A stretch of DNA of 64,000 nucleotides from contig NZ_CM002139.1 of the NCBI RefSeq assembly GCF_000454545.1, positions 884,503 through 948,502 of the forward strand, written 5' to 3'. The translations under genes and the position numbers were made by a program. Below, one piece after another: positions 1 through 64,000 of this stretch. Position 1 is the first letter of the stretch. Each line of letters opens with the position of its first letter. The DNA is from Xanthomonas cassavae CFBP 4642. GTDB taxonomy: Bacteria > Pseudomonadota > Gammaproteobacteria > Xanthomonadales > Xanthomonadaceae. The notes under the pieces were generated by a model. It was given only the letters and a program-made list of their open reading frames with translations, had not been told where the DNA came from and did not search any database.

Positions 1-862
1 CGTGCTTGACGATCACGCAGGCCGGCGCGTCGAATTGGCGCACGCATTCCCACGCCGCATCGGCATCGGCCAGGTTGTTGTAGCTCAGTTCCTTGCCCTG
101 CAACTGCTGGAAGGTCGCCAGCGTGCCCTGCACCGGATACAGGTCGCGGTAGAACGCGCCGGACTGGTGCGGGTTTTCGCCGTAGCGCAGGTCCATGACC
201 TTGATGAAGTTGGAATTGATCTGCGCCGGGAACGGGCTGCGCGTGGGCACGGGTTCGGCGCTGTCGGCCACCGCCGACAGATAGTTGCTGATCGCCGCGT
301 CGTACTGCGCCACGCGGTTGAACGCGGCCACCGACAGCGCAAAGCGCTTGGCCGCCGACAGCTGGCCGTTGTTGGCCTCCAGCTCGGCCAGCAGGTCGGC
401 GTACTGCGCCGGATCGGTGGCCACGGCCACGCGCGCGAAATTCTTGGCCGCGCTGCGCAGCATCGCCGGGCCGCCGATGTCGATGTTTTCCACCGCGTCG
501 GCCAGGGTGCAATCGGCCTTCACCGTCACCGACTCGAACGGATACAGGTTCAGCACCAGCAGGTCGATCGGCACGATGCCGTGCTCGGCCATCACTGCTT
601 CATCGATGCCGGCACGCCCCAGCAGGCCGCCGTGCACCAGCGGGTGCAGGGTCTTGACCCGGCCGTCCATCATTTCCGGGAAGCCGGTGAGATCGGCCAC
701 ATCGTTGACCGGCAGGCCGGCCTCGCGGATCGCCCTGGCGGTGCCGCCGGTGGACAGCAGCTCGACGTTGCGCGCCACCAGCGCGCGGGCCAGGTCGATC
801 AGGCCGGTCTTGTCGGAAACGGAGAGCAGGGCCCGGCGCACGGGCAGGAAATCAGTGGCCAT
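1..862 (-). CDS. purH: PurH, IMP cyclohydrolase / AICAR formyltransferase (5' part, runs off the left edge)
   Basis: Bifunctional enzyme of the last two steps of IMP synthesis in the cytosol: formyl transfer to AICAR, then ring closure to IMP. The reading frame starts with ATG at 862 and begins [20 protein letters not shown]. It continues through the MGS-like cyclohydrolase domain ([23 protein letters not shown]) into the formyltransferase domain ([22 protein letters not shown]) and is cut off after VIVKH, just before the expected Asn-Pro-Cys-Gly of the KHxNPCG motif. About 287 codons of a protein usually near 525 residues are inside the window. It is divergent from the lipid operon at 937, with only 74 bp between them; fis, a frequent neighbour of purH, is 9 kb away here. 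Confidence 0.97.
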
Positions 863-936
863 CGGTGGGGGATGTCGAAGCGGAGCAGCCGATATTGTAG
901 GCTGCGCAAGCGCACGAATGGACTCAACACCCCCGT

Positions 937-1551
937 ATGGCCTCGATCTATGCATTGAAGGGACGCTTCCAGGCGCTGCTGCGGCCCATGGTGGGCGCGC
1001 TCCACCGCGGCGGCATCACCGCCAACCAGGTGACACTCACCGCGGCAGCGGTATCGCTGCTGGTGGCAGCAGTGGTCTACCGCTCCGGCGCCAGCTGGCC
1101 CTGGCTCTATCTGCTGCTGCCGGTGTGGATGCTGCTGCGCATGGGCCTCAATGCCATCGACGGCATGCTGGCGCGCGAGTTCGGCCAGCAGTCGCGGCTG
1201 GGCGCCTACCTCAACGAGGTGTGCGACGTGGTGGCCGATGCAGCGCTGTACTTGAGCCTGCTCGGTGTGCCGGGCGTGGGCACGCACTGGCTGTGGCTGT
1301 TTGCGCTGCTGGCGGCGCTGACCGAATACGCCGGCGTGCTCGGGCTGATGGTCGGTGCCAGCCGCCGCTACGACGGGCCGATGGGCAAGAGCGACCGTGC
1401 CTTCGTCATCGGCGTGGTGGGGCTGGGCCTGGCCTGCGGCCTGCTGGGGCCGCGTGGCGTCACCTGGGTCGCCATGGCGCTGTGCATTGCCTGCCTGGCC
1501 ACGGTAGGGCGGCGGGTGCATGCCGGGCTGGCAGAGGCGCCGGCCGGCTGA
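937..1551 (+). CDS. CDP-alcohol phosphatidyltransferase family protein (first copy)
   Basis: Integral membrane enzyme of the family that moves a phosphatidyl group from CDP-diacylglycerol to an alcohol. It has 204 residues and about six hydrophobic segments. The family signature DGx2ARx8Gx3Dx3D is present around residues 72-93 as DGMLAR, then GAYLNEVCD: the third Asp is Asn. The same replacement occurs in the second family member at 7705, so it is probably a subfamily trait rather than decay. The substrate alcohol cannot be inferred. It is the first gene of a co-oriented run to 9949; 87 bp separate it from the next gene. Confidence 0.85.
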
Positions 1552-1638
1552 GCGCGCCGCGGTCGCCCAGAAAATCTCCGGCCGCGCCGTCATCGGCACG
1601 ACCGCTGCATCACCACTGTTCTCTTTCAGGATGATCCC

Positions 1639-3393
1639 ATGCGTGAGGTTGTAGAGCGGCAGTTCGCCAGTTTCGACGGTGCCTCGCTGTTTTATCGGCA
1701 TTGGCCGGCAGCGGCGGCAGGCGCGGCGCCCAAGGCGGTAGTGCTGCTGCATCGCGGGCATGAGCATTCCGGCCGGGTGATGCATCTTGCCGAGGAGCTG
1801 GATCTGCCCGATGTGCAGTTCTTCGCCTGGGATGCGCGCGGCAATGGCCGCTCGCCGGGCGCGCGCGGCGATGCGCCCGGCTTCGAGGCGCTGGTGCGCG
1901 ATCTGGACAGTTTCATCGCGCACATCGGCAGCGTGTACGGCATCGCGGTGCAGGACATCGCGGTGATCGCGCAAAGCGTGGGCGCGGTGGTCGCGGCTAC
2001 CTGGGTGCACGACTACGCGCCACCACTGCGCGCGCTGGTGCTGGCCTCGCCGGCGTTCAAGGTCAAGCTGTACGTGCCGTTCGCACGCGCAGGGCTGACG
2101 CTCATGCATGCGCTGCGCGGCAATTTCTTCGTCAACAGCTACGTCAAGCCGCAGTGGTTGACGCATGACGCGCAGCGCGTGGAAAGCTACCGCAGCGACC
2201 CGTTGATCACCCGCCCGATCTCGGTACGCGTGCTGCTGGGCCTGTACGCGGCGGCAGATCGCGTGGTGGCCGATGCGCAGGCGATCACCGTGCCGACCCA
2301 GTTGCTGGTCTCCGGCGCGGACGTCGTGGTGCATCGCGGCCCGCAGGACCGCTTTTACGAAAACCTGCGCTCGCCGATCAAGCAACGCCACTGGTTGCCC
2401 GGGTTCTTCCACGACACCCTGGGCGAGCGCGACCGCGCGCTGGCGATCGCGCCGATTCGCGCGTTCGTGCAGGCACGCTTTGAACAGCCGCCCATGCGCG
2501 CCGACCTGTGCGATGCGCATCGTGCCGGGCCCAGTTTCGATGAAGCCGAGCGGCTGGCCTGGCCGCCGCAACGCAACAGCCTGCAGGATCTGCGTTGGCG
2601 CGGCGTGCGTGCCGGCCTGCGCGTGGGCGGCACGCTCTCCGAGGGCATCGCGCTGGGCCTGCAGACCGGGTTCGATTCCGGCAGCACCCTCGACTACATC
2701 TATCGCAATCAGGCACGCGGACGCGGTCTGCTGGGTCGCCTGATCGATCGCAATTATCTCGATGCGATCGGCTGGCGTGGCATCCGTATCCGCGGCGCGC
2801 ACCTGGGCGAGTTGCTGTGCGATGCGGCCAGCCGTCTGCGCCAGGCCGACCAGCCGGTGCGCGTGCTGGACGTGGCTGCCGGCCATGGCCGCTACGTGCT
2901 GGAAGCGTTGGGCAGCGGTGCGCACCGTGCCGATGCGATCGTGCTGCGCGACTTCAGCCCGCTCAACGTGACCCAGGGCAGTGCGTTGATCCGCACCCTG
3001 GGCGCAGGTGATATCGCCCGCTTCGAACACGGCGATGCCTTCGACCCGGCGGCATTGGCGGCGGTGCAGCCGGCGCCGACCCTGGCGGTGGTGTCGGGCC
3101 TGTACGAGCTGTTTGCCGATAACGATCAGGTGGCGCGCTCGCTCGCCGGCCTGGCCGCCGCAGTGCAGCCGGGTGGCTATCTGCTCTACACCGGCCAGCC
3201 GTGGCATCCGCAACTGGAGTTCATTGCGCGCGCGCTGACCAGTCACCGCGATGGCGTGGCCTGGGTGATGCGCCGGCGCAGCCAGCAGGAGATGGATGGC
3301 CTGGTGGAAGCGGCCGGGTTTCGCAAGCTGGCGCAGCGTATCGATGCATTCGGCATCTTCACCGTGTCGCTGGCGCAGCGGATCCAGGCATGA
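1639..3393 (+). CDS. Alpha/beta-hydrolase fused to a class I SAM-dependent methyltransferase
   Basis: Two-domain protein of 584 residues. The N-terminal half (about 1-290) is an alpha/beta-hydrolase related to monoacylglycerol lipases: strand and turn AWDARGNGRSPG, nucleophile elbow AQSVG with Ser near residue 113, and a C-terminal GFFHDTLGE carrying the likely catalytic His. The C-terminal half (about 390-580) is a Rossmann methyltransferase with a SAM-binding VLDVAAGHGRYVLE stretch near residue 408. No signal peptide is seen. Its stop overlaps the start of the next gene (ATGA). Such fusions are found beside lipid head-group genes, so a role in lipid hydrolysis or modification is inferred; the substrate is unknown. 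Confidence 0.85.
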   Translation: MREVVERQFASFDGASLFYRHWPAAAAGAAPKAVVLLHRGHEHSGRVMHLAEELDLPDVQFFAWDARGNGRSPGARGDAPGFEALVRDLDSFIAHIGSVYGIAVQDIAVIAQSVGAVVAATWVHDYAPPLRALVLASPAFKVKLYVPFARAGLTLMHALRGNFFVNSYVKPQWLTHDAQRVESYRSDPLITRPISVRVLLGLYAAADRVVADAQAITVPTQLLVSGADVVVHRGPQDRFYENLRSPIKQRHWLPGFFHDTLGERDRALAIAPIRAFVQARFEQPPMRADLCDAHRAGPSFDEAERLAWPPQRNSLQDLRWRGVRAGLRVGGTLSEGIALGLQTGFDSGSTLDYIYRNQARGRGLLGRLIDRNYLDAIGWRGIRIRGAHLGELLCDAASRLRQADQPVRVLDVAAGHGRYVLEALGSGAHRADAIVLRDFSPLNVTQGSALIRTLGAGDIARFEHGDAFDPAALAAVQPAPTLAVVSGLYELFADNDQVARSLAGLAAAVQPGGYLLYTGQPWHPQLEFIARALTSHRDGVAWVMRRRSQQEMDGLVEAAGFRKLAQRIDAFGIFTVSLAQRIQA

Positions 3394-4727
3394 CGCCAGG
3401 CACGCGTCCGACCGGCCGTGCCGCGCTGTGGCTGGCAGTGCTGGGGCCGTTCTTCTTCCTCAGCTACGGCCTGGCCAATGCCCTGGCCGGGTGCGCGGAC
3501 AGCGTGCCTTCGGTGGTGTTCGACTGGGAACACGGCATGCCGTTCTGGCCGTGGACCATCGTGCCGTATTGGTCGATCGACCTGTTCTATGCCGCCTCGT
3601 TCTTCGTCTGCCGTACCCGGCGCGAACTGGATACGCATGCGCTGCGCCTGCTCGGTGCACAGCTGCTCTGCGTCGCCTGCTTTTTGCTGTGGCCGTTGCG
3701 CTACAGCTTCGTGCGGCCGGAAGCCGACGGCGTATTCGGTTGGTTGTTCGCGGTGTTGCTGGGCTTCGATAAACCCTTCAACCAGGCGCCATCGCTGCAC
3801 ATCGTGTTGCTGGTGGTGTTGTGGGTGCGCTATGGGCAGCATCTGCACGGCGCATGGCTCTGGCTGCTGCATGGCTGGTTCGCGCTGATCGGGGTGTCGG
3901 TGCTGACGACCTATCAGCATCACTTCGTGGATATCCCTACCGGACTGGCGGTGGGCTGGTTGTGCGTGTGGCTGTGGCCCGAGCGCAGTGCCGCGCCCTT
4001 GGCACAGGCGCGGCCGGCGCGCGAGGCACGCCGTTGGCAGCTGGCTGCGGCGTACCTGACGGGCGCGCTCATCAGCATGGCGCTTGCGCGATGGAGCGGT
4101 GGCGCCGGCTGGTGGGCGCTGTGGCTGAGCCTGTCGCTGGGCCTGGTTGCATTGAACTATGCTTTGCTTGGCCCGCTCGGTTTTCAAAAACGCAGCGATG
4201 GGCGGCTGAGTCTTGCTGCGCACTGGTTGTTCGCGCCGTATCTGCTGGCCGCCTGGTGCAACTCGCGGGTGTGGACGCGCTGCGACCCGCTGCCGCGCAA
4301 GGTCTGCGATGACGTGTGGCTAGGCCGCATTCCGCTGCCCGCGCAGCGCGCCGGGTTTGCCGCGGTGGTGGATCTCAGCGCCGAACTGTCGCTGCACGCG
4401 GCACGCCCGCACGACCAGGTCCTTCCGATGCTGGATCTGGTACCGCCTGCGCCGGCCAGCCTGGCGGCAGCCGCAGATGCCATCGAAGCCGCCCGCGCCC
4501 AGGGGGCGGTGCTGGTGTGTTGCGCGCTGGGCTATTCGCGCAGTGCGGCCAGCGTTGCAAGCTGGCTGGTGCGCAGCGGCCGCGCCCGGGACGTGGATGC
4601 GGCCATTGCGCAGCTGCACGCGGTGCGCCCGACGATCGTGCTTGGGCGCGCCCATCGCACGGCCATCGTGGCGGCCTGCAGTGGCGACGACAGTTTCGAG
4701 GATATGCCCGACCGGAGACCGCGATGA
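3390..4727 (+). CDS. PAP2-like phosphatase / dual-specificity phosphatase fusion, membrane protein
   Basis: A 445-residue protein started at the ATG that overlaps the previous stop. The N-terminal part is a multi-spanning PAP2-type domain with QAPSLH near residue 132 and TTYQHHFVDIPTG near 173, the positions of the histidine motifs of lipid phosphatases. The C-terminal part (about 320-440) is a dual-specificity phosphatase with the Cys-x5-Arg loop CALGYSRSA near residue 377. Both domains can dephosphorylate phosphorylated lipids; phosphatases with this loop (PTPMT1) act on phosphatidylglycerol phosphate. In this operon the likely job is to remove phosphate from the product of a CDP-alcohol phosphatidyltransferase. 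Its stop overlaps the next start. Confidence 0.85.
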   Translation: MTPGTRPTGRAALWLAVLGPFFFLSYGLANALAGCADSVPSVVFDWEHGMPFWPWTIVPYWSIDLFYAASFFVCRTRRELDTHALRLLGAQLLCVACFLLWPLRYSFVRPEADGVFGWLFAVLLGFDKPFNQAPSLHIVLLVVLWVRYGQHLHGAWLWLLHGWFALIGVSVLTTYQHHFVDIPTGLAVGWLCVWLWPERSAAPLAQARPAREARRWQLAAAYLTGALISMALARWSGGAGWWALWLSLSLGLVALNYALLGPLGFQKRSDGRLSLAAHWLFAPYLLAAWCNSRVWTRCDPLPRKVCDDVWLGRIPLPAQRAGFAAVVDLSAELSLHAARPHDQVLPMLDLVPPAPASLAAAADAIEAARAQGAVLVCCALGYSRSAASVASWLVRSGRARDVDAAIAQLHAVRPTIVLGRAHRTAIVAACSGDDSFEDMPDRRPR

Positions 4728-5167
4728 CCACCTCCCTGATGACGCTGGCCACCATGCGCGCCGTGCTGCGCCAGGGCGCAACGCTGGATCGCTTTTCGCT
4801 GGTGCTGCTGGCGGCGGCGATCGCCCTGCTCGGCGTCGCCGACGCGCCGCCGTTGATCCAGGTCAGCTATGCATTGAGCGCCATTGCTGGCGTGGTGCAA
4901 CGCTACTGGGCGTTTCGGGTGGGCCTGGATGCGGATCTGCTGGAGGGCACGATCGCGCATCTCGGGCAAGGCGGCAGCGAGCAGGACGCCGCGCAGCAGC
5001 TCGATGCAGCGATGCACGCCGTTGGCCTGGTGGCGACACCGCCATCCAGCCGCGACTGGGCAGCGCGCTGGAACGGCATGCGTGGCCTGCTGCGCTGGCA
5101 GCTGGCAAGCGTGATGGCGCAATTGCTGGTGTTCGCGGCGGCATTGGCCTTGAGGATCCTCCGATGA
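4724..5167 (+). CDS. Small membrane protein of the lipid operon, function unknown
   Basis: A 147-residue protein with two N-terminal hydrophobic segments (about 22-60) and one at the C-terminus (about 125-145). The middle is soluble and rich in Ala and Gln. I do not recognise a named domain. The gene overlaps its upstream neighbour (ATG at 4724 inside the stop at 4725) and its downstream neighbour (ATG at 5164), so it is almost certainly translated as part of the operon and probably works with the TIGR04222-type membrane protein that follows. Confidence 0.75.
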   Translation: MTTSLMTLATMRAVLRQGATLDRFSLVLLAAAIALLGVADAPPLIQVSYALSAIAGVVQRYWAFRVGLDADLLEGTIAHLGQGGSEQDAAQQLDAAMHAVGLVATPPSSRDWAARWNGMRGLLRWQLASVMAQLLVFAAALALRILR

Positions 5168-5485
5168 GCAGCACGCAAGACCCCGGGCAGCGCGAGCCGC
5201 TGCAGGCCACGCCGGCGCAGCTGGCGCTCTGGCAACGGCTGCGCAGTGACCGCTTTGGCGAGGACGAACAGGCGCTGCCGGCCTTCATCCAGCGCGTGGC
5301 CAGGCAGGCGCATTGCAGCGTGGCCCAGGCGCAGGAACTGGTGGAAGAGTACCGGCGGTTCTGCTTTCTGGCCTGCACCGACACCCGCGATGTCACGCCC
5401 AGCCCGCTGGTCGATCAGGTCTGGCACACGCATCTGACCGACACCCGCGAGTACTGGCAGCGGTTCTGCCCGCAGGTGCTGCTTA

Positions 5486-6552
5486 GACTCAACTTCCAAG
5501 TGCAACACCCCGCTTTGACGTAGGGTAGCGGCATGGGCACACAGTACAGGCACCTGGGTTCCGAAGAACGCGCTTTGCTTCAAATTGAACTCGGTAATGG
5601 AATGAGCATCAACTCCATTGCAAGGCGACTCAATCGCAGTGCGTCCACCCTGTCGCGCGAGATAAGGCGACAGGGCGAACCTGTCTATGCGGCAACCAGC
5701 GCAGCCAGCAACTATCGGCTGCGCCGCAGAGCGTGCGTTCGAAGGCGCCGGCTTGTTGAAGGCAGTGCGCTCTTTCAGCAGGTGCGTGACGACTTGGTTC
5801 TGTATCGTTGGTCGCCCCAGCAAATTGCTGCCAAGCTCAAGGCCATGCATCCGGATGATCCAAGTCAACGCGTGAGTCACGAAACAATCTACGCCGCTAT
5901 CTACGCGCATCCGCGTGGTGGTTTGAAGAAAGAGCTTGTGGAGGCGCTTCGTCAGCACAAGCCGACGCGAGGCTTGCGCCGTACAACCGCTGCCAAGCGC
6001 ACGTGGGTGCCGGAGGAGCTGCGTATCGTCCATCGGCCTGAAGAGGTGGCGCAGCGCTTGATTCCTGGGCACTGGGAAGGCGACCTGATCAAAGGGGCTT
6101 TCAACCGCTCGTGCGTAGGCACGCTGGTGGAGCGAAAGACGCGCTTTGTGGTGCTGTGCAAGATGGATGGCTGTACTGCACAGGATGCGCTGGAGGGCTT
6201 CACGCGACAGATGAAGAAGCTGCCGCGTTTCCTACTGGGAAGCCTCACCTATGACCGCGGAACCGAGATGACGTGTTATCCAGAGCTGATGAAGCGGCTC
6301 AACATCGATCTTTGGTTCGCCGATCCACATGCGCCCTGGCAGCGCGGCAGCAATGAGAACACCAACGGCCTGCTGCGCCAGTTCATGCCAAAAGGCGCGG
6401 ACTTGTCCAAGGCGAGCCAGGAGTATCTCAACAACGTCGCCGACCTGATGAACGCCCGGCCACGGCAGACGCTTGGCTGGAAGACGCCGAACCAGGCGCT
6501 GGAAGAAGAGATCGCTCAATTCAACTCACGTGTTGCACTTGCAAGTTGAGAC
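5486..6552 (+). mobile_element. IS30-family insertion sequence, about 1.06 kb, complete
   Basis: One transposase gene lies between near-perfect terminal inverted repeats. The core is CTCAACTTSCAAGTGCAACAC, at 5488-5508 and inverted at 6530-6550, with 20 of 21 positions matching. The extra base pair just outside (5487/6551) does not match and the next one (5486/6552) does. No clear target duplication is visible (flanks aga and acc), but the host gene is back in frame if 1066 bp are removed, which fits a 1063-bp element plus a 3-bp duplication that later mutated. The element is in the same orientation as the host operon. Confidence 0.9.
5533..6549 (+). CDS. IS30-family transposase
   Basis: A 338-residue DDE transposase. 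The N-terminus has the IS30-type helix-turn-helix (ELGNGMSINSIARRLNRSAS, about 19-38). The catalytic core starts at HWEGDLIKG (first Asp), has SLTYDRGTEM (second Asp) and WQRGSNENTNGLLRQFMPKG (the Glu of the IS30 triad). The frame is intact and stops inside the right inverted repeat, so the element looks able to move. Confidence 0.95.
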   Translation: MGTQYRHLGSEERALLQIELGNGMSINSIARRLNRSASTLSREIRRQGEPVYAATSAASNYRLRRRACVRRRRLVEGSALFQQVRDDLVLYRWSPQQIAAKLKAMHPDDPSQRVSHETIYAAIYAHPRGGLKKELVEALRQHKPTRGLRRTTAAKRTWVPEELRIVHRPEEVAQRLIPGHWEGDLIKGAFNRSCVGTLVERKTRFVVLCKMDGCTAQDALEGFTRQMKKLPRFLLGSLTYDRGTEMTCYPELMKRLNIDLWFADPHAPWQRGSNENTNGLLRQFMPKGADLSKASQEYLNNVADLMNARPRQTLGWKTPNQALEEEIAQFNSRVALAS

Positions 6553-7704
6553 CGCCCTGCAGACCACCCTGCATCATCAACCCGGTCGCGGGGACGCGGG
6601 CGACCAGGCGCAGTTTCGGGCGCAATACCAGCGGACGCTGGCACGTTATCGCCTGCACTTCGGCGAGCCACCGGCGCGGTGGTGGCCGCCAGCGCGCGGC
6701 GACAGCGCCGAAACCACCTTGCAGGCCTTGCGCGGCACACCGCGGCGGTCCGGGCGCGGCTCGCCGCGTGCGGTGATCGGGTGGGCAATCGCCGCGGCGA
6801 TCGTGGCGATGGTCTGCCGCTCGGCCAATGGCAATGCCGTGTCACTGCTGCACTGGCGCGGCGCCTATTTCCTGCCGGTGTTCATCACGCTGATTGGCCT
6901 GGCCTGGTCAATGGCGGCGGGGTTGCGGCGGGTGCTGCGGCGCGGTCGCACCGCCGGAGCATTGGAGCCCGGCGAGCTGGCCTATCTGAGCGGCGGTGCC
7001 GATCGCGTGGCCGACCTGTGGTTCACCGCGTTGTTGGTGCGCAATGCCGTGTCTCTGGATCGCGATGAAGCGCGACCGGCCCGTCAACGGGTGCGCTGTC
7101 ATCCGCAGGTGGCGGTGCCGCCTGCGCTGGAACCGGCGCTGCAGATCCTGCGCAGCACGCAGGACCCGGTGCTGGCCCTGCGCGAGTTACGCGCGCTGGC
7201 CGCACCGCTGCAGCAGCGCCTGATCGACAAGGGCCTGTGGCTGAGCCATTGGGCGTCGTACATGGTGCGCCTGGCGTGCACCGTGCCGGTGGCGCTGGTG
7301 TGGCTGCTGGGCCTATGCAAGCTGATCATTGGCGTGCAGGACCATCACCCGGTCGGGTATCTGCTCTGCCTGATGGTGCTGGTCACGCTGCTGGTGCTGG
7401 GATTTGCGCTGGTGCGCGTGCGGCGCACCCTGACCGGCGACGCGCGCCTGGAGGCGCTGCGTCAGGCACAGCCGCGCGATGCCGCGAGTACCGGCGGCGA
7501 TCCTGGCGACATATTGGCGCTGTACGGCACGGTGGTGCTGATCGGCACGCCCTGGGCGGACTACCACAGCCTGCGTGCGCCGCATGGCCACGGTGGTGAC
7601 AGTGGCAGCGGCAGTTGCGGTGGTGGAGGTGGGGGCGACAACGGCGGTGATGGGGGCGGCGACGGTGGTGGCGGCTGCGGTGGCTGCGGCGGAGGAGGCG
7701 ACTG

Positions 7705-8349
7705 ATGCAACGCGGACGGCAACAGCAGCAATGGCGGCGACGCTGGGCACGCGCCTTGCGCGGGCGTGGGGCCACGCCCAATGGCGTGTCGTGGGTGGGT
7801 ATCGCCTTTGCCGCCATGGCAGGGCTGATGTTCTACGTTGGCTTGAATGCTCCCGCACGCGAAGGGGTGATGCCATTGCTGTTGGCGGTGCTCGGTCTGC
7901 AGGGGCGGCTGTGGTGCAATCGCATGGATGGTGTGCTGGCGCGTCAGGCGCACATGATCTCGCGTGCGGGCGAGGTCTATAACGACGCGCCGGATCGCCT
8001 GTCCGACGTGCTGGTGTGCGTGGGCCTGGGGTATGGGCTGCAGGCGGGCCTGCCGTGGGCCGCGCAGCTGGGATGGGCCGCAGCGCTGTGCTGCGTGGCC
8101 ACCGCCTATGTGCGCATGCCGGGCCTGGCCTGTGGCACGCCGGAGCCGCGGCAGGGGCCGATGAGCCGCGTGCAGCGCATGCAATGGTTGTCGCTGGCGG
8201 CGCTGCTGGCGCTGCCGCTGCAATGGATGGGCCAGCCGCGCAGCGCGGCCTGGGTGCTGATCGGAGCGCTGGCGGTGCTGATCGCCGGTGCATTGCTGAC
8301 GGTGGTGTTACGGCTGCGCACGATCGTGCGCACATTGGAGCAGACATGA
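7705..8349 (+). CDS. CDP-alcohol phosphatidyltransferase family protein (second copy)
   Basis: A 214-residue membrane protein whose start overlaps the stop of the Gly-rich gene by one base. The signature appears as DGVLAR, eight residues, then GEVYNDAPD (near residues 75-96). As in the first copy at 937, the third Asp of DGx2ARx8Gx3Dx3D is Asn. The family transfers a phosphatidyl group from CDP-diacylglycerol to an alcohol. Having two diverged copies with the same change suggests that they share an unusual chemistry or form a heteromer. Its stop overlaps the acyltransferase start (8346). Confidence 0.83.
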   Translation: MQRGRQQQQWRRRWARALRGRGATPNGVSWVGIAFAAMAGLMFYVGLNAPAREGVMPLLLAVLGLQGRLWCNRMDGVLARQAHMISRAGEVYNDAPDRLSDVLVCVGLGYGLQAGLPWAAQLGWAAALCCVATAYVRMPGLACGTPEPRQGPMSRVQRMQWLSLAALLALPLQWMGQPRSAAWVLIGALAVLIAGALLTVVLRLRTIVRTLEQT

Positions 8350-8978
8350 TTGCCCGCTTGATCGCACGCGCCTGCAGCGGCGCCATCCGCACGCTCACCG
8401 GCGCACGCGCGTTGTGGCGCGGCTGCGCGCCATCCAACGAGCGCCGGGTGTATTACGGCAACCATGCCAGCCACGGCGATTTCGTGCTGATCTGGTCGTC
8501 GTTGCCGGCCAGCCTGCGGCATGAAGTGCGCCCGGTGGCCGCGGCCGACTACTGGCAACGCACTGCGCTGCGGCGCTATCTGATCCATGCGGTGTTCAAT
8601 GGCGTGCTGATCGAACGCGATGCGGCGCGGCGCACCCGCGACCCGATCGAATGCCTGTGCGATGCAGTGGATGCCGGCGATTCGTTGATCCTGTTTCCAG
8701 AGGGCACGCGCAATCCCGACGAAGGCGTGCTGCCGTTCAAGAGCGGGCTGTATCACCTGGCGCGGCAACGCCCGGAACTGGAGTTCGTGCCGGTGTGGAT
8801 CGACAACCTCAAGCGGGTGATGCCCAAGGGCAAGTGGCTGCCGCTGCCGCTGTTGTGCACCACCACCTTCGGTGCACCGTTGCGGCTGGATGCCGACGAA
8901 GACAGGGACGCGTTTCTGGCGCGTGCGCGTGAGGCGCTGCTGGCGTTGTCACCGGACCAGCTGGAGGCGCGCGCATGA
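8346..8978 (+). CDS. 1-acyl-sn-glycerol-3-phosphate acyltransferase-like (PlsC family)
   Basis: A 210-residue acyltransferase. It has the catalytic block I NHASHGD near residues 39-45 (family NHxxxxD) and block III FPEGTRNPDEG near 117-127, then a VPVWIDNLKRVMPKG stretch. Known family members add the second acyl chain to lysophosphatidic acid to make phosphatidic acid at the inner membrane. The ATG overlaps the upstream stop and its own stop overlaps the cdsA-like start, so it is translationally coupled to both. Housekeeping plsC is expected elsewhere, so this is probably an operon-specific paralogue. Confidence 0.88.
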   Translation: MIARLIARACSGAIRTLTGARALWRGCAPSNERRVYYGNHASHGDFVLIWSSLPASLRHEVRPVAAADYWQRTALRRYLIHAVFNGVLIERDAARRTRDPIECLCDAVDAGDSLILFPEGTRNPDEGVLPFKSGLYHLARQRPELEFVPVWIDNLKRVMPKGKWLPLPLLCTTTFGAPLRLDADEDRDAFLARAREALLALSPDQLEARA

Positions 8979-9949
8979 GCCTGTATCCGTACAGCGGGCA
9001 GTTGCAGCAGTCTTCGATGCATCAGCAGACGCTGTGGTTGTTCAGCGGCATCGCGCTGGTTTTGATCGTTGCCACGCTGATTTCCGAAACGCTGCGTTGG
9101 CGCGCACGCGAACGCCCGAGCGCAGTGCTGGACAACCTGGTCGCACGCATTCGCGCGTGGTGGGTCATGGCAGGAGTGGTCGGTATCGCGTTCGTCTTCG
9201 GGCGCGCCGGGGTGATCGGCTTGTTTGCATTAGTGTCGCTGTTTGCGCTGCGCGAGTTCATCACGCTCACGCCCACCCGGCGCGGCGATTACTATGCGCT
9301 GCTGGCGGCGTTCTACATCGTGCTGCCCTGGCAGTACGGGCTGGTGTGGACCGGCTGGTACGGCATGTACACGCTGCTGATTCCGGTCTACGCGTTCCTA
9401 GTGCTGCCGATCCTGGCCACCATCGGCGGCGATACCACGCGCTATCTGGAGCGCACCGCCAAGGTACAATGGGGCCTGATGATCTGCGTGTTCTGCATCT
9501 CGCACGTGCCGGCCTTGTTGAACCTTGAGATCCCCGGCTATGCCGGGCGCAACCTGCTGCTGATCGCGTTCCTGGTGATCGTGGTGCAGTCCTCTGACGT
9601 GTTGCAGTATGTGTGGGGCAAGCTGGCCGGCCGGCACCTGATCGCGCCGAAGCTGTCGCCGTCCAAGACGGTGGAGGGTTTTATCGGCGGCGTGCTGTCG
9701 GCCAGCCTGCTCGGCATGGCGCTGTGGTGGATCACCCCGTTCGCGCCCTGGCATGCATTCGGGCTGGCGCTGGTGGCCAACCTGATGGGCTTCTTCGGCG
9801 GGCTGGTGATGTCGGCGATCAAGCGCGATCGCGGCATCAAGGACTGGGGCCACATGATCGAAGGCCACGGCGGCGTACTCGATCGCCTGGACTCGGTGTG
9901 CTTCGCCGCCCCGGTGTTCTTCCATCTGATCCGCTATGGCTGGGCGTAG
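8975..9949 (+). CDS. Phosphatidate cytidylyltransferase-like protein (CdsA family)
   Basis: A 324-residue multi-spanning membrane protein. It ends with the CdsA signature: LSPSKTVEGFIGG near residue 228, then SAIKRDRGIKDWGHMIEGHG and LDRLDSVCFAAPVFF near 285-315. CdsA enzymes convert phosphatidic acid and CTP to CDP-diacylglycerol, the donor for CDP-alcohol phosphatidyltransferases. With the PlsC-like gene just upstream, the operon encodes its own supply of CDP-diacylglycerol. It is the last gene of the plus-strand run; fis follows on the other strand 87 bp away. Confidence 0.9.
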   Translation: MSLYPYSGQLQQSSMHQQTLWLFSGIALVLIVATLISETLRWRARERPSAVLDNLVARIRAWWVMAGVVGIAFVFGRAGVIGLFALVSLFALREFITLTPTRRGDYYALLAAFYIVLPWQYGLVWTGWYGMYTLLIPVYAFLVLPILATIGGDTTRYLERTAKVQWGLMICVFCISHVPALLNLEIPGYAGRNLLLIAFLVIVVQSSDVLQYVWGKLAGRHLIAPKLSPSKTVEGFIGGVLSASLLGMALWWITPFAPWHAFGLALVANLMGFFGGLVMSAIKRDRGIKDWGHMIEGHGGVLDRLDSVCFAAPVFFHLIRYGWA

Positions 9950-10004
9950 AGGCCGGAGCACACCATCGCGCACGTCGCCCATCAGCGCTGCAGCGCCGCT
10001 CTTA

Positions 10005-10034
10005 CGATTCCCGATTCCCCAATCCCGATTCCCG
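10005..10034. repeat. GATTCCC heptamer array
   Basis: Four short units of the form GATTCCC/AATCCC lie between the convergent cdsA-like gene and fis. The same units recur in intergenic DNA at 11829, 17250, 17660, 24738 and 24819. Confidence 0.75.
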
Positions 10035-10036
10035 GC

Positions 10037-10324
<288 letters not shown>

Positions 10325-10425
10325 TCACGAAGCCGGAGCGCGTGGCCGGCGAGGGGAAGTGAGTCTAGCGCGTGGCCTCTCCGCTCGCCACGCCCATGTG
10401 GCCATCGGTTGCAGGTTGCGGCCGC

Positions 10426-11583
10426 TTAGCGGAAATCGAAGCTGAAGGCAGCCGTGCTTGCGGCCGGTTCGCGCACCCGAAACGCCACCTGCACCGCCTG
10501 GCCGGGTGCGAGCGTGTCCTGCTCGACCGGCGCCTGCCCCAGATACTCCTGCGGGGCCAGCACGCGCGTGCCGATCACCCGGCCATCGGCGTCGGACAGC
10601 GACAGCTGCAGCCAGGGCCAGGCCTGCGCCCAGCGCGCATCGTTGCGGAAACTGGCCTGGATCTGCAGCACGCCGGGCATCCCGGGCATCGGCCGCACCT
10701 CGCGGTTGAGCAGGGTCAGCGCGGCCGGTTCGCGCCATGCCGGCAGGCTGCAGCGCAGCACCGTGCAGGCGGCGCTCACCACCGGCCGCCAGCGTGCGTC
10801 GCCGGCCAGGTGCGCGCGGTCGGCGATGACGATCTGCAGGGCCAGCACGCCCACCAGGCCGACCAGCAGTGCCCATTGCCGGCCGCTGGCGCGCAGCCGC
10901 GGCCGGCCGAGACCACGTCGTGCAAACGCCGGGGCACTGGGCGTGGGCAGCGGCAGCAGCGGCGTGGCGCCAGGCGCTTGCGTGCCCGGATGGACGGCGG
11001 TGGCATCCGGCCCCCATGTTGCATCAGCGTCGGCACGTCCGGTGGCAGGTGTCGTCGGAGGGGCGTGCAGGTCTGCGGTAGAGGCGTCTTCGGCCGATGC
11101 GGGTGGTTGGGCCGACACCGCTGGCGATGCAGACGCCAGCGGTGCGGCAGACGCCGACGGCGAGGCAGGGGATGAAGCAGAAGCCAGAGGCGAGACAGGT
11201 GCCACAGACGCGTCCGCAGTCGGAGCCGACGCCTTGATGGCTGGCGCCACAGGGGGCGCCTGGGCGGCCGGCGGTGTGGTCGTGAGGTGCTGGTTGGCCA
11301 TCGCCTGCTGCGCTGCGACTGGACCGGCGGCGACGCCGGCTACCGGCGCACCCTGCGTGCCACCACCGCGCGCGGTGTCAGGTACGTCGCTGCCGGGTGC
11401 TGGGACCCGTGGTGCAAGCGGTGCCGGTATCGGTTCCTGGGCAGGTGCCGGCGGCAGCTCGGTCATCGGCGCGGGTGGCGCCTGTTCCGGCGGCACTGCC
11501 GGCGTCGGAATCAGCGCAGGGGCGGCGGGCGTGGCATGCAGGAACGTGGCCAGGGGGCGGCGCGGTGGCGGAGTCTCGGACAT
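10426..11583 (-). CDS. DUF3426 domain protein with a long Pro/Ala-rich N-terminus
   Basis: A 385-residue protein using the ATG at 11583 (MSETPPPRRPLATF); an in-frame start 21 codons upstream at 11646 is possible but has no better ribosome site. Residues 1-215 are low-complexity Pro, Ala, Ser and Thr. A single membrane segment follows near residue 235 (WALLVGLVGVLALQIVIAD), then the DUF3426 fold with CTVLRCSLP and ALTLLNREVRPMPGMPGVLQ. Relatives often start with a zinc-ribbon; none is visible here. The function of the family is unknown; it is commonly found between prmA and fis. Confidence 0.85.
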   Translation of the reverse strand: MSETPPPRRPLATFLHATPAAPALIPTPAVPPEQAPPAPMTELPPAPAQEPIPAPLAPRVPAPGSDVPDTARGGGTQGAPVAGVAAGPVAAQQAMANQHLTTTPPAAQAPPVAPAIKASAPTADASVAPVSPLASASSPASPSASAAPLASASPAVSAQPPASAEDASTADLHAPPTTPATGRADADATWGPDATAVHPGTQAPGATPLLPLPTPSAPAFARRGLGRPRLRASGRQWALLVGLVGVLALQIVIADRAHLAGDARWRPVVSAACTVLRCSLPAWREPAALTLLNREVRPMPGMPGVLQIQASFRNDARWAQAWPWLQLSLSDADGRVIGTRVLAPQEYLGQAPVEQDTLAPGQAVQVAFRVREPAASTAAFSFDFR

Positions 11584-11847
11584 CGGCAGGCGTGCAGCGG
11601 AGAAGACCCTATTCAACCACGCGCGCCTTCGGGTGCGAACGTCCACGTCCCGGCACGGCGCCTCATCGCATCCAGTACTTCGACTACCAGCTGCAGGTCA
11701 CGTTGGTGCGTAGCGCAGCATCGCCTGGAGAGGCTGCCTCGCGCCGATACGGCAGAGAGCACTGCAACCCCGCATGCCAACTTCAGAAATGCCGCACACC
11801 CGAAAACACGCAGGCGCAGGCTCCTAACGAATCCCGAATCCCGAATC
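11584..11847. other. Short spacer between the DUF3426 and XRE genes
   Basis: No gene is seen; it includes the GAATCCC array at 11829 and the possible upstream start of the DUF3426 protein at 11646. Confidence 0.4.
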
Positions 11848-11848
11848 T
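11829..11848. repeat. GAATCCC heptamer array
   Basis: Three consecutive GAATCCC-type units sit directly after the stop region of the XRE regulator. The run is the same family of units as at 10005, 17250, 17660 and 24738. Confidence 0.7.
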
Positions 11849-12225
11849 CACCGCCGCCGCCGCGTCTTCCCCTTGGCCTGCAACAGATCCAGCAGCCCGC
11901 TGCGTTGCCGCGGCGCCAGGGTGTCGAAGCGCGCCAGCAGCACGCGTTGCTGGTCGTCCAGGCGGCGGTACTGGGCCGGCTCTTCGGCAATGGCCAACAC
12001 CGGCGGGCCGAACACGCGTTCACCGCGGCCGGTGGCCAGGTATTCGAAGGCCATGCCGCTGCGCTTGGCCAGGCCGATCAGGTTTTCCACCGAGGGCGCG
12101 GTGCCTTCGGCCATCTCCCATTGCGCCACCGCACTGCGGGTCACGCCCAGCTCGCCGGCCAGGGCTTCCTGGGTCAGCTTGGTGAAGCTGCGGGCCTCGC
12201 GTACTCGTTCGTACAGCTTGCTCAC
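11848..12225 (-). CDS. XRE-family transcriptional regulator
   Basis: A 125-residue protein with an N-terminal helix-turn-helix (FTKLTQEALAGELGVTRSAV, about 14-33, followed by QWEMAEGTAPSVENL) of the Cro/CI type. The C-terminus (about 75-125) is basic and ends KGKTRRRR. It is divergent from the membrane protein gene at 12376; the 150 bp between them are AT-rich for this genome and hold a strong dyad at 12291-12324. Autoregulation and control of the neighbour are inferred. Confidence 0.9.
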   Translation of the reverse strand: MSKLYERVREARSFTKLTQEALAGELGVTRSAVAQWEMAEGTAPSVENLIGLAKRSGMAFEYLATGRGERVFGPPVLAIAEEPAQYRRLDDQQRVLLARFDTLAPRQRSGLLDLLQAKGKTRRRR

Positions 12226-12290
12226 ACGGCACCGGATGGGAGACGGACAGGGCCGGGAGATATAGCCCTAGCAGCGCTTGGGGATAGTTC

Positions 12291-12324
12291 GTATGTCTTT
12301 CATATAAGTATATGTTTGCGATAC
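12291..12324. promoter_or_regulatory. AT-rich dyad operator between the XRE gene and its divergent neighbour
   Basis: A perfect 14-bp palindrome CATATAAGTATATG (12301-12314) is flanked symmetrically by GTAT (12291) and ATAC (12321). It sits between the divergent starts at 12225 and 12376 and is the natural binding site candidate for the XRE regulator. Confidence 0.6.
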
Positions 12325-12375
12325 TGTCGAGATGTCACTGACGACGAGATCACAGCGAACTCAAGGAGAGTGTTC

Positions 12376-12867
12376 ATGGTCGAGCCTGTCGCTTCCAGGA
12401 CTGACCGCATAGCGGCAGACACGCCGCCGGCGCAGCTGCGGTGGCGAGCCGATTCGCCGCTGGATCCGGCGGTACAGCGGTTCCGGGGCGCCGCCTGCTA
12501 CCAGGTCTGGCAACGCGGCCAGCACTGGACCGCGGTTGCCGAGGGGGCGCACTGGTCAGCGGCGCTGGCGCCGCGTGGCTGGGCGCTGCGGTATCGGCAG
12601 TGGCCGCTGCTGGGAAAGGGGGGCCTGCTGGCGGTGTTGGCTGCCGGCATGGCGCTCGCCGGTGCCCAGGCATGGTCGCTGAGCGGCTGGGCGGTGCTGT
12701 TGGTGGCCGAGCTGGTGTTGCGTGTGCGGGCGGGCCGGCACGCCGGGCGCTGGCGCAGCGACGCGCTGCAGCGCGATGGCTGGCAGCCGGTGACCCGGCT
12801 GCGTGCGATCAGCGTGGCCGATGCGGTGACCACGGCGCAGATCCGCGCCGCCCGCCCGCAGCGGTAA
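12376..12867 (+). CDS. Membrane protein of unknown function next to the XRE regulator
   Basis: A 163-residue protein. The ATG at 12376 has AAGGAGAG eight bases upstream, a good ribosome site. The N-terminal 75 residues are soluble (RFRGAACYQVWQRGQHW), two hydrophobic segments lie near 85-120 (GGLLAVLAAGMALAGAQAW; AVLLVAELVL), and the tail is basic. I recognise no named family. It is divergent from an XRE regulator across a shared dyad, which suggests that the two are regulated together. Confidence 0.7.
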   Translation: MVEPVASRTDRIAADTPPAQLRWRADSPLDPAVQRFRGAACYQVWQRGQHWTAVAEGAHWSAALAPRGWALRYRQWPLLGKGGLLAVLAAGMALAGAQAWSLSGWAVLLVAELVLRVRAGRHAGRWRSDALQRDGWQPVTRLRAISVADAVTTAQIRAARPQR

Positions 12868-13195
12868 CCGCCTGGCGCACGCCAGACAGGTCGGGATGCG
12901 CTGCCATCGAAGCAGATGCCGCCATAGGCGCAGTGGAGCAGGGCTGCGTGGCGTCGGCGTGGCTGTCGCCACAGCGCCTTGTCGGGCGCGTTCGGAGCCG
13001 TCCCGGGCCGTTGACGGCCCACCCATCCGGCAACATCCCCCCGGGCGTGGGCCGTAACATGCCGAGCCTGCGCTGCGCGACCTGCCGGGGGGGGGAGCCG
13101 GGGCCGCCAGCGTAGGCTTGGCGTCGCCGGCCACAGGTCGCTGCGCACTCTGCTCAAGGCACTCACCTCAAGGCAGCTGACGTGCCCTGGTCGGC
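12868..13195. other. Intergenic region without a recognised gene
   Basis: The 328 bp between the membrane protein gene and the 3' end of prmA contain a G10 homopolymer near 13087-13096. I see no convincing coding or RNA feature. Confidence 0.5.
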
Positions 13196-14116
13196 TCAGT
13201 GGCGGCGAACGCCATCGATGCGCATCCAGTCTTCCTCGCGTTCGCAACGCAATTGCTCGAACCAGGGGGCGTAACGCTCCATCAGTTCGTCTTCCTGCCC
13301 GTGCAGGATGCCCGACATCGCCAGGCGGCCACCCGGAGCCACGCGCGCGGCCAGCAGCTCGGCCAGCGCATCCAGCGACTTCGCGAGGATGTTGGCGACC
13401 ACCACCGGGTAGGTCTGCACCGGCTCGTCCTCCGGCATGTACACGGCCAACTGTGCGTCCACGCCGTTGCGTTGCGCGTTTTCGGTGGTGGCCAGCAGCG
13501 CCTGCGGGTCATTGTCCACGCCGACGGCGTGGATGGCGCCCAGCTTCAGCGCGGCGACCGCAAGAATGCCCGAGCCACACCCGAAATCGAGCACCTGGCG
13601 GCTCTGCAGTTCGCCGCTGCCGGCCAGGCTGTCCAACCAACGCAGGCACAACGCGGTGGTCTGGTGTGTGCCCGAGCCGAACGCCAGGCCCGGGTCCAGC
13701 CGCACTACGGCGGCATCGGGCGTGTTGGCGGCTTCGGGCAGGGCCTGATCCCAGGGCACGACGAAGGTGCGCGTGCCAAATTGCATTGGCTTGAACAGAT
13801 CCATCCAGGCGCGGATCCAGTCGCTGTCTTCGACCATGCGAAACGACACCTGGCCCCAGTCCAGCTCCGGGTCGAACCCTTCCAGCGCAACCAGCACCTG
13901 CAGCGGATCGCTCTCGCCATCGAACAGCGCGGTCATCTCCAGTTCCTGCCATAGCGGCGTTTCGCCCACGCCCGGTTCCAGGATGGCGTGGTCGTTGCTG
14001 CCATCGGTATTGGCGTCGAGCAGGGTCACCGCCAGCGCGCCGACCTCTTCGAGTGCGGTCTGAAAGCGGGGCTGGGCGGCTTCGGAGCAGGGCAGGGTCA
14101 GTTCAAGAAACGGCAT
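13196..14116 (-). CDS. prmA: Ribosomal protein L11 methyltransferase
   Basis: A 306-residue SAM-dependent methyltransferase that modifies ribosomal protein L11. The ATG at 14116 ([18 protein letters not shown]) is used; upstream in-frame codons lack homology. Visible family blocks are [18 protein letters not shown] near 165, the SAM-binding [20 protein letters not shown] near 195, and [17 protein letters not shown] near 252. The length is normal for the family. Confidence 0.96.
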
Positions 14117-14406
14117 CGTGGCGATCGGTAACAGTGAAGGCGTGCATCGTAGACCATTCGCGCCGGCCCGCTGCCGCGTGAAGGCACAGGTGCGCGCATG
14201 CCCGCCCAGAGTGCTGGTTGCGTTGCCGTGCAACCAAACATGCGTGGCGCGCCACTCACAGCCATCTCGCGCAGATCGTCACCGCATGGATGTCCCACCC
14301 TTACAGGCCTGTGCGGCAGTGCTCGCTGGCCGCGGCTGGCTGCACAGCCGAGTGCTAGACTCCGCGCCGTCGCTGCGGGTGCGTCCGCAGCTGGGTTGCC
14401 GCTGTC

Positions 14407-15333
14407 ATGCCGCTTGCTCGTGCCCGCCATCTCTGGCTGTTGCTCGCTCCCGTCGCGCTCGCGGCGGCAGGGTGGTGGCATCTGCGCGCGCAACCTACCG
14501 CGGTGGCCACCGACGCTGCGCCGCTCGGCAACGGCGTCATGCACGTCGCAGCTGTCGCGCCTGCATCTGGCGCGCAGCTTGAACGCGGCAACGCCCTGCA
14601 TCTGCCGTATCGCGATGCAGTGGATGCGCAGCCGGATCTGTACCGCTACGCGCAGCAGTTGCGGCAGCAGGTGCGCGCCGGCGATGCGCAGGCCGGGTGG
14701 CGTTTGAGCCGGGTTTACGACTATTGCGCGCCCTACGCCGCCAGCCCTGCCGGTTATGCCGCCGATAGCGAGTGGATCGCCGCGCACGCCACGCCGGGCG
14801 TGGCAGCCATGCACGCCGCACGTGATCGGGTGGCGCAGCGTTGTGCCGGCTTCGCGCCCGGCGATGGGCTCAGCCCGCGCCTGCTTGCGCAGCAGCGCCT
14901 GCGCGCCGCGCGCGGCGGCAGCCTGGCCGCCGAGGCAGCCCTGCTGGCCCTGGGCGAGCCGCTGCAGGCAACGCCGACCTACAAGCGCGCGCTGGTGCAG
15001 CGCGTGCTGGCCTCGCGCGACCCGGAGGCGTATCTGGCGCTGTCGCCTGCAATGGGCGCACGCGCCAGCGGCGACGACAGCCTGGAAGGGTATGTGGCTG
15101 GCGACCAGTTCGCCGAGCTCGCCTGGCAGGTGGCCGCATGCCGGCTGGGCCTGGACTGCAGCGCCGACAGCACGCTGGTCACCAGTTACTGCGCCAACGC
15201 GGGCATCTGCTCGCGCGAAGGCGCGCAGGATTTTGTGTCGTTCGTATTCGATGCCGCGGTACCGCGGCAGGGAGCAGACAGGGTGGATGAGATGGTCGAT
15301 ACACTGGTATCCGAGTCGGGAGCGCAGTCATGA
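14407..15333 (+). CDS. Exported or membrane-anchored protein of unknown function
   Basis: A 308-residue protein with an N-terminal signal or anchor segment (LWLLLAPVALAAAGWW, about 8-24) followed by a soluble Ala- and Arg-rich domain with paired cysteines (YDYCAPYA; CRLGLDCSADS; NAGICSREG) that could form disulfides outside the cytoplasm. No named domain is recognised. Its stop overlaps the start of the next gene by 4 bp, so the two form an operon. Confidence 0.75.
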   Translation: MPLARARHLWLLLAPVALAAAGWWHLRAQPTAVATDAAPLGNGVMHVAAVAPASGAQLERGNALHLPYRDAVDAQPDLYRYAQQLRQQVRAGDAQAGWRLSRVYDYCAPYAASPAGYAADSEWIAAHATPGVAAMHAARDRVAQRCAGFAPGDGLSPRLLAQQRLRAARGGSLAAEAALLALGEPLQATPTYKRALVQRVLASRDPEAYLALSPAMGARASGDDSLEGYVAGDQFAELAWQVAACRLGLDCSADSTLVTSYCANAGICSREGAQDFVSFVFDAAVPRQGADRVDEMVDTLVSESGAQS

Positions 15334-15695
15334 ATTACCGTCGATGGGCGCACGGCGCCAAGTTCTGGTTGTGGGTGGCGCTGTTTGTGGCGTATTCGGC
15401 TGCGGCCGTGGGCATCGTGATGATCGATACCGCCGATCACCGCTACCAGCCGCTGTCGGTCAAGTCGACCACGGTTGCCGCCGATGAACAGCAGCGACGG
15501 CATGGCGCCAGCCAGGTGGCCGCGGTGTACCGCGCCAGCAGCGCGATGCCGTTTTCGACATTGCCGGCCGGCTCCACCTTCCAGGTGGTGTGGCCGGATG
15601 GCTCCACCGAAACCATGACCGTGGTCGACCCGGCCTCCTCCAGCGGCATCGTGCCGGTGCGGGGCAGCCAGCAGCCGGCACCGCGGATCCGGTAG
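15330..15695 (+). CDS. Small membrane-anchored protein of unknown function
   Basis: A 121-residue protein with one N-terminal hydrophobic segment (FWLWVALFVAYSAAAVGIVM, about 12-31) and a soluble tail outside the cytoplasm (LPAGSTFQVVWPDGSTETMT). It is translationally coupled to the preceding exported protein (overlap 15330-15333). No family is recognised. Confidence 0.7.
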   Translation: MNYRRWAHGAKFWLWVALFVAYSAAAVGIVMIDTADHRYQPLSVKSTTVAADEQQRRHGASQVAAVYRASSAMPFSTLPAGSTFQVVWPDGSTETMTVVDPASSSGIVPVRGSQQPAPRIR

Positions 15696-15708
15696 CACCC
15701 AGGATCCC

Positions 15709-15774
15709 GTAGGAGCGCACCCGGGCGCGACGGGCTGCACCGGTGAAGCCCGTCGCGCCCGGGTGCGCTCCTAC
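15709..15774. repeat. GTAG-type REP palindrome
   Basis: A 66-bp imperfect palindrome from GTAGGAGCGCACCCGGGCGC to its inverse ending GCGCTCCTAC. It has the GTAG tetranucleotide start of the REP families known in Xanthomonas and Stenotrophomonas. A close copy lies at 63830-63893. Confidence 0.85.
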
Positions 15775-15830
15775 GCACAGGTCGGCTGGCCTGCATGAGG
15801 CACTGCCGCCGCGATGCACCGGGCAACAAC

Positions 15831-15860
15831 GCAACAAGCCCGGTTTCCCGGGCTTGTTGC
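15831..15860 (-). terminator. Hairpin downstream of accC
   Basis: A 13-bp perfect stem (GCAACAAGCCCGG and its inverse) with a 4-base loop lies 22 bp after the accC stop. There is no clear T-run, so it may be a terminator of reduced strength or an RNA-stabilising hairpin. Confidence 0.55.
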
Positions 15861-15881
15861 GCGGTGCACTGGCCGGTGCGA

Positions 15882-17249
15882 TCAGACCAGCGCGATCGAC
15901 TTGTTCTTGCGCTCGGCCAGGCGCTTCTCCAGGTAGTGGATGTTCTGCCCACCGGCCTGGAAGCCCTTGTCGCGCATGATGCGCTGCTGCAACGGGATGT
16001 TGGTCTTGATGCCGTCCACCACCATCTCGCTCAGCGCCACGCGCATGCGTGCGATGGCGGTCTCGCGGTCCGGGCCGTGCACGATCAGCTTGCCGATCAT
16101 CGAGTCGTAGTTCGGTGGCACCTTGTAGCCGGCGTAGATGTGCGTATCCACGCGCACGCCCGGACCACCCGGCGGGTGGAAGGCGGTGATCAGGCCCGGG
16201 TTGGGCATGAAGGTTTCAGGGTCTTCGGCATTGATGCGGCATTCGATCGCATGCCCGCGCAGCACGATGTCGCTCTGCTTGATGCTGAGCTTGTGGCCGG
16301 CGGCAATGCGCAGCTGCTCGCAGACCAGGTCGATGCCGGTGATGCGCTCGGTGACCGGGTGCTCCACCTGGATGCGGGTGTTCATTTCGATGAAGTAGAA
16401 GCGCCCGCCTTCGAACAGGAATTCGAAGGTGCCGGCGCCGCGGTAGCCGATGCGGATGCAGGCATCCACGCAGACCTGGCCGATCTCGTTGCGCAGTGCT
16501 TCGGTGATGCCCGGTGCCGGCGCTTCTTCCACCACTTTCTGGTGGCGGCGCTGCATCGAGCAATCGCGTTCGCCCAGATGGATCGCACCGCCCTGGCCAT
16601 CGGCCAGCACCTGGATTTCCACGTGACGCGGATTTTCCAGGAACTTCTCCATGTAGACCTGATCGTTGCTGAAAGCGGCCTTGGCTTCGGACTTGGTGGT
16701 TTCGATCGCAGCCTTCAACGCCGCTTCCGAATGCACCACGCGCATGCCGCGTCCGCCGCCGCCGCCGGCGGCCTTGATGATCACCGGGTAGCCGATTTCG
16801 CGCGCCACCTTGGTGTTGGCGACGATGTCATCGCCCAGCGGGCCGCCCGAACCGGGCACGCACGGCACGCCGGCGGCCTTCATCGCGCGGATCGCCTCGA
16901 CCTTGTCGCCCATCAGGCGGATGGTGTCGGCCTTGGGGCCGATGAAGATGAAGCCGGATTCTTCCACGCGCTCGGCAAAGTCGGCGTTTTCCGACAAAAA
17001 GCCGTAGCCGGGATGGATGGCCTGCGCATCGGTCACCTCGGCCGCGGCGATCAACGCCGGGATGTTGAGGTAGCTGTCGCTGGAGGCGGCCGGGCCGATG
17101 CACACCGACTCGTCGGCCATGGCCACGTGCTTGAGGTTGCGGTCGACCGTGGAATGCACCGCGACCGTGCGGATGCCGAGCGTGTGGCACGCGCGCAGGA
17201 TGCGCAGCGCGATTTCACCTCGGTTGGCGATGACGACTTTATCTAGCAT
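15882..17249 (-). CDS. accC: Biotin carboxylase subunit of acetyl-CoA carboxylase
   Basis: Carboxylates the biotin on AccB using ATP and bicarbonate, the first half-reaction of fatty acid synthesis. The 455-residue length is typical. Visible motifs are [16 protein letters not shown] at the start, the ATP-grasp loop [14 protein letters not shown] near residue 160, the [10 protein letters not shown] block near 80, and [14 protein letters not shown] near 288. It lies downstream of accB, but a four-helix-bundle gene is lodged between the two and overlaps the first 11 bases of accC. Confidence 0.97.
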
Positions 17250-17673
17250 GGGATTGGGGATTCGGGATTGGAGATTCGTAGAAGGCGCTGGGTTCGCGGA
17301 GATGTCGCGACTCGTCCAGCGTGCGGATCAATGCGTTGAGCTTGGCAAACGTGCGATTCAGCAGGTCGGCAATTGCCGCATCGGGCGACGCGAACTGCAG
17401 TCGCGTTGCAATCTGCAATTGCGTGTCCAGCTCCGCCAATGAGCCGCGCGCCATCGAGAGATAGCGCAGGTACTCGGCCGTGGAGCGATGTGCAGCTCCT
17501 TCGGCAATGTTGGATGGAATGCTGATCGCGGCGCGGCGCATCTGTGCTGTCAGCCCAAAGCGTTCGGAATCAGGAAAGTCGTGGCTCAGGCGGTAGATCG
17601 CTTCGACGAGCGACATCGCATCGCGCCACACTGTCAGGCGCTCGTGTGGTCGCTCTTGCGAATCCCGAATCAC
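17239..17673 (-). CDS. Four-helix bundle protein (S23/TIGR02436 type) lodged between accB and accC
   Basis: A 144-residue helical protein with the family core [20 protein letters not shown], then [16 protein letters not shown] near residue 48. Relatives are encoded by 23S rRNA intervening sequences and as stand-alone genes. The start is probably GTG at 17673, which lies inside a GAATCCC repeat; the last residues before the stop (PNPQSHAR) come from a second, oppositely oriented repeat. It overlaps accC by 11 bases and is 20 bp after accB. The role is unknown. Confidence 0.85.
17250..17279. repeat. GGGATTC heptamer array, 3' border of the four-helix-bundle gene
   Basis: Four GGGATTG/GGGATTC-type units just upstream of accC. 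The orientation is opposite to the array at 17660, so the two arrays bracket the four-helix-bundle gene as inverted repeats. Confidence 0.75.
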
Positions 17674-17690
17674 GATTCCCGAATCCCGGC
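17660..17690. repeat. GAATCCC heptamer array, 5' border of the four-helix-bundle gene
   Basis: Four GAATCCC/GATTCCC-type units between accB and the four-helix-bundle gene, inverted relative to the array at 17250. Confidence 0.75.
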
Positions 17691-17693
17691 GCT

Positions 17694-18185
17694 TCAGCCA
17701 ATCACAAACAACGGCTGATCGAATTCCACCGGCTGGCCGGTTTCGCCGAGGATGGCGACGATGGTGCCGGAGACGTCGGCTTCGATCGGGTTGAACATCT
17801 TCATCGCCTCGATGATCGCCAGGGTGTCGCCGGCCTTGACCGCCTGGCCCACGCTGACGAAGGCCGGCTTGTCCGGGGACGGGGAGGTGTAGAAGGTGCC
17901 GACCATGGGGGCGCGCAGCACGTGGCCTTCCGGCAGCGCGGCGGCGTGCTTTGCGCCACCGGTGGAGGCCTCGGTGGGCGAATGCATCGGCATGCTGGCC
18001 GCCGCCGGTGCCTGCGCCTGCACGGCCGGCGCAGGCGCGTACTGCTGCACCGGTGCGCTCAGTACTTGGGTGCCCTTGGGCACGCGGGCCAGGCGCACGC
18101 TTTCTTCGCCTTCCTTGATCTCGATTTCGGCGAGATTGGATTCTTCGAGCAGGTCGATCAGTTTCTTGATTTTGCGGAGATCCAT
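17694..18185 (-). CDS. accB: Biotin carboxyl carrier protein of acetyl-CoA carboxylase
   Basis: A 163-residue carrier. The N-terminal domain [20 protein letters not shown] is followed by a flexible Ala/Pro/Gln-rich linker (about 45-90), then the biotinyl domain with [13 protein letters not shown] and the biotinylated Lys in [14 protein letters not shown] near residue 128. It passes the carboxyl group from AccC to the AccAD transferase. The gene follows aroQ, a common arrangement. Confidence 0.97.
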
Positions 18186-18282
18186 GAGGGCCTCTTGAGG
18201 TGAATCGGTGGAGAGTGCCGGCGGGTGCCGGCGGAATGGGGTCGGCCCGTCGGCGCGATGGGCGGCGTCGGGATGGCAGGGG

Positions 18283-18729
18283 TCATGCGTCGCGCTCCAG
18301 GCGCGCGATCACCGCTTCCAGTGCCAGCCGGTAGCTGTCGGCACCGAAGCCGCAGATCACCCCGTCGGCCTTGTCGCTGAGATAGCTGCGGTGGCGGAAC
18401 GGCTCGCGCGCATGCGGATTGGACAGGTGGATCTCCACGAACGGCAGGCCCACGCCCAGCAGTGCATCGCGCAGCGCCACCGAGGTATGGGTAAAGGCAG
18501 CCGGGTTGATCAGGATGTAGGCGGTGCCGTCCTCGCGGGCGGCGTGGATGCGCTCCACCAGCATGTGTTCGGCATTGGACTGCAGGCAGCTCAGCGCATG
18601 CCCGGCCGCCTGCGCGCGGTCCACCAGGGCGGCGTCGATCTGCGCCAGCGTGGTACGTCCGTAGACCTCCGGCTCGCGGGTGCCGAGCAGGTTGAGGTTG
18701 GGGCCATGCAGCAGCAGCAGGTGGGCCAT
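18283..18729 (-). CDS. aroQ: Type II 3-dehydroquinate dehydratase
   Basis: A 148-residue enzyme of the shikimate pathway that dehydrates 3-dehydroquinate. Family blocks are [20 protein letters not shown] at the N-terminus with the catalytic Tyr, [14 protein letters not shown] near 51, [19 protein letters not shown] near 72, and [20 protein letters not shown] near 97. It is 97 bp upstream of accB on the same strand. Confidence 0.97.
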
Positions 18730-19303
18730 GACATCCAGCGGAGCGGAAAGGCCGGAAGTCTGCGCGATGCTGGCGATGCTGTCCAGATAGCAGAAGTTAT
18801 AGCTGTTTTAAACGTTTGATTGAATCCTTGCGGTGGTTGCCGGCGGCGTCAGGCGCGGCGGGCATTGCGACATGACTGGTCGGGTTTGACGGGCCTGACG
18901 GCCGCGCCGGGTTGCGGCCGCCGATCGGGGCGTGTGTTCAGCAGTACCGCGTCGTTGCACGCCGATGCATGCATCCGGCGACTGAATGATATCGATGTGC
19001 CGTCAGTGGATGGTCCACTGCTGCGTGTCGGCGCGCTGTGCGCGCGGCGGCAGTTCGGGTGTCGCCCGGTGATGGCGTGCATCGCCGTCCATGCCGGAGT
19101 GCAGATGCGTCGACTACGCCTGCACGCTGCAGGCCGGAGGTGCCAGCAGGGCGGAGGCAACACGGATCACAGTCGGCTGTCAGCCAACGCACGGGCGCGC
19201 CGGCATTCAGGCGCCCACCCTCCAGCGCAGATCACGCATAACATCCCGCACTACTGCGCAGGCGCTGCGGCGCGCCGGATGCGCGGCTACTTCACCCGCT
19301 GCG
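18730..19303. other. Intergenic region without a recognised gene
   Basis: The 574 bp between aroQ and dsbD are GC-rich and hold open frames without recognisable protein character. A short AT-rich stretch (18794-18815) close to aroQ could carry its promoter. Nothing else can be supported. Confidence 0.45.
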
Positions 19304-21619
19304 TCAGCGCGCCGCGCGCAGCAGCGCATCCTCGGTGATCGCGCCGGTCAGCACGGTGGGCAGGATCGCCGGCGGGGCGCCGGGGCCATAGACCACGTAC
19401 AGCGGCACGCCCACGGCCTGGTGCTGGTCCAGGAAGGTGCTGATGGCCGGGTCGACATTGGTCCAGTCGCCTTTCATGTACACCGCATCCACGCGGCGCA
19501 GGGCGTCGCGGAATTCGGCGCTGCCCAGCACGTTCTTTTCGTTGGCCTTGCAGGTCACGCACCAGTCGGCGGTCATGTTGACGAACACCACGCGGTTGTC
19601 CGCGCGCAGGCGGTCCAGCAACTGCGGCGAGAACGCCACCACGCCTTCGCTGGCGGCGGTGGCGGCCGGCAGGCGCAGGCGGGTGACGCCGACCACCGGC
19701 ACGATGGCCAGCAGCAGCATCACCGCGGCCAGACGCATGCCGGGGCGATGGCTGCTCCAGCGGCTGCGCTCGAAGCACCACAGGCCCAGCGCCAGCAAGG
19801 TGGCGCCCACCAGCATCAGCGCCACTGCGTCCACGCCGCGCTGCTTGCCCAGCACCCACAGCAGCCAGATCGCGGTGAGGTACATCGGGAACGCCAGCAC
19901 CTGCTTGAGCGTTTCCATCCACGCGCCGGGCGTGGGCAGGCGGCAGGCCAGCGAGGGGATGAAGCCGATCAGCAGGAATGGCAGCGCCAGGCCCAGGCCC
20001 AGCGCCAGGAACACCAGCATCGCCAGCAGTGCCGGCGCGGTGAACGCATACGCCAGTGCGGTGCCCATGAACGGGGCGATGCAGGGGCTGGCGACCACGC
20101 AGGCCAGCACGCCGGTGAAGAAATCGCCCAGCGGGCCGTTGCGCGCGGCCAGCGACTGGCCGATGCCGCCCAGGTTGCTGCCCAGGGTGAACACGCCCGA
20201 CAGGCTCAGGCCGACCGCAAACATCAGGTAGGCCAGCGCGGCCACGAACCACGGCTGCTGCAGCTGGAAACCCCAGCCGGCCGCCTGACCGGCCGCGCGC
20301 AGCGCGATCACCAGCCCGCCGATGGCAGCGAAGGACACCAGCACGCCCAGCGAATACCAGATGGCATGGCTGCGCGCGTGGCTGCGGCTCTCGCCGCTGT
20401 GCGCCAGGCCCAGCACCTTCAGCGACAGGATCGGCAGCACGCAGGGCATCAGGTTCAGCACCAGCCCGCCCAACAGCGCCAGCGCCAGCATCGCCAACAG
20501 GCCCTTGTCGGTATGCGGCGGCTGGGTGCGCTGCGGGTTGTCGGCCGAGGCGTCGACAGTCGCACGCCTCGCGCCCTGCGCGGCTTGGGGCGGGGCCGGT
20601 TCGGCGGGCGTCTGCCCGGCGGCCAGCGGCGAAATCATCAGCGGCGCGGCCTGCGCCTGGTTCTGCGGCGACACCGTGCCGGCGGGCAGGTCCAGCGCCA
20701 CGCGGCGGGTCATCGGTGGATAGCAGATGCCATCGGTCTGGCAGCCCTGGAAGGTGGCCACCAGGGTCACCCGAGCCGGGTCGGCGCGCTCGCGCAGCAG
20801 CGGCAGGGTGACTTCGGCCTGGTCGAAATACACCACCACATCGCCGAAGTGCTCGTCGCGGTGGGTCTTGCCCTGCGGCCAGCGCGGCAGGCCGGTACGC
20901 ACGCCGCTGCTGCCTTCCAGTGCCAGCGAGGTGCGGTCGCGGTAGAGGTAGTAGCCCGGCGCCGGGGTGAAGCGCAGCAGCAGGCTGTTGCCGTCGCCGA
21001 CGATGGCTTCGAAAGTGAACGCCTGCTCGGCCGGCAGCGGCAGCGCCTCCATGCCGGCCGCCTGGCCGGTGGCGCCGAACAGCCGTGGGCCGGAGGCGTT
21101 GCGCGGCACCAGTGCGCCCAGGTTCTCGCGCGGCGGGGCGGCATTGGCGGCCGGTGCGCCGGGCAGGGTGACGCGGATCTCGCGGCGCTGCGGCGGGTAG
21201 CACACGCCGGCGTCGGCGCAGCCCTGGTACTGCACCTGCAGCACCGCGGTCTGCAGCGACGGCTCGGCCTTGCCGGCCAGGGTGGCCTGCAGCAGTTTGC
21301 GGTAGGTCTGCACCTGGCCGAAGAACGCGTCGTGCTTGCTCTCGCCTTCCGGCAGGGTCAGTTCGCCGGCGGCAAAGCCCTGGCCGGATTTGACGCCGAT
21401 GCGGTGGCGATAAAGGTAATAGCCCGGCGCGATCTTCCATTGCAGCGCAATGCTGTCGCGGCTGTCGGCCTGCGCACTCAGCGCGAAGGCCTGGTCCACC
21501 GGCAGCAGGTCGGCTTCGCTGACCGCCTGCGCGGCGGGCGCCACCAGCGCCAGCGAGGCGGCGAACAGGGGGGCGGCCAACAGCATGCGGCGGGCGATCC
21601 AGCGGGACAGGGACTTCAT
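19304..21619 (-). CDS. dsbD: Thiol:disulfide interchange protein DsbD with a duplicated N-terminal domain
   Basis: Carries electrons from cytoplasmic thioredoxin across the inner membrane to periplasmic disulfide isomerase and cytochrome c maturation proteins. It has 771 residues, against 565 in E. coli. After a signal peptide (AAPLFAASLALVAPAAQA) there are two DsbD-alpha-type domains, each with its cysteine pair: YQGCADAGVCYPP near residue 130 and FQGCQTDGICYPP near 293. The membrane domain has LMPCVLPILSLKVLG and ACVVASPCIAPFMGTA. The C-terminal thioredoxin domain has ADWCVTCKANE. It is 16 bp downstream of cutA. Confidence 0.95.
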   Translation of the reverse strand: MKSLSRWIARRMLLAAPLFAASLALVAPAAQAVSEADLLPVDQAFALSAQADSRDSIALQWKIAPGYYLYRHRIGVKSGQGFAAGELTLPEGESKHDAFFGQVQTYRKLLQATLAGKAEPSLQTAVLQVQYQGCADAGVCYPPQRREIRVTLPGAPAANAAPPRENLGALVPRNASGPRLFGATGQAAGMEALPLPAEQAFTFEAIVGDGNSLLLRFTPAPGYYLYRDRTSLALEGSSGVRTGLPRWPQGKTHRDEHFGDVVVYFDQAEVTLPLLRERADPARVTLVATFQGCQTDGICYPPMTRRVALDLPAGTVSPQNQAQAAPLMISPLAAGQTPAEPAPPQAAQGARRATVDASADNPQRTQPPHTDKGLLAMLALALLGGLVLNLMPCVLPILSLKVLGLAHSGESRSHARSHAIWYSLGVLVSFAAIGGLVIALRAAGQAAGWGFQLQQPWFVAALAYLMFAVGLSLSGVFTLGSNLGGIGQSLAARNGPLGDFFTGVLACVVASPCIAPFMGTALAYAFTAPALLAMLVFLALGLGLALPFLLIGFIPSLACRLPTPGAWMETLKQVLAFPMYLTAIWLLWVLGKQRGVDAVALMLVGATLLALGLWCFERSRWSSHRPGMRLAAVMLLLAIVPVVGVTRLRLPAATAASEGVVAFSPQLLDRLRADNRVVFVNMTADWCVTCKANEKNVLGSAEFRDALRRVDAVYMKGDWTNVDPAISTFLDQHQAVGVPLYVVYGPGAPPAILPTVLTGAITEDALLRAAR

Positions 21620-21635
21620 GGAGGTTGAGGATTCC

Positions 21636-21959
21636 TTAGCGGGTTTCGGCCCGGACCCAATCGAGATAGGCCGGCAGCCCGGCGCTGGCGTGGACCGCTA
21701 CCGCCTCCGGCAGTTCATACGGATGCAGCGCCTGCAGCCGCGCGATGGCGTCCGGCAGGCGGTCTTCCCAGGTCTTGATCAGCAACTGCACTTCGCTGCT
21801 GCGCTCGATCGCCCCGTTCCAGCGATACAGCGACTGCACGCCAGGCAGCTGGGTGACGCAGGCGGCAAGGCGTTCGTCCAGCAAGGCATGGGCGATGCGC
21901 TCGGCGCTGTCGGCATCCGGGCAGGTGCTGAGCAACAAATGGAGGGAAGAGGCAGTCAT
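21636..21959 (-). CDS. cutA: Divalent-cation tolerance protein CutA
   Basis: A 107-residue protein of the trimeric CutA1 family. The ATG at 21959 (MTASSLHLLLSTCPDADSAE) is chosen because the upstream 39 codons show no family similarity. Motifs are LLDERLAACVTQLPGVQSLY and WEDRLPDAIARLQALHPYE. It is linked to copper tolerance in E. coli by genetics, although its direct biochemical role is unsettled. It is followed on the same strand by dsbD, as in many proteobacteria. Confidence 0.95.
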   Translation of the reverse strand: MTASSLHLLLSTCPDADSAERIAHALLDERLAACVTQLPGVQSLYRWNGAIERSSEVQLLIKTWEDRLPDAIARLQALHPYELPEAVAVHASAGLPAYLDWVRAETR

Positions 21960-22204
21960 CGGACCCGGCAGTGTAATCCCCTGCCTGCGGGGGATCGACC
22001 GGGGGTTCCGGAACGCGGCATCCAGTTCGCCCCCGGCTGGCGTGCCAGTGGGGGGCGAAGGATCAGCACGGATCAAGGGGATCCCCCTGCGGTGGTTGAC
22101 TCCGGTGCCCGCACTGGTGGCGTAGCAGCACCGTGGTCATCGCAAGAACGGCTCCGCACACACAGCGCACCGGCCCGACGCATCCGGCGCCGGGCCGGTA
22201 TCGC

Positions 22205-23983
22205 TCAGTTGGCCAGCTGGCAACTGGCCGGCTTGGCCGAATTGAACAGGCCGGCGGTGGCCCATTCGGGGTGATCCACGAACGGGTTGCGGTTGCCCTG
22301 GAAGCTGAAGATCACCTGGTTGCGCGCCCGCTCGGCATCGTCCGGCGGGTCGGCCTGGTGCCAGGCCAGCAGCGTGGACAGCAGGCCCATGTAGGCGGGC
22401 GAGGACGCGGTCTGCACGATCCGGCTGCGGTCGTCGGTGAGCTCCAGGTCCGGCTCGGACTGGCCGGTGGCCGCATCAAGGCCGCCTTCGTAGCGGATCG
22501 CCATGTACATCACCGCGCGCGCCATATCGCCCTTGCGCCGGCCCCACACCTCGAAGGTGCCGCCGTTGCCGTCCGGCGTGCGGACCCAGTTGGAATTGCC
22601 CGGATAGCGCCCGCTGCCGCCGCCGCTGCCGTCGTTGACCTCGGTCACCCGCTCGCCGCAGCTGCTGGTGCAGGTGGCGTAGGGCTTGTTGCCACGGTCG
22701 GCGTTGAAGGTGGTGTTGGTCAGGTACAGCATGTGGGTGTCGGTGTAGGGCGCATACGGCAGGCCGCGGTCGCCGGTGGCGCTGCCGAAGCCCAGCGAGT
22801 TGGGCCAGGTGTGCTCGCGGTTGTAGGTGAGCCCGCTGCCGGTGCCGGCCCGGTCGCTGACCTTGGCGTAGCTGCGGTTGCGGTAGGCGTCCAGGATGCG
22901 GCCGCTGTTGTTGGGGTCTTCGTCGGCCATCTCCAGGATGGTCCAGGTACTGGTGCCGGTGCCGCTGTACGGGTACACCGTGTGGCCGCGGATGGTGGCG
23001 TTGAGCGAGCAGCGCAGCTGGCTGGGGCTGGTGGTGTTCACCCGCGCGTAGTAGCCGGTGCCGCCGCCGCTGGCGGTCGCCACGGTGAAGGCGATGGATT
23101 GATTGGCCGCCGGGCTCAGCCCGCTGGCATCGCGGATGGCGCTGGCGGTGATCGCCAGGGTGCAACGCTCACTACCGACCAAGGCGGTATTGGTGGACAG
23201 GGTGAAGCGGGTGCCGCTGGTTGGATGGCTGAGCGCCACCGTGCCGGAGCTGGCGCAGCTGAGCGCAAAGGCGCCGCTGCTCAGCGTCACCGCCTCGCTG
23301 AAACCCACGCTCAGGTCGCCGGCGGCGGGAAAGCCGGTCGCGCCCTGGCTAGGCGTGGTGCTGGTGATGCTGGGGGCACCGGTGGTTCCGCCACCGCCGC
23401 TGCCGTTGAAGCTCTGGCCGCGGTTGCACGCGCCGAAGGTCTGCGCCGCCGAGCCGGCCCAGCTGAAGTTGGCCGCGCTGCTGCCGGTACCGGTGAGCTG
23501 CAGGGAGCTGCCGACCGCACTGCTGTTGCTCTCGCTGACCGGCAGGTTCTGGCTGGTGACCCCGGCCGCGGCGCCGCCGCTGCCGCTGCCGGTGATGGCG
23601 CCTTCGTAGCTGAGGAACTGCACCAGCTGGCCGTTGGGGTCGACCAGCGCCACACCGTCGTTGGGGCCGTTCTGTACGCCGTTGCTGGCGTAGCTCACCG
23701 TGGCGATGCGTACCTGGCTGCCGCAGCTGACCAGGTTGCCGGCCGGTACCGCGGTGGTGGCGTAGACCGTGGCCGCACCCGGGGTACTGCCGTTGTAGAG
23801 CTGGATGCGGTAGCCGCTCAGCGATTCGCCGGCAGTGGCCACCACTTCCACGCCTTCGCCGGTGTCGCCGGAGGCGCCCGCGTCGTCGTAATGCAGTTCG
23901 TTGATGAACACCGCGGCGTGGGCGGTGGGGACGGCCAGGGCTACGGCGCAGGCCAGCGGAAGACGACGGAACGGCAATCTCAT
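22205..23983 (-). CDS. Secreted endonuclease I family nuclease with N-terminal accessory domains
   Basis: A 592-residue exported protein. A signal peptide (LACAVALAVPTAHA) is followed by a lamin-tail-like domain (VFINELHYDDAGASGDTGEG, about 25-190), a Gly-rich linker (GSGGGGTTG), a Big_5-type Ig-like domain (PSITSTTPSQGATGFPAAGD, about 203-300), and the endonuclease I domain with YNREHTWPNSLGF near residue 393, the beta-beta-metal His motif, and DTHMLYLTNTTFNADRGN near 422. It probably degrades extracellular DNA. It is a single gene with no co-oriented neighbour close by. Confidence 0.92.
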   Translation of the reverse strand: MRLPFRRLPLACAVALAVPTAHAAVFINELHYDDAGASGDTGEGVEVVATAGESLSGYRIQLYNGSTPGAATVYATTAVPAGNLVSCGSQVRIATVSYASNGVQNGPNDGVALVDPNGQLVQFLSYEGAITGSGSGGAAAGVTSQNLPVSESNSSAVGSSLQLTGTGSSAANFSWAGSAAQTFGACNRGQSFNGSGGGGTTGAPSITSTTPSQGATGFPAAGDLSVGFSEAVTLSSGAFALSCASSGTVALSHPTSGTRFTLSTNTALVGSERCTLAITASAIRDASGLSPAANQSIAFTVATASGGGTGYYARVNTTSPSQLRCSLNATIRGHTVYPYSGTGTSTWTILEMADEDPNNSGRILDAYRNRSYAKVSDRAGTGSGLTYNREHTWPNSLGFGSATGDRGLPYAPYTDTHMLYLTNTTFNADRGNKPYATCTSSCGERVTEVNDGSGGGSGRYPGNSNWVRTPDGNGGTFEVWGRRKGDMARAVMYMAIRYEGGLDAATGQSEPDLELTDDRSRIVQTASSPAYMGLLSTLLAWHQADPPDDAERARNQVIFSFQGNRNPFVDHPEWATAGLFNSAKPASCQLAN

Positions 23984-24289
23984 CGACAGCTCCTTGTGAT
24001 CGGGGAATGCGTTCGCGACTGTAGAGCCTGTGCATGACAGCCGATGGAACCTGGTTCCACTTCAGGGCAATGGTCATTCGGGAGGGTAGGGTGCCGTGGC
24101 GTGGCGCGATCCCGGCGCAGCGCGCCTAGCCGCTGCAATCCCCGGCGCCGGCTGCGCTGCAGGCGAGCGCCCGCGCGTGGCTGTGCCCAGAACGTCGCGG
24201 CGCATGCCCCCGGCCCGATCCTTCACGCCTTGCCTGGCTGCACGGTGGCCCCCGCGTGTCGAGCGGATGAAAATTTTTTGCGCCCGGCC

Positions 24290-24317
24290 CTTGAAACCCG
24301 CCCGCCCAGCACAATCT
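24290..24317 (+). promoter_or_regulatory. Sigma32-like heat-shock promoter of groESL
   Basis: A perfect -35 CTTGAAA (24290-24296) is followed after 13 bp by CACAATCT (24310-24317), which matches 6 of 8 positions of the CCCCATnT -10 consensus. It lies 120 bp before the groES start and 43 bp before the CIRCE-like element. Confidence 0.7.
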
Positions 24318-24359
24318 CTGGCCGGCACCCGCTCTGTCGGGTTTTTTCCGCGCGCTGTG

Positions 24360-24386
24360 CTGGCAGTCGTCATATACGAGTGCTAA
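24360..24386 (+). promoter_or_regulatory. CIRCE-like HrcA operator of groESL
   Basis: The right half is the perfect consensus GAGTGCTAA (24378-24386). The spacer is exactly 9 bp. The left half CTGGCAGTC (24360-24368) keeps 6 of 9 positions of TTAGCACTC. HrcA repression of groESL through this site is inferred. Confidence 0.75.
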
Positions 24387-24436
24387 CATCGCCGATAATT
24401 TCCAGGCCAATCAATTACTTAAGAGGGTCTTTCTCT

Positions 24437-24724
24437 ATGAGCATCAAGCCGCTTCACGACCGCGTTGTAGTCAAGCCGATCGAAGCCGACGAAGTTTCCG
24501 CCGGCGGCATCGTGATCCCGGACTCCGCCAAGGAAAAGTCCACCAAGGGTGAAGTCGTCGCCATCGGCGCCGGCAAGCCGCTGGACAACGGCAGCCTGCG
24601 CGCGCCGGTGGTCAAGGTGGGCGACAAGGTCATCTACGGCCAGTACGCCGGCAGCAGCTACAAGTCCGAAGGCGTCGAGTACAAGGTGCTGCGCGAAGAC
24701 GACATCCTGGCCGTCATCGGCTAA
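24437..24724 (+). CDS. groES: Co-chaperonin GroES
   Basis: The 95-residue lid of the GroEL folding chamber. It starts [20 protein letters not shown], has the mobile loop [20 protein letters not shown] and ends [12 protein letters not shown]. The ATG at 24437 is preceded by AAGAGGG. The groEL gene follows after 135 bp that hold inverted heptamer arrays, a longer spacer than in many bacteria. Confidence 0.98.
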
Positions 24725-24737
24725 AGCCGTTGACGGC

Positions 24738-26500
<1,763 letters not shown>

Positions 26501-26530
26501 TCCACGCCACTTAGGCTGTTGCGTTAAAAA

Positions 26531-26556
26531 AACCCCGCCGAACGGCGGGGTTTTTT
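26531..26556 (+). terminator. Rho-independent terminator after groEL
   Basis: The stem CCCCGCC/GGCGGGG with loop GAAC is preceded by an A-run and followed by six T. It ends the groESL transcript and, because of the A-run, could also act for the xopX transcript arriving on the other strand. Confidence 0.9.
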
Positions 26557-26617
26557 ATGCGCGTCACTCACGCTTGCGCATGCACATGGCAGTTGCCGAT
26601 GACCGGCGCTCGTCCCG

Positions 26618-28747
26618 TCAGGACGAAGGCGCTGTGCTGGTTGCGGCCTGATCCGGCGACCGATGCGCGTGCGCAGGCGAGCGTTGCTCAGGCGATGCAC
26701 TGGCTGCGGCCAACGCAGCGCCGTCGTTCGTCTCCTCGATATCGGCGATGTCGTCGATCTCGGTGATCGTGACGCTGCTGCTGGGCCTGGCCTGCGCCTG
26801 CGCACCGGCGTCCTCGATCACCTGCAGGGCGATTTCGCCGACCCGCTGCGCGTACTCCTGTGCCTGGTCCGGCGACAGGCTCTGCACATATCTGGCCGTG
26901 TCTTCCACGTTCTGGATGAGCTCCTCGGGCGAGGAGGGCATGCGGGTTGCGAGCGTGGTGCCGTCGGGCCCTTTGAACACCCGCATGACCTGCGCCCCGC
27001 CCCAGTTCATCGCCAGCTCTGCGCCACGCGCCATCGGGCCCGGCATGGTCATCGACATCAGCGACATGATCGCGCCGGCGTAGTAGGGCGATGCCGACGA
27101 GGCTTCGATCAGGCTCTTGTCTGCGAAGGTCTTGGACAGTTTCTCCACGCCCAGTGCCAGCGCCATGACCAAGCTGCCGGAGCACATGGCCTTGAAGCGT
27201 TCCATGGCGTCCTGACGGGTCGCATGTGCGTTGACCGCCGACTGCATCATCACCGCGGTAACAACGATCGTGTCGGCGACCAGGTCGACTGTACCGATGC
27301 GATCGGGCTGGATCAGGTAGACCGTCAGCCCGGTCACGCCGGCCCCCAGCAACGCCAATGCCAGCTTGGGTGCGATGTCGTGGTTGGTCACCTGGCGCGG
27401 GATGGCGGCTGGCAGGCCCTGGTCCCGGTTCTGGTCCACTTGTAGCGCAGCGCTCAGTCGCTTGCTGCATCGGTCCAGCGTCTCCAGCAGCTGCGTGCAC
27501 TGGGCATTGAGCGTGCGGGTGAGCTCGCGCCCCTGGCTTGGGTCGGTGAAGTCGCGACGTGCCTGTTGAAACGCTTCTCGGCCGTTCTCCAGAGCGGCGC
27601 AGATCTCGTTGAGTTGCGCGCGCAGTTGCGTGCTGATCTGGCCGGGCGTCAGGCGTGCACGCAACCGCTGCGCCTGGCTCTGAAAACCGGCGCTTTCTGC
27701 AATGCCGGCGCCCAGATGCGACACCTTGCGTTGCAGTCGATTGCCGAGCACGTTAAGGCTGTTCCAGAGGAAGGGCGTGAGCACCATCGCCGCACACGCT
27801 GTCGATGCGGCCGCGGCAAATCCCGGGTTGTTTTCCACTGCTTCGGCCTGGTGCCGCATGGACGGGTTGCCGAATTTCTTGGGCAGTTCGGTGGTGAGAA
27901 ACAATCCGTTGAGCAAAATGGCGTAGAAGTGCATTTCGTTGGCGTCGCGCCCCAGCTGCCCGCCCATCAGCGGGAACGGAAGCCCGTCGGCGGTGGGGCG
28001 CAGCGCAGAGGCCGAGAGCGTCATCACGCCCTTGGATGCCCCGGCGATGGAATAGGCGAAGGTCTTGACCTGGTTGCCCAGCAACGGACTGGGGACCACC
28101 AGCGGCCAGAGATTGACCAGGTTGGCGAGCGACTTCAGCGCCCGTCCGGCCGCAGGTGTGCCGTGCTCCAGCGGCTGCAGCGCGTCTTCCACGGCCTTGA
28201 TGTCGCCGAGCAATTGCTGACGGAAGCGTGCTTCCAGACCGGTTGCCGCTTCGATGACATCGCGCAGCTGGGTGATCTGCTGGCGGCACGCGGCCAGACT
28301 GTGCGGCGCGTGCTGTTCCGGGTCGGTGTGACGCACCATCTGCAGGAATGCAGGATCGTCCGCATGGATCTGCAGCATGGTGCGCAGATCCGCCAGCGAC
28401 CAGAGATCGGACGCCCCCTTCGATACCGCAGCGTAAGCCTGCTGAACGCCGCTTGCCAATGCAGCGTTTGCGCGGGCGGCAAGCGAGGGGGCGGTGGACG
28501 GGCCGGCGGCGCGTTCGGGTGAATGGGCTGGCGGTTCGGCGTCGTGCGAGGGCACCGGCGAAGCGCCGTGCTCGGAGTCGGCGGTGGACGCGCGCGAACT
28601 GTTGCGGGGAGTGAGCGCCGACAGGCTGGGGTGCATCGGCGTTTGCGCCGGCGATGTGGCGTCGGTGACGGGAGCGTTGTCGGTATGGATGTCGTGCAAT
28701 GGCGCCAGAGAAGAGGGGCCTGCGGTTTGCTGTTTCTTGATCTCCAT
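26618..28747 (-). CDS. xopX: Type III effector of the XopX family (copy A, next to groEL)
   Basis: A 709-residue protein. In Xanthomonas a xopX gene beside groEL is a familiar arrangement, and the family is delivered into plant cells by the type III system and affects host defence. The ATG at 28747 (MEIKKQQTAGPSSLAPLHDI) has AAGGA 9 bases upstream. Residues 1-105 are Ser/Pro/Thr-rich, as expected of a secretion signal. The body keeps SDLWSLADLRTMLQIHADDP near 113, TADGLPFPLMGGQLGRDANE and several hydrophobic stretches. The first 130 or so codons look identical to copy B while the rest has diverged. The molecular activity is unknown. I identify the family from memory of the locus and sequence, not from a database search. 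Confidence 0.8.
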   Translation of the reverse strand: MEIKKQQTAGPSSLAPLHDIHTDNAPVTDATSPAQTPMHPSLSALTPRNSSRASTADSEHGASPVPSHDAEPPAHSPERAAGPSTAPSLAARANAALASGVQQAYAAVSKGASDLWSLADLRTMLQIHADDPAFLQMVRHTDPEQHAPHSLAACRQQITQLRDVIEAATGLEARFRQQLLGDIKAVEDALQPLEHGTPAAGRALKSLANLVNLWPLVVPSPLLGNQVKTFAYSIAGASKGVMTLSASALRPTADGLPFPLMGGQLGRDANEMHFYAILLNGLFLTTELPKKFGNPSMRHQAEAVENNPGFAAAASTACAAMVLTPFLWNSLNVLGNRLQRKVSHLGAGIAESAGFQSQAQRLRARLTPGQISTQLRAQLNEICAALENGREAFQQARRDFTDPSQGRELTRTLNAQCTQLLETLDRCSKRLSAALQVDQNRDQGLPAAIPRQVTNHDIAPKLALALLGAGVTGLTVYLIQPDRIGTVDLVADTIVVTAVMMQSAVNAHATRQDAMERFKAMCSGSLVMALALGVEKLSKTFADKSLIEASSASPYYAGAIMSLMSMTMPGPMARGAELAMNWGGAQVMRVFKGPDGTTLATRMPSSPEELIQNVEDTARYVQSLSPDQAQEYAQRVGEIALQVIEDAGAQAQARPSSSVTITEIDDIADIEETNDGAALAAASASPEQRSPAHAHRSPDQAATSTAPSS

Positions 28748-29168
28748 GGTGGGTTTCCTTGATGGGAGGGAGCGGCCAGCGGGTACTGGCTGGCGCACAT
28801 GCATCATTCGAGAACAAACGTGCCCGGCCGATGTAGCGCTGTGCGAAGTGCTGCACTGCAGGAAGAATTGACGAAGCAACACGATGGCAACTTGTGATCG
28901 CGTGACGCCTCGCCACCTGTGCCGTGCTCCAGTGGCTGCAGCGCGTCTTCCACGGCCTTGATGTCGCCGAGCAATTGCTGACGGAAGCGTGCTTCAAGAT
29001 CGGGTGCCGCTTCGATGGCATCGCGCAGCTGCGTGATCTGCTGGCGGCGCGCGGCCGGACTGTGCGGCGCGTGCTGTTCCGGGTCGGTGTGACGCACCAT
29101 CTGCAGTAATGCAGGATCGTCTGCATGGATCTGCAGCATGGTGCGCAGGTCTGCCAGCGACCAGAGAT
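28161..29168. repeat. Direct repeat of about 245 bp shared by xopX copies A and C
   Basis: The segment 28161-28410 (inside copy A) and the segment 28924-29168 (end of copy C) are colinear and differ at few positions. The repeat starts at the exact truncation point of copy C, so it marks a tandem duplication or recombination endpoint. Confidence 0.8.
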
Positions 29169-29537
29169 TGGAAGCGGCGTTTCTGAGCGTCCCGGAGAGT
29201 TGCAGCGCCCCCTCGGTCAAGCCGGCGGTTGCTTTGCGAAACACGGAACTGTGTCCATCCACCGTAGGCGGCCTAGACTGCAGCATGGTGTCCTGGGGCG
29301 GTGCTGCATCTGTGCCAACGCTGGCGGTGTCTGCGTCGGTGATCTCGGTGTCGGAGCTTCCGGCCGGCGACGAGGGCCTGCGTGTGCGCTGGCTGAGCCC
29401 GCTCAATCTCGGATCGAGTTGGGGTTGGGGGGGCGCACCCTCATGTGTCGGCTGCGATGTCGCCGGTGCGGTTTCCTGGGGAGTTGCGTATGCGGCTGGA
29501 TGGCTGCCTCCGCTTGATTCGTTTGCTTGATGTGCAT
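28804..29537 (-). pseudogene. Truncated, frameshifted xopX copy (copy C)
   Basis: The start is MHIKQTNQAE at 29537, with AAGGA upstream, parallel to MEIKKQQTAG of the intact copies. The frame is lost at a G7 run (29427-29433; C7 in the coding strand): one extra base would restore PPQPQLDPRLSGLSQRT, which resembles HPSLSALTPRNSSR of copy A. The next part (NLWSLADLRTMLQIHADDPA; EARFRQQLLGDIKAVEDALQ) is very close to copy A. It stops at LEHGT near 28924, where sequence like the upstream region of copies A and B begins. The last two thirds of the gene are missing. Confidence 0.8.
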
Positions 29538-29712
29538 GGGATATTCCTTGGCGTGATGGGAGACGGCAGGATTTGGGCACTAGCAGAGTCATCGGAACGG
29601 CGCATTCGTTGGGCAGCGGTTGAGTCCTGTGGCGACGGAGGTGGATGTCATGGCATCGCGGGCCGTGGACGTCGCTGGACTCGCTGCGAATGCACCGTTG
29701 GCGCAGCGGCGC

Positions 29713-31764
29713 TTAATAATCTGAGCGCGGCCTGTCAGCGCCCCCCGGCGCACGCTCGGACGCAGCGGGTTGGCTGTCATCGATCTCGGTAAGGGTGACG
29801 CTGCTGCTGGGGCGGGCTTGCGCCGCTTCGCCGACTTCCTGGATGGCTTGCAGGATCGAATCTCCCACGTTCTCCGCGTACTCCTCTAGCTGCTGTTCAT
29901 CTCTCAGGCTCAGCAGATACCCCAACGTGCGGTGCGATATTTGCTGCAGTTCTTCCGCAGAGGAGGGAACACGGGTTTCCAGCGGTGCGCCATCCGGTCC
30001 GGTGAACCTGCGGCCAAGCTGGCGTCCGCCCCAGTTCATCGCCAGCTCCGCACCGCGTGCGATTGGGCCTGGCATCGTCACCGCCATCAGTGACATGATG
30101 ACCCCGGCATAAAACTGAGCGTTCGGCGAGGATTCGATCAAGCTTTTGTCGGTGAGCACCTTGGACAACTTCTCTGCGCCCAGCGCAAGGGCGATGACCA
30201 TGCTGCCGCCACACATTGCCTTGAAGCGGTCCATTGCGTCTTGCCGCGTGGCCTGTTTATTCCATGTCGACTGCGCCATCACCGCTGTGACGATGCAGGT
30301 GTCGCTGAGCAGATTGATCGTGCCCAACCGATCCGGTTGGATAAAGTAGACGGTCGAGCCGGTCACCGCAGTTGCCAGTATCATCAATGCCACCTTGGAG
30401 GACACATCCTGGTTGGGCATTTGGCGCGGAAGACTTGGCGTCTGTTCGCTATCTAGATGCAATACGCTTGCGAGCCGTTTGCTGCACCTGTCCAGCGTTT
30501 CCAACAGATGCGTGCATTGCGCATTTACCGTCCTGGTGAGTTCGCGCCCTCCATCCTGATTGATAAAGTCGCGGCGCGCCTGCTGAAACGCCTCGCAGGA
30601 GGCGTCCAGCTGTTCGCGGATTAGCTGCAACTGCGAGCGGACCTCTTCGTTAATGCGGGCAGGCGTCAGGCGGGCGCGCAGTTGCTGCGCCTGGTTGTTC
30701 AGACCCGTTGCCTGCGCTGCGGCGGCGCCCAGGTGTGTCGTTTTATCCAGCAGTCTGTTGCCGAGCTTACTGAGGCTGTTCCAAAGGAATGGGGTCAGCA
30801 TCATGGCCGTGAAGCTCACCGAAACGCCCGCGGCGTAGCCGATGTTTTTGCTGACTGCCTCGGCGTTTCTGCGCATACCCGGATCGCCGAATTTCTTTGG
30901 AAGTTCGGTAGTGAGGAACAAGGTGTTGATCAGCGCATTGTAGAGATGCATTTCGTTCGCGTCGCGGCCTAGCTGACCCCCGGCGAGCGGAAAGGGCAAG
31001 CCGTCAGCAGTGGGGCGTAACGCCGAGGCCGACATACTAAGTACCCCCTTGGTGGCGGTGGACATAGTGAAGGCGAAGGTTTTGGCCTGATTGCCCATCA
31101 GCGGGCTGGGAATCACGATCGGCCAGAAATTGATGAGGTTGCCAATCGATTTCAGTACTCGTGAGGCGACCGGTGCGGTGTGATCGAACGGCTGCAGGGC
31201 GTCCAGTACCTGCTTAACGTCGCCCAGCAGCTGATTGCGTTGACGCGCTCCGAGTCCGTCTGCTGTCTCGATGATCCGGCCTAGCTCCTGTATCTGCTCG
31301 CGGCAGGAGGCCAACGTATGCGGCGTCACGTGTTCCGGATCGGCGCCCCGTAGGATTGCCAGAAACGCAGGATCGTCCGCATGGATCTGCAGCATGGTGC
31401 GCAGATCCGCCAGCGACCAGAGATCGGACGCCCCCTTCGATACCGCAGCGTAAGCCTGCTGAACGCCGCTTGCCAATGCAGCGTTTGCGCGGGCGGCAAG
31501 CGAGGGGGCGGTGGACGGGCCGGCGGCGCGTTCGGGTGAATGGGCTGGCGGTTCGGCGTCGTGCGAGGGCACCGGCGAAGCGCCGTGCTCGGAGTCGGCG
31601 GTGGACGCGCGCGAACTGTTGCGGGGAGTGAGCGCCGACAGGCTGGGGTGCATCGGCGTTTGCGCCGGCGATGTGGCGTCGGTGACGGGAGCGTTGTCGG
31701 TATGGATGTCGTGCAATGGCGCCAGAGAAGAGGGGCCTGCGGTTTGCTGTTTCTTGATCTCCAT
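29713..31764 (-). CDS. xopX: Type III effector of the XopX family (copy B)
   Basis: A 683-residue paralogue of copy A with the same start context and the same first 130 or so codons (MEIKKQQTAG to HADDPAFL). After that the two diverge clearly (AILRGADPEHVTPHTLASCR here against QMVRHTDPEQHAPHSLAACR in copy A) but stay colinear: TADGLPFPLAGGQLGRDANE, ARGAELAMNWGGRQLGRRF and the shared tail motif ARPSSSVTLTEIDD. The upstream regions of A and B are similar but not identical. No TTCGB-N15-TTCGB plant-inducible promoter box was seen upstream. The function in the plant is inferred from the family. Confidence 0.8.
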   Translation of the reverse strand: MEIKKQQTAGPSSLAPLHDIHTDNAPVTDATSPAQTPMHPSLSALTPRNSSRASTADSEHGASPVPSHDAEPPAHSPERAAGPSTAPSLAARANAALASGVQQAYAAVSKGASDLWSLADLRTMLQIHADDPAFLAILRGADPEHVTPHTLASCREQIQELGRIIETADGLGARQRNQLLGDVKQVLDALQPFDHTAPVASRVLKSIGNLINFWPIVIPSPLMGNQAKTFAFTMSTATKGVLSMSASALRPTADGLPFPLAGGQLGRDANEMHLYNALINTLFLTTELPKKFGDPGMRRNAEAVSKNIGYAAGVSVSFTAMMLTPFLWNSLSKLGNRLLDKTTHLGAAAAQATGLNNQAQQLRARLTPARINEEVRSQLQLIREQLDASCEAFQQARRDFINQDGGRELTRTVNAQCTHLLETLDRCSKRLASVLHLDSEQTPSLPRQMPNQDVSSKVALMILATAVTGSTVYFIQPDRLGTINLLSDTCIVTAVMAQSTWNKQATRQDAMDRFKAMCGGSMVIALALGAEKLSKVLTDKSLIESSPNAQFYAGVIMSLMAVTMPGPIARGAELAMNWGGRQLGRRFTGPDGAPLETRVPSSAEELQQISHRTLGYLLSLRDEQQLEEYAENVGDSILQAIQEVGEAAQARPSSSVTLTEIDDSQPAASERAPGGADRPRSDY

Positions 31765-32187
31765 GGTGGGTTTCCTTGATGGGGGGGAGCGGCCAGCGCG
31801 TACTGGCTGGCGCGCATGCATCATTCGAACAAGCCTGCCCTGCCGGCATAACGCGATGCGAACTACTGCGTTGCAGGAAGAACCAACCAGGCAGGACGAT
31901 GGCAACTTGTGATCGCATGACCTGTGGCCAGCTGCGCAGGGTCGAGTGCGCTGGGAGCGCAGAAATCGCGGTGGGGGCAGCCCCACCCTTCCGGATAGTC
32001 AATCGCCGTCACACTCCGTGACCACCTGTTGACACCGATGTCATCACAGCCTTAGCGTCGCTGGGCAGGCGTTTGCGCCGAGCGGTCGGGTGGCCATCGG
32101 ACAAGGGGCAGCGATGCATGCATCGCTGGCAGGCGTCGTTGCAGTGCACTGCCACGCCGGCCGCGTCCGGCTTCTCCCGGGGATCTT

Positions 32188-35079
32188 ATGAACTGCCGCA
32201 GTCATCGCCTTGCCTTGTCGATTTCCGTGTCCCTTGCCATGACCGCCGCGTTCGCGCCGCCGCTCATGGCCCAGCAAACCGAACCGGACGCAGCGCGTGC
32301 CACGTCTACCCTGGATGCGGTCAGCGTGACCGGCTCGCGCATCAAACGCGCACAGGTCGAAGGCGCGCAACCGGTGGTCACCATCTCCGCGCAGCAGATC
32401 CAGCAGGAAGGCTTCGCCACCGTCTACGACGTGCTCAACAGCATGAATCAGCAGGGCTCGGTGGAAGCCGACACGCAGTGGGGCTCGCACACGCCCAACG
32501 CTTCGCCGATCAACCTGCGCGACCTGGGGCCGGGCCGCACGCTGCTACTGGTCAACAGCCGCCGCGTGGCCGATTACCCGCTGCCTTATGGCGGCGAGAG
32601 CAATTTCTCCAATTACAGCAATATTCCTGCCGCCGCGGTGGAGCGCATCGACATTCTCACTGGCGGCGCCTCGGCGATCTACGGCTCGGACGCGGTGGCC
32701 GGCGTGATCAACGTGATCCTCAAGCGCGACTACCAGGGCGACCAGCTACGCCTGCGCGGCGGCACCGCCACCGAAGGTGGCCGCGACAGTTTCGACGTGT
32801 CCTGGGCCGGCGGGCGCACTGGCGAGAACTGGAGCCTGACCTATGCGTTGCAGGCCACCCGGCGCGATCCGTTGAGCGGGCGCGATCGCCCGCAGATGGA
32901 CGATTCGGACGACATGTCCTATTCCAACTGGACCGGGCAGAACCGCCGCTACGGCTTCAATCCGTTCACCGGCCTGAGCCTGGTCGACGTCAACACCAAC
33001 GAACGCCTGGCACCGCCCGCCGGCAGCTGCGCACGCTTCGGCGGCGAGTTCATCGACGGCCAGCGCCTGAGCTACAACCAGAACACCGGGGTGGTCACCA
33101 ACGCCGGCGATTACTGCGGCGTGGCCCGCGATTACGGCGACTGGGGCCTGGTCACCGGCAGCGAGGATTATTCGGCGTATCTCTACGGTACCTGGAAGTT
33201 CGGCGAGGCCACCGAGGCCTGGGCCACGCTGTCGGCCAACCGCAGCATCGGCCGCTGGACCTACGACCCGCCGTACGTGTATCTGGGCCCGTTCCAGGAC
33301 GCCGACACCGGCCGCTCGCTGTATGCGATCCGCCAGCTCACCCGCCGCGAAGCCGGTGGCTGGGACCGGCTGGCCAACTACAACAAGGAGCAGTCCTGGG
33401 ATCTGGGCGCCGGCCTGCGCGGGATGTGGGCCGACCGCTTCGACTGGGAACTGAGCGTGGGCCGTTCGCGCTACACCGTGGACGAATACATCCGCACCGT
33501 GGATACCGCGCGCGCCACCGATTACTTTCTCGGCAGCCCGCTCGGTACCGGTGCCGATGGCAATCCGATCTACGCGGTCAACGAGGCGCGCTGGTACACG
33601 CCGTTGTCCGGTAACGAGTACGACGACCTGGTGGCCAAGTCGCATAACGCGGCCTATTCGTGGGTGAACCAGGTCGCTTTCAGCCTCAGTGGCGACGTGG
33701 TGCAGGGCTGGGCCGGGCCGATCCGCTTCGCCACCGTGGCCGAAGTCGCCAAGCAGGGCTATCAGCTCTCGCCCGACCCGTGCGCCAACGAGTGCTACCC
33801 GGTGGATGTGGTCGACAGTGGGGGTGGCGAGCGCCTGCGTAGTTCGGCCGGTCTGGAATTCCAGATCCCGCTGCTGTCCACGCTCAGCGCCAATATCGCC
33901 GGCCGCTACGACCGCTACAGCAACTATCGCTCGTCTGCGGCCATCCAGACCGAAGTGGGGCAACAGAGCGACACCACCTGGAGCGCGGGCCTGGAGTGGC
34001 GGCCGGTAGAGAGCCTGCTGGTGCGCAGCACCCTGGCCACCAGCTTCCGTGCACCGGACATGCATTACGTGCTGGGCGAACCCAGTTCCACCAACCAGAC
34101 CGTGATCGACCAGTACCGCTGCATCACCTCCGGCGCGTACCAGACCGGCGGCTGCAACGACGAGAACAGCAACATCTTCTACACCGTGGACGTGAACCGG
34201 CGCGGCACTCCGGACCTGCGCTCGGAAACCGGCCGCTCGTTCACCGGCGGGGTGGTGTGGGACATCGTGCAGGGGCTGTCGCTGAGCGTGGACTACTACC
34301 GCATCCAGCTGGAGGAAATGATCAAGGACCTGGACCGCGACGAGATCCTGTCGGCCGAAGCCGGCTGCCGCACCGGCACCACCATCAGCGGCGGCGCCTG
34401 GAACAATCCCGGCGGCGCCGGCTACTGCGACACCATCACCTCGCGCGTCACGCGCAATGCCGACGGCACCATCGCCAGCATCGAACGCGGCCCGATCAAC
34501 CTGGCGCAGATGGAAACCTCCGGCATCGATGCGTCGTTGAATTACCGGCTGAGCACGGCCGGCTGGGGCAACTTCCAGCTGTCGCTGGACTACAACAATC
34601 TGATTGCCTACCGCGAACAGATCTACCGCACCGACAGCGACGAGAACCGTCGCGACGAACGCGTGCGCAGCCGCGTGCGTGGCAGCGTGCACTGGGACAA
34701 CGGCGGCGCCTGGGACTGGACCGTGTATTTCCGCCGGATCGGTTCCATGCGCGCGGTCAACTGGGGCACCTGCGCCCGCTTCGACGACGGCTATCAGCCC
34801 AGCGCCTCCGACGAGTGCCTGGTCACCGACACCGGCAGCGTGAATCTGGGCCAGACCAGCAAGCGCTACTTCGGCCGAGTGGGCCCGGCGATCTACTGGA
34901 ACCTCAGCACCGGCTACCGGATCACCGACCACGCCAAGGTCAATGTCTACGTCAACAACGTCTTCAACGAAGTGGGCTACGAGAACAAGGAGCGCTTCTA
35001 CGGCTACGGCTTCTACAACACCACCTTGTTCAACCCGATCGGCCGCGAAGTGGCGGCAGAGTATGTGTTCACGTTCTGA
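32188..35079 (+). CDS. TonB-dependent receptor
   Basis: A 963-residue outer membrane protein. The signal peptide MTAAFAPPLMA is followed by a plug domain (LDAVSVTGSRIKRAQVEGAQ; PINLRDLGPGRTLLLVNSRR; GGASAIYGSDAVAGVINVIL) and a 22-strand-type barrel that ends with the aromatic AEYVFTF. The substrate cannot be told: no regulator or transport partner is adjacent. Xanthomonas carries many such receptors, often for plant-derived carbohydrates. It is convergent with the HipA-like gene across a shared hairpin. Confidence 0.95.
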   Translation: MNCRSHRLALSISVSLAMTAAFAPPLMAQQTEPDAARATSTLDAVSVTGSRIKRAQVEGAQPVVTISAQQIQQEGFATVYDVLNSMNQQGSVEADTQWGSHTPNASPINLRDLGPGRTLLLVNSRRVADYPLPYGGESNFSNYSNIPAAAVERIDILTGGASAIYGSDAVAGVINVILKRDYQGDQLRLRGGTATEGGRDSFDVSWAGGRTGENWSLTYALQATRRDPLSGRDRPQMDDSDDMSYSNWTGQNRRYGFNPFTGLSLVDVNTNERLAPPAGSCARFGGEFIDGQRLSYNQNTGVVTNAGDYCGVARDYGDWGLVTGSEDYSAYLYGTWKFGEATEAWATLSANRSIGRWTYDPPYVYLGPFQDADTGRSLYAIRQLTRREAGGWDRLANYNKEQSWDLGAGLRGMWADRFDWELSVGRSRYTVDEYIRTVDTARATDYFLGSPLGTGADGNPIYAVNEARWYTPLSGNEYDDLVAKSHNAAYSWVNQVAFSLSGDVVQGWAGPIRFATVAEVAKQGYQLSPDPCANECYPVDVVDSGGGERLRSSAGLEFQIPLLSTLSANIAGRYDRYSNYRSSAAIQTEVGQQSDTTWSAGLEWRPVESLLVRSTLATSFRAPDMHYVLGEPSSTNQTVIDQYRCITSGAYQTGGCNDENSNIFYTVDVNRRGTPDLRSETGRSFTGGVVWDIVQGLSLSVDYYRIQLEEMIKDLDRDEILSAEAGCRTGTTISGGAWNNPGGAGYCDTITSRVTRNADGTIASIERGPINLAQMETSGIDASLNYRLSTAGWGNFQLSLDYNNLIAYREQIYRTDSDENRRDERVRSRVRGSVHWDNGGAWDWTVYFRRIGSMRAVNWGTCARFDDGYQPSASDECLVTDTGSVNLGQTSKRYFGRVGPAIYWNLSTGYRITDHAKVNVYVNNVFNEVGYENKERFYGYGFYNTTLFNPIGREVAAEYVFTF

Positions 35080-35097
35080 GTGAGGGTCATTGCTCGG

Positions 35098-35131
35098 CCA
35101 CACGCCACGGCGCCGTTGCCGTGGCGTGTGG
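35098..35131. terminator. Bidirectional hairpin between the TonB receptor and the HipA-like gene
   Basis: A perfect 14-bp stem (CCACACGCCACGGC and its inverse) with a 6-base loop lies between the two convergent stops at 35079 and 35140. There is no clear T-run. Confidence 0.6.
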
Positions 35132-35139
35132 CAAGGCGA

Positions 35140-36516
35140 TCAGGCAAGACGCGATGCAGTGCGGCGCACGCTTGCCAACGCGCGCGTGGCGATGTCGCGC
35201 ATCTGATCGCTCAAGGTGTCGTCGTCGATGGACCGCTGCCAGAACTGTCCGGCCATCTCCGCGGCGCGTCGCCATTGTGCAAATTGACCGACCGTGGGTA
35301 GTGGACTCTCGATGTCCCTGGGCACGATTTCGCCACTGGATGCCGGCCGCAGCGCCATCGGTAACATGTCGTACACCGGTGCGAGCCGCAGCGGCAATGT
35401 GTCGGCAAGAATCAGTGCTGCGTTACCGAGATGCATGTCGGTATTGCCGATGAGCGTGCCGAACCAGCTGATTACCTCAAGACGCTCGGCATCTTCCGCG
35501 CTCAGCCAACCATCGCGTTTGAGCAGCGGCGCAAGCGCGCGCCATGTGCCGACCTCCGACTGACCATAGAACGCGGCAAAGATCGCCATCAACGAAACAA
35601 AGCCGTGGCGGCCCAGCGTCGAGGTGCGATCAAAGCGCGTGGATTCGAGAAAGACGCGCTCACCGGCCTCCAGCCGCTGCGTCGTTGCGGCTGCGATGCC
35701 ACCGGCAAGTAGCACCTGGTTGGCCAGGTGCTCCATCTGCAGCAGGTCCGCCCAGCGCCGCCCGGCCGGCTGATCGATCCGGTCGGAGAACTTCACAATG
35801 ACCGGACGATACATGCCATGTTCGCGCAGTACGGCAGTGAACTTCGGTTGCTCGCCTGCAGCGGACGAGCCGACGTCCTCGCCGCGCAGTGCGGCATCGG
35901 CGTGCTTGAGATAGGCCTGCGGGCGCGCTTGGATGTCGATGCACTCGGGCTGGTCGATCGACGACAGCGCGCGAGCCAGCGCATGCTCGCCAACGAGCAG
36001 GTCGCCGAGCTGGTCGTGACCATCGGACAGCAGCGCGACGAGTGTGTCACTGGGCGACCACAGCATGAGATTTTCAGGCAGCCGCAACGGCCCGGAGACG
36101 CGACGTGCCAGATTGCGCCCGAGAAATCCCTGCGGGCGTTGGTCATCCAGAAACCAGGGCAGCGACTCGAACACGCCCAGCTGCATCGGCGGATGCAGGA
36201 GCACCGGGTTTTCCTGCAGCAGCTCCACGAAGAAGTGGTCGTGATGGAGTGCATGCAGCTGGCCCAGCGCCACAACGCGGGCATGGCTGTCGATGCGGTA
36301 GAGCGGCCATGCGCGCGCGCCCCGCACCTCGCCCGCGGCGGCATAGCTGGTGGCGCGGGCGCTGCCGTAGCGCCGCACCGCAGTTCCTGCGGCGGCAACC
36401 AGACGAGAAAGGGTTGCCTTGCTCACGCCCAATCGCCCGGCAAGATCGGCGCCGCGCAACGGGCCGTTGACGCGCAGCGTGGTGAGCAGGCGTTCTACTG
36501 CGTCGAGCTGGCGCAT
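35140..36516 (-). CDS. yjjJ: HipA-family kinase with an N-terminal helix-turn-helix (YjjJ-like)
   Basis: About 458 residues from the ATG at 36516 (MRQLDAVERLL); a GTG at 36525 is an alternative. Residues 1-60 form a winged-helix DNA-binding domain (LRGADLAGRLGVSKATLSRL). The rest is a HipA-type Ser/Thr kinase: AAGEQPKFTAVL (Gly-rich loop), RPVIVKFSD (ATP Lys), LESTRFDR, LIGNTDMHLGNAAL (catalytic Asp and Asn) and LAPVYDML (metal-binding Asp). All key residues are present. E. coli YjjJ has the same HTH-kinase layout and no separate HipB antitoxin; none is seen here either. A direct repeat upstream may be its own operator. Confidence 0.88.
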   Translation of the reverse strand: MRQLDAVERLLTTLRVNGPLRGADLAGRLGVSKATLSRLVAAAGTAVRRYGSARATSYAAAGEVRGARAWPLYRIDSHARVVALGQLHALHHDHFFVELLQENPVLLHPPMQLGVFESLPWFLDDQRPQGFLGRNLARRVSGPLRLPENLMLWSPSDTLVALLSDGHDQLGDLLVGEHALARALSSIDQPECIDIQARPQAYLKHADAALRGEDVGSSAAGEQPKFTAVLREHGMYRPVIVKFSDRIDQPAGRRWADLLQMEHLANQVLLAGGIAAATTQRLEAGERVFLESTRFDRTSTLGRHGFVSLMAIFAAFYGQSEVGTWRALAPLLKRDGWLSAEDAERLEVISWFGTLIGNTDMHLGNAALILADTLPLRLAPVYDMLPMALRPASSGEIVPRDIESPLPTVGQFAQWRRAAEMAGQFWQRSIDDDTLSDQMRDIATRALASVRRTASRLA

Positions 36517-36948
36517 ACGAATCACACGTGAAACGATTAATGAAACGATACAGTAGGATTAATCATCAATCAAATTACTGAATTTAAAAGAAAATATCGC
36601 CTGCAGGGTCGAATCAAGCATAAAGAATGAGACGATACTTTCGATGCGCCTGAGCTGAAGGGGGGGGCGGAGTGCAACACACAGCTCGCAGAGGCTGCGG
36701 CGACGCCTCCACGCCAGCGCCTTGATCGCACCGCGCCGGACACGCGCAGCAACCTTCCGTCATCCTGCCCCCGCACGTAAGGCCATCGGCATGGCAGCAG
36801 CGCTCGGTTTGCGTCACGTTGCCCTGCTCAGCCGTCGATGCGACATCTCCGGCTCCTGCCTCAGCGACCATTGATTGCTTCGATGCACATGGTCCGTTGC
36901 CGATGAAACAGTGGCATCGCGCAAAAACGCGTGGTATCAATGCACCTC
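36517..36948. other. Intergenic region between the HipA-like gene and the aroG leader
   Basis: Near 36529-36600 it is AT-rich and holds the HipA-like promoter and direct repeat. A G7 run lies at 36661. The part at 36660-36940 presumably carries the aroG promoter; no gene is supported. Confidence 0.5.
36529..36551 (-). promoter_or_regulatory. Direct-repeat operator candidate upstream of the HipA-like gene
   Basis: TGAAACGAT occurs at 36529 and again at 36541, a 12-bp period, directly upstream of the HipA-like start. Since the protein has its own helix-turn-helix, autoregulation at this site is a reasonable inference. Confidence 0.5.
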
Positions 36949-37032
36949 ATGAACGCACCCCGCAGCCAGTTTTATTTTTGGTACTACGGCTTTCCGATGC
37001 CGCTGGCGGAGGAAGGAGTGCGTTCACCCTGA
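36949..37032 (+). CDS. Aromatic leader peptide of aroG (attenuator)
   Basis: A 27-codon ORF (an in-frame ATG at 36940 would make it 30). Codons 8-15 read FYFWYYGF, seven aromatic residues in eight, against a GC-rich background where TTT, TAT and TAC are not favoured. The stop at 37030 lies 27 bp before the terminator hairpin. Such a run is the hallmark of ribosome-stalling leader peptides that sense charged tRNA for Phe, Tyr and Trp. No strong ribosome site is visible, which is the weak point. Confidence 0.75.
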   Translation: MNAPRSQFYFWYYGFPMPLAEEGVRSP

Positions 37033-37087
37033 AGGAAACTTCAGCAGCATTCCCGAAAAGCCGCCAGCGCACACTGGCGGCTTTTTT
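37001..37087 (+). promoter_or_regulatory. Attenuator of aroG: mutually exclusive antiterminator and terminator
   Basis: CGCTGGCGG (37001-37009, in the leader ORF just after the aromatic codons) is perfectly complementary to CCGCCAGCG (37061-37069). The same downstream segment, as GCCGCCAG (37060-37067), also pairs with CTGGCGGC (37074-37081), followed by six T (37082-37087), forming an intrinsic terminator. Ribosome stalling at the aromatic codons would be expected to favour the first pairing and allow aroG transcription. Confidence 0.8.
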
Positions 37088-37138
37088 GTTGCCGCTCTGC
37101 CTGGCTTCCCCGATGCACTGCCGACCCGAGACAACGTG

Positions 37139-38212
37139 ATGCCGCCTGTGACCGATGACCTGCGTATCCGCAAGATCGAAGCCCTTGCCCCTCCCTCGCA
37201 GCTGCTGTCGCTGCTGCCCTGCGACGAACGCGCCTCCGAGACCGTGACCCAATCGCGGGCCGCGCTGCATGAGATCCTGCACGGCCGCGACGACCGCCTG
37301 GCCGTGGTGATCGGGCCCTGCTCGATCCACGACCCGGTGGCCGCAATGGACTACGCGCAACGTCTGCGCCCGTTGCGCGACCAGTTCGGCGATGCGCTGG
37401 AGATCGTGATGCGGGTGTACTTTGAAAAGCCGCGCACCACCATCGGCTGGAAGGGCCTGATCAACGATCCGCACCTGGACGGCAGCTTCCAGATCAACAA
37501 GGGCCTGCGCGTGGCGCGTGGATTGCTGCGCGACATCAACAACCTGGGCCTGCCGGCCGGTGTCGAGTTTCTCGACATCATCTCGCCGCAGTACATCGCC
37601 GACCTGGTGGCCTGGGGCGCGATCGGCGCGCGCACTACAGAGAGCCAGGTGCACCGCGAAATGGCCTCGGGGCTGTCGTGCCCGGTGGGCTTCAAGAATG
37701 GCACCGGCGGCGACGTCAAGATTGCGGTGGACGCGGTGGGTGCGGCCTCGCATCCGCACCATTTCCTGGCCGTGACCAAGGACGGCCACACCGCGGTGGC
37801 GGCCACTGCCGGCAACCCGGATTGTCACGTGATCCTGCGCGGCGGCAAGGTGCCCAATTTCGATGCGGCCAGTGTGGAGGCGGCCAGCCAGGTGTTGAAC
37901 AAATCCGGCCTGCCAGCGCGTCTGATGATCGATGCCAGCCACGCCAACAGCAGCAAGAATCCCGAGAACCAGCCCAAGGTGGTCCAGGACATCGCAGCGC
38001 AGCTGGAAGGCGGCGAAACGCGCATTGTCGGCGTCATGGTCGAAAGCCATCTGGTCGGCGGCCGCCAGGAACTGGTTCCCGGGTGCGAGCTGACTTACGG
38101 CCAGAGCATTACCGACGGCTGCATCGACTGGGACACCTCGGTGCAGGTACTGCAACGGCTGGCGACGGCGGTTCGCACGCGTCGCGCACGCCGCATCGGT
38201 GAGGCTGCGTGA
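37139..38212 (+). CDS. aroG: 3-deoxy-7-phosphoheptulonate synthase, class I (AroG/F/H type)
   Basis: Condenses phosphoenolpyruvate with erythrose 4-phosphate, the entry step of aromatic amino acid synthesis. A 357-residue protein; the ATG at 37139 is used, with a GTG immediately before it as an alternative. Motifs are VVIGPCSIHDPVAA near residue 58, VYFEKPRTTIGWKGLINDPH near 92, GARTTESQVHREMASGLSCP near 161, and IDASHANSSKNPENQ near 263. The length is normal. Expression is probably controlled by the leader-peptide attenuator directly upstream. Confidence 0.97.
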   Translation: MPPVTDDLRIRKIEALAPPSQLLSLLPCDERASETVTQSRAALHEILHGRDDRLAVVIGPCSIHDPVAAMDYAQRLRPLRDQFGDALEIVMRVYFEKPRTTIGWKGLINDPHLDGSFQINKGLRVARGLLRDINNLGLPAGVEFLDIISPQYIADLVAWGAIGARTTESQVHREMASGLSCPVGFKNGTGGDVKIAVDAVGAASHPHHFLAVTKDGHTAVAATAGNPDCHVILRGGKVPNFDAASVEAASQVLNKSGLPARLMIDASHANSSKNPENQPKVVQDIAAQLEGGETRIVGVMVESHLVGGRQELVPGCELTYGQSITDGCIDWDTSVQVLQRLATAVRTRRARRIGEAA

Positions 38213-38711
38213 GGCAAGGTCCCGAGTGAGTCGACGATGCGGGACGCGCCGATGAGGACATGCACGGGCTGAGCAGGTGGGTGGCCGCCCCCGCCTGCTG
38301 CATCCAATGCGGGTGGCTGGTCGCAGGTTGAGGCCGGCATCTTGCTGGACGCTTCAAGCTGCGGATTTCGTTGTGCGAGTCGCGGCTTACAGATTCCTGT
38401 GCGCGCGATGATGGCCGGACGCGGCAACCGGGCCCAGAGGCGATCTCGCAGGCTTGGCCCGTGTCCTTATCCGGCACCATCTTCTGCGGGCAACCGCGCA
38501 GCACTCGATCAGCTCGACACGCGATGCAGCGGGCATGGATGCACGATGATTAAGCCTATTGATCGGACATGCCGCATCGCTGCAAAGATGCATGCCCAAT
38601 CAGACACGTCTGCGGAGAGAGTCGTACCGGCCGCCAGCCTGCGCCCGCATTCACGCTCCTGCGTCGGCGCACCCGCGATAGTGGTTGCAGACTCGTCTTG
38701 CACCCGTGCCC
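38213..38711. other. Intergenic region without a recognised gene
   Basis: The 499 bp between aroG and the first AsmA-like gene contain only short frames without protein-like features. No terminator with a T-run was seen after aroG. Confidence 0.45.
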
Positions 38712-40889
38712 ATGCCCTCTCTTCGCGATCGCTTCCAGCGCTGGCCCCGGCCGTGGCGTCTTGCAGTGGTCGTGGTGTTGGCGCTGTACGTGCTGTACCT
38801 GCTGGCCGGCAACCTCTATCTCAATACCCCGTTGTTCGATGCCAGCACCAACCGCCAGCCGCACAAGTTCACCATGCAGACCGGCCCGGCACTGACGCTG
38901 TTCCCGGGCGAGGTGATGGCCTGGAACGTGCGCATGCGCGGGCAGGCCAACCGTACCGTGTACGTCTTTCACGCCGATCGCGCGCATGCGCGTATCGCGT
39001 TGCTGGCCCTGTTCCGGCGCGAGGTGCGCCTGCCGTGGTTGCATGCCACCAACGTCAGCGCAGAAGTGGACAGCTCCGACACCCCCATCCCGCCACCACC
39101 ACGCGGCAACCGGGGCTGGACGCTGCGCTTCGATGCGATCACCAGCCACAGCATCCGCAGTGCGCGCCTGGGCAAGTTGCTGATCGCCGGCAATGGCCAT
39201 GGCAAGGTCGGTTTCCTGAAGCAGCTCAAGGGCGGGCCATCGGAGCTGTTTGCCTCCGATGCCGGCTTCGAGGATGCGGTCGTCAGCTACGACGGCGTAC
39301 AGGTCTTCAATGGCGCTCAGCTGGATGCACAGTTTCAGTTTCCGCGCCATTACCGCGACCAGGCCCCGGGCCTGCGCAAGCTCGGCATCACCCAGGCGCG
39401 GCTGCAGCTGAAGGCCAGCACGGTGGCGCTGAAGATCGACACCGGCGCACCGCACGTGGACATCCGCAGCGGGCCGTCGGCAGCGCGGGTGGAGGCCGAC
39501 ATCGCGCTGGCCAACGGTGCACTGCAGCCGGGCAGCCATGCGGTATGGCGGTTGCCGTTGATGGCCGGGGTGGGGGCCACCGATCGCGGCATGCTTGCGC
39601 TGCAACTGGACGTGGCACAGGACATCCGCGTGCAGGCGCGGCTGCCGCGCGATGAAGACACGGGGAGCGAGTTGCACGCCGACCTGCGCATCGCCGGCCG
39701 CAGCATTCCGTTCGAGCAGCCGGCGCAGGTGCTGCCGCGTCTGTCCGGCCAGGTACAGGGGCGCTGGAAGTTCGAATCGCTGAACTGGATCGCCGAGCTG
39801 TTCGTGCGCAAGCCCTGGTTCCAGCTGGAAGGCGGCGGGCTGGTCGAGGCCGACCTGCGCCTGGCGCAGGGGCGGCTGACCAGTGGCAGCAGCCTGGAGA
39901 TTCCGCGGGTCCAAGCGGTGGCGCAGGTGTTCGATACGCGTCTGGCGGGTGTCGCCAAAGCACGTGGGCGCATCGACGACGCCGCCACGCCGCAGGCGCA
40001 TCTGGACGTGAGCATTCCCACCTTCAAGGCCGCACCGCGCGATGCGCCGCGGCAGGTGTTGCTGGATGGCCGCGACCTGCAGCTGGCCATGCATGGCGAC
40101 GCCGAGCTGGCGCGCCTGCGCGACACGCTGAAGGCGCAGCTGCGTTTCAGCGATGCGCAGGTGCCCGACCTGACCGTCTACAACCGCTATCTGCCGGGCA
40201 ACAACGTGCGCCTGCTCGGCGGGCGCGGCAGCCTGACCGGCGATGTCGCGCTCAACGCCTCCGGCGATGTGGGCAGCGGTCATGCGCATCTGCGCGGCCA
40301 GGGCGCACATCTGGCGCTGACCGGCGTGCAGATGCGCGGCGACGCCGAACTGCAGGCGCAGCTGCAACGTGCCGACTTCAAGAACAAGTTCTTCGATCTC
40401 AGCGGCACCCGCGTGCGCCTGCGCAACATGCAGGTGGGCGAAGACAGCGCCGATGCCGGCTGGTGGGGCGAGTTGCAGGTCGGTGCCGGCACCATCCAGG
40501 CCAGCGCACCGTTCCAATTGGATGCCGATGCCGCGTTGCACATGCGCGATGCCGCACCGCTGTTGTCGGTATTCGCACAACGCAGCGATTATCCGCGCTG
40601 GGTGGTGGGCTTGCTGGACTCGGGGCAACTCGACGCAACCGGGCGGGTGCGCTGGCGCAAGCAGCAACTCACCGTCGACGATCTGCACGCCGACAACCAG
40701 CGCCTGTCCTTGCGTGCCCGCCTGGCGCTCGACGACGCACAGCGCCGCGGTAACCTCTATTTGCGCTGGGGCATGCTCGGTGCCGGCATCGAACTCGATG
40801 GCAAGCAACGCCAATGGCATCTGGCTGGCGCGCGCGAGTGGTATGAGTCGCAGCCTGGCCTGCTGCCTGCGGTGTCCAGGAGCAAGTAA
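38712..40889 (+). CDS. AsmA-like inner-membrane-anchored protein (first of a tandem pair)
   Basis: A 725-residue protein with an N-terminal membrane anchor (LAVVVVLALYVLYLLAGNLY) and a very long, repetitive beta-strand-rich periplasmic part, the general layout of AsmA/YhdP/DUF748 proteins, which are involved in outer-membrane lipid homeostasis. Shared landmarks with the next gene are NTPLFDAS, MQTGPALTLFPGEVMAWNV, LKQLKGGPSELF, VPDLTVYNRYLPGNNVRLLG and the C-terminal AREWYESQPGLL. The AsmA assignment is by layout only; a family search is needed to name it. Confidence 0.7.
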   Translation: MPSLRDRFQRWPRPWRLAVVVVLALYVLYLLAGNLYLNTPLFDASTNRQPHKFTMQTGPALTLFPGEVMAWNVRMRGQANRTVYVFHADRAHARIALLALFRREVRLPWLHATNVSAEVDSSDTPIPPPPRGNRGWTLRFDAITSHSIRSARLGKLLIAGNGHGKVGFLKQLKGGPSELFASDAGFEDAVVSYDGVQVFNGAQLDAQFQFPRHYRDQAPGLRKLGITQARLQLKASTVALKIDTGAPHVDIRSGPSAARVEADIALANGALQPGSHAVWRLPLMAGVGATDRGMLALQLDVAQDIRVQARLPRDEDTGSELHADLRIAGRSIPFEQPAQVLPRLSGQVQGRWKFESLNWIAELFVRKPWFQLEGGGLVEADLRLAQGRLTSGSSLEIPRVQAVAQVFDTRLAGVAKARGRIDDAATPQAHLDVSIPTFKAAPRDAPRQVLLDGRDLQLAMHGDAELARLRDTLKAQLRFSDAQVPDLTVYNRYLPGNNVRLLGGRGSLTGDVALNASGDVGSGHAHLRGQGAHLALTGVQMRGDAELQAQLQRADFKNKFFDLSGTRVRLRNMQVGEDSADAGWWGELQVGAGTIQASAPFQLDADAALHMRDAAPLLSVFAQRSDYPRWVVGLLDSGQLDATGRVRWRKQQLTVDDLHADNQRLSLRARLALDDAQRRGNLYLRWGMLGAGIELDGKQRQWHLAGAREWYESQPGLLPAVSRSK

Positions 40890-41259
40890 GGCATACGCTC
40901 GGCCGAGGGGCGCACGCATAACTGCTTCGCCTCAAGCGCGATCTGGGTAGGGCGGCTGGCTGGCAGGTCGGCGTGGAACCGATGTTCGGTCCGATGGCGC
41001 AGCATCGTAGCGACATCGAAGGTCATGCCGCGCCTCGCGCGTGGTGTATGCGGATGCTGGCAGCGCGCCGCGGGAATACCTGTTGCATCGGTGGCTACGC
41101 GCTGTGTCGCCGACCGCAACCAGCAACCCTCCCGGCGCCATGGCCGCGGTTGCGATGCAAGCCGGACCACCTCAGGGGAAACCCGCTGCGCACCGCACTC
41201 ACGGCCCGCTTGCCACACTGCGCGGCGCCGCGTGCGCGGCCCTTGAGGAGCCTGCCGTC
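40890..41259. other. Intergenic region between the AsmA-like paralogues
   Basis: No gene is supported in these 370 bp. The last 20 bp hold the ribosome site TGAGGAG of the next gene. Confidence 0.45.
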
Positions 41260-43686
41260 ATGACGATGCCGCCTCGCGCCCGCTGGCGCGCCCCGCCGCG
41301 CGCCCTGCGCTGGCCATTGCTGGCCGTGATCGCGCTGTACGCGAGCTATCTGTTGCTGGGCAATCTGCTGCTCAATATCCCATTGGGACCGGCTGCGCTC
41401 AATCGCAGGCCGGAGACATTCGCCATGCAGTGGGGGCCGGCGCTGACCTGGTGGCCGGGTCGGCTGGTGTTGTGGGACGTCGCCCTGCAGGGGCGCTCCA
41501 CGCGTCACCGCTGGACTGTCAGTGCCCGGCGCATGAGCGGGCAGATCCGGTTGTTGCCGCTGCTGCACCGTCAACTGCTGGTGCCACAGTTGCAGGTGCA
41601 TGGCGTGCGCGCGGCGCTGCAGGCCACAACGCCGCCAGCAGCTGTGGCAAACCCGTCATCTGCCGGCGCCGCAGCCTCCACACAGCGGCCCGTCGCTACC
41701 GCAGGCGCAACGTCGGAGGGATCCGCTGGGGAAGCGCGCACCACCGTCACTGCCGCGCCACAGGCATCAGCTCCTGCTGCAACGCCAATGGTATCGGGCA
41801 GCACAACCTCCCATCAGGCAGATCGCGCTGCTTCACAGCCAAGAACAACTCCTCGGCCGGGAACGCAGCCGCCTGCAGTCCAGCGGCCGATGGCTCACGC
41901 ATGGACGCTGCAGTTCGACCGCATCGATGCCGAGCAGGTGCAGGCGTTGTCGTTGCACCAGCTACACATCGAAGGGCAGGGGCAGTTGCAGTTGGGGGTG
42001 TTCAAGCAGCTGCGCGGCGGGCCGATGGAGCTGTTTCCCTCGCGCGCCAGCGTCGATAAGGCGCGTGTGCGTTGGGGCCAGAGCGAGATGCTGCGCAACG
42101 GGCAGCTCCGCCTGGAAGCCGGCATCGCCCGGCACAGGCCCGATCAGGCGCGTGGGCTGGCGTTGCTGCAGCTCACCGATGCCTTGCTGGCCGTGCACGG
42201 CGACACCGCGGCGCTGGATGTCACGCGCAATGCGCAGGGTCGTCACCGCGTCGTGACCCGGCCGGGGAAAGGACACGCAGACGGCGAGCTGCGCTGGGCG
42301 CGCGGCGCCCTGCAGCCGGGCAGCCAGTTGCACTGGCGCGCCCCCTTGCACGACAGCACGCGCGCACCGGCAGCCTTGCTGGGCGAACTCACCGCGCAGC
42401 TGCAGGTGGACGAAGACATGCGCCTGACGATCGCCATGCCCGAGCCCGCCGATGCCGGACTCACCCTGGATGCGGATCTGCGCGTGCAGGGCAGACAGGT
42501 GCCGCTGGGCGGTCTGCGCGCGTTGTTGCCGCGGATGTCCGGGCATGCCCGCCTGTATTGGCAGCTGGCCTCGCTCAGCTGGATCCCGGCGCTGTTTCCC
42601 GATGTGGACTGGCTCACCCTGGAAGGCGATGGCCTGGTGGATGCAGATCTGCGGATCGACCGTGGCCGGCTCGGTGCCGGCAGCCGCCTGCAGGTACCGC
42701 ATGTGCGTGCGCAGGTGGGCGTGATGGGCCACGCGATCACGGGCCAGGCCAATGCCGATCTGCGTGTGGCCGCCGACGCCAACGGCCAGTTGCTATCCGC
42801 GCTCGCACTGCAGATGCAGCAGTTTTCGATTGCGCATACCGATGCGCCGACACGTCCATTCGTGCAGGGCCGCGATCTGCGGCTGGACCTGCGCACGCAT
42901 GCCGATGCGCGCAACCTGGCCAGCCTGCGTGATGCCACGCGCGCGCACCTGATCTTTGCCAATGCACGCGTACCGGATCTGCGTGCGTACAACCGCTATC
43001 TGCCGCAACAGCAGTTGCGCTTCGATGGTGGCAACGGCGTGCTCAGTGGCGACCTGCAGATCGAACCGGGTGGACGGATCGGCAAAGGTGGGTTGCGCAT
43101 CGGTACGCGTGCGGCGCGCCTGCAATTGGCAGGGCTTGCGATGCGTGGCGATGTGGATGCGGATCTGCGCTTGCAGCGCGGCGATCTGAACGAGGAAACC
43201 TTTCGCCTCGATGCCAGTACCGTGCAGCTGCGCAATGTCGGCTTCACCGGTCCGGATGGACAGCGCCGCGATGGATGGTGGGCGCGCATCGTGCTGGACG
43301 ACACGCGCATGCAATGGCGTCAGCCGATCGGTGTGGATGGGCAGGTGCGCATCCAGGTGCGCGACCTGGCATTTCTGATGGCGTTGTATGCGCGCGACCG
43401 CTCCATTCCGAACTGGATGTTGCGGCTGGTGGATGCAGGTCAGGCGCAGGTGACTGGCCGCGTGCATTGGCAAGGTGAGACGGTCATCGTCGATCGGCTG
43501 CAGGCGCGCAACGATCGCTTCCAGGTCGATGCGCGCCTGCGCCTGCAGGGCCGCCAGCGCAGCGGCAGCCTGCTTGCACGCTGGGGCATGCTCAGTGCGG
43601 CGGTGAGCCTGCGCAACGACATGCCCGAATGGCATCTGCTGCGTGCGCCGGAGTGGTATCGGGCGCAGCCGGATCTGCTGCAGTGA
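41260..43686 (+). CDS. AsmA-like inner-membrane-anchored protein (second of a tandem pair)
   Basis: An 808-residue paralogue of the preceding protein; the ATG at 41260 follows a TGAGGAG ribosome site. The anchor is LLAVIALYASYLLLGNLLLN. The same landmarks recur: MQWGPALTWWPGRLVLWDV, FKQLRGGPMELFPSRAS, VPDLRAYNRYLPQQQLRFDG and the C-terminal PEWYRAQPDLLQ. It differs from its partner by an inserted low-complexity Ala/Thr/Pro/Ser stretch (about residues 125-205) that is probably a flexible spacer. The two probably arose by tandem duplication. Confidence 0.7.
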   Translation: MTMPPRARWRAPPRALRWPLLAVIALYASYLLLGNLLLNIPLGPAALNRRPETFAMQWGPALTWWPGRLVLWDVALQGRSTRHRWTVSARRMSGQIRLLPLLHRQLLVPQLQVHGVRAALQATTPPAAVANPSSAGAAASTQRPVATAGATSEGSAGEARTTVTAAPQASAPAATPMVSGSTTSHQADRAASQPRTTPRPGTQPPAVQRPMAHAWTLQFDRIDAEQVQALSLHQLHIEGQGQLQLGVFKQLRGGPMELFPSRASVDKARVRWGQSEMLRNGQLRLEAGIARHRPDQARGLALLQLTDALLAVHGDTAALDVTRNAQGRHRVVTRPGKGHADGELRWARGALQPGSQLHWRAPLHDSTRAPAALLGELTAQLQVDEDMRLTIAMPEPADAGLTLDADLRVQGRQVPLGGLRALLPRMSGHARLYWQLASLSWIPALFPDVDWLTLEGDGLVDADLRIDRGRLGAGSRLQVPHVRAQVGVMGHAITGQANADLRVAADANGQLLSALALQMQQFSIAHTDAPTRPFVQGRDLRLDLRTHADARNLASLRDATRAHLIFANARVPDLRAYNRYLPQQQLRFDGGNGVLSGDLQIEPGGRIGKGGLRIGTRAARLQLAGLAMRGDVDADLRLQRGDLNEETFRLDASTVQLRNVGFTGPDGQRRDGWWARIVLDDTRMQWRQPIGVDGQVRIQVRDLAFLMALYARDRSIPNWMLRLVDAGQAQVTGRVHWQGETVIVDRLQARNDRFQVDARLRLQGRQRSGSLLARWGMLSAAVSLRNDMPEWHLLRAPEWYRAQPDLLQ

Positions 43687-43787
43687 GTCCCTGCAGCGCC
43701 AGCACCATGTGAAGAAATCTGAGCCAGTTCTGTACTGTCTGGTGTTGTTTTGCAGTGCAGCGTGCAAGTCGCATTCGGGGCGCGCAC

Positions 43788-43857
43788 TATGATCCTGCAT
43801 CCCGACGTGGGGGAGGGAGCAAAGCCCGCTGGCAGTTCGCTGCAAGCGGGCTTTTTT
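43788..43857 (+). ncRNA. Possible short RNA with its own terminator
   Basis: A TATGAT -10-like box (43788) lies a few bases before a G-rich stretch and a strong intrinsic terminator (43821-43857). A transcript of about 60 nt could start near 43797. There is no good -35 box. The alternative is that this is only the terminator of the AsmA-like gene 135 bp upstream. Confidence 0.3.
43821..43857 (+). terminator. Rho-independent terminator
   Basis: AAAGCCCGCT pairs with AGCGGGCTTT around a 16-base interior, followed by six T. It lies after the second AsmA-like gene and opposite the end of the SMP-30 gene. Confidence 0.8.
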
Positions 43858-43915
43858 ATTGCCTGGCGATTGCCAGGTCAAGCCTGTGCAGAGCGGCCAC
43901 GCGGCGTGTTTCCGC

Positions 43916-44839
43916 TTATTTTCCCTGCAATTGCAGCATCCACAGCGAACCGCCACCGGTGATGAAGAGCCGCTGTTGAGGTGGGTCGAACGTACAGTTG
44001 GAGACAATCTGCGGTGTGGGCACCTGCCCGAGCAGGCGCCCGGCGGGATCGAAGATGCAAATGCCGGTGGCGGAGCTGCTCCACAGCCAGCCCTGATCAT
44101 CTACGCAGAAACCATCGGCAATGCCCTCGGGCACCACCGCAAAGCGGCGCGGATCGTGCAGTGCACCATCGTGCCAATCGAAGGCGGTGATCTCCGGTGT
44201 GCCGGGGCCGTGCTCCGGCGTCTGCGAGACATAGAGCACCCGCTCGTCGGGCGAAAACGCCAACCCGTTGGGGTGGTCCAGCCGGGCCAGGCATTGCAAC
44301 GGTCCGCCATTGGGCGGTAGCCGGTACACGCCGTGGAAATCGAGCTCCTGCGCACCAGGACAGCCCTGGCTGGGCTTGAGCAGGCCGAACGGTGGGTCGG
44401 TGAACCAGAGCGCGCCGTCGCGCGCCACGGTCAGGTCGTTCGGTGAATTGAGCCGCTTGCCCTCGAAACGGCCCACCAGCAGATGCGCGCGGCCGTGCGC
44501 ATCGCTGCGGGTGATCGCGCGGCGCCCATGCTCGCAATGCACCAGCCGCTGCTGCGCATCCACGGCATTGCCGTTGGTGAAGGCGGTGGCATCCAGCAAC
44601 ACGTCCACTGCGCCGTCTTCGCGCCAGCCCAGGACGCGGCGGCCGACGACATCGCTCCAGACCAGGGTGCGTTGCGCTTCCCACCAGGCCGGGCCTTCGG
44701 ACCAGGTGGCCTGGTCATACAAGGTGTACAGCCGCGCATCGCCCAGGCGCGCGGCCAGTGCCGCATCGTGCGCGTGTGGCGGTGCGCAGTGCGTTGGCTG
44801 CGCCGGGCCAGGTGCACGCACACGGCAGTGAGCCTGCAT
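43916..44839 (-). CDS. SMP-30/gluconolactonase family protein
   Basis: A 307-residue six-bladed beta-propeller protein. Motifs are WSEGPAWWEAQRTLVWSDV (metal-binding Glu near residue 39), RLNSPNDLTVARDGALWFTD (metal-binding Asn), HPNGLAFSPDERVLYVSQT and GIADGFCVDDQGWLW (catalytic Asp). Relatives hydrolyse sugar lactones. The ATG at 44839 shares one base with the stop of the upstream cupin gene, so the two are translationally coupled and probably act on the same sugar-derived substrate. Confidence 0.9.
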   Translation of the reverse strand: MQAHCRVRAPGPAQPTHCAPPHAHDAALAARLGDARLYTLYDQATWSEGPAWWEAQRTLVWSDVVGRRVLGWREDGAVDVLLDATAFTNGNAVDAQQRLVHCEHGRRAITRSDAHGRAHLLVGRFEGKRLNSPNDLTVARDGALWFTDPPFGLLKPSQGCPGAQELDFHGVYRLPPNGGPLQCLARLDHPNGLAFSPDERVLYVSQTPEHGPGTPEITAFDWHDGALHDPRRFAVVPEGIADGFCVDDQGWLWSSSATGICIFDPAGRLLGQVPTPQIVSNCTFDPPQQRLFITGGGSLWMLQLQGK

Positions 44840-45354
44840 CAACGCGGTGCCTCGTGGCCGAACGGATGCGCAACCGCCGCGGCCGGCGCCTGCGCAAACT
44901 GCACCAGCATCTGCAGGCAAGGGGTGTCGCCCAGCTGGCCGGAGCGATGGCCGCGTGCATCGGCAGTGCCCTGGTCCTGGCCGAAGTGGATATCGCCAGG
45001 ACCCATCTCCACACGCGTGCCGTCGCCGGTCTCGATGAACCAACGGCCGCGCAGCGGAATCACCCATTGCGGATGCGGGCTCTCATGCCAGTCGCCGACC
45101 CAGCCCACCGGCAGCACCGCGAACTGGATGCCGAGCACCTCGCCGGGAAAGGGCCGCAGCCATTGCGGCGCCGCACCGCCACCCACGCTCTTGCTGCCGA
45201 AGCCGGGCAATTGCGAGGGGTTGAGCCGGCTCTTGCCGTCCGGGCCGGTCCACAGATGCAGGAACGGCAGGCTGGGCGGCAGATCCAGATCGTTGCCGTC
45301 GTTGTCCAGCGGGATCTGTGACGGCAGCAACGCGGCAGGCAGGAGCGTGGGCAT
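44839..45354 (-). CDS. Cupin-domain protein
   Basis: A 171-residue protein with a single cupin barrel: DWHESPHPQWVIPLRGRWFI (about 87-106) and RVEMGPGDIHFGQDQG (about 113-128) carry the His/Glu metal-ligand pattern. The N-terminus includes FLHLWTGPDGKSRLNPSQLP. The exact substrate is unknown. It is the first gene of a two-gene operon with an SMP-30 lactonase. Confidence 0.82.
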   Translation of the reverse strand: MPTLLPAALLPSQIPLDNDGNDLDLPPSLPFLHLWTGPDGKSRLNPSQLPGFGSKSVGGGAAPQWLRPFPGEVLGIQFAVLPVGWVGDWHESPHPQWVIPLRGRWFIETGDGTRVEMGPGDIHFGQDQGTADARGHRSGQLGDTPCLQMLVQFAQAPAAAVAHPFGHEAPR

Positions 45355-45748
45355 GGCAGGGCCTCGTGCGAAAACCGCAGTGCAGCACGGGCATCGTCAG
45401 GGCGGCGTAAGCGATCTGTTCACTGCAGCGAAAACGCGCGTGGCGTTGCGACCTTGCGTTTGATCTACGTGCATTCTGCGTTGCAGGCGGCCAAGGCGTT
45501 CTGGGGCCGGGACGCCCTATCGTGTGCCGTGCATGCAGCTGCATGCGTGCAGGAAGGGCCATATGCAGCCTGCGCGGGCATCGGCCGCAGGTGTCGCGCA
45601 ATGCACGGTGCAGGCGAGCATGCTTTAACGCTCAGGTATCTCGTTGCAATCCTGCATCCATCCATTGCGAGCAATGCTTGCAGACGATCAAACGTCCACG
45701 CAGTGGCGTAGACGTGCTGCTGCAGGGTGGGGATGCCAGAATCGGCAC
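45355..45748. other. Intergenic region between the cupin gene and glnE
   Basis: The 394 bp hold the divergent promoters of both genes. No additional gene or clear operator can be supported. Confidence 0.45.
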
Positions 45749-48574
45749 ATGTCGCTTTCCACCGCATCGGCTTCTCCTGCGTTGACCGCCCTGATCGAAC
45801 GGGCCGTGGCGCGTGTCCGACAGGCGCTGCCCGCCGGGCAGCCGCAGCCCGATGAGGCTGTCGGCCAGCAGCTGGCGCAGCTCGCGCTCGCCAGCGACTT
45901 CGCGCTGGAGACCCTGGCGCGTCAGCCAGCGCTGCTTGTGCAGCTGGCGCAGGCCGACCCGCCACCATTGCCGCTGCCCATCCTGGACCCGGCGCAACCG
46001 CAGGATTGGCCGGTGCAGCTGCGTCGCTACCGCGCCGCCGCGTCCACCCGCCTGGTGTGGCGCGATATGCTTGGCCTGGACAGCGTGGAGGCCACCCTGG
46101 CCGGCACCACCGGCTTGGCCGAAACCTGCCTGCAGATCGGTTTGCAGGCGCTGGAGCAGCAGTTCGCCAGCCGCCATGGGCAGGTGATTGCCGACGACGG
46201 CAGCGTGCAGCGGCTGGTGGTCTTCGGCCTGGGCAAGCTGGGTGGCGGTGAGCTGAATTTTTCGTCGGACGTGGACCTGGTGTACGCCTACCCGCAGGGC
46301 GGCCAGTCCGACGGACCGCGCCCGTTGGCGGCGGAGGAATATTTCGCGCGGTTGGGCCAGCAACTGGCCAAGCTGCTGGACGAAACCACCGCCGAGGGCT
46401 TCAGTCACCGCGTGGATCTGCGCCTGCGTCCGTTCGGCAGTGCCGGACGCGTGGCCTTGTCGTTTACCGGCATGGACCAGTATTTCCAGCGCGAAGGCCG
46501 CGATTGGGAGCGCTATGCCTGGCTCAAGGCGCGCGCGGTGGCTGGCGATATCGCCGCCGGCGAGGCCTGGCTGGAGAGCTTGCGGCCCTTCGTCTACCGC
46601 CGCTATCTGGATTTCACCGCGCTCGATGGCGTGCGCGAGATGAAGGCCGCCATCACCGCCGAGGTTGCGCGGCATGACCGGCTGGACGACATCAAACGCG
46701 GGCCGGGCGGCATCCGCGAGATCGAATTTCTGGCGCAATCGCTGCAGTTGATCCGCGCCGGGCGTGAGCCGGCCCTGCGCGAGCGTCGGCTGTTGCCCGC
46801 GCTCGAGGCGCTGGTCGCCGCGGGCCAGATCGAACCCGATACCGGCGCGGCGCTGGCCGAGGCGTATCGGTTCCTGCGCCGGCTGGAAAACCGCCTGCAG
46901 ATGCTGCGCGATGCACAGACCCATGCCCTGCCGCAGGCGCCGCTGGACTGCGAGCGCATTGCGCTGGGCCTGGGCTACGCGGATTGGCAGGCATTGCTGG
47001 ACGCACTGGCGCCGCATCGCACGCAGGTGGCCGCCGAATTCGCCGAACTGCTGGCACCGCGCGTGCGCACCACCGCCCCCGATGCGCTGGCCGATTACTG
47101 GCGCGCGCTGCCCGATGGCGACGCCGCGCCGCTGCTGGGTATCGGGTTGCACGATCCGGGCAGTGCGCACCAGGTGCTGGGCGATTTTGCGCAGTCCTCC
47201 GGCGTGCGTGCCCTGTCCGATACCGCACGTGCGCGGCTGGATCGCGTGGTGCCGGCGTTGCTGCATGCCGCCACCCGGGGCAGCCAGCCCGATGCGGCGG
47301 TACGGCGCATGCCGGGCCTGCTGCAGGCCACCTTGCGCCGCACCAGCTATCTGGCGCTGCTGGACGAACAGCCCAGTGCGCTTGCGCGGCTGGTCGATGT
47401 GCTCTCGCGCAGCGCGCTGCCGGCCGAGCGCCTGGCGGCCTATCCGCTGCTGCTGGACGAACTGCTCGACACCCGCATCGGCGGCGCGCTGCCCGATCGC
47501 GCCGCGCTGCAGGCCGCCTGCGCCGACACCGTGCACATCGAGGACACCGAAGCGGCCCTGCGCGAGCTCAACGAACGCCGGCTGGCGCTGAGCTTCCGCA
47601 TTGCGCTGGCCACGCTCGACGGCCGCCAGCAGGCGGTGGAAAGCACCCGCCAGCTGGCCTGGCTTGCCGAGGCAGTGGTGCAGACAGTGCTGCAGCTGGC
47701 GCGCAGGGAACTGGTGGCCGCGCACGGGCAGGTGCCGGGCGGCACATTCGCCATCGTGGGCTACGGCAGCCTGGGCGGGCTGGAGCTGGGCTTCGGCTCG
47801 GACCTGGATCTGGTGTTTCTCTACGACCACCCGCGCGAGGCCGAACACTCCGATGGCAAGCGGCCGCTGGAAGCCGGGCGCTGGTTCGCGCGGTTTGCGC
47901 AGAAGGTGATGGCATTGCTCGCTGCTGAAACCGGCGCCGGCCGCTTGTACGACATCGATGTGCGGCTGCGTCCGGACGGCGGCAAGGGCGCGTTGGTGTC
48001 GTCGCTGGCCAGCTACCGCGAGTACCAGCGCGAGCGCGCGTGGACCTGGGAGCATCAGGCGCTGGTGCGCGCACGGGCGGTCGCCGGCGATGCCGCGCTG
48101 TGCGATGCGTTCGCACAGGTGCGCCGCGACACGCTCGCCCGCGTCCGCGATGTCGCGCTGCTGCACGAGGACGTGCGCAAGATGCGCGCACGCATGCGCG
48201 CCGAACTGGATCGCAGCAATGCCGGGCGGCTGGATCTGAAGCAGGGCGCCGGCGGCCTGGTCGATCTGGAATTCCTGTTGCAGGCCGGTGTGCTGGGCCA
48301 GGCCGCGCAGCATCCGCCACTGCTGCAGGTGTGCGACACGCCCGCCTTGATCGATGCGCTGGTGCAGGCGCAGTGGCTGCCCGGCACCGCCGCGCAAGCG
48401 CTGCACGATGCGCATGCCACGCTGGTGGAGACCGGGCTGGCCTGCACGCTGGACAGGCGCCCGCGCCTGATCGCGCCGACCGCCGCCATCCAGCACGCGC
48501 GCAGCAGCATCTTCAACGCAGCGCGCGCGCAGGGGCTGGAATTTCCCGCCGGCAGGGATGTGGCTGCGTTGTAG
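45749..48574 (+). CDS. glnE: Glutamine synthetase adenylyltransferase/deadenylase
   Basis: Controls glutamine synthetase by adding or removing AMP in response to PII. The 941 residues compare well with 946 in E. coli. The two nucleotidyltransferase halves are visible: [20 protein letters not shown] near residue 155 (removal domain) and [18 protein letters not shown] near 670 (addition domain). [11 protein letters not shown] near 325 and [11 protein letters not shown] near 838 mark the helical domains. The ATG at 45749 ([20 protein letters not shown]) is chosen over an upstream start that would add an unrelated 35 residues. Confidence 0.97.
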
Positions 48575-48736
48575 GAGCGGGTTGTTGTCGGAAGGCGTTC
48601 CCGTCCGATCTTCAGGCAGCTTTTCCAGCATGCGCTGACAGGAATGGGCAACGGTTACGGCGGATTTTGCAGAGCGCCGCGAAGGATCGTTGGAGGCCGC
48701 GCGCCGGCAGTCACGCAAGCGCCGCTGTATCGCGTA

Positions 48737-49294
48737 TCAGGCATGGGGGCGCGGCGCACGGCGCCAGAGCAATGCGCGGAACGGCCCGAGCAGGAACACG
48801 CCCATGCCCAGCTTCACCGCCAGATCGCCTGCGGCCCAGCTCAGCCAGGGCAATGACGCACCGGCGAAGGCAATACTCCAGAAAATCGTGGTATCCAGCG
48901 TGGCGCTGCAGGTGGTGGCCACGATCGGCGCACGCCACCAATGGCCGTGACGCAGCCGGTCGAACACGGTGATGTCGAGCAATTGCGCCGCGATGAACGC
49001 CGTGCACGAGGCAGCCGCGATGCGCGGGCTCGCCAGCCAAGCCGATAGCAGCACCGCCAGCGCAAACCCGCACCAGGCCACCGTACGCGCGGCCCGCGGC
49101 CCGAAGCGACGGTTGATCAGATTGCTGACCAGAAATGCCAGTGGATACGAGAACGCGCCCCAGGTCAGCCAGTCGTTGATCGGGTATTGCACCAGAATGT
49201 TGGACAGCAGCACCACCGCGCCCATCGCCAGCACCGCCCAGGTCAGAGCGCGGGCGGTGAGCGGTGCGAACTGCGGCGTGGGGGCAGTGGACAT
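48737..49294 (-). CDS. Queuosine precursor transporter (YhhQ/VUT family)
   Basis: A 185-residue membrane protein with about six hydrophobic segments. Family blocks are LVQYPINDWLTWGAFSYPLA, FLVSNLINRRFGPRAARTV, and FIAAQLLDITVFDRLR near residue 120. Relatives import preQ0 or preQ1 for queuosine synthesis. The ATG at 49294 is preferred; a GTG at 49318 would add eight residues. It stands alone. Confidence 0.88.
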   Translation of the reverse strand: MSTAPTPQFAPLTARALTWAVLAMGAVVLLSNILVQYPINDWLTWGAFSYPLAFLVSNLINRRFGPRAARTVAWCGFALAVLLSAWLASPRIAAASCTAFIAAQLLDITVFDRLRHGHWWRAPIVATTCSATLDTTIFWSIAFAGASLPWLSWAAGDLAVKLGMGVFLLGPFRALLWRRAPRPHA

Positions 49295-49386
49295 GCTGGT
49301 TTCGTGCAGGTGGTTCACCGATTATCCGCGTGCCGCTGCCGCCGGGCCAGCGCAGCGGCTGCGGTGAATCGCGCTGCCTGCGTCGC

Positions 49387-50515
49387 TCAGCGTGCAGCTA
49401 CCAATGGTGCAGACGCTCTGCGGCGATACGCCGCCGCAACCAGCAGCACCGCCAGCACGCACAACCCGCCGAACAGGTCGCCCACCCGGGGAGACAGAGT
49501 GGGGCGCTGCGGGCCCACCGGGACACTGACCAGTGCGCTGGCCCCGGGCATCGGTGCGCTGTCGGCCTGCAGCAGCACGCGGCCCTGCGCATCGCTGGCG
49601 ATCAGCCAGCCTTCGCGCGCGTTACGCACCACTACGTAGCCGTTTTCGACGCCGCGTAGCACCGTCATGTGCGCCGATGTCCAGGCATCGTGATAGCCGA
49701 AGTCCCACGCCGGCACCAGCATCATCGCCGCGTTGCACTGGCCATTGGCACGTGCCAGCGGCGCGAACAACATGTCCTTGCAGATCGCCAGGCCAGACCG
49801 CGCATCGCCGATGGTCTGCAGCGCGTAGTGCGTGCCGGTGGCGTAGTGCTGCGCGCGCTCCGGCGGCGCCAGGATGTGCTTGTCGGAGGTCAACACTGGC
49901 TTGCCCTGCGGATCGAACAGCCAGGCCAGGTTGCGGGGATGTGCGCCGTGTTCGCCCACACCGACCACCAGCCAGAGCCGGTGCGTGCGCGCCAGCGCCG
50001 CAAAGTGCGCCTGCCAGCGCGCCAGCTCCGCCGATGGCGGCACCGCGATCTTTTCCGGCAGTACCACCAGGTGTGCGCCTTGCCCGGCCAGCGCGCCGAC
50101 CAGCACGTCGTAGCGGTTGCGGATCGGCCGGCGTGGCCGATGCGTTGATGGCCTTGTCGATGGAGGCCAGGCCGATCTTCATCGGCGTGCCCGTCGCCGG
50201 CGTCTGCAGGCGCCACAGGCCGTAGCCGCTGGCCGACACCAACAGCAGCATTACCGTTCCGACCAGCAGCGCCGGGCGACGCACCCGGTTACCACGCCAC
50301 AGCAGCAGCGCCAGCAGCGATGGCAGCAGGCACAGCACGAACAGCAGCCCGGACAGGCCCGCCAGTGAGGTGAGCTGCAGTAAGGGCAGCACCCCCGCCT
50401 GGGTACAGGCAGGGCTGCCCCAGTTGCCATCGGGCAGCAGCCGCGCCATCAGCAGATCCAGCGTGACCCACAACAGCGGGTAGGCCAGCATGCCCCAGCC
50501 GTTACGCAACCGCTT
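49387..50515 (-). pseudogene. Lnt/nitrilase-like membrane acyltransferase, truncated and frameshifted
   Basis: The 5' part (about 50515 to 50150) reads WGMLAYPLLWVTLDLLMARL and LLQLTSLAGLSGLLFVLCLL, as in apolipoprotein N-acyltransferase membrane domains. The 3' part (50125 to 49387) reads VLVGALAGQGAHLVVLPEKI (nitrilase Glu), LTSDKHILAPPERAQ (Lys region), GLAICKDMLFAPLARANGQC (Cys) and a C-terminal membrane segment. The two are in different frames and meet between about 50165 and 50115. The first membrane segments expected of the family are absent upstream of 50515. The true lnt is expected elsewhere. Confidence 0.75.
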
Positions 50516-50781
50516 GCACGCGGGCGGTCTTGGCACGGTGCGTCGCGGAGCCGTTGGCGATCGGTTGGCGGCGGGCGCGCGCGCTGACACCCAGGCTGTG
50601 CGGTGGTACAGGCAAGACGTCAGGTGGTCACTCTGCGTGGCTGCACGTCGCGGGCGGTGGCTGTGTTCGCTGCGGACGTCGTGATGAGTCAGGCCGTCAG
50701 GCACTGCCCATTGTCGGTCTGCTCCTTCGCGTCTTCATCGACCCGCATCCTTGTGTCCGGCGGCATTGTCAGGCGCGTGGG

Positions 50782-51729
50782 TCATGGCGACAGGCGCGCG
50801 CGCACCTGTTTGGCGATGCGCACGGTTTCGCGCACCGGAGGGATATCGGCGCCGGCGCCGAGAACTTCATCGGCGTCGTGTAAGCGCTGGCGGTCCCGCA
50901 GCGCGTGTAGGTAGGCGCCCACGCGCCCGTCTGCCAGGTCGCCGAATGCCGTGGCCACCGGCACGCGCGTGGCGCAGGCCTCGGAGAGCAGGTTGACCGA
51001 ATCGGCGGTGGCCACGATCGCGTCGGCCCAGCCCAGCAGGCCGGCATACGGGTTGGGGCCATCGCGCCCGTCGCACCACAACAGATGCGGCAGGCCGGCG
51101 CAGGCCGCGCGCAGCGGGGCGATGGCGTCGGCGGGCGTGCGACGCGAGAGAGTGACCAGCAGGCTGCCGCCCACTGCGCGCAGCCGCGCGCTCAAGCGTG
51201 CGCACAGCGCCGCCAGCGCCGGTGGCGTCCACGGCACCGGCGCGGTGGGCCCGCCCACCAGCAGGGCCAGCCGCGGGCCGGGCAGGCGGCCCAGCGCGGG
51301 GAACGCGTCCCGCCCGGCCGCCAGCCAGGCATCGTCCACCGGGTGCAGGCTGCCGAGCAGGGTAAGCACGTTCTCGCCGCGCAGCGCATCGTGCTCGGGC
51401 ACGATCAGCAGGTCCCAATGGTGCGGATCCAGGCGCGGATCCAGGATCTGCACGCTGCGGCTGCCACCGGCGCGCAGCAGCCGGGTGGCCAGCGCTGCCT
51501 GCCGCCCGCAGCCAATGGCCAGTGCGGGCGGCTGCTGCAGGTGCCGGGCGAACCCCGTGCCAAACGCCTGCTGCGCACCGGGCAGCAAGCGCGGCGCAGC
51601 CCAGCGCCAGGGCGCGTGGGTATGCAGATGGATCGGCTCAAAGGCATCGGGGTGCAACGCACGCGCCAGCGCCTCGGCCTGGCGCGCATTGCCGGCGCGG
51701 CCGTCGCTCAGCGCCCAGGTCAGCCCCAT
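50782..51729 (-). CDS. ELM1/GtrOC1-family protein
   Basis: A 315-residue protein of the bacterial family related to mitochondrial fission protein ELM1, with a glycosyltransferase-like fold. Landmarks are LSDGRAGNARQAEALARAL at the N-terminus, LAIGCGRQAALATRLLRA, VPEHDALRGENVLTLLGSLH, and GWADAIVATADSVNLLSEAC near residue 240, which resembles a nucleotide-sugar binding site. A role in cell-surface glycan synthesis is suggested for relatives but is not shown here. The ATG at 51729 is used. Confidence 0.82.
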   Translation of the reverse strand: MGLTWALSDGRAGNARQAEALARALHPDAFEPIHLHTHAPWRWAAPRLLPGAQQAFGTGFARHLQQPPALAIGCGRQAALATRLLRAGGSRSVQILDPRLDPHHWDLLIVPEHDALRGENVLTLLGSLHPVDDAWLAAGRDAFPALGRLPGPRLALLVGGPTAPVPWTPPALAALCARLSARLRAVGGSLLVTLSRRTPADAIAPLRAACAGLPHLLWCDGRDGPNPYAGLLGWADAIVATADSVNLLSEACATRVPVATAFGDLADGRVGAYLHALRDRQRLHDADEVLGAGADIPPVRETVRIAKQVRARLSP

Positions 51730-51863
51730 CGTTTCAGATCCGACATAGATTTGTTTCAGATTGAACGCGTGTGGCGGCAATTGCGCCACTCTACACTGCG
51801 GGTCTTCACACTGGTGCCGACGCCGCAGCCTACCGTCGCACCATCCCTTCTTCTGGAGTGCTC

Positions 51864-52454
51864 ATGTCCGACTCGCTCAACGCCGCCGCACTGGATCAGC
51901 TGTTCCGCACCGCCCGCACGCAGAACGCGTTTGCCGACACGCCGGTCAGCCAGGACGTGCTGCGCGAGCTCTATGAGCTGGTCAAGTGGGGCCCCACGGC
52001 GGCCAATAGCGGCCCGGCGCGCTTCGTGTTCGTGACCAGTGCCGGAGGCAAGGCCAAGCTCAAGCCGGCGCTGTCCGAAGGCAACGCCGCCAAGACCCTG
52101 GCCGCGCCGGTGACGGTGATCGTGGCGCACGACGAAGATTTCCACGAAAAGCTGCCGTACCTGTTCCCGCACGCCGACGCCAAGAGCTGGTTCGACGGCC
52201 CGCGCGAAGGGCGCGCCGAATCGGCGTTCCGCAACGGCTCGCTGCAGGGCGCCTATCTGATCCTGGCCGCACGTGCGCTGGGTCTGGATGCCGGCCCGAT
52301 GTCCGGCTTCGACAACGCCAAGGTGGACGCGGCGTTTTTTGCCGGCACGCCGATCAAATCCAACTTCCTGGTCAACCTCGGCTACGGGGACCCGGCCGGG
52401 CTGTTCCCGCGCTCGCCGCGCCTGAGCTTCGATGAAGCTGCGCGCTTTGAGTGA
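51864..52454 (+). CDS. RutE-like nitroreductase family protein
   Basis: A 196-residue FMN-dependent oxidoreductase of the malonic semialdehyde reductase (RutE/HadB) group. Landmarks are [40 protein letters not shown] near residue 37, [20 protein letters not shown] near 125, and [20 protein letters not shown] at the C-terminus. CTGGAG lies 8 bases before the ATG. No rut genes are adjacent, so the substrate is not fixed by context. Confidence 0.93.
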
Positions 52455-52813
52455 CCGTCGGCAGTGCGCCGCGCCGCGCGTGACGCATTGGGTCTGACAT
52501 CAACGCTGCAGCGTGTCTGCCCGGAAGTGAGTGAGCGTCGTCATGGGAGCCGCCTGGTGTCGTTTGCGATGTGTGTTGCTGCATGGCCGTATGTCGTCGA
52601 TGACGCGATTGCGCTCACCCACGGGTGAGCGCGGTCGATGCCCGGAAGCGGGGGATGTCACCCCCACTGCGCGTTCTGGGCCTGCCGTCCTTCGCCGTCT
52701 GCTCACTGCCGTGCAAGATAGGTTTGCCGTTTCCAGTGTCCTGCAGTCCTCGTCCGTCTGCGTTTTGTCCCATCCGCGTTGATCCGACGCGTTTCTCATC
52801 ACATGGAGTTCCA
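52455..52813. other. Intergenic region without a recognised gene
   Basis: The 359 bp between the nitroreductase and the YceI gene show no supported coding or RNA feature. The last 15 bp include the GGAG ribosome site for YceI. Confidence 0.45.
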
Positions 52814-53530
52814 ATGAAGACCACTCACAAGCTGTTGCTGCCGCTCGCCCTGACCCTGGCCATTGCCGCCTGCTCCAAGCCGGCCGACAACGCCGCCACC
52901 CCGGCCGCCACCGCGCCGGCCGCCACCGCTGCTGCGCCGGCGCCGGCGGCTGCCGAATCGACGGCCTCGACCGCACCGGCCGTGCAGGTTTCCTCCGGCA
53001 CCTACACCCTGGACCCGAGCCACACCGACGTGATCGCGCAGTGGAGTCACTTCGGCTTCTCCAACCCCAGCGCGCACTTCGGCAATGTCGACGGCACCCT
53101 GGTGTACGACGCAGCCGACGTGACCAAGTCCACCGTGCAGGTCACTCTGCCGCTGTCCGGCTTGAACAGCTTCACCGCCAAGTTCGACGAACACCTGAAG
53201 AGCGGCGACTTCTTCGACGCGGCCAAGTTCCCGAGCGCCACCTTCAAGAGCACCAAGGTGGAAGCGGCCGGCAGCAACAAGCTCACCGTCACCGGCGATC
53301 TGACCATCAAGGATCAGACCAAGCCGGTGGTGCTGGACGTCACCCTCAACGGTGCCGGCGAGCACCCGATGAAGAAGGTGCCGGCAGCTGGTTTCGATGC
53401 CACCACCACGATCAAGCGCAGCGATTTCGGCCTGGGCCAGTACGCCCCGAACGTCAGCGACGAAGTGAAGATCCGCATCACCACCGAAGCCCTGCAGGCC
53501 AAGGCGGGTGAGGCTGCTGCGGCGAAGTAA
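52814..53530 (+). CDS. YceI family lipoprotein
   Basis: A 238-residue exported protein. The N-terminal signal ends in the lipobox LAIAAC (Cys near residue 19), followed by an Ala/Pro-rich linker (about 25-60) and the YceI lipocalin-like barrel: SGTYTLDPSHTDVIAQWSHF, FSNPSAHFGNVDGTLVYDA, FDEHLKSGDFFDAAKFPSAT and KVPAAGFDATTTIKRSDFGL. Family members bind isoprenoid lipids. GGAG precedes the ATG, and a terminator follows at 53598. Confidence 0.95.
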   Translation: MKTTHKLLLPLALTLAIAACSKPADNAATPAATAPAATAAAPAPAAAESTASTAPAVQVSSGTYTLDPSHTDVIAQWSHFGFSNPSAHFGNVDGTLVYDAADVTKSTVQVTLPLSGLNSFTAKFDEHLKSGDFFDAAKFPSATFKSTKVEAAGSNKLTVTGDLTIKDQTKPVVLDVTLNGAGEHPMKKVPAAGFDATTTIKRSDFGLGQYAPNVSDEVKIRITTEALQAKAGEAAAAK

Positions 53531-53597
53531 GCGCCGGCTGTCGACATGCCGGCGCGAGCGATCGCGCCGGTGCGTCAATACAATGCGTCAATGCAAG

Positions 53598-53624
53598 AGC
53601 CCGCCGATTGGCGGGCTTTTGTTT
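53598..53624 (+). terminator. Rho-independent terminator after the YceI gene
   Basis: The stem AGCCCGCC/GGCGGGCT with loop GATT is followed by TTTGTTT. Confidence 0.85.
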
Positions 53625-53663
53625 GCGTGCGCAAAACGCTCTGTCACTCCTGGCCGTCGCTAC

Positions 53664-54080
53664 GTAAGAGCGGCCCTGGCCGCGAACGCGTTATCGGCAG
53701 GCTCGCCGAGGCAGGCGGCTGTCTCGGCAAAGCCCCTCGCGCCCGGGGGCGCTCCTACACGGGGAGCAGCACGTGGGTGAATGGCAGTAAGCACGCAAGC
53801 CTGTGTAGGAGCGGCCCTGGCCGCGAACGCGTTATCGGCAGGCTCGCCGACGCAAGCGGCTGTCTCGGCAAAGCCCCTCGCGCCCGGGGGCGCTCCTACA
53901 CGGGGAGCAGCACGTGGGTGAATGGCAGTAAGCACGCAAGCCTGTGTAGGAGCGGCCCTGGCCGCGAACGCGTTATCGGCAGGCTCGCCGACGCAAGCGG
54001 CTGTCTCGGCAAAGCCCCTCGCGCCCGGGGGCGCTCCTGCACGGGGAGCAGCACGCGATGATGCAGTGAGCACGCAAGCC
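53664..54080. repeat. Three tandem 141-bp repeats containing GTAG-type REP sequence
   Basis: Units begin at 53664, 53805 and 53946 with GTAGGAGCGGCCCTGGCCGC (first unit GTAAGAG). Inside each unit an inverse end GCGCTCCTAC closes an imperfect palindrome, followed by a 45-bp spacer. Because 141 is divisible by three and stop-poor, both strands stay open and mimic 47-residue protein repeats; I do not regard these as genes. The third unit decays near 54060, just before the SIP gene. Confidence 0.9.
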
Positions 54081-54081
54081 A

Positions 54082-54870
54082 TTACTCCGCTTTGGGGCTC
54101 GCCTTCCAATACCCCTTCGCACGCACCCATTCCTTGTCCACGCCCATGTGCTCTTCGATGAACTTGCGCATGGAACGGGCGCGCATCGATTCGGCACCGA
54201 TCCAGTAGAACGTGTCGCCGTCGTGCGGCTCGTAGTCGCGCAGGCTGTCTTCCAGCAGTGTGCTGCTGGCCGCGTCGAAGCCGTTGCGCTCGAGCCAGTA
54301 CACATCCATGTCGGCGGCGCTCAGCAGTTCCTGGCGCTCGCTGGCATTGGCCACTTCGATGAAGACGTCGGCGTGCATGTCCGCCGGCATGGCTTCCAGC
54401 CAGCGGCCGATCGCCGGCAGCGCGGTTTCATCGCCGATCAGCACGTAATGATCGAAATCGTCGGCCACCAGAAACGAGCCGCGTGGGCCGCCGATGCATA
54501 GTGCATCGCCCGGCTGCGCCTGTGCCGCCCAGCTGGAGGCCACGCCGTCGCCATGCAGCACGAAGTCGATGCTGAGTTCGCCGGTTTGCGGGTCGAACAG
54601 GCGTGGCGTGTAGTCGCGGCCGGGCGAGGGGAGGGCGCCTTCGTCATAGCGCGGGCCGTCGGCAGTCATCGTCGGCAGCACGAAGGCGCCGTCGGCATTG
54701 GGGAAGAACAGTTTGACGTGATCGTCCGGCGCCTCGCTCTGGAAACCGGCCAGTTCGCTACCGCCGAAGACGATGCGGCGCATCTGCGGCGTGACCGACT
54801 CGCAGCGCACCACCTGCACGGAACGCAGGCGTGGGTCGCGGCGGATTTGGGTGTTGGTATGTGCAGCCAT
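54082..54870 (-). CDS. Siderophore-interacting FAD-binding protein (YqjH/ViuB family)
   Basis: A 262-residue ferric-siderophore reductase-like flavoprotein. Landmarks are VVRCESVTPQMRRIVFGGSE near residue 20, GRDYTPRLFD near 84 (flavin-binding RxYTxR), DALCIGGPRGSF near 126, YVLIGDETALPAIGRWLEAM near 142, and FYWIGAESMRARSMRKFIEE near 221. It would release iron from siderophores in the cytoplasm. The PadR regulator gene lies 394 bp upstream on the same strand, the pairing seen for E. coli YqjI and YqjH. Confidence 0.92.
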   Translation of the reverse strand: MAAHTNTQIRRDPRLRSVQVVRCESVTPQMRRIVFGGSELAGFQSEAPDDHVKLFFPNADGAFVLPTMTADGPRYDEGALPSPGRDYTPRLFDPQTGELSIDFVLHGDGVASSWAAQAQPGDALCIGGPRGSFLVADDFDHYVLIGDETALPAIGRWLEAMPADMHADVFIEVANASERQELLSAADMDVYWLERNGFDAASSTLLEDSLRDYEPHDGDTFYWIGAESMRARSMRKFIEEHMGVDKEWVRAKGYWKASPKAE

Positions 54871-55264
54871 GAAGTGCGATTCCTGTGGGTACCGTGTCGC
54901 GATACGGCGTTGGGGAGTTGGGGGTGAAGCACGATGATGATCGAGATCCGTGGCGTAACAGGTGCAGCAGCCGAGGCAGTGTCTATCCCTTCTCCGCTCG
55001 GGACGTTGTCCTTCTTCATGGGGGAGAAGGTGCCGCGCAGCGGCGGATCAGGGTAAGCGCGAAGCCTCATGCGGTTGGATCGATCCACAGGCGTCGCTTC
55101 GTACTTTCACTAGTGATCTGTTGCTGGCTGCGCTACCGCTTGCGGCAATCACTTCAAACCAGAGCGCCTCCTGCGCGCATTCCATGCCAGGGGAACCACA
55201 GCAGCAGCCGACCGCGTCCCCGATCAACGCAAGCTGGAAAGCCACAACCGGCAAACACACGCAC
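54871..55264. other. Spacer between the PadR and SIP genes
   Basis: The 394 bp include a dispersed-repeat-like stretch near 54989-55060 (GGGGGAGAAGGTGCCGCGCA type). No second CGATATATCG operator was seen here, so the SIP gene may depend on read-through from padR or on an unrecognised promoter. Confidence 0.5.
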
Positions 55265-55795
55265 TCACTCATCGTCCTGTTCCATGGCGTCGGCGGCGGC
55301 GTTGAGCAGGGCGGCGATGCGAGTGGCTTCGGCGTTGTTCCACTGCCCGTGCCGTGCGAACAGGCCATGCTTGATACGGTGGATCGCCTCGCGGATCGGG
55401 GCGGGTGTCTGTGCCTTGATCAACGCGCGCGCACGTTGCTGGCTGCGCGCCAGCGCGGCATCCAGCGCATCGCGGTGCTCGCTGGCGTAGTGGCGGCCGG
55501 CAGTGCTGAGGTGGTAGCGCTTGCGGCCCTGTTGCAGATCCGCCTGCACCCATCCGTCGGCTTCCAGTTGCGCCAGGGCCGGATAGATCGCACCCGCGCT
55601 GGGCGCGTACAGGCCTTTGAACAGCGCGCCGATCTGCCGCATCAACTCGTAGCCGTGGCGCGGTTGTTGTTCGATCAGTGCCAGCAACAACAGGCGCAGA
55701 TCGCCGTGCTCCAGCGGCCGCGCGCCGCTGCGCCCAGGCGCGCTGTCGGCCAGCGCGTCCAGCTCAGGTGGGCGGTGACGACGGGAACGCACCAT
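55265..55795 (-). CDS. PadR-family regulator (YqjI-like)
   Basis: A 176-residue winged-helix regulator. Residues 1-35 are Arg/Pro/His-containing (VRSRRHRPPELDALADSAPG), then the PadR core: LEHGDLRLLLLALIEQQPRH, GYELMRQIGALFKGLYAPSA, GAIYPALAQLEADGWVQADL and KRYHLSTAGRHYASEHRDAL. E. coli YqjI is nickel-responsive and represses the SIP gene yqjH; the N-terminal metal-binding stretch here is much poorer in His. The ATG at 55795 lies next to a perfect operator palindrome. Confidence 0.9.
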   Translation of the reverse strand: MVRSRRHRPPELDALADSAPGRSGARPLEHGDLRLLLLALIEQQPRHGYELMRQIGALFKGLYAPSAGAIYPALAQLEADGWVQADLQQGRKRYHLSTAGRHYASEHRDALDAALARSQQRARALIKAQTPAPIREAIHRIKHGLFARHGQWNNAEATRIAALLNAAADAMEQDDE

Positions 55796-55797
55796 TA

Positions 55798-55834
55798 TTC
55801 GATATATCGAAGCATGTTGAAACGATATATCGAA
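55798..55834 (-). promoter_or_regulatory. Paired CGATATATCG operators of the PadR gene
   Basis: A perfect 14-bp palindrome TTCGATATATCGAA (55798-55811) and a second copy of its core CGATATATCG (55823-55832) lie two helical turns apart directly upstream of the padR start. Autoregulation by PadR is the simplest reading. Confidence 0.75.
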
Positions 55835-55925
55835 GTGGTGGGCATCGCAAGCGCCCACTGTCGCCTGGCCGACCGGCTGCAGTCATCGGCGCCGCCCATG
55901 CTGCAATGCGGCTAGCTGTGTAAAC

Positions 55926-56600
55926 CCACCACGTTTTTCAGTGGGATGTGGGTCCGTGAGATGGGAGGTCGGTGTCCGAGGCTGGCATGGGGCCGATGCC
56001 AGTTGTAGTGATGGAGCCGGTGCCCCAGGTAAGCGGCACGTTGCTCGGAGCTGTTATAGCGGTGGGCGTAGGCCTACTCGCGCAATGCCGTCTGGATGAA
56101 GCGTTCCGCCTTGCCGTTGGTGCGTGGGGTGCAGGGGCGGGTGCGGTAATGCCTGAGGTTGAGGCGCCGGATGGTGCGGGGGCAGGAGTGATCGTCGATG
56201 GCGACATGGACGTACTCCCATCCGGCTCCTCGGCTGGCCTGGGCACGATCCCCGGTGACACGATGACCGGCTTGGCGGAAGCGCCCGAGCTTTTTGATAT
56301 CCAGATGCAACATGCTGCCGGGCTGGGGATATTGGTAGCGCACGACCGGGGGCTTGGGTTCCAGTTCGGCCAGGCGATGCAGGCCGGCGCGGCGGACGAT
56401 GCGCGCGATGGTGCTCCGGCCCACCTGCAGGTGAGCGGCAATTTGCCCGTCGATGGAGCGTTGTCGGCGATCTGCTCGACCAGCTCCGGCGAAGTGGCGT
56501 GCGGGCAGCGCTGTGGGCGCGAAGCGCGGTCCCGCAGGCCGTACCTCGCGGCGTCAAACGGGCAGGTTTATGCAGGTTCAGCCGGGGCTCCTGGGGGCTG
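55926..56600 (-). pseudogene. Degenerate IS481-family transposase
   Basis: Readable pieces in order are NLHKPARLTPRG, then TSPELVEQIAD, VGRSTIARIVRRAGLHRLAE, KPPVVRYQYPQPGSMLHLDI, GWEYVHVAIDDHS, CTPRTNGKAERFIQTALRE, then AYAHRYNSSEQRAAYLGHRL and GHRPPISRTHIPLKNVVGL. Frames shift between blocks, a stop codon replaces the usual Trp after ALRE, and the catalytic region between DDHS and RPCTPRTNG is deleted. It cannot encode an active enzyme. Confidence 0.85.
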
Positions 56601-56665
56601 GATTGGTGTGGTAACCCCCATCTTCCAGATCGGCCCCGGATGAACAACCAACCGAGAGATCACAG

Positions 56666-57289
56666 CTAGCGCATGCCCAGCACGAGCAAGTCTTCCACGC
56701 GCTCGATCAGCTGCGTTCCGGCCAATCCGGCAAACACCTCCGGATGCGCATAGCCCCAACCCACCGCGGCGAATGGCAGGCCCAGCACCTGGGCCGCTTC
56801 CCAATCGGCGACCTGATCGCCCACATAGATCGCCTGTGCCGGGGTGTGCGATGTGGCGCGCAGCACGCGTCGCAGGGCGCGCTGTTTGCCCAGCAGATGC
56901 GCGCCGCCTTCGATGAGGGCGAACTTCGTACTCAGCTCTTCGCCCAGCACGCGTTGCACGTTCTCTGCCGAGTTGGACGACACCACCGCCAGCCGCGTCC
57001 CCCCAGCGTGCAATGCGCTCACTGTCTGCGCAATGCCGGGAAACAATGCCGCCGGCGGCGCGGCGCGCATCAGGCGGATGAAGTCGGCCGCCACCAGCGG
57101 GACCTTCCAGGCAGGCAATCCAGACTGCTTGATCAGCGCGCGCGTGCTCAACCTGCGCGCGGCGTCCACTTCATGCGTTTCGGCCGCGCGGAACCCGTGC
57201 CGCGCAGCCAGGTCGCGCTGTGTGCTCAGGAAGAAGCCGAACGAATCGGCCAAGGTGCCGTCGAAATCGAAAACGATCAATGCAGGCAT
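56666..57289 (-). CDS. HAD-superfamily phosphatase
   Basis: A 207-residue protein using the ATG at 57289 (MPALIVFDFDGTLADS). HAD motif I is DFDGTLADS (nucleophile Asp8), motif II LAVVSSNS, motif III the Lys in HLLGKQRALRRV, and motif IV YVGDQVADWEAA. The cap insertion between motifs I and II is helical, as in phosphoglycolate phosphatases. The substrate is not indicated by its neighbours. Confidence 0.9.
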   Translation of the reverse strand: MPALIVFDFDGTLADSFGFFLSTQRDLAARHGFRAAETHEVDAARRLSTRALIKQSGLPAWKVPLVAADFIRLMRAAPPAALFPGIAQTVSALHAGGTRLAVVSSNSAENVQRVLGEELSTKFALIEGGAHLLGKQRALRRVLRATSHTPAQAIYVGDQVADWEAAQVLGLPFAAVGWGYAHPEVFAGLAGTQLIERVEDLLVLGMR

Positions 57290-57385
57290 GGCAACGCACA
57301 GGGCAGGGCGCCATAGCCTAACCAACCCGCCCCGCAGCTCCTACGCACACACGTCCCCACGTGTATGCGCAGGCGATGCAAGGCG

Positions 57386-57805
57386 CTAGGCTTCGGCGAA
57401 GTGCGGCACGATCGGCGCGTCTCCGTGCGCGCTCTGCTCGATCACCTTGCGCTGCATCGCCGCCAGATAGGCGTCCAGCTCCTCGGTGGAGGCGAACACA
57501 TCGCTCAGCGGCACGGCCTTGACCATGTCGAAGACCTTGCGGATCTGCGGCTGCGGGTTGCTCACCAGCACCTTGCCGTGGCGCGTGGCCAGCGCCTTGC
57601 GCGCCTTGAAGATGCTGCGGATGCCGGCGCTGGAGATGTATTCCAATGCGGTCAGGTCCAGCACCAGGGTGGTGATGCGGGTGCCCAGCAACGGCGACAG
57701 CGCCGCGTCCAGGTCCTGGTAGGTATGGGTGTCCAGCCGCCCGGTCAGGATGACGCGTTGACGGGTGTCTTGCGGCGGGTCGATCTGAATGGCGAGCGTG
57801 GTCAT
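57386..57805 (-). CDS. Anti-sigma factor antagonist, STAS domain
   Basis: A 139-residue STAS protein (RsbV/SpoIIAA type). The core is RVILTGRLDTHTYQDLDAAL, then LVLDLTALEYISSAGIRSIF with the phosphorylatable Ser in ISSAG near residue 59. It would bind the anti-sigma kinase when unphosphorylated. Its start overlaps the stop of the kinase gene by 4 bp, and a matching phosphatase gene lies upstream, giving a full partner-switching set. Confidence 0.92.
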   Translation of the reverse strand: MTTLAIQIDPPQDTRQRVILTGRLDTHTYQDLDAALSPLLGTRITTLVLDLTALEYISSAGIRSIFKARKALATRHGKVLVSNPQPQIRKVFDMVKAVPLSDVFASTEELDAYLAAMQRKVIEQSAHGDAPIVPHFAEA

Positions 57806-58233
57806 GACAAAGCCTCGGGAACAGGGGCGTACGGGTGCAGCAGGGTGATGCGCACGATGTTGTATGCACCATCGCGGCGGTAGTCGATGTGATCGGCGAA
57901 CTGATGCACCAGAAACAACCCCAGCCCGCCGATGGCGCGATCGTCGAGCTCGCCGGTCACATTGGGCATGGCGGCGCCGCAGGGGTCGAAGGCGGTGCCG
58001 GGGTCGTGCATCTCCAGCACCAGCGCCTGCGGGTCGAGCTGCAGCTGCAGGCGTAGCGGTTGCTCCGCGCACTGACCGTGGGTGAGCGCATTGCAACCGA
58101 GCTCTTCCACGATCAGCCGCACCTGGCCGATCCGCTCGGCATGCAGGCCTTCGCGCGTCAGCGAATCTTCCAGCGCGTCGTTGGCGCCGGCCAGTTGGGC
58201 CAGCGACGGGGCGATGGCCAGATCGAGCTTCAT
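57802..58233 (-). CDS. Anti-sigma regulatory kinase (RsbW/SpoIIAB-like ATPase)
   Basis: A 143-residue GHKL ATPase-type protein. The N-box RLIVEELGCNALTHGQ lies near residue 40 and the G-boxes LEMHDPGTAFDP and GGLGLFLVHQFADHIDY near 72-117. It would phosphorylate the STAS partner and bind a sigma factor or another target. No sigma gene is adjacent, so the output is unknown. The start at 58233 overlaps the upstream phosphatase stop by 4 bp. Confidence 0.92.
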   Translation of the reverse strand: MKLDLAIAPSLAQLAGANDALEDSLTREGLHAERIGQVRLIVEELGCNALTHGQCAEQPLRLQLQLDPQALVLEMHDPGTAFDPCGAAMPNVTGELDDRAIGGLGLFLVHQFADHIDYRRDGAYNIVRITLLHPYAPVPEALS

Positions 58234-60205
58234 GAGGTCGTTGCCTTTCCGGGACGCTCCCGGCCAGCCTCTGCCACCCGTCCAGCATGCTCCTGCCGCA
58301 GCCGGATCGCCAGTAGGGTGATGTCGTCGTAGGGGTCGGCCTTGCCGGTGAAGTGGGCGATGTTGGCGATCACCGCCTTGCATTGCGCCGCCGCGCTGCG
58401 GCGTGGCCGCAATGCACCGAGCAGGCGCTCCAGCCCATAGCTGGCGCCCTGCTCGTCCATCGCCTCGGTCACCCCGTCGGTATAGCCCAGCAGGGTCTGC
58501 CCGGCGGTCATGCGCCCCTGCAGCACCGGGTAGGCCATCTGCGGTTCGATACCCAGCGGGGCGCCGGTTTCCAGCGGCAACGGGTAGGCCTTGCCATCGA
58601 TATCGATCAACAACGGCGGCTCGTGCCCGGCGCTGGCCAGCCAGTAGTCGCCGCTCACCACATCGATCAGCCCGCACAGCACGGTGGCGAACATGCAGGT
58701 GTCGTTGTTTTCGGCCAGGCGGGTGGAAGCGGCGATCAGGATGCCGTCCGGACGCGTGTGCCGGCGCGCGGCGATTTCCAGCACGCTCACCGCGCGCGCC
58801 ATGAACAGCGCCGCCGGTACGCCCTTGTCGGAGACATCGCCCACCACGAACCACAACAGGCCCGGTTCGGTCTCGACGAAGTGATAGAAATCGCCGCCCA
58901 CCGCCTTGGCTGGCTCCAGCCAGGCGCAGGTTTCCAGGTGCGAGCTGGCACGGTCGAAGGTACGCCCGGACGGCAACATCGCCTGCTGGATCTCGCGCGC
59001 AATCTGCAGCTCGCTGTGCATGCGCTCGCGCGCAGCGGTCATCTCGCCGATCTCGGCAATATGGTGGCGGAGCGCATCGCGTGCGCTATCGAAGGCGCGC
59101 GCCATCACCCCCACTTCGTCATCGCGTTCGATGTGCCGCAACGGGTATTCGAATTCGCCGCGCCGGAAATGCTCGGCGGTGTCGGTCAACTCTTCGATCG
59201 GCCGTGTCAGCGAGCGGGTGATCCGCCGCATCAGCCACCACCACACCACCGCCCCAGCAAGGCCGCCACCGCCACCCAGGTCGCCAGCCAGTTCAGGCCC
59301 GACAGCACATAGGCTTCGGAGGCGGACAGCACGAAGGTCCAGCCACTGTGCCCCACCGCCGCGCTATGGGTCAGAAAGCGCTCGCCATCGGGCGCCGTGT
59401 GCGAAAACGAAATCGGCTGGCCCGCCGCCACCGCGCGTTGCAACGGCCGCAGATCCGGCCGCGAGCGCGTGACGTAACTGTCCAGCGTGTGATGCAGGTT
59501 GAGCGCCGGGTCCGGGCTGAACACCAGCATGCCTTCCGGCGACAGCAGCATCGGCTGGATGCCGATATCGCGCGGCAGCTGGTCGATGATTTCGTGCAGA
59601 TGCTGCAGCGGCAGGTCCACGCTCACCATGCCCACCGGCGCCGCGTCCGGCGCATCGCCGGGCCGCCGCAAGGGCAGGTTGTAGCTGGTGTACAGCGCAC
59701 TGCCGCCATTGCTGTTGAGATACGGCTCGGACCACCACGCCCGGCCATCGCGCTGGGTGCGCTGGTACCACGGCATCGCGCGGTAGTCGTAGCCCACCTC
59801 CAGCGCAGAGCGCTCCACGATGCGCGTGCCATCGCGGTGCACGTTCCAGACAAAGCCGATGTCGCTGGCCTTCTGCGTGCGCGGTTCGATGATCAGGCGC
59901 GCCGCACCGACATCCAGGTCGCCGCTGAGCGTGGCCAGCAGCAGCGCGCGCAAGTTGAATGGCTCTAGCCCCACCGCGCTGCTGCTGGCCGCCAGCGTGC
60001 GCCCGCTCACCTGCACCGAATCCAGCATCGCCGCCAGGCTGCGCGCGGTCTGCTCGGTCAGCCCGTCCACCTCGGTACGTGCCGCCTCCACCAGCTCCGC
60101 GCGCGCACCCAGGTAGAACACCGTACCCAGCACCGTCAGCAACACCACCAGCAGCGCGGTGGCGGCCAGCAACACCCGCACGCGCAAGCTGTTGCGCCAG
60201 TGCAC
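58230..60205 (-). pseudogene. Sensor SpoIIE/RsbU-type phosphatase, broken by a one-base frameshift
   Basis: The 5' part (60205 to about 59256, probable GTG start) has an N-terminal membrane segment, a dCache-like periplasmic sensor domain (WYQRTQRDGRAWWSEPYL) and a second membrane segment. The 3' part (about 59252 to 58230) has the end of that segment, a HAMP domain (RSLTRPIEELTDTAEHFRRG) and a PP2C-type phosphatase (AKAVGGDFYHF; LLWFVVGDVSDKGVPAALFM; LLGYTDGVTEAMDEQG). One extra G in the G4 run at 59252-59255 joins them as LLGAVVWWWLMRRITR. It may be a true mutation or a sequencing error. Confidence 0.85.
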
Positions 60206-60416
60206 GCGTGGCGTGACCGATGCTGGTGAAACGCTGGCCTCGGGGCGGGTGACGGAGGTGACGATGACACGCGCTCCCTGGCGGCTAGTACGCCGATCAT
60301 GGCACTTTTGCCCCGCGCAGCAAGGTGTGGAAGCGGCCTCGTCCTCACCTGTTCCTCATTGACCCTGCGGGCGCAGCCGCACTAGATTGGCGGCCCAACT
60401 GCCACGGAGGCCGGCC

Positions 60417-61085
60417 TTGCGCCAGATTCTTGTTCCGAGCCTGCTGGCCCTTTTTTGCACGGCCTGCAGCCCCCCGGAGACCAGCATGAACCAGACCGCA
60501 TCCCCCGCCGCCGAAGCTGTCGCAGAAGCCGATGTCGATGCCGGCGGCCGCGGCCTGGCCAAGCTGAATCCCAGTCCGCGCAAAGCCTTCGAGGTCACCC
60601 TTACCTTGAAGGACGCACCGGGCGCCTTCGGCCTTGTGCAGGGTGCGGCTCAGTACGACGTCAGCAACGAAGCCGAGTGCGGCAAGATCCAGCCGGAGAC
60701 CGGCACTGCGGGCCGCATCACCAGCCAGGAAGACTTTGCGCTGAAGAAGGTGTCCGATACCGAATACCGCGGCACCGTCTACCTGGACCTGATGCAGGAC
60801 GAAGACTATTACGGTCGGGGCGTCTGCCATTGGGAATTCAGTGGTGCCAGCGTAATGCTCAAGGCGACCGGTGCGGAAGAGGAAACCCGCTTCCTGTCGT
60901 TTATCGAAGCCAAGACGATGACTGCGCAGCAGCCGCAGACAAAGTATTACTGGGTCAAGGGTTACCCGCGCTCGGAATCGAAGAGTTTTCCGGACACGGG
61001 CGAACTCAGCCCCGAGCAATTCAAACCCGACATTCGCGATGAGCTGTTCACCATCACACTGGCTGCCAAGGACGTTGCGCCATGA
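60417..61085 (+). CDS. Periplasmic lipoprotein, probable immunity protein of the adjacent lipase effector
   Basis: A 222-residue lipoprotein. The best start is TTG at 60417, 6 bases after GGAGG; the signal ends with the lipobox LFCTAC (Cys near residue 17). The mature part is unique apart from VEVTL-like beta strands and two further cysteines (NEAECGKIQPETG; GRGVCHWEFSGAS). Antibacterial type IV effectors of Xanthomonas that act in the periplasm are encoded with cognate lipoprotein inhibitors, and this gene overlaps the lipase gene by 4 bp. Inhibition of that lipase is therefore inferred; I recall a matching pair described at the equivalent locus of X. citri. Confidence 0.8.
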   Translation: MRQILVPSLLALFCTACSPPETSMNQTASPAAEAVAEADVDAGGRGLAKLNPSPRKAFEVTLTLKDAPGAFGLVQGAAQYDVSNEAECGKIQPETGTAGRITSQEDFALKKVSDTEYRGTVYLDLMQDEDYYGRGVCHWEFSGASVMLKATGAEEETRFLSFIEAKTMTAQQPQTKYYWVKGYPRSESKSFPDTGELSPEQFKPDIRDELFTITLAAKDVAP

Positions 61086-62404
61086 CCGTCCCGTCTCCGC
61101 AATATGCCGGTCTATCCGATGACGTCTACAAGGATCGTGCAGTAGGCCGGCGCGCCCCTGGACATGAAGAGATCGTAACGATCCAAGGACAGCGTTATGC
61201 CGTTCTCGATCATGTTAACAACAAGGCCAATGGCTACCAGGGTACGATCTATCGGCGTGAAGGAACCGGCGAAATCGTGGTTGCGCATCGGGGAACCGAA
61301 GGTGCGATCAACGACATTCTCACCGACGCAACCATGGTTACCTCGCGGACCAACCCACAGGCCGCCGATGCGCTGGCGTTGACGAAAAATGCGCTGGATA
61401 TCGCCAGGGATGTCGGAAACCGAACCGGGCATCAGCCGCAAGTCTCCGTCACCGGCCATTCTCTCGGCGGCGCGCTCGCGCAGATTTCTGCACATCACTA
61501 CGACCTCAAGGGCGAGACCTTCAACGCCTATGGTGCAGCCAGCCTGAGTTACCGAATTCCGGAAGGCGGCAACAGCGTGATCAATCACGTCATGGCGTCC
61601 GATCCGGTCAGCGCGGCATCGCCTCATTTTGGGCAAGTGCGCATTTATGCCAAGCCCAGCGAAATTTCCACCTTGAGTGCGACCGGGTACAGCAATAGTA
61701 AGGCCAATTTCCTGATTCCAGACGATCCGCTCGTGGCCGCGGGGGCATCGTTGGGAGCGCACAAGCTGGGCAATTTCCTGGGCGAGCAGTCCGCGCTGAA
61801 GGATCCCGACGCGCGTCCGCTCGCCGAACAGAACGCGCGGATGATCGACGAATACCGCAGCGATGTGAATGGGCTGCGCACCGGCACCACCATCCTGACG
61901 CGAAGCGCTCCCGGCCTTGGGCAGGATATGATCGATACCGTCCGCGGCCCGCTCGCACCAGGCGAGCCGGCCAGGCGCGATGCGCGCGCGGATGCCAACG
62001 ATCACACGTCATTGCGCATCGACCAACCGGGGCACCCAGGCAATGCGCTGTTCCAGGATGCACAGCGCGGCGTGCATGCGCAGGATGCGCGTGCCGGGCG
62101 CACTCCCGATCAGCACAGCATCCAGCTCTCTGGTTCGCTTGCGTCGGAAATGCATGCCGCTGGCGGCCAGCGCATCGATGCGGTGATGATGAGCCAGGAC
62201 GCCGCGCGCACGTTTGCCGTGCAGGGGCGCGCCGAAGATCCCGGACAGCTGCGCGTGAGCGTGGACACCATGACGGCCATCAATACCCCGCTCGAGCAGA
62301 GCAGCCAGCGTGTAGCCGACAATGCTGCACGTCAGTCGGTGGCTCTGGAGCAACAGCAGGCACAGACCCAGCAACAGCAGCAGGGTGCACGTGCAATGGG
62401 CTGA
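61082..62404 (+). CDS. Antibacterial type IV secretion effector: class 3 lipase with C-terminal XVIPCD
   Basis: A 440-residue protein. The N-terminal lipase domain has SVTGHSLGGALAQISAHHYD with the nucleophile Ser near residue 127, VMASDPVSAASP (likely Asp) and LGAHKLGNFLGE (likely His). The C-terminal 130 residues match the XVIPCD export signal recognised by VirD4: HPGNALFQDAQRGVHAQD, RIDAVMMSQDAARTFAVQGR, RVSVDTMTAINTPLEQSSQR and a Gln-rich tail. Such proteins are injected into rival bacteria and would attack phospholipids. The upstream overlapping lipoprotein is the probable immunity protein. The T4SS genes themselves are not in the window. Confidence 0.9.
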   Translation: MTVPSPQYAGLSDDVYKDRAVGRRAPGHEEIVTIQGQRYAVLDHVNNKANGYQGTIYRREGTGEIVVAHRGTEGAINDILTDATMVTSRTNPQAADALALTKNALDIARDVGNRTGHQPQVSVTGHSLGGALAQISAHHYDLKGETFNAYGAASLSYRIPEGGNSVINHVMASDPVSAASPHFGQVRIYAKPSEISTLSATGYSNSKANFLIPDDPLVAAGASLGAHKLGNFLGEQSALKDPDARPLAEQNARMIDEYRSDVNGLRTGTTILTRSAPGLGQDMIDTVRGPLAPGEPARRDARADANDHTSLRIDQPGHPGNALFQDAQRGVHAQDARAGRTPDQHSIQLSGSLASEMHAAGGQRIDAVMMSQDAARTFAVQGRAEDPGQLRVSVDTMTAINTPLEQSSQRVADNAARQSVALEQQQAQTQQQQQGARAMG

Positions 62405-62799
62405 GCTGGGGGCAATGGGCTTCTCCAGTTCTTGCAGCTCACCTTGGCGAATTCTCGTCATGCCGTCTCGTCCATCAGTGCTGCAAAGAAACGCCGGCCA
62501 GCCCGGCGTTTTTTTATTTTGTCGCGCAGTCATGCGCGAGTTTCCTGCTGCATCCGCACAACATCGTGGTGACGGAACGATTGCCCGGCCAGCATTTTCC
62601 TGTGCCGAGCTATGCCGCAAGAGCGGCTCACCTATAGCGGCCTCAAGCGCGTTGCGGCCACGTGGTTGAATCGCCACCGGTTTGCGACAAGGCAGGGCAG
62701 GCAGGATCCAGCGCTTGCAGCGCCGCAGGCGCGTAATGGGATCTGGGGGGCCCAACCGGGCGCCATCTGGCGCGACATCCATCGATCAAGGGAGCACTC
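62405..62799. other. Intergenic region after the lipase effector
   Basis: It holds the terminator at 62490; the remaining 280 bp before the galactanase gene show no supported gene. AGGGAG lies 9 bases before the ATG at 62800. Confidence 0.5.
62490..62516 (+). terminator. Rho-independent terminator after the lipase effector
   Basis: The stem AACGCCGG/CCGGCGTT is followed by a T-run extended by TATTTT. Confidence 0.85.
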
Positions 62800-63812
62800 A
62801 TGAGCGTTTTTCAATCCAGCTACGGCCGCGTACTGTTGGTGTTGCTGCTGTCTGTCCTCAGTGTCGGCGCCTACGCCCAGGGCATCGCCAAAGGCGCCGA
62901 TGTCAGCTGGCTCAACCAACAGGCGGCGAACAATCCGCCGCAGGTCTTTCGCGATGCCTCAAACAAGACCACCGACTTCTTCAAACTGTTCAAGGACGTG
63001 GGCGGCAACGCCATTCGCCTGCGCGTGTGGGTCAACCCCTCCGGCGGCTGGAACGATGGCCGCGACACACTCGATAAAGCCAAGCGTGCCGCGCGCAGGG
63101 CATGCGCATCATGATCGACTTCCACTACAGCGACAGCTGGGCCGACCCGGGCAAGCAGACCAAGCCGGCCGCCTGGTCCGGCCACAGCGTGGCCCAGCTC
63201 AATACCGATGTGTACAGCCACACCCAGGGCATCCTCAAATACCTCAAGGACAACGGCATCACCGTCACCTGGGTGCAGGTGGGCAACGAGATCAACAGCG
63301 GCATGTTGTGGAACGAGGGCAAGACGCCCAACTTCGCCAACCTGGGCCAGTTCATCAACAGCGGCTACAACGCCACCACGGCGGTGTACCCCAATGCCAA
63401 GGTCGTCGTGCATCTGGCCAATGGCTACGACAACGCCAACTTCCGCTGGTTCTTCGACAACCTGCGCTCGGCCGGCGGCAAGTGGGATGTCATCGGCATG
63501 TCGCATTACCCGCCGGTCGGCAGCTGGCAGGACTACAACAACCGCCTGGACACCAACATGCGCGACATGATCTCCCGCTACGGCAGCGACGTGATCGTGG
63601 CCGAGGTCGGCATGGACTGGCAGCAGGCCGCCACCACCCGCGCCATGCTCACCAACCTGCTCAGCCGCAGCGACGCCATCAACAAGACCCACAGCAAGCA
63701 GGTGCTCGGCGTGTTCTATTGGGAGCCCAACGCCTACCCGGGCTGGCAGGGTTACACCATGGGCGCGGTCAACAACAATGGCCAGCTGACCGAAGCGCTA
63801 CAAGCGTTCTGA
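62800..63812 (+). pseudogene. GH53 endo-beta-1,4-galactanase, split by a frameshift
   Basis: The 5' part (62800-63114) has a signal peptide (VLLVLLLSVLSVGAYA) and the GH53 start GIAKGADVSWLNQQ, then NAIRLRVWVNPSGGWNDGRD. The 3' part, in another frame from about 63095, continues AQGMRIMIDFHYSDSWADPG, TWVQVGNEINSGMLWNEG (acid/base Glu), SHYPPVGSW, IVAEVGMDWQQAA (nucleophile Glu) and FYWEPNAYPGWQGY. One missing base near 63088-63098 explains the break. Intact relatives cut galactan side chains of plant pectin outside the cell. As written, the product would be a 104-residue fragment. Confidence 0.9.
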
Positions 63813-63829
63813 CCACCCCCCCCACCACC

Positions 63830-63893
63830 GTAGGAGCGCACCCGGGCGCGACGGGCTTCACCGGTGCAGCCCGTCGCGCCCAGGTGTGCTCCT
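63830..63893. repeat. GTAG-type REP palindrome (second copy)
   Basis: The sequence GTAGGAGCGCACCCGGGCGC and its inverse is nearly identical to the element at 15709-15774, with two or three changes in the right arm (CCAGGTGTGCTCC). It follows the galactanase stop by 17 bp and could act as a transcript-end hairpin. Confidence 0.85.
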
Positions 63894-64000
63894 TGTATCT
63901 GGACATGGCCGCCGAACAGCGGTATGTCTTCCGACTGATCATCGGAGCAGATGCGGCAAGTCCATGCGCTCCTGAAGCTTCGAGCTTGTATCGTAGATCG

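Follow-up and report, generated by a model that had tools for sequence, protein, structure and literature searches.

A probable leaderless transcription attenuator with codons for three aromatic amino acids upstream of aroG in Xanthomonas cassavae and its relatives

Introduction

The attenuators of the Escherichia coli trp and pheA operons (Rfam Trp_leader and Phe_leader) combine a leader ORF carrying the cognate codons with antiterminator and terminator structures that exclude each other. The 1:2 pause or protector stem belongs to the classical trp layout and is not found in every attenuator of the trp/phe/his kind. The E. coli genes aroF, aroG and aroH are controlled by the repressors TyrR and TrpR, which act at the promoter. 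The main comparative study is that of Vitreschak et al. 2004 (FEMS Microbiol Lett), and it may contain the aroG case. We found no earlier description of a proteobacterial aroG attenuator in the open-licence literature of PubMed Central; a prediction in a subscription journal is possible. The closest published idea that we found is the uORFC-13-1 motif, predicted to be an attenuator with a leader ORF upstream of a DAHP synthase gene, which we liken to the present case by its description; its 24 examples precede aroF, are confined to Acholeplasma and environmental sequences, and contain at least one Phe codon (PMC8632094). In Sinorhizobium meliloti, the trpL-trpE(G) transcript opens directly at the AUG of its leader ORF, which is leaderless, and is subject to tryptophan attenuation (PMC7298713, PMC10117765).

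The DNA upstream of aroG in Xanthomonas cassavae CFBP 4642 resembles the E. coli trp and pheA attenuators in its leader ORF with cognate codons, its mutually exclusive antiterminator and terminator, and the amino acid biosynthetic gene located downstream. It differs from them in that this gene encodes a DAHP synthase, that the codons stand for three amino acids, that a conserved 1:2 stem is lacking, and that the leader ORF is probably leaderless. With the TyrR/TrpR circuit of E. coli it would share the end-product control of DAHP synthase genes, which is there exerted by repressors at the promoter. Like trpL of S. meliloti, it would attenuate a gene of the aromatic pathway through a leaderless leader ORF, the leaderless start being predicted here from the sequence; in contrast to trpL, which responds to tryptophan in front of trpE(G), the codons for phenylalanine, tyrosine and tryptophan stand here in front of aroG. 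That the aroG device works like the trp and phe attenuators is well supported, and we consider it very probable that it is a ribosome-mediated transcription attenuator responding to the charging of the tRNAs for Phe, Tyr and Trp.

Results

The aroG Locus and Its Leader ORF

The window, by which we mean the whole 64 kb stretch of DNA that was analyzed, contains the following genes and leader elements at this locus.

35143-36525, minus strand: HipA-family gene YjjJ, the next gene upstream of aroG (profile match)
36949..37032, plus strand: leader ORF MNAPRSQFYFWYYGFPMPLAEEGVRSP, 27 codons followed by a stop codon, probably leaderless (ORF translation and relatives)
36970..36993, plus strand: regulatory codons TTT TAT TTT TGG TAC TAC GGC TTT, encoding FYFWYYGF (translation; relatives)
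37139..38212, plus strand: aroG, the gene that would be regulated, encoding a type I DAHP synthase of 357 amino acids (TIGR00034, 533.8 bits at a cut-off of 173.2; PF00793)

When the 5.27 Mb genome was searched with AroG, no second protein match besides AroG itself was obtained. The terminator described below ends 51 nt before the start of aroG, and since the next upstream gene runs on the other strand, there is no neighboring plus-strand gene that it could serve to end.

A short leader ORF rich in codons for the end products of the pathway is present upstream of aroG. It contains FYFWYYGF, with seven aromatic codons in eight, as had been noticed in an earlier note on this DNA; of its in-frame ATGs, the one at 36949 is kept in relatives, whereas the one at 36940, where the range given in that note begins, overlaps the -10 element and is absent from several of them. 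One short ORF with at least seven aromatic codons in eight occurs in the window versus none in 60 dinucleotide shuffles of it, and for at least six in eight the mean of these shuffles was 0.017. Codons for all three aromatic amino acids are present in 99 of 100 leaders from the family (in all our counts the GTDB-type family, Xanthomonadaceae), in 18 of 18 alphaproteobacterial leaders, and in 16 of 22 mostly Burkholderiales loci. The suggestion that all three aromatic amino acids are sensed at once fits the codons of the family, but only two of 12 Oxalobacteraceae leaders contain all three; the sensing itself is a prediction from these codons.

Among relatives, the aromatic run varies in both the order and the number of its residues (FYFWYY, FYWYY, YYFW, YWFWY, SYFWYFSY, FYFYFFWYL). 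The peptide 3' of this run is kept as well (PLAEEG), and the codons GCG GAG GA(A/C) GG are fixed in all 87 rows, out of 100, that hold AE(E/D)G. This conservation speaks for a mechanism of the TnaC- or riboswitch-like type, in which the nascent peptide FYFWYYGFPMPLAEEG itself, or a metabolite, would arrest the ribosome in place of slow decoding. The variable aromatic run, however, is more easily reconciled with decoding than with a peptide motif, the conserved stretch behind it overlaps bases of the antiterminator, and no Rfam family is matched at its cut-off; such an arrest is in our judgment highly improbable, and the slow decoding of aromatic codons is by far the better reading. A purine-rich, Shine-Dalgarno-like stretch, GGCGGAGGAAGG (37006-37018), lies within the leader over these fixed codons; it could delay the ribosome across region 2, or it could merely serve the pairing. 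One genome of the genus (G018, locus L130) has an early leader stop just past region 2 together with a broken T run.

Terminator and Antiterminator

Between the regulatory codons and aroG, the RNA can adopt two structures that share one strand.

37001..37009, plus strand: region 2, the antiterminator 5' arm CGCTGGCGG, within the codons P-L-A-E (pairing, folding, covariation)
37015..37053, plus strand: antiterminator inner helix, GGAGTGC (37015-37021) with GCATTCC (37047-37053) (folding, compound-structure covariation)
37029..37044, plus strand: antiterminator apical hairpin CTGAAG/CTTCAG enclosing the leader stop codon (folding, compound-structure covariation)
37055..37087, plus strand: intrinsic terminator hairpin (3:4) with six T (folding, covariation)
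37061..37069, plus strand: region 3, CCGCCAGCG, common to antiterminator and terminator (pairing, covariation)

The intrinsic terminator lies between the leader and the structural gene; its 13 pairs join 37055-37067 to 37074-37086, and the six T already noticed run from 37082 to 37087. The alternative pairing proposed earlier was found to be perfect: CGCTGGCGG is complementary over its full length to CCGCCAGCG, which overlaps the 5' arm of the terminator. This antiterminator begins just past the regulatory codons. None of 1000 shuffles of the 190-nt leader contained a terminator as good, and an antiterminator pairing as good with the terminator arm was seen in five of 1000 shuffles of the upstream part; chance is therefore an unlikely origin of this combination of leader, terminator and antiterminator. 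The terminator folds at -21.4 kcal/mol (z -5.2) and the segment from region 2 to region 3 at -35.3 kcal/mol (z -4.5). When either region 2 or the stop-codon stretch is blocked, folding yields the terminator; when the nascent RNA ends before region 4 and region 2 is free, it yields the antiterminator. The full-length RNA favors the terminator, whether it is folded by itself or with a ribosome placed on the Trp codon, so that the antiterminator must form first.

A 1:2 protector stem, which would join the beginning of the leader to region 2, was discarded as a family-wide feature, since only 8% of 50 distinct family leaders reached p<=0.05 (median p 0.39); outside the family, 25% of 36 distinct leaders did so. 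Attenuation of aroG through an aromatic leader peptide is well supported by conservation and pairing, but to speak of the full trp/phe-operon logic, as the earlier note did, overstates the likeness, as the family has no consistent 1:2 stem. A second pairing, of TGAACGCAC at the 5' end with GTGCGTTCA at the end of the leader, is strong in the window but variable, attaining p<=0.05 in only 17 of 69 distinct sequences, and was likewise dropped. The leader does not belong to the Rfam families Trp_leader or Phe_leader: the Phe_leader match at 37032-37090 has 20.0 bits against a cut-off of 55, and an Rfam scan of the leader produced no usable match, whether the cut-off or E<=10 was applied. A weak full-length match to the Burkholderia sRNA BcKCsr7 (13.8 bits, E 2.4, cut-off 59) raised the idea that the leader may already be catalogued as an sRNA; it was discarded, as an Rfam scan over 14 loci, seven of them from Burkholderia, Caballeronia, Paraburkholderia or Trinickia, revealed no family at its cut-off.

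Conservation of the Pairings

The terminator stem 3:4 and the antiterminator stem 2:3 were evaluated on 75 diverse sequences against 500 shuffles, with slid versions of each stem as a control. Stem 3:4 is paired to 96.4% and has a covariation score of 0.170 versus 0.085 in shuffled sequences; for stem 2:3, the corresponding values are 79.2% and 0.071 versus 0.044. The compound antiterminator, represented by 22 pairs that were taken from the window's own fold, which favors it, is paired to 83.8% in 59 family sequences with a score of 0.094 versus 0.062. In all three cases neither the percentage nor the score was reached by any of the 500 shuffles, and every slide was lower on both. The stricter counts are weak. 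Four pairs changed on both sides in stem 3:4 (equaled by two of the 500 shuffles, and by 192 for further pair types), five in stem 2:3 (reached by 59 of 500; further pair types by 24), and six in the compound antiterminator (reached by 197 of 500; further pair types by 53), for which a slide by +1 even gave seven. Some covariation is present, strong by percentage and score and weak on these counts. The losses that the earlier note had named as refuting its reading do not occur, as relatives retain both the aromatic codons and the alternative pairings.

The core GGCGG/CCGCC/GGCGG is nearly invariant, and because it hardly varies, evidence for the pairing must come from its flanks. Nine of 157 passing loci, whose region 2 was not cleanly of the GGCGG type or whose arm was not cleanly of the CCGCC type, do not enter the triplet and segment counts given next. 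At the first flank position of regions 2, 3 and 4, the triplet T/A/T occurs at 107 loci, C/G/C at three and A/T/A at two (148 triplets), while in 28 of the 148 triplets 2:3 is broken and 3:4 intact. The three regions also change jointly, to AGGCGG/CCGCCT/AGGCGG in L011 and L012 and to CCGGCGG/CCGCCGG/CCGGCGG in L059 and L165. The 2:3 stem is imperfect, with 24 of 75 rows broken at the pair adjacent to the core and 35 of 75 two pairs further out. The stretch between regions 2 and 3 folds more than one standard deviation better than its shuffles in 46 of 57 distinct family sequences, and elsewhere in only 19 of 50.

A Promoter-Like Element Directly Upstream of the Leader

Upstream of the leader ORF lie three promoter-associated elements.

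36896..36912, plus strand: inverted repeat GTTGC-N4-GAAAC plus N-GT, GTTGCCGATGAAACAGT, directly beside the -35 region and a candidate binding site for an activator or a repressor (one window match; 35 of 35 genus genomes)
36911..36916, plus strand: weak -35-like GTGGCA, a third GTTGC-like half-site, similar in many relatives, with a putative role suggested by its 18-nt spacing to the -10 element
36935..36940, plus strand: -10 element TATCAA with a predicted transcription start at 36947-36949 (conserved spacing)

A TANNNN hexamer is found 12-15 nt 5' of the leader start codon at 98 of 100 family loci versus none of 100 at a control distance of 18-21 nt; it reads TATCAA at 84 and TATCAC at 10 of the 100 loci. 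The same spacing is seen in four of four Rhodanobacteraceae (control 0) and 16 of 18 alphaproteobacterial loci (control 1); it is not kept in the 22 mostly Burkholderiales loci (4, control 3) or in the 12 Oxalobacteraceae (4, control 2). At the usual distance between a -10 element and the start of transcription, the first RNA base would fall at the leader AUG or within about 2 nt of it. Shine-Dalgarno-like tetramers occur at one of 100 family loci, and the leader ORF is probably leaderless.

A generic terminator and promoter scan of 36530-37200 reported no terminator and no sigma-70 promoter. We think that the terminator was missed because the scan counts T only past the stem, whereas the T run here is taken up into the stem, and that the promoter was missed because the scan demands a T at -10 position 6, whereas the element reads TATCAA; both features consequently rest on folding and conservation instead. 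As the scan certifies no promoter here, the one upstream of the leader included, it gives some room to the notion that the hairpin is a constitutive terminator that ends stray transcription behind an unrelated ORF, with the aroG promoter downstream of it. The same scan, however, finds no promoter between hairpin and aroG either, the leader codons, spacing and pairing are conserved across families, and the conserved -10-like element sits directly 5' of the leader and not past the hairpin, which would place the transcription start upstream of it. We give very little credence to a constitutive terminator and retain attenuation as our reading.

The Inverted Repeat and an Attenuator Upstream of asnB

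GTTGCCGATGAAACAGT is the sole match in the window to GTTGCNNNTGMAACNGT with at most one mismatch (0.18 expected; 15 of 100 shuffles hold one). The own genome contains five exact matches to GTTGCNNNTGMAACNGT versus none to the reversed pattern, and three of the five apparently lie away from such promoters. A 20-base form of the element, with one mismatch permitted, has 69 matches in 35 genomes of the genus versus 16 for the reversed pattern: 35 at aroG, in each of the 35 genomes, 30 exact ones at a second place, and four elsewhere. Thirty loci were retrieved, four of them aroG and 26 with an Asn leader; all 26 second sites that were read carry this leader.

The second place corresponds to the asnB promoter, whose Asn-rich leader MVICLANRNNANRNALCANNRARPMRVCD is apparently leaderless and comes with a region 2 and a terminator.

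Own genome C6 ~4884963-4885240 (L173), minus strand: asnB attenuator, with segment CCGATGCGGGT and terminator AACCCGCATC-GGCC-GATGCGGGTT (also loci L249-L278 and L286-L315)

In the family, where the protein was matched in 109 of 119 genomes, an Asn-rich frame and a terminator are present at all of the best 30 loci, which were read, with four to nine Asn in 14 codons. Among these 30 promoters, 21 have the inverted repeat, eight a TTGCCA-type -35, and only one has both; L263 and L266 show neither, owing to limits of the script. This pattern suggests that the inverted repeat is a candidate activator site that replaces a good -35. In the open-licence literature of PubMed Central, we found no earlier description of the asnB attenuator, and an asparagine-codon attenuator before asnB is seemingly undescribed so far.

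The presence of the element at aroG in all 35 genus genomes, its exact second copy in 30 of them, with an Asn leader in 26 of 26 read, and its excess over the reversed pattern raise the question whether a regulator binding GTTGC-N4-GAAAC exerts the dominant control at initiation, with the attenuator in a secondary role. Against this stand the derivation of the 20-base pattern from the aroG and asnB sites themselves and the weakness or absence of the element in distant relatives that retain the attenuator (L167, L168, and the Burkholderiales and Alphaproteobacteria inspected). We regard such dominance as unlikely, although it deserves more weight than either of the alternatives discussed above, and keep attenuation as the principal control.

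Other Aromatic Regulators and Operons in the Genome

The genome has no match to a TyrR-type HTH (TIGR04381), and its sole match to the TrpR model (L248, C6:2253798-2253974) reaches 25.9 bits against a cut-off of 67.25. The earlier contrast to E. coli, where repressors control these genes instead, agrees with textbook knowledge and with the lack of a TyrR-type HTH or an above-cut-off TrpR here; but the operator-like element at the aroG promoter suggests a second control at the level of DNA. The small L248 protein adjoins a hisG-like ORF (hisG named by eye) and is perhaps a HisR-type regulator (cf. PMC9413887).

Upstream of trpE in the same genome (L174, C6:843670-848043), a GTG-started frame with WWRWW, perhaps leaderless, runs towards trpE. 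No terminator was seen beside this Trp-rich frame, and a different Trp control is possible; upstream of pheA, no similar attenuator was seen.

Distribution and Descent

A locus passed with four or more aromatic residues in nine codons and a hairpin scored at 24 or higher; one frame was taken per locus, so that leaders can be missed (L075 has an aromatic frame yet counts as a miss). Leader and terminator were present in all 95 family genomes whose aroG upstream region was read, 35 of the genus and 60 others. In the genus, all 35 genomes searched have aroG, leader and terminator. The family sample contained a type I aroG in 73 of 247 genomes, 13 of them of the genus; the other 60 were all read and all passed, and the weakest passing family locus, L164, has four aromatic residues in nine. 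In the other 174 genomes sampled, no type I AroG match was seen; these may use a class II DAHP synthase.

A scan of contigs gave at least 592 matching stretches, and the best 80 of these were used; among the named records matched, the nearest are [Pseudomonas] boreopolis (90%) and Xanthomonas (86 and 85%), and nearer ones may be missing from this set. Sixty passed, five of five from the family and 55 of 75 others, with Burkholderia, Caballeronia, Massilia, Janthinobacterium, Rhodanobacter, Dyella, Bradyrhizobium, Mesorhizobium and Devosia among them; the 20 misses include Enterobacteriaceae, Vibrionaceae, Rhodocyclales relatives, Methylotenera and Ferrovum. Among 66 high-scoring loci of the class (Gammaproteobacteria) outside the family (26, L182-L207, and 40, L208-L247), only two (L182 and L235) have leader and terminator; hence, type I aroG genes as a whole do not share the attenuator. 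A tree was built from 117 AroG proteins, 72 of them with a leader; on it, leader presence requires five changes versus a shuffled mean of 36.1, a value reached by none of 500 shuffles, and the leader-bearing alphaproteobacterial, rhodanobacterial and xanthomonad enzymes form, together with L182, a group of 39 rows with a support of 98. This distribution suggests few origins, possibly more than one, with gene and attenuator inherited or transferred jointly.

Discussion

From the anatomy, its conservation, the pairings, and the promoter-like element at its distance from the leader, we infer a course of events that runs from the start site and translation to stalling, termination and the response to amino acids. 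Transcription would begin at the leader AUG or no more than about 2 nt from it, and a ribosome would load on the leaderless mRNA and trail RNA polymerase. When charged tRNA-Phe, -Tyr or -Trp is scarce, this ribosome would stall on FYFWYYGF. By our own geometry, region 2 is left free as long as the A site of the ribosome is occupied by any aromatic codon other than the last. Region 2 would then pair with region 3 in a compound antiterminator, made up of the 2:3 stem, the inner helix, and the hairpin around the stop codon, and the polymerase would continue into aroG. When all three tRNAs are charged, the ribosome would cross region 2, reach the stop codon and block the antiterminator; 3:4 would form, and transcription would end before aroG. 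Since in the window the inner hairpin holds the stop codon, a terminating ribosome would disrupt it, so that in our reading termination follows once the leader is completed, even with region 2 lying upstream of the stop codon.

In a wider reading, to which we give about even chances, the leaderless three-amino-acid attenuator would be an ancient mode of control that belongs to one aroG lineage and has traveled with the gene in Xanthomonadales, Burkholderiales and Alphaproteobacteria. In the genus, the aroG promoter would form a regulon of two members with the leaderless asparagine attenuator in front of asnB, with one factor that binds GTTGC-N4-G(A/C)AAC and would substitute for a good -35 box.

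If the attenuation model is correct, the gate of the aromatic pathway would be directly under the control of tRNA charging, with one leader reading three end products in a genome in which no TyrR was found. Sensing would rest with a leaderless ORF that has no conserved protector stem, which would add a further case to the attenuators described. The common promoter element would, in addition, connect the synthesis of aromatic amino acids with that of asparagine.
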